From positions 1 through 41,939 of the forward strand of contig LBQR01000029.1 in the NCBI GenBank assembly GCA_000990945.1: a DNA stretch of 41,939 bases. Direction: 5' to 3'. A model generated the notes under the pieces. That model searched no databases and was not told where the DNA came from. It saw only the letters and a list, made by a program, of their open reading frames with translations. Numbering within the stretch: position 1 is the stretch's first letter; the number at the start of each line of letters is the position of its first letter. Source of the DNA: Candidatus Moranbacteria bacterium GW2011_GWF2_35_54 (GTDB lineage: Bacteria > Patescibacteriota > Minisyncoccia > Moranbacterales > UBA9337). Below are positions 1 through 41,939 of the stretch, one piece after another. Made by a program: the position numbers and the translations under genes.

Positions 1-15
1 TGATAGTATTTATTA

Positions 16-69
16 GATCTCTCCATGCATAAATTTCCGAGTACAGAAATTTACTTAGTCGAGATGACA
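16..69. repeat. Repeat family B, half element
   Basis: AGATCTCTCCATGCATAAATTTCCGAGTACAGAAATTTACTTAGTCGAGATGACA. Confidence 0.85.
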
Positions 70-85
70 TATGACCTATAATTGT

Positions 86-664
86 ATGAACAAAGAAAAA
101 TTAGAAAAATTAAATAAAGAAATGCTAGCTTGTACAAAGTGTGCGCTTAGTAATGGTTGCAAGCAAGTTGTGCCAGGGGCGGGGAGTGCCAACGCGCAGA
201 TTATGTTTATCGGCGAAGCGCCGGGGAAAAAAGAAGATGAACTAGGTGCGCCTTTCGTGGGAGCGGCGGGAAAGTTTTTGGATGAAATGCTGGCAATCAT
301 AAAATTAAAAAGAGAAGACGTCTATATTGCTAATACAGTCAAATGCCGTCCGATCGAAAATCGCGACCCCTCTCAAGAAGAAAAAGATATTTGTTGGCCA
401 TGGCTGGAAAAACAAATTGCCATTATCCAACCTAAAATTATTGTTACTCTGGGCAGGCATTCGATGAATTTATTTTTGCCTGAATTAAAAATATCCGAAG
501 CGCATGGAAAAGCGATTAAAAAAGATTTTCCCGAAATAGGTGAGCAAACTTTTTTTACCCTCTATCATCCCGCGGCCGCTCTCTATAATGGCGGACTGCG
601 CCAGACGCTAATAAAAGATTTCAAAAAAATTCCCAAGGTTTTAAGGGAAACAGATAAAGGATGA
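86..664 (+). CDS. Uracil-DNA glycosylase, family 4 type
   Basis: CTKCAL...GEAPGKKEDELGAPFVGAAGKFLDEML, NTVKCRP.ENRDP, LYHPAAAL motifs; internal ATG at 86 likelier than 71. Confidence 0.93.
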   Translation: MNKEKLEKLNKEMLACTKCALSNGCKQVVPGAGSANAQIMFIGEAPGKKEDELGAPFVGAAGKFLDEMLAIIKLKREDVYIANTVKCRPIENRDPSQEEKDICWPWLEKQIAIIQPKIIVTLGRHSMNLFLPELKISEAHGKAIKKDFPEIGEQTFFTLYHPAAALYNGGLRQTLIKDFKKIPKVLRETDKG

Positions 665-716
665 TTTATGATGTAAGATTTAAGATTTATGAATTGGGTT
701 TTAGTTTTGTTATTTT

Positions 717-762
717 GAGATTGCCACGTAAATATCGAGTACAATATTTACTCGCAATGACA
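717..762. repeat. Repeat family A, half element
   Basis: GAGATTGCCACGTAAATATcGAGTACaATATTTACTCGCAATGACA. Confidence 0.8.
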
Positions 763-859
763 GGTGGTGGATGGCGAAATTCGTAAATTCGTATGAATTA
801 GTAATTCGTAAAGAATCATGTTTGACAAATCTCTCAATATACTATATATTTATAAACAT

Positions 860-901
860 AAAAGCCCTGAGAGGCTTTTTAAAAAAGGCTAAAAAATAGC
901 C
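860..901 (+). terminator. Two adjacent short hairpins with T/A-rich tails between udg and secE
   Basis: AAAAGCC-CTGAGA-GGCTTTTT (860-880) then GGCTA-aaaaa-TAGCC (887-901). Confidence 0.6.
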
Positions 902-921
902 CTAAAAATTAAAAAAAATCA

Positions 922-1107
922 ATGAAAAAAATTTTTGATTTTATCGTCGAGGCCAAGGCAGAATTGTTAAAAGTCAATTGGCCAACTAAAAAGCAGACAT
1001 TGAATTACACTCTCATAATTATTGGAGTAAGTGTGGTGATTTCTTTGTTTTTGGGAAGCTTGGATTATCTTTTCGGCGGAATTTTGAAGAATTTCATTGT
1101 AAAATAA
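922..1107 (+). CDS. secE: Preprotein translocase subunit SecE
   Basis: Small single-TM protein with EAKAELLKVNWPTKKQT motif, immediately before nusG. Confidence 0.93.
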   Translation: MKKIFDFIVEAKAELLKVNWPTKKQTLNYTLIIIGVSVVISLFLGSLDYLFGGILKNFIVK

Positions 1108-1193
1108 TTTTAAATCATGTTAGCAATTAGCATATTAACACGTTAACAAAAAACATTATTTATATGATGTTAAAATGTTGAAATGTTTGAAAT

Positions 1194-1739
1194 ATGGCAA
1201 AACAAAGTCAACATCATGGTCGCGCTTGGTATGTACTGCACACTTATTCCGGTTATGAAGATAACGTGGCCTACAATTTAAAACAAAGAATTGAATCTAT
1301 GGATATGCAGGATTTGATTTTTGATGTGATTGTCCCCAAGGAAAAAAAGATTAAGATTAAAAGTGGTAAAAGAGTAACGATAGAGGAGAGAATTTATCCC
1401 GGATATGTTTTAGTAGATATGATTGTAACAGACGCTTCTTGGTATGTGGTTAGAAACACACCCAATGTTACAGGATTTATCGGACTAGGCACAACTCCAA
1501 CTCCTATTGATCCAGAGGAGGTTAAGGCTCTTAAAAAGAGAATTGGAGTATCTGAGCCAAAATATAAATTGGATATCAAAGAGGGGGAATCAGTTAAAAT
1601 TACCGATGGACCGTTTAAGGATCATGATGGAAAAGTAAAAGAAATTGATGAAGAAAGAGGAAAAGTAAAAGTTTCAGTTTCAATCTTTGGTCGAGAGACT
1701 CCAGTTGAATTGGACTTTTTACAGATTAAAAAAATATAA
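1194..1739 (+). CDS. nusG: Transcription termination/antitermination factor NusG
   Basis: WYVLHTYSGYEDNVAYNL, YPGYVLVDM, VRNTPNVTGFIG, KOW GPFKDHDGKV. Confidence 0.97.
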   Translation: MAKQSQHHGRAWYVLHTYSGYEDNVAYNLKQRIESMDMQDLIFDVIVPKEKKIKIKSGKRVTIEERIYPGYVLVDMIVTDASWYVVRNTPNVTGFIGLGTTPTPIDPEEVKALKKRIGVSEPKYKLDIKEGESVKITDGPFKDHDGKVKEIDEERGKVKVSVSIFGRETPVELDFLQIKKI

Positions 1740-1742
1740 ATT

Positions 1743-1859
1743 CATATTAGCAAGTAACATATTAGCATATTAACATAGGCAGAGTCTGAGATTTTATTAA
1801 AATATAGTATTTCTTGGGGTGATGCTTAAATGTTAAAATGTTAAAATGTTAAAATGATA
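1743..1859. repeat. Degenerate short-word repeat region (ATTAGCATATTAACAT ... ATGTTAAAATGTTAAAATGTTAAAATG)
   Basis: Tandem/inverted copies of ATGTTAAAATG-like words; similar block at 1119-1190 before nusG. Confidence 0.7.
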
Positions 1860-1864
1860 CAATT

Positions 1865-2284
1865 ATGGCAAAGGCAAAAACAGTTATAAAACTTCAAATA
1901 CCAGCTGGAAAAGCAAATCCAGCTCCACCAGTTGGACCAGCTTTGGGACAACATGGAGTTAACATTCAAGATTTCTGTGCTCAATTTAATAATAAGAGCC
2001 AAGAGAGAATGGGAGATATCGTGCCAGTTGAAATTACAGTTAATGAGGATAGAAGTTTTTCATTTATTATGAAAACTTCACCTGCTTCAGATTTACTAAA
2101 GAAAGCCGCTGGAGTAGAAAAGGGCGCTGGTAATCCTTTGAAAGATAAGGTAGGAAAAGTTACCAAAGCTCAAGTGAAAGAAATTGCTGAGAAAAAAATG
2201 GAAGATCTTAATGCTGATGATGTGGAGGCTGCGATGAAAATTATCGAAGGCACAGCTAGATCAATGGGGATTAAGGTTGAATAA
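1865..2284 (+). CDS. rplK: 50S ribosomal protein L11
   Basis: [27 protein letters not shown] ... [11 protein letters not shown]. Confidence 0.98.
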
Positions 2285-2395
2285 TTGAGAAACTGGGAAT
2301 TTAAGAATTTAGGAATGTAGGAATTTGGGAAGTTAAGATTAAAAATCTGTAGTTTTACGAAATTGGATTTCTGCCAAAAACAAAGAGGTGGCGCC

Positions 2396-2626
2396 ATGAC
2401 AAGAGAAAATATTTTTGAGATATACTTGAAAGTTCTTTCTTTGTTGGCTGTGATTGCGTTATTATCATCGGCTTATTTTATTTTAAAAAATAATAATTTA
2501 GGTTGGCAAATATTTGTTTTAGCAGGAGTTATCACTGTTGTTATCTGCGAGTTAGGACAAGAATATTATGGGAGATTTGGCTATCGCCCATGGAAAGATA
2601 AACCATCGATAACCAGGAGGTTATGA
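2396..2626 (+). CDS. Small predicted membrane protein
   Basis: Two hydrophobic segments; AGAGGTGG RBS-like sequence before ATG 2396; between rplK and rplA. Confidence 0.6.
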   Translation: MTRENIFEIYLKVLSLLAVIALLSSAYFILKNNNLGWQIFVLAGVITVVICELGQEYYGRFGYRPWKDKPSITRRL

Positions 2627-2629
2627 ATT

Positions 2630-2947
2630 ATGAATAAGATTTTCCGAAGAGTAAGTGTCTGGTTGTATGAAAAAATGGATAAATCTTTCTGTATAGAAAT
2701 TTCTCCAGAAGCGGAAATAATGGAACTTAAATTTGTAAGTCTTCTTATTTTAGGCATTTTGATTATGCTAGGATGCTGGGGATTTCAAGAGGGAAGGTTT
2801 GATTTTTGGGCAAAAATATTTTGCGCAATGGGCGTGGTAGTAGTGGTATTCATTTTCATTTGGAAAAATGTTTATGGGGGAGTTAGTCTTTTTCAGAAAG
2901 AAAAAAATACTCACGAAAGTGAGGAATCGGCATTTGATGAAAATTGA
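2630..2947 (+). CDS. Small predicted membrane protein
   Basis: Two TM-like segments; AGGAGG just upstream; 3 nt after previous ORF. Confidence 0.6.
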   Translation: MNKIFRRVSVWLYEKMDKSFCIEISPEAEIMELKFVSLLILGILIMLGCWGFQEGRFDFWAKIFCAMGVVVVVFIFIWKNVYGGVSLFQKEKNTHESEESAFDEN

Positions 2948-3101
2948 ATTGTCCAAGCGTAAAATGTCGGCAGAAGTTGATGAGTGGTTGGAGAATTTTT
3001 TCAATCACTCAAAAATAATAATTTGATTTATTTAAATAATAATAAGTAATTTGTGGGAGGAGATTGTACTAAGCACAACTTCATTATTACCACGAAAAAA
3101 T

Positions 3102-3773
3102 ATGAGAAGAGGAAAAAAGTACAAAGGAGTAATGGAAAAAATAGAGAAGAATAAACTTTATTCTCTAGAAGAAGCGATTAAAATCGTTAAAGAAAATAAA
3201 ATCGCTAATTTTGATGAATCCGTAGAAGTTCATGTAAAAACTAATATTGATCCAAAAAAAGGTGATCAACAGCTTCGCGGTTCAGTTGTTTTCCCACATG
3301 GAACAGGCAAGACCAAGAGGATTGCAGTTATTACTACTACCAAAGCCAAAGAGGCCAAAGAGGCCAAAGCTGATGTGGTAGCGGGAATAGAATTAATTGA
3401 AGACATTAAAAAAGGAAAAATTGATTTTGATATTTTAGTCGCTACTCCAGAAATGATGCCCAAATTAGCTTCAATAGCTAAAATTCTTGGACCAAAGGGA
3501 CTTATGCCTAATCCAAAAACTGATACCGTAACTGACAAAATCAAAGAAGCGGTAGAAATGCTCAAAAAAGGAAAGATGAGCTTTAAAAATGACAATACTG
3601 GAAATGTCCACCAAGTTATCGGCAAAGCATCTTTTAGCGAAGCTCAATTGAAAGAAAATTTTGATTCTCTGATTGAGGCGCTTGAAAAAGCTAAACAAGA
3701 AGCAGTTAAAGGAAAATTGATTGCCAAAGCTGTGCTTTGTTCTACGATGGGACCAGGATTACAAGTAAAATAA
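3102..3773 (+). CDS. rplA: 50S ribosomal protein L1
   Basis: RGKKYK, VEVHVKTNIDPKKGDQQLRGSVVFPHGTGK, ILGPKGLMPNPK. Confidence 0.97.
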   Translation: MRRGKKYKGVMEKIEKNKLYSLEEAIKIVKENKIANFDESVEVHVKTNIDPKKGDQQLRGSVVFPHGTGKTKRIAVITTTKAKEAKEAKADVVAGIELIEDIKKGKIDFDILVATPEMMPKLASIAKILGPKGLMPNPKTDTVTDKIKEAVEMLKKGKMSFKNDNTGNVHQVIGKASFSEAQLKENFDSLIEALEKAKQEAVKGKLIAKAVLCSTMGPGLQVK

Positions 3774-3793
3774 TTTTCAAAAACTTTCAATAA

Positions 3794-3826
3794 AAAAACC
3801 GTCTTGAAATAAAGGGCGGTTTTTTG
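3794..3826 (+). terminator. Rho-independent terminator after rplA
   Basis: AAAACCGTCTT-gaaataa-AGGGCGGTTTTTT (with G-U pairs). Confidence 0.75.
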
Positions 3827-3847
3827 ATTCGAATTTTTTCTTTGTTT

Positions 3848-3964
3848 TGTCTCTGCGAGTAATTTGAGTACTCTCAAATTGCGTGGCAGTCCAGAAAAAC
3901 AGAATTCTTGATTAAGCATATTTTCCTGGATTGCCACGTCAGGAATACCTTCCTCGCAAAGACA
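3848..3964. repeat. Repeat family A, paired inverted element
   Basis: TGTCTCTGCGAG..GTACTC..GCGTGGCAGTCCAG ... CCTGGATTGCCACG..CTCGCAAAGACA. Confidence 0.85.
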
Positions 3965-4133
3965 TGCATACTTTTTCATAGGGGTCAGTGAGGAGTTATG
4001 CAGTGCTCTGTTCCTGCACTTGATTTTTTCTTGCTTTTCGATTACTGTATATGGAAGGCAAAGAGTTATTTTTTTGGATATATTAACAGGCAGAAGTATA
4101 ATTGTCGTTTTAATTTAAGAGGAGGTTATTATT

Positions 4134-4361
4134 ATGGCTGATAATGGAAAATCTTTAAGATTTGAAATTACAATCAAGAGAAACGATGAGGGTGTGCCTG
4201 AAGTTGTTATGTCGGCAGAGGTGATTAGGAGCGATGGATCTCCTGATAAAATAGGTACGGATATTTTCTCGCTTACTGAAAATTTAGAACATGCCCTAAA
4301 GATTCTTAAGGGGAGAGTGGGTCAAAATGCTTGCGAAATGTTTTTGGATGTTATGACCTGA
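4134..4361 (+). CDS. Hypothetical protein, 75 aa
   Basis: AGAGGAGG RBS upstream, own terminator at 4387-4428. Confidence 0.65.
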   Translation: MADNGKSLRFEITIKRNDEGVPEVVMSAEVIRSDGSPDKIGTDIFSLTENLEHALKILKGRVGQNACEMFLDVMT

Positions 4362-4386
4362 TGTAGCACGACAAATCTTTTTCAGA

Positions 4387-4428
4387 AAAAAATCTCTTAA
4401 GAATATCATTTTCCTAAGAGATTTTTTA
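4387..4428 (+). terminator. Rho-independent terminator
   Basis: AAAAAATCTCTTA ... TAAGAGATTTTTT. Confidence 0.8.
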
Positions 4429-4514
4429 TTTGTTTGAATTTGCATGTTAGATTTTAATTTGAAACAAAAAAGATAAAGTAACTGGCCAGTTTTCTCCAAA
4501 GACAGAATAGAGTT

Positions 4515-4617
4515 TGTCTTTGCGAGTCGGTACTCCGACGTGGCAATCCAGAATTACACACTTTAAAACCTAGATTGCCACGCAATTTCTGAGTACAGAA
4601 ATTACTCGCAAAGACGA
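4515..4617. repeat. Repeat family A, paired inverted element
   Basis: TGTCTTTGCGAGTCGGTACTCCGACGTGGCAATCCAG ... CTAGATTGCCACGCAATTTCTGAGTACAGAAATTACTCGCAAAGACGA. Confidence 0.88.
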
Positions 4618-4712
4618 TAAAGATGGGTTGGTTTTAGAGAGAGTGAATAATTATAATATAAAATACAATATAAAATATAGAATATTTTATATTTTTGTGT
4701 TATTATTTAAAC

Positions 4713-5144
4713 ATGGAAAATAAAATAGTAATCTACACTGACGGTGGTTCGCGAGGAAATCCTGGACCAGCGGGGATTGGTGTTTGGATAAAGACATTAG
4801 ATAAAAAATACGGAGAATGTATCGGAATAAAAACCAATAATGATGCTGAATACGAAGCATTGATTTTTGGTCTGAAAAAAGTCAAAGCTCTGCTGGGAAA
4901 AACTAAAGCCAAACAATTTGAAATTGAATGCTATGCTGATAGCGAATTAATGGTTAAGCAACTTAATCATGAGTACAAATTAAAAGAAGAAAGAATCCAA
5001 AAATATTTTATTGAAATTTGGAATTTAATGCTGGATTTTAAAGAAGTTAAATTTAATCATGTGATGCGTGAAAAGAATAAGGTGGCGGATGAGATGGTGA
5101 ATGCGGCGTTGGATGGGAAGTGTAAACAGACGAGTCTTTTGTAA
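4713..5144 (+). CDS. Ribonuclease HI-like protein
   Basis: IYTDGGSRGNPGPAGIGVW, NNDAEYEALI, ADSELMVKQL, VMREKNKVAD. Confidence 0.92.
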   Translation: MENKIVIYTDGGSRGNPGPAGIGVWIKTLDKKYGECIGIKTNNDAEYEALIFGLKKVKALLGKTKAKQFEIECYADSELMVKQLNHEYKLKEERIQKYFIEIWNLMLDFKEVKFNHVMREKNKVADEMVNAALDGKCKQTSLL

Positions 5145-5188
5145 AAATGAATTATGAATTAAGAATTATGAATTAAGATTTGTAAATT

Positions 5189-5578
5189 ATGGAAAACAAA
5201 AAAGAAAAAATAAAATCGTTTACTGATTTAAACGCTTGGAGAGAAGGGCATAAGTTGGTTTTGGAAATTTATAATGTAACAAAACTATTTCCTGAGGATG
5301 AGAGATTCGGTTTAATTTCTCAAATGAGAAGATGCGTAGTTTCTATAACATCAAATATCGCAGAGGGATTTAGTCGCAAAGGCATAAAGGAAAAAATTCA
5401 GTTTTATCACATATCCCTTGGTTCCATAACAGAATTGCAGAATCAATTAGTAATCTGTAGAGATTTAAAAATTTTAGATAATGATAAATTTAAAAAAATA
5501 GCTCAGCAAACTACGCTGGTACAAAAAATTACCAACGGATTGATTAAATCAACAAAATACATGAATTCTGAATCTTAA
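5189..5578 (+). CDS. Four-helix bundle / 23S rRNA intervening-sequence (S23) family protein
   Basis: SFTDLNAWREGHKLVLEIYNVTKLFP..E.FGLISQMRRCVVSITSNIAEGFSRK.. signature; free-standing. Confidence 0.9.
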   Translation: MENKKEKIKSFTDLNAWREGHKLVLEIYNVTKLFPEDERFGLISQMRRCVVSITSNIAEGFSRKGIKEKIQFYHISLGSITELQNQLVICRDLKILDNDKFKKIAQQTTLVQKITNGLIKSTKYMNSES

Positions 5579-5615
5579 TTCTTAATTCATACTTCTTAAT
5601 TCACATAAAATAAAT

Positions 5616-6629
5616 ATGAAAAAAAGAAAAAAAATAATCATCTGGATAATTGTACTAGCGATTTTGGGTGCGGGTGCTTTTTACTATTTCAAACCCAAAG
5701 AAACTGGGCCGGAGTACACCACGGAAAAAGTAGCTAAGGCAGATATTGAGCAAACTGTTTCCGTAACTGGAGAAGTGAGTGATACTAGTAAGATAGATAT
5801 TACTCCTGAAATAAGCGGGACGGTTGATGAGTTATTAGTGGAAGTTGGCGATAAAGTAACAGCTGGACAAAAAATTGCCAAAATTAATGATTCCGTAGTA
5901 CGTTCTCAATTAACGGAAGCTTTGATTGCACTCCAAATTCAGCAAGAGCAATTGGATTTAAAGAGGCGAAAATGGGATGCATTAAAGCCAGAGGAAAAGG
6001 AGGCAGCTAAACTAACAGTAGAGAGTGCACGAGCTACTACTTGGACATTACAAAAACAATTAAAGAAAAATATTGTTTATGCGCCTGTGGATGGAATTAT
6101 TACCAAGAAATATTTAGAAGAAGGAGAGATGGCTTCTATGGCAACACCGATTGTGAGTGTGTCAGGAGAAAAAGGTTTTGAAATCAAAGCCAATATCCCA
6201 GAGTCAGATATTAATAAAATTAAAATAGGACAAAAAGGACAATCGACTTTTGATGCTTTTCTTTCAGATGAAATATTTGAATTTGAAGTTACCAAGATAG
6301 AACCAGCTGCAACTATTATTCAGGATGTGGTTTATTATGAAGTGACCTTTAAAATTTTAACTCAAGATAATCGCATCAAGTCAGGGATGAGTACCGATAT
6401 TGATATTTTAACTGCCGAGAAGAAAGATGTTCTGGCAGTTTCCAATCAAGCGATTAAAAATGATGAGGGCAATCGATATGTGGAAGTTTTGGAAGTGAAA
6501 GATGAAGTTAAAACTACTAAAAAGGTAAATGTAAAAGCAGGCTTGCGGGGAGATGACGGAATGACAGAAATTATCTCTGGTTTAAATGGCGGAGAAGATG
6601 TAATAACTTTTACGAAAGAAGCGAAATAA
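5616..6629 (+). CDS. Efflux RND/MacA-like periplasmic adaptor (HlyD family)
   Basis: N-terminal TM, lipoyl-like GTVDELLVEVGDKVTAGQKIAKI, followed by MacB-type ABC genes. Confidence 0.88.
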   Translation: MKKRKKIIIWIIVLAILGAGAFYYFKPKETGPEYTTEKVAKADIEQTVSVTGEVSDTSKIDITPEISGTVDELLVEVGDKVTAGQKIAKINDSVVRSQLTEALIALQIQQEQLDLKRRKWDALKPEEKEAAKLTVESARATTWTLQKQLKKNIVYAPVDGIITKKYLEEGEMASMATPIVSVSGEKGFEIKANIPESDINKIKIGQKGQSTFDAFLSDEIFEFEVTKIEPAATIIQDVVYYEVTFKILTQDNRIKSGMSTDIDILTAEKKDVLAVSNQAIKNDEGNRYVEVLEVKDEVKTTKKVNVKAGLRGDDGMTEIISGLNGGEDVITFTKEAK

Positions 6630-6632
6630 AAT

Positions 6633-7361
6633 ATGTCAATTCCAATTATCGAAGTAAAAAATCTAACCAAGACTTACATTAATGGTGAAGTGGAGACTTT
6701 GGCGTTGCGTGAAAATTCTTTTAATGTAGAAAAAGGGGAGTTTGTCTCTATTATGGGTCCTAGCGGAAGCGGTAAATCAACCTTGATGCAGATGTTGGGA
6801 CTTCTGGACAAGCCCAGCGGGGGAGAATATTTATTAGAAGGAAAAAATACTAGAGATTTCTCAGATGATATGCTGGCTGAAACTAGAAATAGCAAAATTG
6901 GTTTTGTTTTTCAAACTTTTAATCTTTTGCCTCGCACAAGCGTGTATGAAAATGTAGAGCTGCCTCTTTTATACAATAGAAACATCAGCAGTAAAATTAA
7001 CGAAAAAAGAATTACCGAAGCTTTGAAATCAGTTGGCATGGAACATCGCACAGATTATTTGTCCAATCAGCTCTCTGGAGGAGAAAAACAAAGAGTAGCG
7101 ATAGCACGGGCGCTAGTAACTGATCCGGAAATAATTTTTGCCGATGAACCTACGGGAAATCTGGATTCTAAAAGTGGGACGCAGATAATGCAAATTTTAC
7201 AGAAATTAAATAATGAAGGAAAAACAATTATTCTGGTGACCCATGAAACTTTTACTGCTCAGCATGCCAAAAGGATTTTAAATGTAAAAGACGGCAAGAT
7301 AATTTCCGATGAAATAGTTAAAGAAAGAAAAATAGCAGTGGATGGAGAACTTTTGAAGTAA
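6633..7361 (+). CDS. ABC transporter ATP-binding protein (MacB/LolD type)
   Basis: [37 protein letters not shown]. Confidence 0.96.
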
Positions 7362-7418
7362 TTTAGAATTTCCAATTTTGAATTTCGAATGAATTTTAAG
7401 AGCATTATTCAATTTTTC

Positions 7419-7594
7419 TGTCATTCCAGAAGATAAATTTTCTAAGCGATTCGCCAGCTGGCGGAGAGCTTTTAGAAAATTATCTATCTGGAATCTCAAA
7501 CATGTATTAATTTGTTGTATATGAATGAGATCCCACATAAGTAAATTTCTAAAGCTCCTTACGTCGCTAAGAAATTTTACTTTCTGGGATGACA
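7419..7594 (-). repeat. Repeat family C copy, inverted relative to 13711-13880
   Basis: TGTCATTCCAGAAGATAAATTTTCTAAGCGATTCGCCAGCTGGCGGAGAGCTTTTAGAAAATTATC ... GGGATGACA. Confidence 0.9.
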
Positions 7595-7670
7595 ATGCAG
7601 GGGTTTTAAAAAATTAAAGCATTGGAATTTGATTCAAAATTTAAAATTATAAATTTAAAATTGCGCAAGC

Positions 7671-8918
7671 ATGAATATATTAATTCCCATAAAAATATCT
7701 TTCAAAAATCTAATGGCGGCTAAATTCCGTTCTTTTTTAACTATCTTGGGAATTATTATCGGAGTGGCTTCGGTAATTATTATTTTTGCTGTGGGACAAA
7801 GCGCTCAAGAATTAATCCTGGATCAAATCAGAGGAGTGGGTTCAAATTTAGTGGGAGTTTTACCGGGAGCTTCGGATGAAAAAGGTCCGCCAGCTTCAGC
7901 TATGGGAATAGTTATCACTACTTTAAAATATGATGATTTTCTGGAGCTTAAAAAACCCAAAAATGTAACCGGAGTAGTGGCGGGGGCAGGCTATGTGATG
8001 GGGACGGCTACGATAGAAAATGATGGAACTGAGTTAGGCATGTCTTTTACCGGAACTACATCGCAGTACCCCGAGGTAGAAAGTACGGGTATGAAAAGCG
8101 GAAGATTTTTCATTGAAGAAGAAGAAACTAATTTATCCAGAGTGGCCGTTTTGGGAGTAACGGCAGCCAAAGATATTTTTGGAGATACTGATCCGATTGG
8201 AAGGAAGATAAAAATCAATGAGTATAAATTTACTGTAATTGGAGTTTTAAAAGAAAGAGCTTCGGCCGCTTTTGGAATCGCGAGTCAAGATGAAGCTGTT
8301 TTTGTTCCACTTTTTACCGCTCAGAAATTACTTTTGGGGATTAACCATCTGGCTTTCGCAAGATTAAAAATAGATACTATAGAAAATATTCCTATAGCCA
8401 AGGAAGATATGGCCACTGTTCTTAGAAATGAGCATGACATAGATGATCCGGATGATGATGACTTTTCAATTAGGGACCAAGCTTCAGCGGTGGAGATTGT
8501 GAGCACAATTACCAATGCGATGCGTTATTTTCTTTTGGCAGTAGGAACAATCTCTCTGATTGTGGGAGGGGTGGGCGTGATGAATGTGATGCTAATTGCA
8601 GTAAATCAAAGAATAAAAGAAGTGGGTCTGCGAAAAGCGGTGGGAGCTAAGAATATCGATGTGATGATTCAATTTCTACTCGAATCAGCGACAATTTCCT
8701 TTCTTGGGGGATTGATCGGTATAATTTTTGGAATAGCTGTTTCTTTTGGGGCATCTTTGGCGGTAAATGCAATGGGTTATGATTGGAAATTTATTATTTC
8801 GCCAAGCTCAATTGCAATTGCTGTGTCGGTTTCTATATTGATTGGAATAATTTTTGGACTCTATCCCGCCCGCAAAGCCTCGAAGATAAGTCCGATGGAA
8901 GCGCTTAGGTATGAATAA
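7671..8918 (+). CDS. ABC transporter permease (MacB/FtsX type)
   Basis: N-term LTILGIIIGVASVI, C-term VNQRIKEVGLRKAVGAKN...LYPARKASKISPMEALR. Confidence 0.93.
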   Translation: MNILIPIKISFKNLMAAKFRSFLTILGIIIGVASVIIIFAVGQSAQELILDQIRGVGSNLVGVLPGASDEKGPPASAMGIVITTLKYDDFLELKKPKNVTGVVAGAGYVMGTATIENDGTELGMSFTGTTSQYPEVESTGMKSGRFFIEEEETNLSRVAVLGVTAAKDIFGDTDPIGRKIKINEYKFTVIGVLKERASAAFGIASQDEAVFVPLFTAQKLLLGINHLAFARLKIDTIENIPIAKEDMATVLRNEHDIDDPDDDDFSIRDQASAVEIVSTITNAMRYFLLAVGTISLIVGGVGVMNVMLIAVNQRIKEVGLRKAVGAKNIDVMIQFLLESATISFLGGLIGIIFGIAVSFGASLAVNAMGYDWKFIISPSSIAIAVSVSILIGIIFGLYPARKASKISPMEALRYE

Positions 8919-9074
8919 TTATGTAGTTTATAAAGTTTGTAAGGTTATAAAGTTTATAAAGTGGGGAAATGAATTAAGAATTATGAATTAAGAATTAAGA
9001 GTGAAAATTATACTTAAAAATATGAGTTTTTATCATAATTCATGATACTTACTTCTTAATTCGAGTTATATTTT

Positions 9075-10352
9075 ATGAGTAAATTTATAATTTCAATCAA
9101 ACTCGCTTTGCGAAATTTGTATAGCAGTAAAGTGCGAACCGCTTTATCGCTTTTGGGCATTGTAATCGGAGTAACTTCGGTGATTTTGATTTTAGCTTTG
9201 GGAAATGGCTTGAGAAATTTTATTACTGATCAAGTGGAAAGTTTCGGAACTGATATCGTGCAGATAGAAGTTAAAGTTCCCAAAACTTCCCATGTTTCTT
9301 CAGAAAATGTAGGGGCTATGGCGGGAGGAACTCAAATTACTACGCTGAAGATGGAGGATGTGGAGGAGGTGGCTAAATTGTCTAATCTGGGTAATTGGTA
9401 TGCTGGAATTTTGGGCCAGCAAATCGTCAGTCGAGAGGATGAAAATGAACAAACTTATATTTTTGGAGTAACCAGCGGAATGATGGAGGCGGATAGTGGA
9501 GCAGAATTGGAAAAAGGAACATTTTTTACCCAGGAGGATGATCGTGATCTAAAGCAGATGGCGATTTTGGGGAGTAAGACTAAAGAATTATTTTTTCCCA
9601 ATGAAGAGGCGGTAGGACAAAGTATTAAAATTGGAAAAAATAAATATAAAGTTATTGGCGTAATGAAAGAACGCAGTTCAAGCGGAGGATTTGATTTTAA
9701 TAAAATTGTCTATATTCCAGTTAAAACTCTACAGAAAAAGATAATGGGAATTGAGCATGTTCAATTTGCTATCTTTAAAATAAAAAATATGGAGATTGTT
9801 GATCAGACCATGGAAGAAATGCGTTCTATCATGCGGGATGAACATGATATAGAATATGATAATGAAAAAGATAAAAAAGAAGGCATAGATGATGATTTTG
9901 CGATAATGTCTATAGCTGAAGCTAAGGAAATCTTGGATAAAGTTTTTAATATTATCGATGCCTTGCTTTTGGCTTTGGTTTCTGTTTCTTTGATAGTGGG
10001 AGGAGTGGGAATAATGAACGTGATGTATGTGGCAGTTACAGAACGAACTCAAGAAATTGGGCTCAGAAAAGCCGTGGGGGCCAGAAATAGAGATGTTCTT
10101 TGGCAATTTATTTTTGAAGCAATATTTTTAACATTGCTAGGCGGAATTGTGGGGATAATTATGGGAGTATTATTTTCTGAACTAGCTACTTATATGATTA
10201 ATCAATATGGTTATAATATTATTTTTGGAGTAACTGGCAGATCAGTGCTGATAGCGGTTGGATTTTCTATGATCACAGGGGTTGTCTTCGGGTTTTATCC
10301 CGCCCGCAAAGCCTCCTTTATGACTCCTGCGGAAGCACTAAGAAAAGAATAG
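9075..10352 (+). CDS. ABC transporter permease (MacB/FtsX type), second paralogue
   Basis: LSLLGIVIGVTSVI, TERTQEIGLRKAVGARNRDVLWQF, FYPARKAS. Confidence 0.93.
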   Translation: MSKFIISIKLALRNLYSSKVRTALSLLGIVIGVTSVILILALGNGLRNFITDQVESFGTDIVQIEVKVPKTSHVSSENVGAMAGGTQITTLKMEDVEEVAKLSNLGNWYAGILGQQIVSREDENEQTYIFGVTSGMMEADSGAELEKGTFFTQEDDRDLKQMAILGSKTKELFFPNEEAVGQSIKIGKNKYKVIGVMKERSSSGGFDFNKIVYIPVKTLQKKIMGIEHVQFAIFKIKNMEIVDQTMEEMRSIMRDEHDIEYDNEKDKKEGIDDDFAIMSIAEAKEILDKVFNIIDALLLALVSVSLIVGGVGIMNVMYVAVTERTQEIGLRKAVGARNRDVLWQFIFEAIFLTLLGGIVGIIMGVLFSELATYMINQYGYNIIFGVTGRSVLIAVGFSMITGVVFGFYPARKASFMTPAEALRKE

Positions 10353-10398
10353 TATAAATTGTTCTTATGCTTTAATGCTAATATGTTAAAATGCTAAT

Positions 10399-10412
10399 CC
10401 GCCAGCTGGCGG
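10399..10412. repeat. Short palindromic repeat CCGCCAGCTGGCGG
   Basis: Also at 18055-18068 and inside family C/D elements; flanked by ATGCTAAT / GCTAACATG words. Confidence 0.85.
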
Positions 10413-10429
10413 AGCTAACATGATTTCCC

Positions 10430-10457
10430 TTGCACTCAAATTCTTTTATGGTATAAT
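10430..10457 (+). promoter_or_regulatory. Candidate sigma70-like promoter
   Basis: TTGCAC-N16-TATAAT ahead of ORF 10541. Confidence 0.5.
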
Positions 10458-10540
10458 AAATTAAATTAAAAAACTTAAACAAAATAAAAAAACCAGTTAA
10501 ATGAAGTATGGGTGGCCATAATTTAACAGGACAATCGAAT

Positions 10541-10819
10541 ATGCAAAATAAAAAAGTCATAGTGATAGTCGCTTTGTTTATTACTGTTTTTGCGTTAGCT
10601 TATTTATTATTGGTAGGTAGGTTATTCAAAGGAAATGACGCAATTAAAGAAATTAAGAAAGAAGATATAGTGAAATTGGATCTATCTAAATTGAAATGTG
10701 ATTTTGCCTCAGATCAGGAAGCTTATAATGACGCTAGTAAAAACAATAATCTGGATGCTTGTAGTTGCATAAAAGATGAGAAGACCAAGGAAATGTGTAT
10801 CGTTTCACTAGGGCTTTAA
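10541..10819 (+). CDS. Membrane-anchored N-terminal part of TPR protein (probably frameshifted from the next ORF)
   Basis: Single N-terminal TM; C-end overlaps ORF 10795..11922 in another frame. Confidence 0.6.
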   Translation: MQNKKVIVIVALFITVFALAYLLLVGRLFKGNDAIKEIKKEDIVKLDLSKLKCDFASDQEAYNDASKNNNLDACSCIKDEKTKEMCIVSLGL

Positions 10820-11922
10820 CATATTTAGATGAAGAATTGTGTACTGATATAAAAGTTTCAGTACATAAAGATGCTTGTTATGCCGTGGTAAAAGATAGCA
10901 TCAAACAGTTGGAAACAAAAAATCCGCAACATTTAGCTGATATTTACGCACTTTCACACAATGAGAAGGCCATTGCTAGCTTAGAGCAAATTACTCAAAA
11001 AAACTCAGCCACTGTGGATAATTATATATCTTTAGCATTGGCTTACGCTGAGAAAGGTTTGAAAGAGCAAGGACAAGGAAGAGATCAATCTCAATATGTA
11101 CTCAAAGCTTTTGGTTCTATCGATAAAGCCAAGGAACTTGATAAAAATAAATCAGAGATTTATCGCGTAGAGGCTTATGTCAATGAAATAAAGCCAGATT
11201 ATAAAAAAGCTCAATCTTTATATAGTCAAGCAATTGAAATGGACTCAAATAATATTCTAGCTTATGCTGGTCGGGGACACGTCAAAAGAATGTTAGCTGT
11301 ATTAGATGGGGCGGTAGAAGATTTTAAAAAAGCTGCTGATCTAGATATTAAAAGAGAACATCTTTATATTTATACTAATTTATGCAATCTGGAATACTCC
11401 AAAGGAGATGTAAGAGAGGCTACTAAAAATTGTAAAATTGTTACAGACAAAAAAGATGTCGATCCTGTTTTTCAATCAGAAGCTTATCAAATTATGGCAG
11501 ATATCTTTATGAAAAATGGTGATAGCAATCAGTCCAGGGCTAGTTTGCTAAAAGCTAAAACATTAACACCTATTGACCCGAATATTTTTATTACATTTTC
11601 TAAGTTAAATATTTTCGAAGGGAATTATCAAGAGGCAGAGGTAAATGCCCGAAAGGCAATGGAATTATCTCCAGCCAAGGCGTCTGCGCAATTAGCTCTT
11701 TCTTATGCTTTATACATGGAAAATAAGTTCGATGATTCAATAGTGGCTGCCTTAGCAGGCATTTCTCTGGTTGACAAAGATGTATCTTTACTTAATCCTT
11801 CTAAGCTCATTATGCTAAAGTCTTTGAATAGTTCAATCGCGAATTGTTATCGAGAAATGGGGAATAGTGAAAAACAAAGTGAATATGAGAAAAAAGCGCA
11901 AGAGTTTTCTAATAATAAATAA
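10795..11922 (+). CDS. TPR-repeat protein
   Basis: Repeated TPR-like helices (AYAGRGHVKRMLAVLDGAVEDFKKAADLD; NYQEAEVNARKAMELSPAKASAQLALSYALYMENKFDDSI). Confidence 0.8.
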   Translation: MYRFTRALTYLDEELCTDIKVSVHKDACYAVVKDSIKQLETKNPQHLADIYALSHNEKAIASLEQITQKNSATVDNYISLALAYAEKGLKEQGQGRDQSQYVLKAFGSIDKAKELDKNKSEIYRVEAYVNEIKPDYKKAQSLYSQAIEMDSNNILAYAGRGHVKRMLAVLDGAVEDFKKAADLDIKREHLYIYTNLCNLEYSKGDVREATKNCKIVTDKKDVDPVFQSEAYQIMADIFMKNGDSNQSRASLLKAKTLTPIDPNIFITFSKLNIFEGNYQEAEVNARKAMELSPAKASAQLALSYALYMENKFDDSIVAALAGISLVDKDVSLLNPSKLIMLKSLNSSIANCYREMGNSEKQSEYEKKAQEFSNNK

Positions 11923-11933
11923 TTTTAAAATAT

Positions 11934-12926
11934 ATGAAAAAAATATTCTTATTGGGGTTCTTTAGTCTTATATTTATTTGGACACCTCTTGATTTAAAAG
12001 CAGCAACCTGTCCAGGGAACGTTACCCCTTCTTTGGGAATGCTAGATCCGGCTTGTTGGAAATCAACTTGGGTTGTAGATTCGGCAACTGTTAATTGTAC
12101 TTGGACAAAAATTGGTGAAGAAAAGATATGTGTTCCGTGTGATTCTTTCGGTTGCGATTGGTCTAGCTCATATACGACCACTGGCGATTGTGGATCGGAT
12201 AATCATTATGCGGACAACGTTTTTCTTCAAGATGAATGCGGACATAGCGCTACCTGGTGTACCAATGTAGGCGCACCGGCTACTTTTACAAAAACTGTAG
12301 ACACCAGCCATTGGGATAACACTTGCTATTACACAACACCTGCCACTTGGAGCGCTCCAGATGCAACTGGGAAAAGATTAGCTACGTCAGTTAATCAATT
12401 AAGCACCCCTGGCTCTGGATGTACCAATGCTTCAAATATTATTTATGTTAATGCTGAACCAAATTTAGAAATAAACGGATCAGGTTCCGCTATCACAGTT
12501 AATAAATCTAACCCAATTGACATAACATGGTCTTCTAATTATGCTACTTATTGTAATGTGCCTGCTTCTAATACGGGCGTGAATTGGTCTGATCCAATAG
12601 CTACCAACGGTTCTCAGCTTAATAGCGATATTTCAATGGCACCTAAGCCAGCTAGCGAAGGAGCTTCACCTATTACTTTAAATTATGCAATGGCTTGTAC
12701 TAATCCTGGGCTAGTTAATATTTTAGATACAGTCCCGGTAACAATTATTTGTACTCCATATTCAGATTCTGCTTGGAGTGATTGTAGCAATCAATGTGGA
12801 ACAACTGGAGACCAGACAAAATTAACTCGCTATGCTAACTGTTATGAAAAGATTGAACATCAGGCTTGCAATAGGATTGCTTGTCCAGTAAGTAGCGAAT
12901 GGAGTTTAGAAAAAACTTTTAAATAG
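11934..12926 (+). CDS. Secreted Cys-rich protein with C-terminal thrombospondin type-1-like motif
   Basis: Signal peptide MKKIFLLGFFSLIFIWTPLDLKA; C-term WSDCSNQCGTTGDQTKLTRYANCYEKIEHQACNRIACP. Confidence 0.7.
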   Translation: MKKIFLLGFFSLIFIWTPLDLKAATCPGNVTPSLGMLDPACWKSTWVVDSATVNCTWTKIGEEKICVPCDSFGCDWSSSYTTTGDCGSDNHYADNVFLQDECGHSATWCTNVGAPATFTKTVDTSHWDNTCYYTTPATWSAPDATGKRLATSVNQLSTPGSGCTNASNIIYVNAEPNLEINGSGSAITVNKSNPIDITWSSNYATYCNVPASNTGVNWSDPIATNGSQLNSDISMAPKPASEGASPITLNYAMACTNPGLVNILDTVPVTIICTPYSDSAWSDCSNQCGTTGDQTKLTRYANCYEKIEHQACNRIACPVSSEWSLEKTFK

Positions 12927-12938
12927 AACAAAATAAAA

Positions 12939-12978
12939 ACAACCCCGTCGTTCGCGAACGACGGGGTTGTTTTTTATA
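12939..12978 (+). terminator. Rho-independent terminator, near-perfect palindrome
   Basis: AACAACCCCGTCGTTCGCGAACGACGGGGTTGTTTTTT. Confidence 0.92.
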
Positions 12979-13040
12979 TTGATTTTTCGCGTAATTAGTG
13001 TAGAATTTAGTATGTAAGCAGTTCAATTAAGGAGCCATAT

Positions 13041-13667
13041 ATGGATAAATTTGAATCTATACAATACAGAGTGTCAGTAGCTCTTAAAATTATGATAGGC
13101 CTTTTGGTTTTAATTAGTGCTTTTCGGCAAGAGCTCTTTTTAACATCAGCTTCTCTAGTAGTTTTGTTTTTTTCATTTCTCCCTACGATTGTGAGTAAAA
13201 ATTATCGCATCAGGCTGCCGATTGAGATTGATTTTGTGGTAACGCTTTTGCTTTATTTACATTTCTTTTTGGGCGAGTATAACCATTTTTATGTAAAAAT
13301 TTCCTGGTGGGATATTTTTATGCATTTTGGAAATAGCGTAATTCTTGGATTTTTGGGATTCATCTTGGCTTATTCGCTACTTCTTACTAGCAAAATGGCC
13401 ACTAAACCAATTTTGGCTTCACTTTTTGCACTTTCTTTTTCGGTTTTTATCGGAGTAGTCTGGGAGATATTTGAATTTTTTATGGATTATTTTTTCGGCT
13501 TTACGATGCAAAAAAGCGGGATAATGGATACTATGACGGATTTAATGATGGATGTGATAGGCGCGATGACGGTTAGTTTGGCGGGCTTTTTTTATATGAA
13601 AAAGAAAAAAGATGGAATTTTTAACAGATTAATAAAAAAATTTTTACAGCATAAGTATAAGGATTAA
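13041..13667 (+). CDS. Integral membrane protein, DUF2238/YjdF-like
   Basis: Several TM segments; WDIFMHFGNSVILGFLGF, WEIFEFFMDYFFG, DTMTDLMMDVIGA. Confidence 0.7.
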   Translation: MDKFESIQYRVSVALKIMIGLLVLISAFRQELFLTSASLVVLFFSFLPTIVSKNYRIRLPIEIDFVVTLLLYLHFFLGEYNHFYVKISWWDIFMHFGNSVILGFLGFILAYSLLLTSKMATKPILASLFALSFSVFIGVVWEIFEFFMDYFFGFTMQKSGIMDTMTDLMMDVIGAMTVSLAGFFYMKKKKDGIFNRLIKKFLQHKYKD

Positions 13668-13710
13668 TCATTGCAGAGCATTGTTTATAATTTTCAAAAA
13701 TATTACGCAT

Positions 13711-13880
13711 TGTCATCCCAGAAAGTAAAATTTCTTAGCGACGTAAGGAGTGTTAGAAATTTACTTATGTGGGATCTCTGTTATACACAACAGCAAAATT
13801 CGAGATTCCGGATAGATGATTTTCTAAAAGCTCTCCGCTGGCTAGCGAATCGCTTAGAAAATCTATCTTCTGGAATGACA
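13711..13880 (+). repeat. Repeat family C copy, inverted relative to 7419-7594
   Basis: TGTCATCCCAGAAAGTAAAATTTCTTAGCGACGTAAGGAG ... AGAAAATCTATCTTCTGGAATGACA. Confidence 0.9.
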
Positions 13881-13914
13881 AAAAAATAACACTTTAAATT
13901 TTTACAATTGAATT

Positions 13915-15639
13915 ATGAAAGAAATTATAAAAAATGAAATTAAAGAAGTAATAAAAGAATTTATTTCCCAAAATGAAAATGGGCAGGATTTTAATTTTGA
14001 AGAATTAAATTTTGAGATAAATTTTTCTAAAGATGAAAAATTTGGAGAATTATCTTCTAATGTCGCTATGATTTTAGCGGGAAAATTAAAGATGAATCCT
14101 TTCGAACTGGCAAAACAAATTACAGAATTATTCGGAAATAGAAATATTGAGAATATCGAAAAAGTGGAAGCGGTGGCTCCAGGCTATATTAACTTTTATT
14201 TAGCCAAGAAGTATTTTAATGAGAAAATTGGAGATATTATAAAATTAGATAAAAAATGGGGAGAGACAAATGATCTAAATGGCAAGAAATATATTTTTGA
14301 GCATTCTTCTCCAAATTTATTTAAACCGTTCCATGTGGGACATTTGGTTAATAATTCAATCGGCGAATCACTGGTTCGAATTATAAAAAAATCTGGTGTA
14401 GAGAGCTTGACCACTCTTTCTTTTCCTTCAAATATTTCGCCAGGAATTGCAAAAACTGTTTGGGCCATCAAAGAAAAAAAATGGGAAAATGAAATGAACA
14501 TTAAAAAAATTGGAGAAGCGTATGCTTTCGGAAGCAAAGAATATAAAGAAAATGAAAAAGCTAAAGAGGAAATAAATATCATTAATAAAGTTCTTTATTT
14601 AAAAGAAGAATCAGTGGAATTGGAAATTTATAAAAAAGGACAGCAACTTTCCTTGGATTATTTCAAGGAAATAACGGAAAGATTGGGTTCAAAATTTGAC
14701 GATTTGATATTTGAATCAGAATCAGAAGAAGTGGGAAAAGAAATCGTAAAAGAAAATATTCCTAATATTTTTAGAGAGTCAGAAGGCGCGATAATTTTTC
14801 CCGGTTCAGAGCATGGACTATTTGATAATGTTTTTATTAACTCTCAGGGATTTGGAACATACCTAACTAAAGATATCGGACTTCTGAAAATTAAGTTTGA
14901 TAAATTTAGTTTTGACAAATCAATTACTATTACTGACGTAGAACAAAAAGAGCATTTTAAATTGGTTAAAAAAGCGGCTGAATTTATAAATAAAGAATGG
15001 TCGAATAAGAGCGAATATATCCAGCATGGCCGGCTTAATCTTTTGGGAATTAAAATTTCTTCTCGTTTGGGCAATGTACCGCTAGCGCAAGATTTGATTG
15101 AATCAGTAAAAAATATAATTTTAGAAAAAATAAAAGAGCAGGATTTTTCTAGCGATGAGAAGGAGGAAATAGCGGAAAAAGTGGCAGTGGGAGCGCTTAA
15201 GTATTCTATTTTAAAGTGCGGTGCCGGAAGAAATATTGTTTTTGATTTAGAAAAAGCTACGGCGTTTGAGGGCGATACCGGACCATATCTCCAATATGCA
15301 CTCGTTCGAACTAATTCGATTTTAAATAATGCCAAGGATTTAAAGATTGAAAATGAGGGAGAGTTAGGGGTGCGAAAAGGTGAAGTGCCAAATGTGGAAA
15401 AAATGATTTTAAAATTTCCAGTCGCTATTGGTAATTCTTTGCGGGATAATTCTCCCCATCATGTGGCCAATTATCTTTATAATCTCGCATCTGAATTTAG
15501 CTCTTTTTATGCGCAGACAAAAGTTTTAGACACCGCTAATCCTGATTTTAAAAATAATCTAGCTTTGGTAAAAGCGCTCCAGATAACCCTAAGAAACGGA
15601 TTGGAACTTTTGGGGATGGAAACTTTAGAGAGGATGTAG
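13915..15639 (+). CDS. argS: Arginyl-tRNA synthetase
   Basis: HSSPNLFKPFHVGHL (HIGH-type), TYLTKDIGL, DTGPYLQYALVRTNSI, C-terminal anticodon-binding domain. Confidence 0.93.
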   Translation: MKEIIKNEIKEVIKEFISQNENGQDFNFEELNFEINFSKDEKFGELSSNVAMILAGKLKMNPFELAKQITELFGNRNIENIEKVEAVAPGYINFYLAKKYFNEKIGDIIKLDKKWGETNDLNGKKYIFEHSSPNLFKPFHVGHLVNNSIGESLVRIIKKSGVESLTTLSFPSNISPGIAKTVWAIKEKKWENEMNIKKIGEAYAFGSKEYKENEKAKEEINIINKVLYLKEESVELEIYKKGQQLSLDYFKEITERLGSKFDDLIFESESEEVGKEIVKENIPNIFRESEGAIIFPGSEHGLFDNVFINSQGFGTYLTKDIGLLKIKFDKFSFDKSITITDVEQKEHFKLVKKAAEFINKEWSNKSEYIQHGRLNLLGIKISSRLGNVPLAQDLIESVKNIILEKIKEQDFSSDEKEEIAEKVAVGALKYSILKCGAGRNIVFDLEKATAFEGDTGPYLQYALVRTNSILNNAKDLKIENEGELGVRKGEVPNVEKMILKFPVAIGNSLRDNSPHHVANYLYNLASEFSSFYAQTKVLDTANPDFKNNLALVKALQITLRNGLELLGMETLERM

Positions 15640-15710
15640 GGGGTAGTTTATAAGGTTTGTAAAGTTTATAAAGTGATAAAAATGCTATTTATAATTCATA
15701 TAATGGAGGT

Positions 15711-15889
15711 TGTCATTCCGACCGGATAAATTTATGTACTCATAAATTTAGGAGTGGAGGAATCTCAATTGTTGTACGGGGCAGGATTTAGTTTCAATTA
15801 TTAATGATTTGAGATCTCTCCATGCATAAATTTCCGAGTACCCCAGTTATTCAACGGGGCAGGCACAAATTTATTTAGTCGAGATGACA
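15711..15889. repeat. Repeat family B, paired inverted element with small internal insertion
   Basis: TGTCATTCCGACCGGATAAATTTATGTACTCATAAATTTAGGAGTGGAGGAATCTCA ... GAGATCTCTCCATGCATAAATTTCCGAGTAC..AAATTTATTTAGTCGAGATGACA. Confidence 0.88.
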
Positions 15890-15968
15890 CACGTCAGATG
15901 TTCGTTCTAACGTTAAAATGTTAATCCGCCATCCGCCAACTGGTCGGAGGCGGAGCTAAAATGATTTT

Positions 15969-16574
15969 ATGACCAAATATATTTTAAATTCAGGTGGTGT
16001 AAAAAAATTTCCTCAAAAAGAGATTGATTTTGCAAAAGAGATGCTGGTTGATTTTAAAGTAGACGACGAGGTGAAAATTTTATATTGTTTTTTTGCTCAG
16101 CCAAGAGAAGTTTGGGAAGTAAAATATGAAAAATATAAAGAAAGATATATACAATTAATTGATTCAAGTTTTAAAATAAATTTTGAGCTAGCTTATCCAG
16201 AAAAATTTGAGGAGCAAATCAGATTAAGTAATATAATTTTTATTTTAGGCGGAGATGACCATCTTTTGAAATTTTGGTTAAGGCAATTTAATCTTCCTAA
16301 GATTTGGGATGGCAAAATAGTGGCTACAACTTCAGCTGGATCAGGCGCATTAGTAAATTCATTTTGGACATGTGATTGGCGAAAGAGTTTGGATGGGTTA
16401 AATATTTTACCAATTAAGTTCATCCCTCATTACAAGTCTGAAACTTATGGACTCGATGATCCGCGTGGTCCAATTGACTGGGAAAAAGCTTACCAAGAAA
16501 TTTCCGAATTCGGAGACAAAAATTTGCCAATTTACGCCCTGGGAGAAGGAGATTTCATTGTTTTTAATCAATAA
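15969..16574 (+). CDS. Peptidase S51 (dipeptidase E)-like, class I GATase fold
   Basis: NIIFILGGDDHLLKF, VATTSAGSGAL (nucleophile elbow), FIPHYKSE. Confidence 0.7.
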   Translation: MTKYILNSGGVKKFPQKEIDFAKEMLVDFKVDDEVKILYCFFAQPREVWEVKYEKYKERYIQLIDSSFKINFELAYPEKFEEQIRLSNIIFILGGDDHLLKFWLRQFNLPKIWDGKIVATTSAGSGALVNSFWTCDWRKSLDGLNILPIKFIPHYKSETYGLDDPRGPIDWEKAYQEISEFGDKNLPIYALGEGDFIVFNQ

Positions 16575-16586
16575 GCGGATTGTTTG

Positions 16587-16640
16587 GATTTCTCCGCTTC
16601 TAAATTTATGAGTACATAAATTTATTCGGTCGAAATGACA
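16587..16640. repeat. Repeat family B, half element
   Basis: GATTTCTCCGCTTCTAAATTTATGAGTACATAAATTTATTCGGTCGAAATGACA. Confidence 0.85.
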
Positions 16641-16704
16641 TACGTGGGATGTCAGCACTATTTTTGGTATTTAATTCATAATTCATAATACTTAATTCAT
16701 TCTC

Positions 16705-17831
16705 ATGTTTGTAATTAAACAAATGGAATTACGCGCAGCTAAATATCCAGATGTGATTTCATTGGCTCAAGGGGTACCAAATTTTGATACTCCTGAGTGT
16801 ATTAAACGCAGAGTGGAATTGGCTTTAAAAAGAGGGATTGTCGCCAAATATTCGCTTTCTCCTGGAATTTCTGAATTGCGAGAATTAATCGAATTAAAAT
16901 TAGCCCAAGAGAATATGTTTTATGATTGGGAAAAAGAAATTCTGATTACCGCTGGGTCGATTGAAGGAATCACGGCGACAATTTTAGCGCTTACAAATCC
17001 AGGAGACGAAATTATTATCCCTCAGCCAACCTATACTTCTTATCGGGAAGTAATAACTTTGGCTGGTTGCACTCCGGTTTTTGTAGCGCTGGACGAAGGA
17101 AAAGGCTGGGCTTTTGATCTGGAAAAATTTAGGCAAGCGATTACACCCAAGACCAAAGCGATTTTTTATTGTAATCCTAATAATCCCACAGGGACCATTT
17201 ATAGTAAGGAACAATTATTAGGATTAGCCAAGCTGGCCCAGGAACATGATTTGTTTTTAATTTCGGATGAAGTGTATAAAGATTTTCTTTTTGAGGAAAA
17301 CCAAAAAATTTTTAGTTTAGCGGAAATTCCTTTTCCAAATCTTATGCCATGACCGGTTGGCGAGTGGGTTATCTCCATAGCGATGAAAGTATTATCAGAG
17401 AAATTCTTAAAGTTCATGATTCTTTGGTAACTTGCGCGCCGGTTATTTCTCAGTACGCTGCCATGGGAGCTTTGGAGATGGGGGATAAGGATTTAATTGA
17501 AATGAATCAAGAATATAAAAAGAGAAGAGATTTAATTTGCAATCATCTGGACGATATGGCTCATATTTTTTCGTATGTCCGGCCGGAGAGCGCGTATTTT
17601 GTTTTTCCAAAAATATTGCTAGATAATATTGACTATATAGATAATGATCATAGTGGAAGTTTATCTTGGAAGTTCGCCTTAAATTTATTGGAAAAAACCA
17701 AAGTAGCCGTAGTTCCTGGCGTAGCCTTTGGCCCTAACGGCGAAGGACATATTCGAATGAGCTTTGGACGAAGTGAAGAGGATATAAATAAGGCATTTGG
17801 AAGAATGAAGAGATTCTTCAAGGCGTTGTAG
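16705..17831 (+). pseudogene. Class I/II PLP-dependent aminotransferase, interrupted; PLP-lysine segment absent
   Basis: ORF 16705..17352 ends ...SLAEIPFPNLMP; ORF 17349..17831 starts MTGWRVGYL; the usual SFSK-(Y/F)AMTGWRVGY lysine region is missing at the junction. Confidence 0.8.
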
Positions 17832-17883
17832 ATGTTAAAAATGTCGTAATTGTTCTAATTATAATCGTAAGCAATTCTCTCGG

Positions 17884-18010
17884 TGTCATTTCGACCGAAT
17901 AAATTTATGTACTCATAAATTTAGGAGTGGAGAAATCTAAGTATTCTATAAATTGAGATTCCTCCATTTCCAAATCTTTGGGTACAAAGTTTTGTTCAGT
18001 CGGAATGACA
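17884..18010. repeat. Repeat family B, paired inverted element
   Basis: TGTCATTTCGACCGAATAAATTTATGTACTCATAAATTTAGG ... TCAGTCGGAATGACA. Confidence 0.88.
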
Positions 18011-18086
18011 GATAGAAAATGATTGTTTCAATGCTAAAATGTTAACGTGCTAATCCGCCAGCTGGCGGAGTTAAAATGGACGCCTT

Positions 18087-18824
18087 ATGAAAAAAATATT
18101 TAAAATTATACTTCAATATTACCTTAAAATTATCACTAAGATAGTTCTTTGGGTTCATCGCCCGATAGTTATCGCGGTAAGCGGAAGCGTGAATAAATCT
18201 TTTGTGAGAGATGAGATCAAAAGAGTTTTAGAAGTTCAAGGCAAGACAGTGCGGGCTAATCCAAAAAACTTCAATACGGAAATTGGGTTGCCCTTGGCGA
18301 TTTTAAACATCCAAAGCGGATATAATTCTTATCGTAGATGGTTGCCGGTTATTTTTAGTGCGTTTGGCGCAATTTTTCAGAAAAATTTTCCTAAATATTT
18401 GGTTTTAGAATTGGGTGTGGCGCAAAAAGGAGATATGCGTTATTTGCTCTCATTGGTGAAACCCAAAATTGCCATAGTAACAGAAATTACTCAGCGCTAT
18501 ATCGAATCTTTTTCGGGGATGGATAAATTGGTGGGTGAGTATGTTTATTTGGCCAAGAACATGAAAAAAGACGGTAAACTTATTTTAAATTGGGATAATG
18601 AAAAAGTGCGAAGTTTAAAAAAATATTCCAAGGCGCAGGTCTTGTATTTTGGCAGTAGTTCAATGGATGTCGACGGTGAAATAAAAGAAATTAAAAAAGA
18701 AACTGATGGTATAAAAGTTAAATTGCGTTATAAAAATAAAGAAAGTGAAATAAAAATAAAAAGATTTGGTACGCACCACGCTACTGCGGCGGTGGTAGGG
18801 CAAATGATAGGAGATATCATATAG
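18087..18824 (+). CDS. Mur ligase (MurF-like) N-terminal/central domain protein, truncated
   Basis: VIAVSGSVNKSFVRDEIKRVLE (degenerate P-loop), NPKNFNTEIGLPLAIL, LVLELGVAQKGDM, ends at HHATAAVVG. Confidence 0.7.
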   Translation: MKKIFKIILQYYLKIITKIVLWVHRPIVIAVSGSVNKSFVRDEIKRVLEVQGKTVRANPKNFNTEIGLPLAILNIQSGYNSYRRWLPVIFSAFGAIFQKNFPKYLVLELGVAQKGDMRYLLSLVKPKIAIVTEITQRYIESFSGMDKLVGEYVYLAKNMKKDGKLILNWDNEKVRSLKKYSKAQVLYFGSSSMDVDGEIKEIKKETDGIKVKLRYKNKESEIKIKRFGTHHATAAVVGQMIGDII

Positions 18825-18906
18825 CATGTAACATAGAACATGGAACACGTAACATATGTCATAAGAATGGATAAAGGGGCAATGGATATGATATGAGGTT
18901 TTTATA

Positions 18907-18933
18907 TTAGCACTCGGACTTGACGAGTGCTAA
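18907..18933 (+). promoter_or_regulatory. CIRCE operator (HrcA binding site)
   Basis: Perfect TTAGCACTC-N9-GAGTGCTAA upstream of hrcA. Confidence 0.97.
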
Positions 18934-19131
18934 TTTTTTGTTATAATTAAATTATAGAAAATTAATTCTTCCTTTTCCTCCTCCCCTTGGAAAGGGGAGG
19001 TGCCTGAAAGGCGGAGGGGTTGGATCTTCATATAATCTAAAATATATTTTTTTATAAAAGTTAGTAAACCCCCTCCTTAACCCTCCCCCCTTGAGTACAA
19101 GAGAGAGAGGAATAAAGGAATTCTATAAAGT

Positions 19132-19887
19132 ATGAATAAGAGGCAAGAAAAAATTTTAGAATGCATCGTGGAAGAATATACTTCGACGGCTGTGCCAATT
19201 GGTTCAAAAGTTTTAGTAGAGAAATATGGAATTGATGCCAGTAGTGCCACAATTCGAAATGAGATGGTGGAGTTGGAGGAAATGGGTTATCTTTATCAAC
19301 CTCATATTAGCGCAGGGAGAATTCCTACTGACAAAGGCTATCGTTATTTCGTGGAAGAAATAATGAAAGATAGAGAATTGAGCAAAAAAGAGCAGATGAA
19401 ATTACAGGAGGAATTATTGAAGCTCAAAGCCAAAAATATGCGACTTTCCCGAACGAGTGCTAAATTACTTTCGGGTTTGACGGGCAACTTAGCGATTAGT
19501 GGAATATTAGACAAAGATGAATTTGATGATTTTGGGATGAGGGATTTGTTAAGTGAACCAGAGTTTCAAAAGCTGGATGATATTTGTCGCTTGACTGAAA
19601 CGATGGATTATATCGATGAGATGTTTGATAAAATTGTCAAAGAAATGAAAGAAGGGGAAACAAAAATATTTATTGGAGCTGAAAATCCGGTGGATAAGAT
19701 CTCCAATTGCTCCATGATTGTCTCGCCCTATAAATTAAAAAACGGCCAGCGGGGAGTCTTGGCCTTAATCGGTCCCAAGCGGATGAAATATGCCAAGAAT
19801 AAATCGTTGATTGAATATATAAAGAAGATGTTAGGTTCGGCAAATGTAATAGTGATGGTGGGTGGTATTAATATTTTGATATATTAA
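19132..19887 (+). CDS. hrcA: Heat-inducible transcription repressor HrcA
   Basis: RQEKILECIVEEYTSTAVPIGSK, SSATIRNEM.ELEEMGYL.QPH.SAGRIPTDKGYRYFV. Confidence 0.96.
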   Translation: MNKRQEKILECIVEEYTSTAVPIGSKVLVEKYGIDASSATIRNEMVELEEMGYLYQPHISAGRIPTDKGYRYFVEEIMKDRELSKKEQMKLQEELLKLKAKNMRLSRTSAKLLSGLTGNLAISGILDKDEFDDFGMRDLLSEPEFQKLDDICRLTETMDYIDEMFDKIVKEMKEGETKIFIGAENPVDKISNCSMIVSPYKLKNGQRGVLALIGPKRMKYAKNKSLIEYIKKMLGSANVIVMVGGINILIY

Positions 19888-19937
19888 AAAGATTGTTTAA
19901 TTTTAAGTTTAGAATTATTTGTAGAAATTTATTGATT

Positions 19938-20014
19938 TGTCATTGCGAGTAAATTTTGTACTCAAAATTTGCGTGGCACAGAAATTATGAGTACATAATT
20001 TCTTCGCAGAGACG
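19938..20014. repeat. Repeat family A, compact element
   Basis: TGTCATTGCGAGTAAATTTTGTACTCAAAATTTGCGTGGCA + GAAATTATGAGTACATAATTTCTTCGCAGAGACG. Confidence 0.85.
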
Positions 20015-20036
20015 AGTTTAATTTAAAATTAATTTT

Positions 20037-20960
20037 ATGAAAAATAAAAAAATAGAAATGGAGATTGAGAAAGGTTGGCCAATACAGTTAACCGTTAAGG
20101 CTGTGGTTGTAAATAAGGACGGAAAAGTTCTGCTTCTAAAGAGAGCTGAAAAAGAAGTGACCAATAGTTCTAAGTATGATTTGCCAGGTGGAGGAATCGA
20201 AAAAGGTGAGACAATGGAAAAATCTCTCAAAAGAGAATTGGTGGAAGAATTAGGATTGGATAATGTCGAAATTGTTGGGGTAATTAGGGTGGGTGAATAC
20301 CCAGAGGGACATAAAAAATTTGATAGTTTAAAAGCTCTGAGATTTATCGCGCATTACAATGGCGGAGAAATAAAACTAAATCCTCGCGAGCATAGTGAAT
20401 TTGAGTGGCTCAATATCGATGAAGCGATAAAGAAACTAAATACTGGCGATGGTTTTGAAGAAGAAAAAATGGAAACTCTCAAAGCGGCCAAAAAATATCT
20501 GGAAATGGAAATGGCGCTGGATGGTTGGAAAAGAAGCTTGGCAGAGTTTGAAAATTATAAAAAAATGCAAGCCGAAAGCCAGAAAGATAGAATTCGTTAT
20601 GCGACTGAAAATATCGTAATGCAGATAATTCCTGTGATTGATAATTTCCATGTCTCCACCTCACATATTCCCGAAGATCAAAAAGATGGTGGCTGGGTAA
20701 CTGGAATAATGTATATTCAAAAACAACTGGAAAATGTGTTGGCAGAAAACGGAGTAGAGGAAATTAATTTAAAAGTTGGAGATAATTTTGATACTAAATA
20801 TTGCGAGGCCGTTTCGGATAATTGTTGTCATGATGAAAAATGCCAAGATGGTAAATGTGGAGAGAAGAAGAAATTTAAAAATAAGATAAAAAAAGTTATT
20901 TTAAAAGGTTATAAAATTGGTGATAAGGTTATCCGAGCTGCTCGAGTAATCGTAGAATAA
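20037..20960 (+). CDS. Nudix hydrolase - GrpE fusion protein
   Basis: Complete Nudix box GGIEKGETMEKSLKRELVEELGL followed in the same frame by GrpE (AEFENYKKMQAESQKDRIRYATENIVMQIIPVIDNFHVSTSHIP ... ILKGYKIGDKVIRAARVIVE); lies between hrcA and dnaK. Confidence 0.9.
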   Translation: MKNKKIEMEIEKGWPIQLTVKAVVVNKDGKVLLLKRAEKEVTNSSKYDLPGGGIEKGETMEKSLKRELVEELGLDNVEIVGVIRVGEYPEGHKKFDSLKALRFIAHYNGGEIKLNPREHSEFEWLNIDEAIKKLNTGDGFEEEKMETLKAAKKYLEMEMALDGWKRSLAEFENYKKMQAESQKDRIRYATENIVMQIIPVIDNFHVSTSHIPEDQKDGGWVTGIMYIQKQLENVLAENGVEEINLKVGDNFDTKYCEAVSDNCCHDEKCQDGKCGEKKKFKNKIKKVILKGYKIGDKVIRAARVIVE

Positions 20961-20968
20961 AAAAAGAC

Positions 20969-20996
20969 CCCCAAGAAGATAGCTATCTTCGAGGGG
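20969..20996 (+). other. Stem-loop in grpE-dnaK spacer
   Basis: CCCC-aa-GAAGATAGCTATCTTC-ga-GGGG. Confidence 0.65.
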
Positions 20997-21019
20997 ATCA
21001 GGGGGAGGTAGCAGGAAAT

Positions 21020-21106
21020 GTAGCTGGCAGATTGAATGTTTTTATAGGAAGGGTAGGGGTAGAAGAGAATTTTCTCTTCAAAAAACATATTCAATGTGCC
21101 AGCTAC
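21020..21106 (+). other. Long stem-loop with inner hairpin in grpE-dnaK spacer
   Basis: GTAGCTGGCAGATTGAAT ... ATTCAATGTGCCAGCTAC (17/18 complementary); inner GAAGAGAA-tt-TTCTCTTC at 21062-21079. Confidence 0.75.
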
Positions 21107-21180
21107 CTAAAGAGTAAGCCATTTGTATTAAAATGTCAAGTACGAAAACTCCTTACTAACCCCTAAGTCAAAAGCATGCC

Positions 21181-21298
21181 TGTCTTTGCGAGGAAGGTAC
21201 TCCTGACGCGGCAATCCAGTAGTGCATTAGATCTAGATGTGTTTTTAAGAGCTAGACTGCCACGTAAATTCTGAGTACAAAATTTACTCGCAGAGACG
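21181..21298. repeat. Repeat family A, paired inverted element
   Basis: TGTCTTTGCGAGGAAGGTACTCCTGACGCGGCAATCCAG ... CTAGACTGCCACGTAAATTCTGAGTACAAAATTTACTCGCAGAGACG. Confidence 0.85.
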
Positions 21299-21402
21299 AG
21301 TAAAAAGATAATTTATCAAGTAATAATTAATAATAAAAAATAAGTAATAAAAGATTTTAACTAATTAACTTGCTAAGTTAATTGGCTAAAAGCTAAAAAA
21401 AT

Positions 21403-23325
21403 ATGGGTAAAATATTAGGAATTGATCTCGGAACTACTAACAGCGCGATGGCCATCGTGTCTGGTGGCAAGCCGGAAATAATTGAAAACAAAGAGGGAAA
21501 TCGAACCACACCATCAATGATTGCAATTAATAAAGGCGGAGAAAGATTAGTGGGACTTTTGGCCAAACGTCAAGCGGTAACTAACCATGAAAACACTTTG
21601 TTTTCGATCAAGCGTCTTATCGGAAGAAAGTTTGACGATAAAGATGTCCAAGAGGATATTAAATTAATGCCCTTTAAAATTTCTAAAGCAGCTAATGGCG
21701 GAATTAATGTAAAAATGGGAGATAAAGAGTATACTCCGCGAGAGATTTCAGCTATGGTTTTGCAAAAATTAAAAGCTGATGCCGAAGAAAAATTGGGAGA
21801 AAAAATCGAGGAAGCGGTGATCACTGTGCCGGCTTATTTCGATGATTCTCAAAGAAAAGAAACTAAAGAAGCCGGAAGAATTATCAACGAGCCGACCGCG
21901 GCTGCGCTAGCTTATGGTTTCGATAAAAAGAAAAATGAAAAAATTGCGGTTTATGATCTGGGTGGCGGGACTTTTGATATTTCGATTCTCGAAGTGGGCG
22001 ATGATACCGTAGAAGTTATTTCTACCAACGGAGATACTCATTTGGGAGGAGATGATTTTGATCAAGTTCTCATCAACTGGATAATTGACGAATTCAAAAA
22101 ACAAGAAGGTATTGATTTAAGTAAAGATAATTTGGCTCTGCAGAGAATTAAAGAATCAGCTGAAAAAGCTAAAATTGAACTTTCCACTGCTCAAGAAACT
22201 GAAATCAACCAACCTTTTATCACTACCGATGCCAATGGCCCCAAACATTTAGTGATGAAATTGACTCGTTCAAAAATGGAAGAATTAGTGGGAGATTTAG
22301 TAACTAAAACTATGGAGCCAGTCAGAAAAGCTCTTAAAGACGCAAAACTTGAAAATAAAGACATCAATGAAATTGTGATGGTGGGAGGAATGACTCGCAT
22401 GCCACTGGTACAAAAGAAAGTAGAAGAATTTTTTGGCAAGAAACCAAATTCAAGTGTGAACCCTGATGAAGTAGTGGCCATGGGAGCTGCTATCCAGGGG
22501 GGAGTATTGGCCGGTGATGTAAAAGATGTCTTGCTTCTTGATGTTACTCCGCTGACTTTGGGAATCGAAACCATGGGAGGAATTTCCACTCCACTTATCG
22601 AAAGAAATACGACTGTGCCAACTAAAAAATCTCAGATATTTTCTACGGCGGCTGATAACCAACCTAGTGTAGAAATTCATGTCTTGCAAGGAGAACGTGA
22701 AGTAGCGCAAGGTAATAAAACTTTAGGCAGATTTATCCTAGATGGTATTGCTCCATCTCCTCGAGGAATTCCGCAAGTAGAAGTAACTTTTGATATTGAT
22801 GCCAATGGAATATTGAGCGTGAGTGCTAAGGATAAAGCGACTGGCAAAGAACAATCAATTCGCATCGAAGCCTCTAGCGGAGTAAGCAAAGAAGAAATCG
22901 AAAGAATGAAACAGGATGCCGAGGCGCATGCCGAAGAAGATAAAAAACGTAAAGAAAAAGTCGAAGCGAAAAATATTGCCGAGAGTCTAGTTTACTCTAC
23001 TGAAAAAGCTTTGAAAGACTCGGGCGATAAGATTAGTGAAGATAAAAAGAAACCGGTCATTGAAAAAATGGAAGCGCTCAAGGAAGTTTTGAAAAAAGAA
23101 GAGTCGACTACGGAAGAAATTAAAAAAGCCACTGAAGAATTTTCAACCGAAGCCCAAAAGATTGGCGAAGAGCTTTATAAAGCCACTGCACCGCAAGAAG
23201 AGAATCCCGCCTCTGCTGAAGCTACGGGCGAGACAAAGACGGGCGAGACTAAGGAGGATAATGTAAAAGATGCGGAGACAGAACCAGCAAAAGATAGTGA
23301 ACCAAAAGATGGTGACAAGAAATAA
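21403..23325 (+). CDS. dnaK: Chaperone DnaK (Hsp70), with an 8-residue gap in the NBD
   Basis: [48 protein letters not shown] directly followed by [13 protein letters not shown]. Confidence 0.97.
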
Positions 23326-23481
23326 ATTCTGAGAATATTATTAAAGAGCGAGGTACAATACTTCGCTTTTTAATTTCAAATTTTCAATTACAAATTTCAA
23401 ATAAAGTTCTAAATTTCCAATGTGTTTCCATCCCCCTCTCCTGTACTCGGGAGAGGGTTGGGGAGAGGGTTAATCCCCGCA

Positions 23482-23592
23482 TGTCATTTCGACTAAATAA
23501 ATTTTTGTACTCGGAAATTTATGCATGGAGAAATCTCAAGTAAATATTGTTTGAGATCTCTCGACTTCACTATCGTTGCGCTCGAGATGACA
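23482..23592. repeat. Repeat family B, paired inverted element
   Basis: TGTCATTTCGACTAAATAAATTTTTGTACTCGGAAATTTATGCATGGAGAAATCTCA ... GAGATCTCTCGA..CTCGAGATGACA. Confidence 0.85.
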
Positions 23593-23611
23593 AGCCGCAA
23601 AATTTCTAAAA

Positions 23612-23641
23612 TTAAAAAGACGACCTTTTTAGGGGTCGCCT
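23612..23641 (-). terminator. Terminator-like hairpin for minus-strand small gene
   Basis: Minus strand GGCGACCCCTAAAAAGGTCGTCTTTTT. Confidence 0.6.
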
Positions 23642-23667
23642 CGGGGTGCTTCGTTGAAGCTTTGAGG

Positions 23668-23838
23668 TCATTGTTGGATCTCAAGATAACTTGCAAATGT
23701 CGCGTTGCAACGGCGACAATGGTATCTTTTTTCAGGATTCAAATATTCTTCGGGATTTGGGTTGGTTTCGACTGCTCTGTCTCTGCATAGTGGACAAATT
23801 ATTATGCTAGGTGGTTTTTTTCTGGTGGCGAAGGGCAT
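23668..23838 (-). CDS. Small zinc-ribbon protein, 56 aa
   Basis: MPFATRKKPPSIIICPLCRDRAVETNPNPEEYLNPEKRYHCRRCNATFASYLEIQQ; CPLC...CRRC; not in the supplied ORF list. Confidence 0.65.
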   Translation of the reverse strand: MPFATRKKPPSIIICPLCRDRAVETNPNPEEYLNPEKRYHCRRCNATFASYLEIQQ

Positions 23839-23870
23839 GATAGCTTCTCCTTCTGCGGTAAAAAGTTCAG

Positions 23871-24074
23871 TTAAAAAGTAAGGTCACATCTTCCACAAGT
23901 CCACTCTTTGGTTATATCCAAGAAATAAAATGCTACTTCTCCGATGCCGAGATTGCTCTTAGCGACTGCCTTGCCAACCTGGTCATTAAAATGGCAATTA
24001 GGGCAGGTTGGAACGTCCATTTTTTTTACCGCGTTTCTGTTAACAGAGGCTACTAATATATTTTGTCCGCACAT
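23871..24074 (-). CDS. Small zinc-ribbon protein, 67 aa
   Basis: CPNC...CGRCDLTF; GGAAGGAGAAAC RBS upstream on minus strand. Confidence 0.7.
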   Translation of the reverse strand: MCGQNILVASVNRNAVKKMDVPTCPNCHFNDQVGKAVAKSNLGIGEVAFYFLDITKEWTCGRCDLTF

Positions 24075-24202
24075 ATTGTTTCTCCTTCCAGATAAGGTTT
24101 AAGGTGCTATCAATATGATTCTAAACGTTAGTTATGTATGATAGTATAAAACATACCAAAACGTCAAGCGTTAGGGTTATTTTCATCAGCCTACTTTTAA
24201 AA

Positions 24203-24233
24203 ATTTTAGGGGCGACTCTTTAGGAGTCGCCCT
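24203..24233 (-). terminator. Terminator-like hairpin for minus-strand gene
   Basis: GGGCGACTCCTAAAGAGTCGCCCC followed by TAAAATTTTT on minus strand. Confidence 0.6.
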
Positions 24234-24276
24234 GGTATGCTTCATTGAAGCATTTGGCCATAGTTTCAATCGGCTT

Positions 24277-24624
24277 TCAGTCGGCCATTGCATTGAAAAT
24301 TTCCCAACCCTTATCGTCGCTGATGCCAAGAGGAAATTCATTGAAGTGGATTCCGAGTTCCGTAAGTCTTTTTTCTAGCGCATCGCAGTAACGCGTTAGC
24401 AAAAGGTAATCCGGGCTGGTAATAAATTGTTGGGATAAACACTTTCCTCCCAGTGCGATAATTGAGAGAAGAGAGTATTTTCCCACAACCCACTTTAGGT
24501 CTTTACAATAAATCTCGGAAGGCTTTGCGCTCTCCATTATGTGGCGCAGGAAACCAATGCCTGCGTCAGATGAATCGTAAGAATCGCCTTCTTCCCAAGT
24601 GTCTTCTATTAACGCATGTGTCAT
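24277..24624 (-). CDS. Hypothetical protein, 115 aa
   Basis: Intact ORF with AGGAGCATCGAAA RBS-like sequence on minus strand. Confidence 0.65.
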   Translation of the reverse strand: MTHALIEDTWEEGDSYDSSDAGIGFLRHIMESAKPSEIYCKDLKWVVGKYSLLSIIALGGKCLSQQFITSPDYLLLTRYCDALEKRLTELGIHFNEFPLGISDDKGWEIFNAMAD

Positions 24625-24770
24625 TTTCGATGCTCCTTTGTATTGGATGAGATTTCTGGCTCTTAATAATGCGAGGTACTAAACTAACTATACACAATTG
24701 CACAAAAAAGACAAAAAGTCAAGTTTTGCGACGCTAAGTTCTGTGATTTATTTTATAGTTTTTCCCCGTA

Positions 24771-24790
24771 GGAACAGGGCACGCCCTGTT
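24771..24790. repeat. REP-like hairpin
   Basis: GTAGGAACAGGGC-AC-GCCCTGTTC: GTAG followed by a perfect stem-loop. Confidence 0.5.
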
Positions 24791-24923
24791 CTTTGCACAA
24801 AGTTAAATCTTAAATTCAGCTAAAATATGAAGTTATATTTTAGAAAATAATTTGTCAATGTTGATTTTTGGTAGAAATAGAGATATTCTTAATATAATAA
24901 GTAAGATTTTTTAGCAGTTTAAT

Positions 24924-25673
24924 ATGAACATAAAACAGAAATTAAAAGATTATTTTGAAGGAGTAGCAGACATGATACAACTTGAATATAAACATTCCTC
25001 TACTACTGGACATCCTAATGATGTGGGAGATAATCGAGAAGATATACTTATTAATTTTTTTAATAAGCATCTTCCTCATAAATTTAAAGCAATCAGGGGT
25101 GGAAAAATTTTTGACTCTGAGGGTAATTCTAGCAAGCAAGTTGATGTTGTAATATATGACAATAATATTCCAAGACTGGCCTCTTATCAACAAACACTGT
25201 ATTTAGCAGAAGGTGTTGCAACTGCAATTGAGATTAAGCCAAGTTTAACGAAGGGTGAATTTATAAAGGCTATAGAAAATTTAAAATCAATTAAGTTGTT
25301 AAAGAAAAAAACTGGAGGAAGTATTATGATTGGAGATTTTCGAAAAGACATATATTGTGGAATATTCTCATTTGAAACTAATTTAAGTTTCCAAGATATA
25401 TTAAATATAATTAATGAGAAAATAGGTGAAGAGAAAATAATAGATTTCATAGTGGTAAATAATAAATATTTAATTTTGAGAAATAATGGGGAGTGGCATA
25501 TTGAAAGCGAGACTTCTAGGGAGAAAATTAATTTGACACAGCATTATCTCAATTTTGATGATGGAAAGATGATTTTGTATAGATTTTTTATGCTTGCTTG
25601 CAAAGAAATTGGAGTACTTAAATTATCTGACAACAATGGTTTGGACAATTATATAAATATGAAATTTGAATAA
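24924..25673 (+). CDS. DUF6602-like protein, possible PD-(D/E)XK-type nuclease fold
   Basis: RGGKIFDSEGNSSKQVDVVIYDNN ... VATAIEIKPSL pattern. Confidence 0.6.
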   Translation: MNIKQKLKDYFEGVADMIQLEYKHSSTTGHPNDVGDNREDILINFFNKHLPHKFKAIRGGKIFDSEGNSSKQVDVVIYDNNIPRLASYQQTLYLAEGVATAIEIKPSLTKGEFIKAIENLKSIKLLKKKTGGSIMIGDFRKDIYCGIFSFETNLSFQDILNIINEKIGEEKIIDFIVVNNKYLILRNNGEWHIESETSREKINLTQHYLNFDDGKMILYRFFMLACKEIGVLKLSDNNGLDNYINMKFE

Positions 25674-25691
25674 ATAGTAAGAATAGAAAAT

Positions 25692-26579
25692 ATGAATAGC
25701 GAATCAAAAGATATGAAAGAGTCGTACAAAAATACAATAGGCTGGCGGAAAACATTTCTTATGGGGGTTACATTTTTCAGCATTGCTTTTCTTGGATATT
25801 TAAGTGTTTATAGTGAATTTGATACGTTAAAAAAATGGATAAAGACAACTATATATTTATTTGGTGTCGTGGGTGTCATTCTGATGATTCCATTGATTGT
25901 GTTTTTTACTTTTGAAACAATTAAAGTAATCCTGCCTAAGTTAACAAAACCAATTGATATACTAATAAAAATAATAAGTAAATTGTTTTTATTTATTAAA
26001 AATATATATATTTTTATCACTAAATTAATTATTAAGGAGGCGGTCGAGAGTATCATTCTAGAAAGAGAAAAAGGAAGGGAATTTAATTTCATATTTAAAA
26101 ATCAAAATGATGATGACCACTACTATCCAGAGAATATTGATTTAAATAAAGAAAATATAAAAATTAAGGTTGTCCCAAAAGACACTAAATATTGGAGAAT
26201 AGGCTTTAAATTCTCTAATTCTGAAATTTTTGGTGTCGCGAGGCACGGAATGGATTTACCACTTTTTCATATTGGAGAAAGCATGGTAAAAAATTCAAGA
26301 TTAGATAGCGTGGAGAACAAGGATATGTTATATGTTACATATTATAATAAAGATTGTAAAAAAGAATATGATAAAAATATAATGAATAAATATAAAGGAG
26401 AATTAACTATAATGGAAGTATTTAAAAATAATAGTTCTACAATTATTTTGGTAAAAGATAAAAGTGGGAATGAATTAATAAGAGAAAATATTGGCGAATA
26501 CAGATTCTGTAAATTATTCGCTTGGGGCGATAAAAATAATTTTATTCTAGAGACTAAAATATGGAAAGAAAATAAATAG
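25692..26579 (+). CDS. Membrane protein with C-terminal beta-rich domain
   Basis: About three TM segments, then YWRIGFKFSNSEIF...LPLFHIGE...LFAWGDKNN. Confidence 0.6.
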   Translation: MNSESKDMKESYKNTIGWRKTFLMGVTFFSIAFLGYLSVYSEFDTLKKWIKTTIYLFGVVGVILMIPLIVFFTFETIKVILPKLTKPIDILIKIISKLFLFIKNIYIFITKLIIKEAVESIILEREKGREFNFIFKNQNDDDHYYPENIDLNKENIKIKVVPKDTKYWRIGFKFSNSEIFGVARHGMDLPLFHIGESMVKNSRLDSVENKDMLYVTYYNKDCKKEYDKNIMNKYKGELTIMEVFKNNSSTIILVKDKSGNELIRENIGEYRFCKLFAWGDKNNFILETKIWKENK

Positions 26580-26647
26580 TCATTTACTTCTACGCTCTAG
26601 TGTGTTGGAGTAAAATGCAGGTAGATAAATTTTAGGTAATAAACATT

Positions 26648-27253
26648 ATGGAAAAAATAATAAATATTTTTGGGGATAGTATCGCTTGGGGTGCTTTTGA
26701 TAAAGATGGTGGATGGGTAGATAGATTAAAAAAAGACTCAATGAGAGATTCGAGTGATTATAACATTGTCTATAATCTAAGCATACCAAATGAAGTTTCC
26801 GATGAATTATTAAAAAGATTTCAAATAGAAAATGAGGCACGCGATCCAAATGTAATAATCATTGCTATGGGTGTTAATGATTCAAGCTATACAAAAACAA
26901 AAGATAGAGTGTGGGTTCCCTTAAATAGATTTGAAGAAAATATAGAAGAACTAATAAAAATTTCCAGAAGATTTACTCAGGATATTATTTTTGTGGGACT
27001 TATAAAAGTTGATGAATCAAAAACAAAGGATAATCTTCCAGAGGGAATGGATGAATATATTGACAATCAAAGTGTAATTATTTACAACGCGAAAATAAAA
27101 GAAATTTGTGAGAATAATAATTTATTATTTATTGAGATGTTGGATTTATTGAACGATGATGATTTGGAAGACGGACTGCATCCTAATTCAAAGGGGCATG
27201 AAAAAATGTTTTTGCGAATTAAGGATTTTTTGGTGGAAAATAAAATTGTTTAA
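26648..27253 (+). CDS. SGNH/GDSL-family hydrolase
   Basis: IFGDSIAWGAFD (block I), IIAMGVNDS (block III), DGLHPNSKGHEKM (block V). Confidence 0.88.
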   Translation: MEKIINIFGDSIAWGAFDKDGGWVDRLKKDSMRDSSDYNIVYNLSIPNEVSDELLKRFQIENEARDPNVIIIAMGVNDSSYTKTKDRVWVPLNRFEENIEELIKISRRFTQDIIFVGLIKVDESKTKDNLPEGMDEYIDNQSVIIYNAKIKEICENNNLLFIEMLDLLNDDDLEDGLHPNSKGHEKMFLRIKDFLVENKIV

Positions 27254-27277
27254 AATTAATTTGTAATAGTTAAATAT

Positions 27278-27598
27278 ATGGGTGAGTTAATTAAATTTCC
27301 AGGAGCAGGAACAAAGAGTGTTGAAAAAGATAATTCTCCAAAAAACAAAGAAGGAGAAAATTCTTATTTGAATACAAAAAAATTAGTTGAGGTACTCAAT
27401 ATATTGACTGCCTTAAAAAAAGCTGATATAAGATCGTTTGGGCAACATACAGTTAATCGAAAGAGAGATTTGGTAGGTAGCTATTCGGACATTGAATTGT
27501 TTGGGTGGATAAACAACTACACGGAGGACGAGATAAAAAAACGTCCATCTTTTTATGGAGCAATTTTTGATGAACTAAAGTATAGGAACCTTTGCTGA
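27278..27598 (+). CDS. Hypothetical protein, 106 aa
   Basis: Intact ORF closely following the SGNH hydrolase. Confidence 0.5.
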   Translation: MGELIKFPGAGTKSVEKDNSPKNKEGENSYLNTKKLVEVLNILTALKKADIRSFGQHTVNRKRDLVGSYSDIELFGWINNYTEDEIKKRPSFYGAIFDELKYRNLC

Positions 27599-27749
27599 GA
27601 GAATTGATAATTGAGGCTCAAAAATGAAAAAATGTTTTTGCGAATAAGAGATTTTTTAGTGGAAAATAAGATTGTTTAGATCTCTCGATTCCGCTATCGC
27701 TACACTCGAGATGACACCCCTCATGTGAGTTACGTCCAGCTAACGAAGG

Positions 27750-27877
27750 TGTCATTCCGACCGGACAAATCTTTGTACTCAAAGATTTGGAAGTGGAGGA
27801 ATCTCAATCTATCAGTTAGTTTAGATTTCTCCATTACTAAATTTCCGAGTACAGAAATTTATTCAGTCGAAATGACA
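27750..27877. repeat. Repeat family B, paired inverted element
   Basis: TGTCATTCCGACCGGACAAATCTTTGTACTCAAAGATTTGGAAGTGGAGGAATCTCA ... CGAGTACAGAAATTTATTCAGTCGAAATGACA. Confidence 0.88.
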
Positions 27878-27948
27878 TAACGTGGATTTTGGGATAAAAT
27901 GAAGAAAAGCGTTGTTAATGCTTAACATTAAAAATTAATTAAAAAATT

Positions 27949-28239
27949 ATGAATCAATCAAACCAAAGCCAACAAGTGCAAATCAAAGCGACGGATGAAA
28001 AATTAAAAGGAGAATATTCTAATGCGATGCAAATTTTGCACACTAAGGAAGAATTTGTTTTGGATTTCTTAAATATTTTTCCACCGACTGGAACTTTAAA
28101 TTCGAGAGTAATTCTTTCTCCCGGACATTTTAAACGAATGATAAAAGCCATGGAAGAAAATCTAAAAAAGTACGAAGAACAATTTGGAAAAATCGAAATC
28201 GCTACTGAGCCAAAAAGTGAGATTGGATTTAAGGCATAG
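27949..28239 (+). CDS. DUF3467-like protein
   Basis: GEYSNAMQILHTKEEFVLDFLNIFPP...SRVILSPGHFKRMIKAMEENLKKYEEQFG; followed by terminator. Confidence 0.8.
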   Translation: MNQSNQSQQVQIKATDEKLKGEYSNAMQILHTKEEFVLDFLNIFPPTGTLNSRVILSPGHFKRMIKAMEENLKKYEEQFGKIEIATEPKSEIGFKA

Positions 28240-28341
28240 CACATAGAGTACTATGTGAATTTAAAATTTCAAATTTAGAATTTCAAATCAATACTTAATG
28301 TTTTAATTTAAAAATAATAACTGAGTCGATGAATATTTTTA

Positions 28342-28371
28342 GCTCTCCGCGAAAGCGGGGAGTTTTTTATT
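28342..28371 (+). terminator. Rho-independent terminator
   Basis: CTCTCCGC-GAAA-GCGGGGAGTTTTTT. Confidence 0.85.
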
Positions 28372-28412
28372 TATCAATAAAATAGGAGTATTTCTAAAAT
28401 ATTTAATAAAAC

Positions 28413-28454
28413 CTATGTCCATTATAACTGCTATCGCGTTCATAATGGACATAG
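28413..28454. other. Stem-loop, 13-bp perfect stem
   Basis: CTATGTCCATTAT ... ATAATGGACATAG. Confidence 0.75.
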
Positions 28455-28482
28455 CTTTTAGGAAGGGAAGGTAATGGAAGCT

Positions 28483-28530
28483 AAGTAAGGTAATAAAATT
28501 ACACGGCCGTGGAATTTTATTACCTTACTT
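28483..28530. other. 48-nt near-perfect palindrome
   Basis: AAGTAAGGTAATAAAATT-a-CACGGCCGTG-g-AATTTTATTACCTTACTT. Confidence 0.85.
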
Positions 28531-28666
28531 TTGTCCAAAAGATATTTATTGAAGTAAAAAATAAAGTAGTAATGAAAAATTTTAAGAAAGAAAAAAATAT
28601 TTTAGAAAAAATAATTTATGAAAATTTAAAAATAAAAAAAATTTTCTGAAAAAAATAAAAAAACTA

Positions 28667-28795
28667 TTGTGCAATTTTGTTATTGTTGTATAATAAATGT
28701 AGATAAAAATATTTAGAAAATAATTTTTAGAAAAAAATAAAAACTTTTTCAAAAAAACTATTGTATAAATTTTTTATTGTTGTATAATTATTTAT
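28667..28795 (+). promoter_or_regulatory. Duplicated promoter region
   Basis: Two copies of ACTATTGT-N-TTATTGTTGTATAAT; TTGTGC-N16-TATAAT and TTGTAT-N16-TATAAT. Confidence 0.65.
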
Positions 28796-28887
28796 ATAAC
28801 GAAATTGTGTGAGAAGGGGTCGAGCTTCTCAGTTAAAAATAAAAAAATAATCCAGTGAGAAATCGCTGGCTAGCCTAAAATAAAAAT

Positions 28888-29049
28888 ATGGCAACAAAGA
28901 AAAAAGCTGTTAAAAAAGTAGCTAAGAAGAAAGTAGCTAAAAAAACAGTTAAAAAAGCTGTTAAAAAAGTAGCTAAAAAAACAGTTAAAAAAGCTGTTAA
29001 AAAAGTAGCTAAGAAAACAGTTAAAAAAGCAACAAAAAAAAGAAAGTAA
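28888..29049 (+). CDS. Histone H1-like Lys/Ala/Val-rich basic protein, 53 aa
   Basis: MATKKKAVKKVAKKKVAKKTVKKAVKKVAKKTVKKAVKKVAKKTVKKATKKRK; promoters upstream and terminator downstream. Confidence 0.8.
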   Translation: MATKKKAVKKVAKKKVAKKTVKKAVKKVAKKTVKKAVKKVAKKTVKKATKKRK

Positions 29050-29066
29050 AGACAAAACAAAAAATT

Positions 29067-29113
29067 AGATGACCGCACTAAACTAAAAGATAGGAGCGGT
29101 CATCTTTTTTTAT
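29067..29113 (+). terminator. Rho-independent terminator
   Basis: AGATGACCGC ... GCGGTCATCTTTTTTT. Confidence 0.9.
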
Positions 29114-29308
29114 TTTTCCGGAAGCTATTTTAGAACTTACGCGTTTGAACATTATTTTTTGTTTTATGCGTTTCTAAAAAATATCATTTTTTCTCGCCTT
29201 TCGCAGTAGCACGGCAGTTCAAAAAAATAATATTTTTCAGAAACTAAGATTATACAACTCAAACGCGCAAGCCCTATATTTATCAGATTAGAATTGAGAA
29301 AATAAAAA

Positions 29309-29343
29309 AGCCGGAAAGAAATCGATGTCTCTCCGGCTTTTCG
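29309..29343 (-). terminator. Terminator-like hairpin, possibly bidirectional
   Basis: AAAAGCCGGA ... TCCGGCTTTT. Confidence 0.75.
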
Positions 29344-29353
29344 ATTGGTAGAT

Positions 29354-29674
29354 TTAAATCTTTTTCCTCCTCCTCGTAGTTTTTCTCTTGAGAGCTGCAT
29401 TCTCCGCTAAGAGCTCAGCAATCTCCTTCTGTTGAAGAGCTAAATGCTTGTTTTTGTCAGTGAGCTTTCTTCTCAGTTCAATTACTATAGCAGAAGGTTT
29501 TCTTTTACTGGACCTGAGGTGCGTTAGCTGCTCTTTTAATCTCGCATTTTCTCTTGTTACATTAAGAAAACGTTTTTCTATGGATGCTAGCGCTATTTTT
29601 GACGCATCAATAATACTTAGCATGGCATCGTCCTGCATTCTCCTAGTTGTCTCTTCGATTCTGTGCTTGTTCAT
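29354..29674 (-). CDS. Coiled-coil protein, basic C-terminus
   Basis: Heptad-rich ENARLKEQLTHLR...EIAELLAENAALKRKTTRRRKKI; GAAGGGA RBS. Confidence 0.7.
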   Translation of the reverse strand: MNKHRIEETTRRMQDDAMLSIIDASKIALASIEKRFLNVTRENARLKEQLTHLRSSKRKPSAIVIELRRKLTDKNKHLALQQKEIAELLAENAALKRKTTRRRKKI

Positions 29675-29813
29675 TTATGATCCCTTCAAAAAAATTAAAC
29701 AGAGTTTATGAGGAAGTTACTGGCTATAAATCTAAACGTTTTTGGACTTTTAGTCAAGAATTTATTTTATTTTTTATTTTGACACACGGGCTTATTTTTG
29801 GTACCATATGTAA

Positions 29814-29964
29814 GAGCCTGTCCGAAATCTCACCGCTAAGTTATGATAAATTACAGCTTGTCCGCTAAAGCGTCCCAATTTCGGCTGATAGTCCTTTCTC
29901 GCTTCTTACGGTTTTCGCTCGAAATTGGAACGTTTTATTTGGACATGAGATTTCGGACAGGCTC
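29814..29964. mobile_element. MITE-like element, 151 bp
   Basis: 19-bp perfect TIR GAGCCTGTCCGAAATCTCA...TGAGATTTCGGACAGGCTC; flanking TAA/TAA target duplication; no transposase inside. Confidence 0.88.
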
Positions 29965-30035
29965 TAAAGCAAAAACAAAAAATAATTCTTTTAATAAAAA
30001 GCCTCTGTTGAGTTATTTCTAGAGGATTTGTTTAT

Positions 30036-31101
30036 ATGTTCAAAAATTTTAAATACATGTATCGAAAGATAACGGGAAAGATTTTTGGAAAATTTTCTAA
30101 AGATATTGGCTTTGGTTTATGTAAGTGGGAAAGGGATCGTCATCAATGAACCGAGCGTGGTAGCGATAAATAAAAAAACAGGACAAATCTTAGCCATCGG
30201 CAAAAAAGCCAAGCAAATGGTAGGAAAAACTCCTAGCCATATTGTGGCGACGCGCCCGCTGGTAGATGGAGTGATTAGCGACTTTGAAGTAACGGAGCAG
30301 ATGTTGCGGTATTTTATCGATAAGGTGCATGAAGATTCTTTTTCTATCTTGCCTCGCCCCAGAGTACTGATTGGAATTCCATCGGAAGTAACGGAAGTAG
30401 AAAAAAGAGCTGTAATTGATGCAGCCATTAGTGCAGGAGCAAGAGAAGCTTATATCATTGACGAGCCGATGGCTGCAGCTATCGGAGCGCATTTGCCAGT
30501 AACGACAGCAGCAGGAAATATGATCGTGGATATTGGCGGGGGAACGGCAGAGATTGCGGTAATTTCTTTAGGAGGAGTGGTAGCTTCAAGAAGTTTGCGA
30601 ATTGCCGGAGATGAGATGAATGAAGATATCGTCAGGTATTGCCGCGACGAGTTTAATTTATTAGTAGGAGAAAGGACAGCGGAGGATGTTAAAATTAGCA
30701 TTGGGAGTGCTTACCCACAAGAAAAAAAACTCACTATGGATATAAGAGGGCGAGATTTAGTGAGCGGGTTGCCTAAGAAGATAAAAATTAACGATGAACA
30801 AATTCGAGAAGCTCTTTCGCGTTCCATTCGAATAATTGTTAACAATGTTAAAATTATAATCGAAGACACTCCGCCAGAATTGATTGCTGATATTATGCAA
30901 CGTGGAATAATTTTGGCCGGAGGAGGAAGCTTGATTCGAGGATTGGATAAATTAATTGCCAATCAAACTGGAATATCAGTGCGCACCATGGAAGACCCTC
31001 TGACAGCAGTAGTGAGGGGAACGGGAATTGTTCTGGAAGATCTTGAATCATTGAAAGAAGTTTTGGCTGCCAATCAATATGACGATAGTCCATTGCGTTA
31101 G
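30036..31101 (+). CDS. mreB: Rod-shape protein MreB, frameshifted near N-terminus
   Basis: ORF 30085.. VYVSGKGIVINEPSVVAINKKTGQILAIG...DIGGGTAEIAVISLGG; true N-term probably MFKNFKYMYRKITGKIFGKFSKDIG from 30036 in another frame. Confidence 0.93.
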
Positions 31102-31105
31102 AAAT

Positions 31106-31146
31106 TACCGCGAATCTACAAATCTTTTACAAATCTACAAATATTG
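31106..31146. repeat. Degenerate word repeat (AATCTACAAAT)n
   Basis: Related copies at 32608-32644 and inverted at 32662-32704, flanking mreCD. Confidence 0.7.
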
Positions 31147-31234
31147 AAAAAGAATTATTATAAACAACTCATTGGGTATTTGAAATAAGTCAAAACATGG
31201 AAGTGCGTTGTATTCCCTATAAGTTAAAATAATT

Positions 31235-32050
31235 ATGTCCAGAAAATTTACTTCTAAAAAAATATTTAAAGTTTTGGCAGTTTGCGCAATCGCAATACTG
31301 CTGATACTTTGGAATCCAAATAATTTTTTCAACGGAGTAAGGGGATTTTTTATGGGGGTTACTTTGCCAGTGCAAAAGTTTCTTTCTGCCGGAGCAACTA
31401 AAACCCATTCTTTTGGCCAGGCGATTTATTCTATCGGGAAAATAAAAAAAGAAAATAAATATTTAATGGAGGAAAATTTAAAATTAAGGGCGCAAAATGC
31501 AAAATTTACCGATATCATGAAAGAAAATGAAGATTTACGCAATCAATTAAAAATTTCATCGCGGGAAGAATTCGATTTGGAGCCAGCGCGCATTATCGGG
31601 AAGGATATTTACAACAATGACAGCTGGATATTAATTGATAAAGGCAGGAAAAATGGAATAGAAAAGGGCATGTCAGTGATTGTGGCAGATGGAATTTTAG
31701 TCGGAAAGATTGAAGAAGTTTTTGACTCAACTGCACGCGTAGTTTTCATTACAGAAAAGTTGATGAATATCAATGTTGAGACTGTCGAAACGGGCGCTGT
31801 GGGAGTAGCCAAAGGAGATTATGGACTGGGGCTGATTATGGATTTAGTCTTGCAGACAGATAGTTTAAAAATTGGAGATCGGGTAATTACCTCGGATATC
31901 AGTCAAGATGTTCCCAGGGGACTTTTGGTAGGAGAGATAAGAGAAATCAATTCAGCGCAAAATGATTTATTCCAAAAGGCGGTCATATCTTTGCCGGTAG
32001 ATTTTTTTAAATTAAGATTCGTTTTTGTAATTAAAAATACTAGCCACTGA
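31235..32050 (+). CDS. mreC: Rod-shape determining protein MreC
   Basis: TM + coiled coil + ARIIGKDIYNNDSWILIDKGRKNGIEKGMSVIV; between mreB and mreD. Confidence 0.93.
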   Translation: MSRKFTSKKIFKVLAVCAIAILLILWNPNNFFNGVRGFFMGVTLPVQKFLSAGATKTHSFGQAIYSIGKIKKENKYLMEENLKLRAQNAKFTDIMKENEDLRNQLKISSREEFDLEPARIIGKDIYNNDSWILIDKGRKNGIEKGMSVIVADGILVGKIEEVFDSTARVVFITEKLMNINVETVETGAVGVAKGDYGLGLIMDLVLQTDSLKIGDRVITSDISQDVPRGLLVGEIREINSAQNDLFQKAVISLPVDFFKLRFVFVIKNTSH

Positions 32051-32595
32051 TGAATAAATTTTTATTAAGAATTTTTGTGATTTTTACAGTTATTTTTATT
32101 CAAATAAATTTTTTGGATTTAATTTTTTTAAAAAATAACTTAATTAACTTATCAATTCTAACTTTGGTTAGCTGGATAGTTATCAGCGGTTTTGAAAAAA
32201 TGTGGATGTGGATTTTTTTACTGGGCTTTTTTAATGACGTATTTTTTGCAGAAAGAATCGGTTTCAATATTTTGTTTTTTATTATTTTTGCGTATTTAAT
32301 CAGTTTTGCTTCAAAAAGTTTTATAATTGAGAGAAAATTGTCTGGCTTTCTGCTGGTAGCCGTTTTTATCTTACTGGGAAGTTTTATGGGAAGTTTTTTG
32401 AATCTTCTGATCGGAGAGCTTAGTTTTTCCAAAGAAATTTTAATTTATGGCGCAAAAAGTTATTTTATAAGCTGGGAAAACTTTATCGGGGCAAATATTT
32501 TTGCGGGAGTTTGTTTTTATGGAATTTATACTTTCATAAATAAAATAGAAAAGCATATTGCCAGAAGCGATAGCAAGCTCAATATATCTTTTTGA
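32050..32595 (+). CDS. mreD: Rod-shape determining protein MreD
   Basis: Polytopic 181-aa membrane protein overlapping the mreC stop, followed by PBP2 gene. Confidence 0.85.
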   Translation: MNKFLLRIFVIFTVIFIQINFLDLIFLKNNLINLSILTLVSWIVISGFEKMWMWIFLLGFFNDVFFAERIGFNILFFIIFAYLISFASKSFIIERKLSGFLLVAVFILLGSFMGSFLNLLIGELSFSKEILIYGAKSYFISWENFIGANIFAGVCFYGIYTFINKIEKHIARSDSKLNISF

Positions 32596-32776
32596 TTATT
32601 CTCCCACAAATTTACAAATCCATTACAAATCTACAAATGTGAAAATATGCTTGTTTTTGGATATTTGTAAATTTGTAGCAGATTTGTAGATTTGCGGTAA
32701 CTTCCAGGTTTAAAGCAAAAACAATAATCTGTTGCTCAATTATGTTAATATTATTATGGGTTAATTGCTGTTTAAT

Positions 32777-34624
32777 ATGAATTTTTATAATAAGAAATAC
32801 AAATTAAAAGTTTCCAAAGAGATTGATGAAATTGCGGATTCAGTTTTGTTAAGTGGCAGGGAGGTGGGCAGAATAGAAGTGCCATTCAATAAAAATCTTT
32901 TAAATGTTTTTTGGTTTGCCATACTTCTGGCCATGATATTCCTCTTTGGCCGGACAGTCTTTTTGGCCGTTGCCAAGGGAGATTATTATCGGGCGGTGGC
33001 AAAAGAAAATAGATTGCGCGTTTCTTATATAAAAGCTCCGCGCGGAAAAATATTTGATCGATCAGGCAATGCTTTGGTGTATAATATTCCAAGTTTGGAT
33101 TTAATTGTGGATGAATTTTCTCCAGAAGCTTTGGAAAAAATCAAGAAAATATTTCCCAACAGATATGAGGAGCTTTTGTTAAATCTAAAAAGTAAAAACA
33201 AGGAAGATAATTTTGTTTTGCTTTTGAAAAATATTAATCAAAAAGAAGCTATGCTGGCGATGGAAAGCTATGAAAAACTTCCTGGCGTTCAAGTCACCAA
33301 GACGGCGATTAGAGATTATTCGGATAGTTTAATTTTTTCTAATGTTATCGGTTATGAAGGAAAGATAAAAAAAGAAGAGTTGGCAGAAAATCCTGATTAT
33401 TTGATCACAGATTCAATCGGCAAGAGAGGCTTGGAAAAGTATTATGAAAAAGATTTACGGGGGACTCCTGGAAAAATTAATGTAGAGGTGGACTCCATGG
33501 GGCACGTAGCCAGAGAATTGGGGGTAATTAACCCAGAGTCCGGAAGCGATTTGGTGCTTAATATTGACAGCCAATTGCAAAAAAAAATATTTGATAGCTT
33601 AACTGGTGTTTTGGAAAAAGAAAATTTAAAAGCCGGAGCCGCGGTAGCACTGGATCCTCGAAGCGGGGCAGTTTTGGCTATGGTGAGTGTTCCCAGTTTT
33701 GATAACAATTTATTTGCCAAAGGTATTTCCAATGAAGATTATGCAAATATTTTGAATAATGAAAACAAGCCGATGTTCAACAGGGCAATTGCTGGAGAAT
33801 ATGCTCCTGGTTCGACGCTTAAACCAGTGATGGCTTCGGCAGCACTTACAGAAGGCGTGATAAGTCCCAGCACCCAGATAGAAAGCAAAGGAGGAATTAG
33901 TGTAGGGAATTGGTTTTTTGGAGATTGGAAAGCACATGGATTTACGGATGTAAAAAAAGCCTTGGCTGTTTCAAGCGATGTATTTTTTTATTCAGTGGGT
34001 GGAGGCTATGGATCTATTCGCGGAATGGGGGTGGATAAGATAAAAAAATATGCCAATTTGTTTGGCTATGGAGAAATGTCGGGTATTGATTTGCCAGGAG
34101 AAGCAAATGGATTTTTGCCGACGGAAAAATGGAAGGAAGAGACGTTTAATGAAAAGTGGTATATTGGCAATACTTACCATGCTTCTATCGGACAGGGGTA
34201 TATAACCGCCACTCCACTTCAAATTGCCAACAGTGTATCTGTAGTGGCTAACGGAGGCACACTTTATCGTCCGAGGTTAGTTTCTCAAATCCAGAAATTG
34301 GATAAAACTATTTATAATAAATCAGAAGTGATAAGAAGTGGGTTTATTAATGCGGATATTTTAAAAACAGTTAGGGAGGGTATGCGCATGACAGTAACAG
34401 AAGGAACTGCGCAAATGCTTAAGACCTTGCCAGTAGCAGTAGCGGGAAAAACCGGAACAGCTCAGTTTGGTAATGAAAAAAAGGCGCATGGTTGGTTTGT
34501 ATCTTTTGCTCCTTATGAAAATCCGGAAATCGTAATGGTAGTTTTGGTTGAAGGGCAAGAAGAGAGTGGGTTTAACGCTGTGCCTGTGACCAACGAGGTT
34601 TACAATTGGTATTTTTCGAGGTAA
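32777..34624 (+). CDS. mrdA: Penicillin-binding protein 2
   Basis: APRGKIFDRSGNALVYN, GEYAPGSTLKP (STLK), SSDVFFYSVG, AGKTGTAQ. Confidence 0.95.
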   Translation: MNFYNKKYKLKVSKEIDEIADSVLLSGREVGRIEVPFNKNLLNVFWFAILLAMIFLFGRTVFLAVAKGDYYRAVAKENRLRVSYIKAPRGKIFDRSGNALVYNIPSLDLIVDEFSPEALEKIKKIFPNRYEELLLNLKSKNKEDNFVLLLKNINQKEAMLAMESYEKLPGVQVTKTAIRDYSDSLIFSNVIGYEGKIKKEELAENPDYLITDSIGKRGLEKYYEKDLRGTPGKINVEVDSMGHVARELGVINPESGSDLVLNIDSQLQKKIFDSLTGVLEKENLKAGAAVALDPRSGAVLAMVSVPSFDNNLFAKGISNEDYANILNNENKPMFNRAIAGEYAPGSTLKPVMASAALTEGVISPSTQIESKGGISVGNWFFGDWKAHGFTDVKKALAVSSDVFFYSVGGGYGSIRGMGVDKIKKYANLFGYGEMSGIDLPGEANGFLPTEKWKEETFNEKWYIGNTYHASIGQGYITATPLQIANSVSVVANGGTLYRPRLVSQIQKLDKTIYNKSEVIRSGFINADILKTVREGMRMTVTEGTAQMLKTLPVAVAGKTGTAQFGNEKKAHGWFVSFAPYENPEIVMVVLVEGQEESGFNAVPVTNEVYNWYFSR

Positions 34625-34688
34625 GCTTTATATAGAAAATTAAATTGGATAATTAGATAATACCAAATCAACTTAAATACTGCTAGTA

Positions 34689-34838
34689 TGTCATTCCGAG
34701 TGAAGTGAGTCCGACCCTAAGGAGGATGAACGGAATCGAGGAATCTAATCTTAGATCTTTGCGCCACCGCTAAAGCTATAGCGACACGCGGTCGACTTCA
34801 TTTCTCCGCCAGCTGGCGGATCAATTCCGCTCGATTTA
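34689..34838 (+). repeat. Repeat family D copy, inverted relative to 37478-37592
   Basis: TCTAATCTTAGATCTTTGCGCCACCGCTAAAGCTATAGCGACACGCGGTCGACTTCATTTCTCCGCCAGCTGGCGGATCAATTCCGCTC identical (rc) in both. Confidence 0.93.
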
Positions 34839-34867
34839 GTTTTATTTGGTATAAGAAGTCTCTAAAT

Positions 34868-35938
34868 ATGGATATTAAAGAAGAATTAAAAAAGTTTCAA
34901 GATAAAGTTAATCCTGAATTAAAGGTATTTTTTGATAAAAACATAAAAGATTCCAAGGAAAATAATTTTATTACTACGGAGGCTTTGAAACAAGTAAAAA
35001 AAATAACTTTATCGGGAGGCAAAAGACTTCGACCAGCCTTGATGTATTGGAGTTATTTGGGCGTGGGCGGTCAAAATAGGAAAGAGATAATTAAAACATC
35101 AATTAGTATTGAGCTAATCCATATGTTTTTATTAATTCATGATGACATCATAGACAATGATTCCAAGCGGCATGGCGTAGAGACAATTCATTCTAGATAT
35201 AATAAAATAGGAAAAATTATTGCTAAAGAGAAAAGAGATTCTGTGCATTTTGGAAATTCGATGGGCATTGTAGTGGGGGATATAGTATGTGCATTGGGAA
35301 ATCAAGTGCTTTTTAAATCTAAATTTAATGCTGAATTGGTAATAAAAGCCCTGGATCAATTGCAAAGTATTATAGCGCGAGTAGCGGTAGGAGAGGCGCA
35401 GGATGTTTTTATCGAACACAAGCGAATGGCCAGTGAAAAAGAAGTTCTTGATATGTATAAAAATAAAACAGCTAAATATACAATTGAAGGACCATTGCAT
35501 CTGGGCGCTATTTTGGGCGGAGCGAGCGACAAATTATTAAATAAAATTAGTGAGTTTGCTGTGCCAGTGGGAATTGCTTTTCAAATTCAGGATGATATAT
35601 TGGGAATTTTTGGCAATGAGAAAAAAATAGGCAAACCGGTGGGTTCTGATATTCGAGAAGGCAAGCAGACTATTTTAGTAGTGCGGGCTTTAAAAAATGC
35701 CAGCAAAAAACAAAAAGAAGTTTTAAATAGATTATTGGGCAAGAAAGATATTAGTGAAGTTGAAATAGAAGAATTTAGAAAAATTATTCGTGAAACAGAG
35801 GCTTTGGATTATTCTAATATTTTAGCTCAAAAATTAATCAAAGAAGGCAAAGAGGCTTTGCACAACATTGGTTTTAATAAAGAAAGTGAAAAAACACTTT
35901 TGGCTTTGGCAGACTATATGACACAGCGAGAAATATAG
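34868..35938 (+). CDS. Polyprenyl (geranylgeranyl/farnesyl-type) diphosphate synthase
   Basis: GGKRLRPAL, LIHDDIIDND, QIQDDILGIFG. Confidence 0.94.
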   Translation: MDIKEELKKFQDKVNPELKVFFDKNIKDSKENNFITTEALKQVKKITLSGGKRLRPALMYWSYLGVGGQNRKEIIKTSISIELIHMFLLIHDDIIDNDSKRHGVETIHSRYNKIGKIIAKEKRDSVHFGNSMGIVVGDIVCALGNQVLFKSKFNAELVIKALDQLQSIIARVAVGEAQDVFIEHKRMASEKEVLDMYKNKTAKYTIEGPLHLGAILGGASDKLLNKISEFAVPVGIAFQIQDDILGIFGNEKKIGKPVGSDIREGKQTILVVRALKNASKKQKEVLNRLLGKKDISEVEIEEFRKIIRETEALDYSNILAQKLIKEGKEALHNIGFNKESEKTLLALADYMTQREI

Positions 35939-35964
35939 ATTTAAAAAATTATCTTTAAAATTAT

Positions 35965-37020
35965 ATGATAAAAAGAAAAAAAACTAGAAAAATAAAAGTA
36001 GGTAATGTTTTTATCGGGGGAGATGCTCCAGTGGCTATTCAATCGATGTGTAATACCGATACCCGCGATGTCGAGGCGACTGTGGCTCAAATTAAAAAAC
36101 TTATTCAAGCGGGGTGTGAAATCATCCGAGTAGCGGTGCCTGATATGGAGGCGGCCAGGGCAATTGGAGAAATAAAGAAGCAAATCAATATTCCGATTGT
36201 GGCCGATATCCATTTTTCGGCTGAGTATGCGTTAGAAGCTATCAATCAAGGAATTGATAAACTGAGAATTAATCCAGCCAATATCGGAAGCAAGGAAAAA
36301 ATTAAAATGTTGGTGGTGGCTTGCAAAGAAAAAAATATTCCTATTAGAATTGGAATTAACGGCGGCGCGATAGAAAAGAGTATCTTGGAAAAATATAATG
36401 GAGAGGTTACTCCCGAGGGAATGGTTGAATCAGCGATGGAAAATATTAAATTATTGGAAGAAAATGATTTTTTTGATATCGCTATTTCTCTTAAAGCTAA
36501 CGATGTCGAGAGAACAGTTGAGGCCTATCGGTTACTTTCTAAAAAAGTAGACTACCCCTTGCATATCGGCATAACTGAGGCTGGAACAATTTTTAGAGGA
36601 ACTGTTGTTTCTGCAGTAGGATTTGGAATAATATTATACGATGGAATTGGCGATACTATCAGAGTTTCTCTAACCGCTGATCCAGTCGAAGAAATAAAAG
36701 TGGCTTGGGAAATTCTTAAATCTTTGGGACTGAGGAAAAGAGGCATTTCGGTAACGAGCTGTCCAACTTGTGGAAGAACTCAAATTGATATAATAAAATT
36801 AGCCAATGAAGTAGAGAGACTGCTAGCGGGCAAAGAAAAAGATATTCGCGTGGCGGTGATGGGTTGCGTAGTAAATGGTCCAGGAGAAGCTAGGGAAGCC
36901 GATTTAGCAATAGTAGGGGGCGCAGGCGTGGGATTAATTGTGAAAAAAGGAGAGATTATAAAGAAGGTGGATGAAAAAGATTTACTGATTGAATTTATGA
37001 AAGAGATAGAAAAATTTTAA
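35965..37020 (+). CDS. ispG: 4-hydroxy-3-methylbut-2-enyl diphosphate synthase
   Basis: VAIQSMCNTDTRD, ADIHFSAEYAL, GITEAGT, SCPTCGRT, VAVMGCVVNGPGEA. Confidence 0.97.
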   Translation: MIKRKKTRKIKVGNVFIGGDAPVAIQSMCNTDTRDVEATVAQIKKLIQAGCEIIRVAVPDMEAARAIGEIKKQINIPIVADIHFSAEYALEAINQGIDKLRINPANIGSKEKIKMLVVACKEKNIPIRIGINGGAIEKSILEKYNGEVTPEGMVESAMENIKLLEENDFFDIAISLKANDVERTVEAYRLLSKKVDYPLHIGITEAGTIFRGTVVSAVGFGIILYDGIGDTIRVSLTADPVEEIKVAWEILKSLGLRKRGISVTSCPTCGRTQIDIIKLANEVERLLAGKEKDIRVAVMGCVVNGPGEAREADLAIVGGAGVGLIVKKGEIIKKVDEKDLLIEFMKEIEKF

Positions 37021-37092
37021 ACCCGTCAGTCGCGACCGACAGGTTTAAAAATAGTTTATAGCTTGTAGGCTATAGCTTTTAGCTTAAAAAAT

Positions 37093-37120
37093 AAAACCTC
37101 TGGAATTTATCAGAGGTTTT
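37093..37120. terminator. Bidirectional terminator between convergent ispG and rpmB
   Basis: AAAACCTCTG-GAATTTAT-CAGAGGTTTT. Confidence 0.85.
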
Positions 37121-37145
37121 GTTTTATTATAAAGTATTTTTAAAT

Positions 37146-37316
37146 TTAAGCTTTATTCATAGTACGGATACATCTGGTACAGACTTTTTTCTTTTGTCCG
37201 TCAATTTTCTTTTGTTGAATATTAACTTTAAATTTTCGCTTAGTCGCAATATTAGAATGACTTCTGGAATGTCCAGTAGCGGTTCCTCTAGCACAAATTT
37301 CACAAGTTCTACTCAT
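37146..37316 (-). CDS. rpmB: 50S ribosomal protein L28
   Basis: [56 protein letters not shown]. Confidence 0.92.
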
Positions 37317-37477
37317 AAGTATGTTACAGAACAAATATTAACCACCGGCAGTATTTGGATGATTTATGTCCTTAAATTAGTTTGCTTATTTACAAGATTT
37401 AGATTATCATAATAGATGTATTTTGTAAAGAGAAATTAAATAAAACTAAATTAACTAAATTTATTCTATAACATTGG

Positions 37478-37592
37478 TCATCTTGAGCGGAATTGATCCG
37501 CCAGCTGGCGGAGAAATGAAGTCGACCGCGTGTCGCTATAGCTTTAGCGGTGGCGCAAAGATCTAAGATTAGATTCTTCACTCGGAATGACA
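37478..37592 (-). repeat. Repeat family D copy, inverted relative to 34689-34838
   Basis: GAGCGGAATTGATCCGCCAGCTGGCGGAGAAATGAAGTCGACCGCGTGTCGCTATAGCTTTAGCGGTGGCGCAAAGATCTAAGATTAGA. Confidence 0.93.
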
Positions 37593-37600
37593 CGCTTTTT

Positions 37601-38302
37601 ATGTCTGGAGAAGTTATATTAATTATATTCCAAGTAGCAATATTAATAATGTCAGTGGTTATCCATGAAGTGGCGCATGGAGTGATGGCGCTTAAGTTAG
37701 GCGACCCGACAGCTAAATATGCGGGCAGATTGACACTAAATCCAATTAATCATTTTGATTTATGGGGATCATTTATCGTGCCATTTTTTATGATAATAAC
37801 TTTTAATTTCGGTTTCGGCTGGGCCAAGCCGGTGCCCTATAATCCTTATAATCTGAGAGATCAAAAAAAAGGACCAGCCTGGGTGGCGTTGGCAGGACCA
37901 GCTTCCAACATAATAACTGCAATAATTTTTGCTATTGGCGCCAAGTTTATCCCGCTTAGTTATTCGAGCAAGTTGGACATAGCTAGTAATATGTTTAATT
38001 TTAATGAGCTAGGCATTCTTCTTTCAGGATCGTTTGCGGCTATATTTTTTTGGTTGTTTGTGATGATTTTGACTATTAATGTTTTTCTGGCAGTTTTTAA
38101 TCTGATTCCTATTCCGCCGCTAGACGGTTCTAAATTATTGTTTGCTTTTACCAATATAAGCGAACAGAAAAAAATGGCTATGGAGCAATACGGATTTATT
38201 GTTTTATTATTTTTCATATTTTTTCTTTCCGCTCCTTTGGGTTACTTTTTGAGTTTTATTTTGTCTTTATTTTTCAAATATATTGTCGGTATAACAATTT
38301 AG
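37601..38302 (+). CDS. Site-2 protease/M50-family zinc metalloprotease
   Basis: HEVAHG, NPINHFDLWGS, NLIPIPPLDGSK. Confidence 0.93.
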   Translation: MSGEVILIIFQVAILIMSVVIHEVAHGVMALKLGDPTAKYAGRLTLNPINHFDLWGSFIVPFFMIITFNFGFGWAKPVPYNPYNLRDQKKGPAWVALAGPASNIITAIIFAIGAKFIPLSYSSKLDIASNMFNFNELGILLSGSFAAIFFWLFVMILTINVFLAVFNLIPIPPLDGSKLLFAFTNISEQKKMAMEQYGFIVLLFFIFFLSAPLGYFLSFILSLFFKYIVGITI

Positions 38303-38444
38303 ATTAGGAATTTGAGAATGTAGAAATGTAGGAATTTGAGAATATAGGAATGTATGAATTTAAGAATGGAAGAATTTTAAAATTGTAATGCAGTCTATGT
38401 GCAGGTTTCGCAGTAGTTTTAACTATTAGAATTTAATAAAGAAT

Positions 38445-39398
38445 ATGCAAGAAGTTAATCAAGAAAATAAAATAAAAATTTCAGTAGTGGTCCCGATTTA
38501 TAATGAAGAAGGAAATGTTAAAGAACTGCATAGCCGAATTTTTGAAGAATGCCAAAAGTTAGGAAAAAGTTTTGAAATAATTTTTATTGACGATGGTTCT
38601 AAGGACAGAACAGCAGAGATGTGCGAAAAACTTAGCCCCCTAAAATTGATTAAATTTCGCAAAAATTATGGACAAACGGCTGCCTTTGATGCTGGCTTTC
38701 AAGAGGCTAAGGGCGAAGTGATAATAACGATGGATGGAGATTTGCAAAACGACCCGGCTGATATGGGCAAGTTATTGGAAAAAATAGAAGAGGGATATGA
38801 TGTGGTTAGTGGTTGGCGGCACAAACGCAAAGATTCACTGAGCAAAAAAATATTTTCTCGAGGGGCCAATCTTCTTCGCAAAATTCTTATTGAAGATAAT
38901 ATCCATGATAGCGGTTGCAGCCTCAAAGCTTATAAGCGGGAATGCTTCAATGATCTGGAGCTTTTTGGAGAGATGCATCGTTTCATCCCGGCTCTTTTGG
39001 AAATGGATGGATTTAAAGTGGCGGAAGTAAAAGTCTCTCACCATCACCGAATTCATGGAGTGACTAAATATAATTGGAAGAGAGCTTTTAAGGGATTTGT
39101 GGATATGGTTTCAATTTGGTTTTGGCGAAGATTTGCGGCTCGGCCATTGCATCTTTTTGGCGCTAGCGGAATGATCCTATCGATATTAGGAGGAGGAATT
39201 TTGGCTTGGATGTTTGTGGAAAAAGTTTTTCTAGGGGCATCTTTGCAAGAAAGAATTTGGCCGATAATTGGAGTAATGTTTGTCTTGGTGGGAGTACAAC
39301 TTTTTATCTCCGGACTTCTGGCGGATATTTTAATCAAAAATTATTTCAAGGCCAAAAACCATCGTGGATATTATATTAAAGAGATTAGCAATAACTAA
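38445..39398 (+). CDS. Family 2 glycosyltransferase (dolichol-phosphate mannosyltransferase/ArnC-like)
   Basis: VVVPIYNEEGNVKEL, IIFIDDGSKDRT, TMDGDLQNDPAD; two C-terminal TMs. Confidence 0.94.
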   Translation: MQEVNQENKIKISVVVPIYNEEGNVKELHSRIFEECQKLGKSFEIIFIDDGSKDRTAEMCEKLSPLKLIKFRKNYGQTAAFDAGFQEAKGEVIITMDGDLQNDPADMGKLLEKIEEGYDVVSGWRHKRKDSLSKKIFSRGANLLRKILIEDNIHDSGCSLKAYKRECFNDLELFGEMHRFIPALLEMDGFKVAEVKVSHHHRIHGVTKYNWKRAFKGFVDMVSIWFWRRFAARPLHLFGASGMILSILGGGILAWMFVEKVFLGASLQERIWPIIGVMFVLVGVQLFISGLLADILIKNYFKAKNHRGYYIKEISNN

Positions 39399-39457
39399 GA
39401 TTTGAGAAGTCAGGAATTTGAGAATTTAGGAACTACAAATGTGTGTATGACATAAAT

Positions 39458-39488
39458 ACTCCCTCTAATTTTGAGGGAGTTTTTTTTG
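39458..39488 (+). terminator. Rho-independent terminator
   Basis: ACTCCCTC-taatttt-GAGGGAGTTTTTTTT. Confidence 0.9.
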
Positions 39489-39509
39489 GTTTTTTTGGGG
39501 TTTAAAATA

Positions 39510-39538
39510 TTGACAAAATAGCGTTTTTGGTGTATGAT
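39510..39538 (+). promoter_or_regulatory. Strong sigma70-like promoter
   Basis: TTGACA-N17-TATGAT upstream of lipoprotein gene. Confidence 0.75.
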
Positions 39539-39598
39539 GTAAAGTTATGGAATTTTGGAGCGTTATTTAATTTAAACTCAACAATATAGGTGATGAAT

Positions 39599-39973
39599 AT
39601 GAAAAAGTCCATGTTTTCAGCAGTATCTCGAATTTTCATTTGTTTATTTCTCGCGGTAATTTCCAGCGGTTGCGGGAAAAACGGTCCCCTGGGAGCGTTT
39701 AGCGCCTATACTGGGATCGGGTATCCCAGCGACAAAGAAATCGCTGAAAGCTTTGAAACGAGATGCCTGACGCTGGAAAGGTATGAAGATCGCGGGAAGT
39801 TTGCTCATTTCATGCAGTTTGAAGATGGATTTTATCTGCATGTAAACGATGCTCATTTGTATAAGGTGGGTAGATCATACCTGATGGAAGTCTCCCCATT
39901 TTTTGGCAAAAAAGGGATTGTGAGTTTCGATGAGCAAGTTGGGAAAACGCCCCCCAGAGCTTGTCGGAAATAA
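39599..39973 (+). CDS. Small putative lipoprotein
   Basis: Signal peptide ending AVISSGCGKN (lipobox-like), own promoter and terminator. Confidence 0.65.
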   Translation: MKKSMFSAVSRIFICLFLAVISSGCGKNGPLGAFSAYTGIGYPSDKEIAESFETRCLTLERYEDRGKFAHFMQFEDGFYLHVNDAHLYKVGRSYLMEVSPFFGKKGIVSFDEQVGKTPPRACRK

Positions 39974-40002
39974 AAGAGATGCGCAATGCGTGTCTCGAAA
40001 AA

Positions 40003-40037
40003 GGAGCTTGTCGAAATTTCGATAGCTCCTTTTTAAA
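40003..40037 (+). terminator. Rho-independent terminator
   Basis: AAAAAGGAGCT-tgtcgaaatttcgat-AGCTCCTTTTT. Confidence 0.85.
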
Positions 40038-40161
40038 TTTGATAAAAAATGGTAAGATAAAATACATAAAACACATAACATGAAGCATATGTACAATTTA
40101 TATATTGTTTGTTTTATGTTGTATGCTATATGCTCCATGTTTTATGTTCTATGAATAATTT

Positions 40162-41113
40162 ATGAAATTTGATATTATCACAATTTTTCCTAAAATCTTT
40201 GATTCATATTTTAATGAGTCTATCTTGGGGCGGGCGCAAAAGAAAAATTTAATCCAAATAAATATTCATAATTTAAGAGATTACACTACGGATAAACATC
40301 AAACCGTAGATGATACTCCTTATGGCGGAGGGGCGGGGATGGTATTAAAAATTGAACCAATTTGGAGATGCGTTCAATTTTTAAAATCTCAAATTCCAAA
40401 TTACAAATTACAAAACACCCCCTCTGCCTTTCAGGCATCTCCCCCTTTTATTTTCGGCCAAGGGAAAAAAATATACTCAAAGCGACGCACAAAGATTGTC
40501 TAAATATGAAAATTTAATTATGATTTGCGGACGTTATGAGGGAGTAGATGAGCGAGTAGCAGAGCATATTATTGATGAAGAATTTTCTATTGGAGAATAT
40601 GTTTTAACTGGTGGAGAAATTCCTGCAATGGTGCTAGTAGATTCAGTTAGTCGACTCTTGCCGGAAGTTTTGGGGAATAAAGAATCATTGGCAGAAGAAA
40701 GCTTTAACATTAGTTCAGAGTTACTGGTCAACAGTTCGCAGACAAAAGAAGATCGGAATAGCTCAGAGTTACTGGTCAACAGTTCACAGACAAAAGAAGA
40801 TCGGAATAGCTCAGAGTTACTGGTCAACAGTTCACAGACAAAAGAAGATCAGAATAGTTCAGAGTTACTGGTCAACAGTTCGCAGACAAAAGAAGATCAG
40901 AATAGTTCAGAGTTCGCAGTTGACAGTTCGGGGAATAGTTCACAGCTCACAGTCAACAGTTCACAGACGGAAGGAAATAATTCAAAATTCTCCAAGGAGT
41001 ATCCTCATTACACCAAGCCGGAAGAGTTTAACGGCTGGAAAGTTCCAGAAGTATTACTTAGCGGTAATCATAAAGAGATTGAGAAATGGAGAAAGGAAAA
41101 CGCTAGCGCGTAA
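40162..41113 (+). CDS. trmD: tRNA (guanine-N1)-methyltransferase TrmD, split by frameshift, with two repeat insertions
   Basis: ORF 40162..40503: [25 protein letters not shown]...[16 protein letters not shown] 40496..41113: [13 protein letters not shown]...[11 protein letters not shown]...[24 protein letters not shown]. Confidence 0.93.
40709..40978 (+). repeat. In-frame 48-nt tandem repeat (4 units plus degenerate tail) in trmD
   Basis: (N/I)[14 protein letters not shown](R/Q) x4 at 40709, 40757, 40805, 40853, then degenerate continuation. Confidence 0.95.
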
Positions 41114-41142
41114 ATTTCAAAGTCCAAATTACAAATGTCAAA

Positions 41143-41162
41143 CCTGCCTGCCGGCAGGCAGG
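41143..41162. repeat. Perfect 20-bp palindrome
   Basis: CCTGCCTGCCGGCAGGCAGG. Confidence 0.85.
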
Positions 41163-41261
41163 TAAAATCTAAATTTTAAAATATTTAAAATTAAAAAATA
41201 AAAGTTAAAACATTAAGATTTGAATCGAAATTCAAAATTCGTAATTCAAAATTATAAAAAA

Positions 41262-41939
41262 TTGGGTAAAAAAGAAACAAAACAAATAGACAAAACTTTA
41301 TTATCGATAATATTAATGTTATCTGTTTTTGGCTTGATGATGATTTCTAGCGCCAGTGTCTTGTATTCTCAGACTAGATTTAATGATCCAAATTATTTTT
41401 TATCGCATCAATTCATATATGGGTTCTTGCCCGGGATTTTAGTGCTGTATATTTTTAGTCGCATCGATTATCATTTCTGGAGAAAGTTTGCTGTACCTTT
41501 TTTTATTATTTCAATAGTAGCTTTGATTTTAGTTTTTATTCCGCAGATAGGAAAAAATATTTATGGAGCCAGCCGTTGGATAAATTTGGGGCCGATTTCT
41601 TTTCAACCTTCAGAAATGGCTAAGCTTTCTATAATTTTATATTTAGCTGCTTGGTTAACCAGCAAAGGAAAAGAAGGAGTGCGGGATATTTATGAAGGGA
41701 TGCTTCCGTTTTTGGGAATTTTGGCGGTGATGAGTTTCCTAATTATCAAGCAACCAGATACGGGAACATTGGCGGTAGTTATTTTAATTTCAGTGGTGAT
41801 GTTTTTTATTTCAGGCGCTAATCTATCGCATATTTGGGGAATTTTTTTGGGCGGAAGTGTTATATTGGCAGGACTAATTGCCGTGGCGCCCTATCGATTA
41901 AATAGAATATTGGTTTTTCTTAATCCCGAGCATGATCCT
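41262..41939 (+). CDS. FtsW/RodA-family SEDS protein, partial (runs off window)
   Basis: Probable TTG start; translation IDKTLLSIILMLSVFGLMMISSASVLYSQ...YGASRWINLGPISFQPSEMAKLSIILYLAAW...KQPDTGT. Confidence 0.88.
   Translation, partial: MGKKETKQIDKTLLSIILMLSVFGLMMISSASVLYSQTRFNDPNYFLSHQFIYGFLPGILVLYIFSRIDYHFWRKFAVPFFIISIVALILVFIPQIGKNIYGASRWINLGPISFQPSEMAKLSIILYLAAWLTSKGKEGVRDIYEGMLPFLGILAVMSFLIIKQPDTGTLAVVILISVVMFFISGANLSHIWGIFLGGSVILAGLIAVAPYRLNRILVFLNPEHDP

Follow-up and report, generated by a model that had tools for sequence, protein, structure and literature searches.

We found that the GrpE protein encoded in the window (the whole stretch of DNA analysed, 41,939 nucleotides) begins with a Nudix hydrolase domain, and that this architecture is order-wide, recurrent and modular in Candidatus Moranbacteria. 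The protein is probably a bifunctional co-chaperone, that is, a working GrpE whose tails are replaced by a catalytically competent Nudix domain, docked on DnaK and expressed with the heat-shock operon. Nudix and GrpE are both known families; their joined architecture appears to be undescribed, and no description of it was found in the open-access literature searched.

The fusion gene and its neighbours are as follows.

18907..18933, strand not assigned: perfect CIRCE operator, TTAGCACTC-N9-GAGTGCTAA (motif match and shuffling)
19132..19887, + strand: hrcA, heat-shock repressor (Pfam HrcA, E 6.6e-21)
20037..20960, + strand: Nudix-GrpE fusion gene, 307 aa (ORF reading, Pfam and AlphaFold2 model)
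21403..23325, + strand: dnaK (Pfam HSP70, E 1.5e-248)

The three genes run in one direction, in the layout of an HrcA/CIRCE heat-shock operon; hrcA ends 149 bp ahead of the fusion gene, and dnaK follows it after about 440 bp. None of 100 shuffles yielded even a 2-mismatch match to CIRCE, and a promoter-like site (18920-18947, 11/12 matches) overlaps the operator. The initial annotation had described one uninterrupted 307-aa ORF with both domains, preceded by a perfect CIRCE and hrcA and followed by dnaK. This description holds: the translation gives 307 open codons with no stop between the domains, both Pfam domains score above their curated cut-offs, and the CIRCE match and the Pfam assignments of the neighbours agree with it. 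In a genome-wide search, the fusion gene was the only GrpE copy in the 1.22-Mb source genome.

Several other observations were made in the window. An interspersed repeat, GGGAGGTGCCTGAAAGGCGGAGGGG, is present between CIRCE and hrcA (18995-19019) and again at 40419-40443. The DnaK lacks 8 residues of the type IAGLxVxR around aa 139-167 in the nucleotide-binding domain that are present in every one of 102 further DnaK stretches matched among relatives, which reflects either an in-frame deletion or an assembly collapse. An aminotransferase-like protein at 16705-17831 is divided, possibly by a frameshift, between the ORFs 16705-17352 and 17349-17831, which overlap and are read in different frames, and a TrmD-like ORF (40496-41113) contains several copies of one 15-aa repeat.

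Within the fusion protein, four features were delimited.

20085..20441, + strand: NUDIX domain, aa 17-135 (Pfam PF00293, E 2.8e-20, above the curated cut-off)
20190..20258, + strand: Nudix box GGIEKGETMEKSLKRELVEELGL, aa 52-74 (sequence)
20451..20663, + strand: single predicted helix, aa 139-209 (AlphaFold2 model and helix register)
20454..20954, + strand: GrpE domain, aa 140-306 (Pfam PF01025, E 2.2e-32)

The GrpE noted earlier in the C-terminal half is clearly recognisable, with a profile score of 112.5 bits against a curated cut-off of 25.8. Across an alignment of 56 fusions, Pfam detected GrpE in 56 and NUDIX in 55, and the equivalents of E. coli GrpE R64, A67, N71 and G122 are invariant in all 56. 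In E. coli, the motif at residues 63-75 touches the DnaK substrate-binding domain and the G122D substitution breaks the interaction with DnaK (PMC12915176). The neighbourhood is also maintained, with hrcA upstream at 50 of 55 fusion loci and dnaK downstream at 52 of 54. The GrpE half therefore remains functional-looking, being the only copy in the source genome and having its contact residues and neighbours kept. The core domain, the DnaK-contact residues and the hrcA-grpE-dnaK locus are all shared with canonical GrpE (PF01025; E. coli 1dkg, Geobacillus 4ani).

An AlphaFold2 model built from the 56-row alignment has a mean pLDDT of 88.7 and a pTM of only 0.62, which leaves the domain arrangement, above all that of the dimer, uncertain. 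In this model, the final Nudix helix runs on as the GrpE stalk without a linker (aa 139-209) and the other GrpE elements follow the stalk helix. The alignment, read by eye, shows that nearly all fusions agree in the length of the helix segment A-x-x-Y-L-E..L-x-x-W-K-R..ADFENYKK, whichever Nudix type they carry, and that differences in spacing sit in the loop ahead of it. The Nudix-GrpE join is accordingly modelled as a rigid continuous helix with conserved register and not as a flexible linker.

Counting along the helix, residue 168 of the window protein corresponds to E. coli GrpE residue 66 and the helix start at 139 to about residue 37, so that the Nudix domain stands in for the disordered tail, which spans approximately residues 1-37 of the E. 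coli protein. This bears out the earlier proposal that the domain substitutes for the N-terminal GrpE tail. The E. coli tail carries a motif, 17-IIM-19, that binds transiently to the DnaK substrate groove and promotes client release; IIM-like motifs are reported to be conserved in many bacteria, but are not strictly defining for GrpE (PMC12915176). Short GrpEs of the order have a median tail of 43 residues, and 30 of 55 such tails contain an acidic-flanked aliphatic pair (EEIIV, EKIIAD and similar; the definition of the IIM-like motif is our own). No such pair precedes the Nudix domain in any of the 56 fusions, an absence that is partly expected because their leaders are very short. Unlike the E. 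coli type, the fusions thus have a folded enzyme domain in place of a disordered tail with an IIM-like motif.

The Nudix box fits the consensus GX5EX7REUXEEXGU exactly, which substantiates the complete box originally read in the N-terminal half. The catalytic columns E58, R66, E67, E70 and E71 are nearly invariant in the alignment of 56 fusions, and the catalytic core REXXE[ED] is retained in 58 of 59 Nudix-bearing ORFs (53 fit the strict pattern, 5 have conservative differences and 1 has lost it; the 6 exceptions were judged by eye). The single fused Nudix without the core is that of G021. In six measurable close pairs, dN/dS was 0.08-0.15 for the Nudix part and 0.06-0.20 for the GrpE part; as judged from the sequences, the Nudix part is under purifying selection similar to that on the GrpE half. 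The structural match points the same way as the profile, with the MutT-type structure 3grn as the best Foldseek hit to the model (E 1.2e-11), hundreds of further matches, and Nudix proteins in 50/50 of the matches listed.

These data bear on a rather improbable reading, in which the Nudix fold is a structural or sensory cap, that is, a rigid head that alters peptide release by DnaK or thermosensing and perhaps binds a nucleotide without cleaving it. The head does sit at the attachment point of the E. coli tails, which extend to the DnaK substrate-binding domain (PMC12915176), and the G021 protein is still fused despite its lost catalytic motif; a pure scaffold, however, would not keep catalytic residues in nearly every member.

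The fold and the full Nudix box are common to the fusions and MutT-like Nudix hydrolases (PF00293; 3grn is a MutT-related protein of Methanosarcina mazei), whereas in the fusions the C-terminal helix continues directly as the GrpE stalk, and the Nudix type of the window forms a clade essentially limited to GrpE fusions. Nudix domains also occur in other fusion enzymes such as the bacterial NadM-Nudix, where the domain is likewise appended to a partner to make a bifunctional protein. Here, in contrast, the Nudix domain is attached to a chaperone cofactor instead of a metabolic enzyme and has undergone many exchanges. Using PADLOC, the Nudix part matched PDC-S07 (E 5e-17), a candidate defence model; the hit has the look of one that any Nudix domain would give, and a defence role was not adopted.

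Our GrpE search covered 132 genomes of the order, mostly metagenome-assembled sequences; the named relatives among them bear the label Candidatus Moranbacteria. The 120 classifiable GrpE genes comprise 61 with an N-terminal Nudix domain, 56 that have only a short disordered tail and 3 in which a different folded domain, nucleotidyltransferase-like in character, is present. The 61 consist of 58 intact ORFs, one that runs off a contig end (G063) and two interrupted by N (G001 and G061); a GrpE cut at a contig end (G048) lies outside the 120. By family, the Nudix form accounts for 5/10 in f1, 15/15 in f4, 1/18 in f6, 9/9 in f9 and 8/8 in f11, with 15 in f7 and 8 in f10. An order-wide survey of this kind rules out a one-off or genus-specific fusion.

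Ten of the 132 genomes, including 4 among the 106 with a completeness of 90% or more, have no GrpE at E 0.001. One of these, G130, may lack it through a contig break, and its type B Nudix, which runs into a contig end, may be a further fusion case.

Adjacent nudix and grpE genes might have been joined by assembly or annotation, as the genomes come from metagenome assemblies and one relative in the same genus (G001) at first resembled two ORFs. The initial annotation had itself named relatives with separate ORFs as evidence that would count against it. The apparent splits in G001 and G061 are runs of N, that is, assembly gaps between the halves, and the fusion recurs across dozens of separate genomes, which makes such an artefact extremely improbable. 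The fusion is real and not an isolated assembly join.

Outside the order, the fusion was found in all five sampled genomes of family f55 of the same class (3 complete and 2 truncated at contig ends, where Nudix residues can still be seen) and, among 381 genomes drawn from the phylum, in the single genomes G699 (f157) and G744 (f176). The GrpE of f157 and f176 is far from that of the order, and the fusion therefore probably has more than one origin. Among the matches listed for 249 Pseudomonadota genomes, none covered both domains.

The head domain appears to have been gained, lost and swapped many times. Trees were built from about 150 columns each. The N-terminal state switches at least 18 times on the GrpE tree, an estimate because the tree was quickly built and many of its branches are weak. 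Most fused domains belong to one of three supported clades of the Nudix tree, namely A (31 rows), B (20) and C (10 fused and one paralog); G056 and others lie outside them. Set against 56 stand-alone paralogs, the fused domains form clades of their own and mostly cluster together instead of with paralogs of the same genome; with a paralog sample taken from 19 genomes only, capture of a local stand-alone paralog in each genome is unsupported. On the GrpE data, clades that unite G081 with G105/g37 (AU p 4.6e-5) and G007 with G017 (AU p 4e-85) are rejected, although the Nudix domains group in both cases, which places the same Nudix type on unrelated GrpE backbones. An exchange between G000 and G120 was hinted at by the Nudix tree (97), yet was not retained because a common GrpE clade is not rejected (AU p 0.117). 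Between G044 and G115, dS is 0.13 in the Nudix part and 0.66 in the GrpE part, and by sequence this gene is a mosaic.

Individual genomes show further arrangements. Tandem heads are present in G084 (Nudix A-Nudix C-GrpE, L109:153-1544) and G063 (Nudix B-Nudix A-GrpE, L102). Two sister species of one genus differ, with a fused GrpE in G120 and a short one in G121. G111 has a short operon GrpE and, at another locus (L246:1591-2145, - strand), a detached type A Nudix that ends in a remnant of the GrpE stalk helix, ASRYLQMQNFSDGRRK. With the Nudix domain of the window as query against the 132 genomes of the order, the 33 best matches are all GrpE-fused (G001 being counted through its assembly gap), and the first non-fused protein is the G111 relic. 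Types B and C have stand-alone proteins among or near the fusions, so the case for dedication to GrpE is strong for type A only. One relative of type C, L178 (G081 C3:8431-8793), is a 239-aa protein with an extra domain ahead of the Nudix that looks ASCH-like by eye.

The three GrpE genes with the alternative head (L066:4904-5881, L021:1498-2424 and L007:943-1941) share the motif GSxGL...D-x-D. Their nucleotidyltransferase-like identity is a lead only, given a model pLDDT of 57, Foldseek nucleotidyltransferase matches at E 0.18-0.5 and, for one gene, a Pfam NTP_transf_2 match below the cut-off (E 0.0039).

The Nudix half is not essential, as it is swapped and is absent in many relatives (G121 next to G120, for example), and the detached copy of G111 implies that the enzyme can apparently be useful undocked. 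It is conceivable, though on balance doubtful, that the domain acts as a conventional soluble hydrolase of (d)NTPs or metabolites and gains only heat-shock co-expression and stability from the fusion, without coupling to DnaK. Such a free passenger would suit the interchangeable and at times doubled Nudix types, the survival of the relic, the many species without a Nudix head and the 4-14 Nudix proteins per genome in the order. It fits poorly with the almost exclusive association of the window's Nudix type with GrpE and with a join made by a continuous helix in fixed register. It also leaves the sacrifice of a functional GrpE tail needless, and the same protein captured Nudix domains repeatedly in several lineages.

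We thus favour the bifunctional co-chaperone. Given the position of its gene in the HrcA/CIRCE heat-shock locus, the enzyme would be produced together with DnaK under stress and, through GrpE, would dock on it in the cell. In a GrpE dimer, the stalk tip would carry two rigidly held Nudix domains next to the DnaK substrate-binding domain, and the docked domain would cleave a nucleoside-diphosphate-linked metabolite. The most plausible substrate class is a stress nucleotide that affects the chaperone, such as Ap4A, or a damaged nucleotide; Ap4A binds to E. coli DnaK (reviewed in PMC7705103), which makes it one candidate. The rigid attachment and its site speak for some interplay with client release, the recurrent swaps and the surviving detached copy for a passenger. 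Several type A members carry a proline 15 residues past the Nudix box, as in ADP-ribose pyrophosphatases; this was too weak a basis for a substrate call, which was dropped.

Nudix domains were also seen in another setting in the order. A leucyl-tRNA synthetase has one beside its editing domain (L206:1602-4061, source genome C76, and L207; Pfam NUDIX E 8.1e-10, aa 279-372), and several genomes likewise have Nudix matches in ORFs that are 820-990 aa long. Aminoacyl-tRNA synthetases make Ap4A, so this is suggestive of an Ap4A link, as a speculation.

More tentatively, GrpE may serve as an exchangeable platform, where three Nudix clades, tandem pairs and the nucleotidyltransferase-like domain are swapped at one stalk position, and each, docked on DnaK, links the turnover of nucleotides or alarmones to the release of clients. 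If true, the chaperone cycle would be under the control of a small-molecule enzyme built into the exchange factor.

GrpE is among the most conserved co-chaperones, and the repeated swaps of its head represent a striking domain exchange within a housekeeping gene. A role in DnaK client release was assigned to its flexible tail only recently (PMC12915176), and in half of the sampled order this tail is replaced by an enzyme with strong selection on its active site. How stress nucleotides might be tied to the control of Hsp70 has been discussed for decades without a clear mechanism, and a protein in which a nucleotide hydrolase is physically attached to the exchange factor of Hsp70 renders such a link directly testable.
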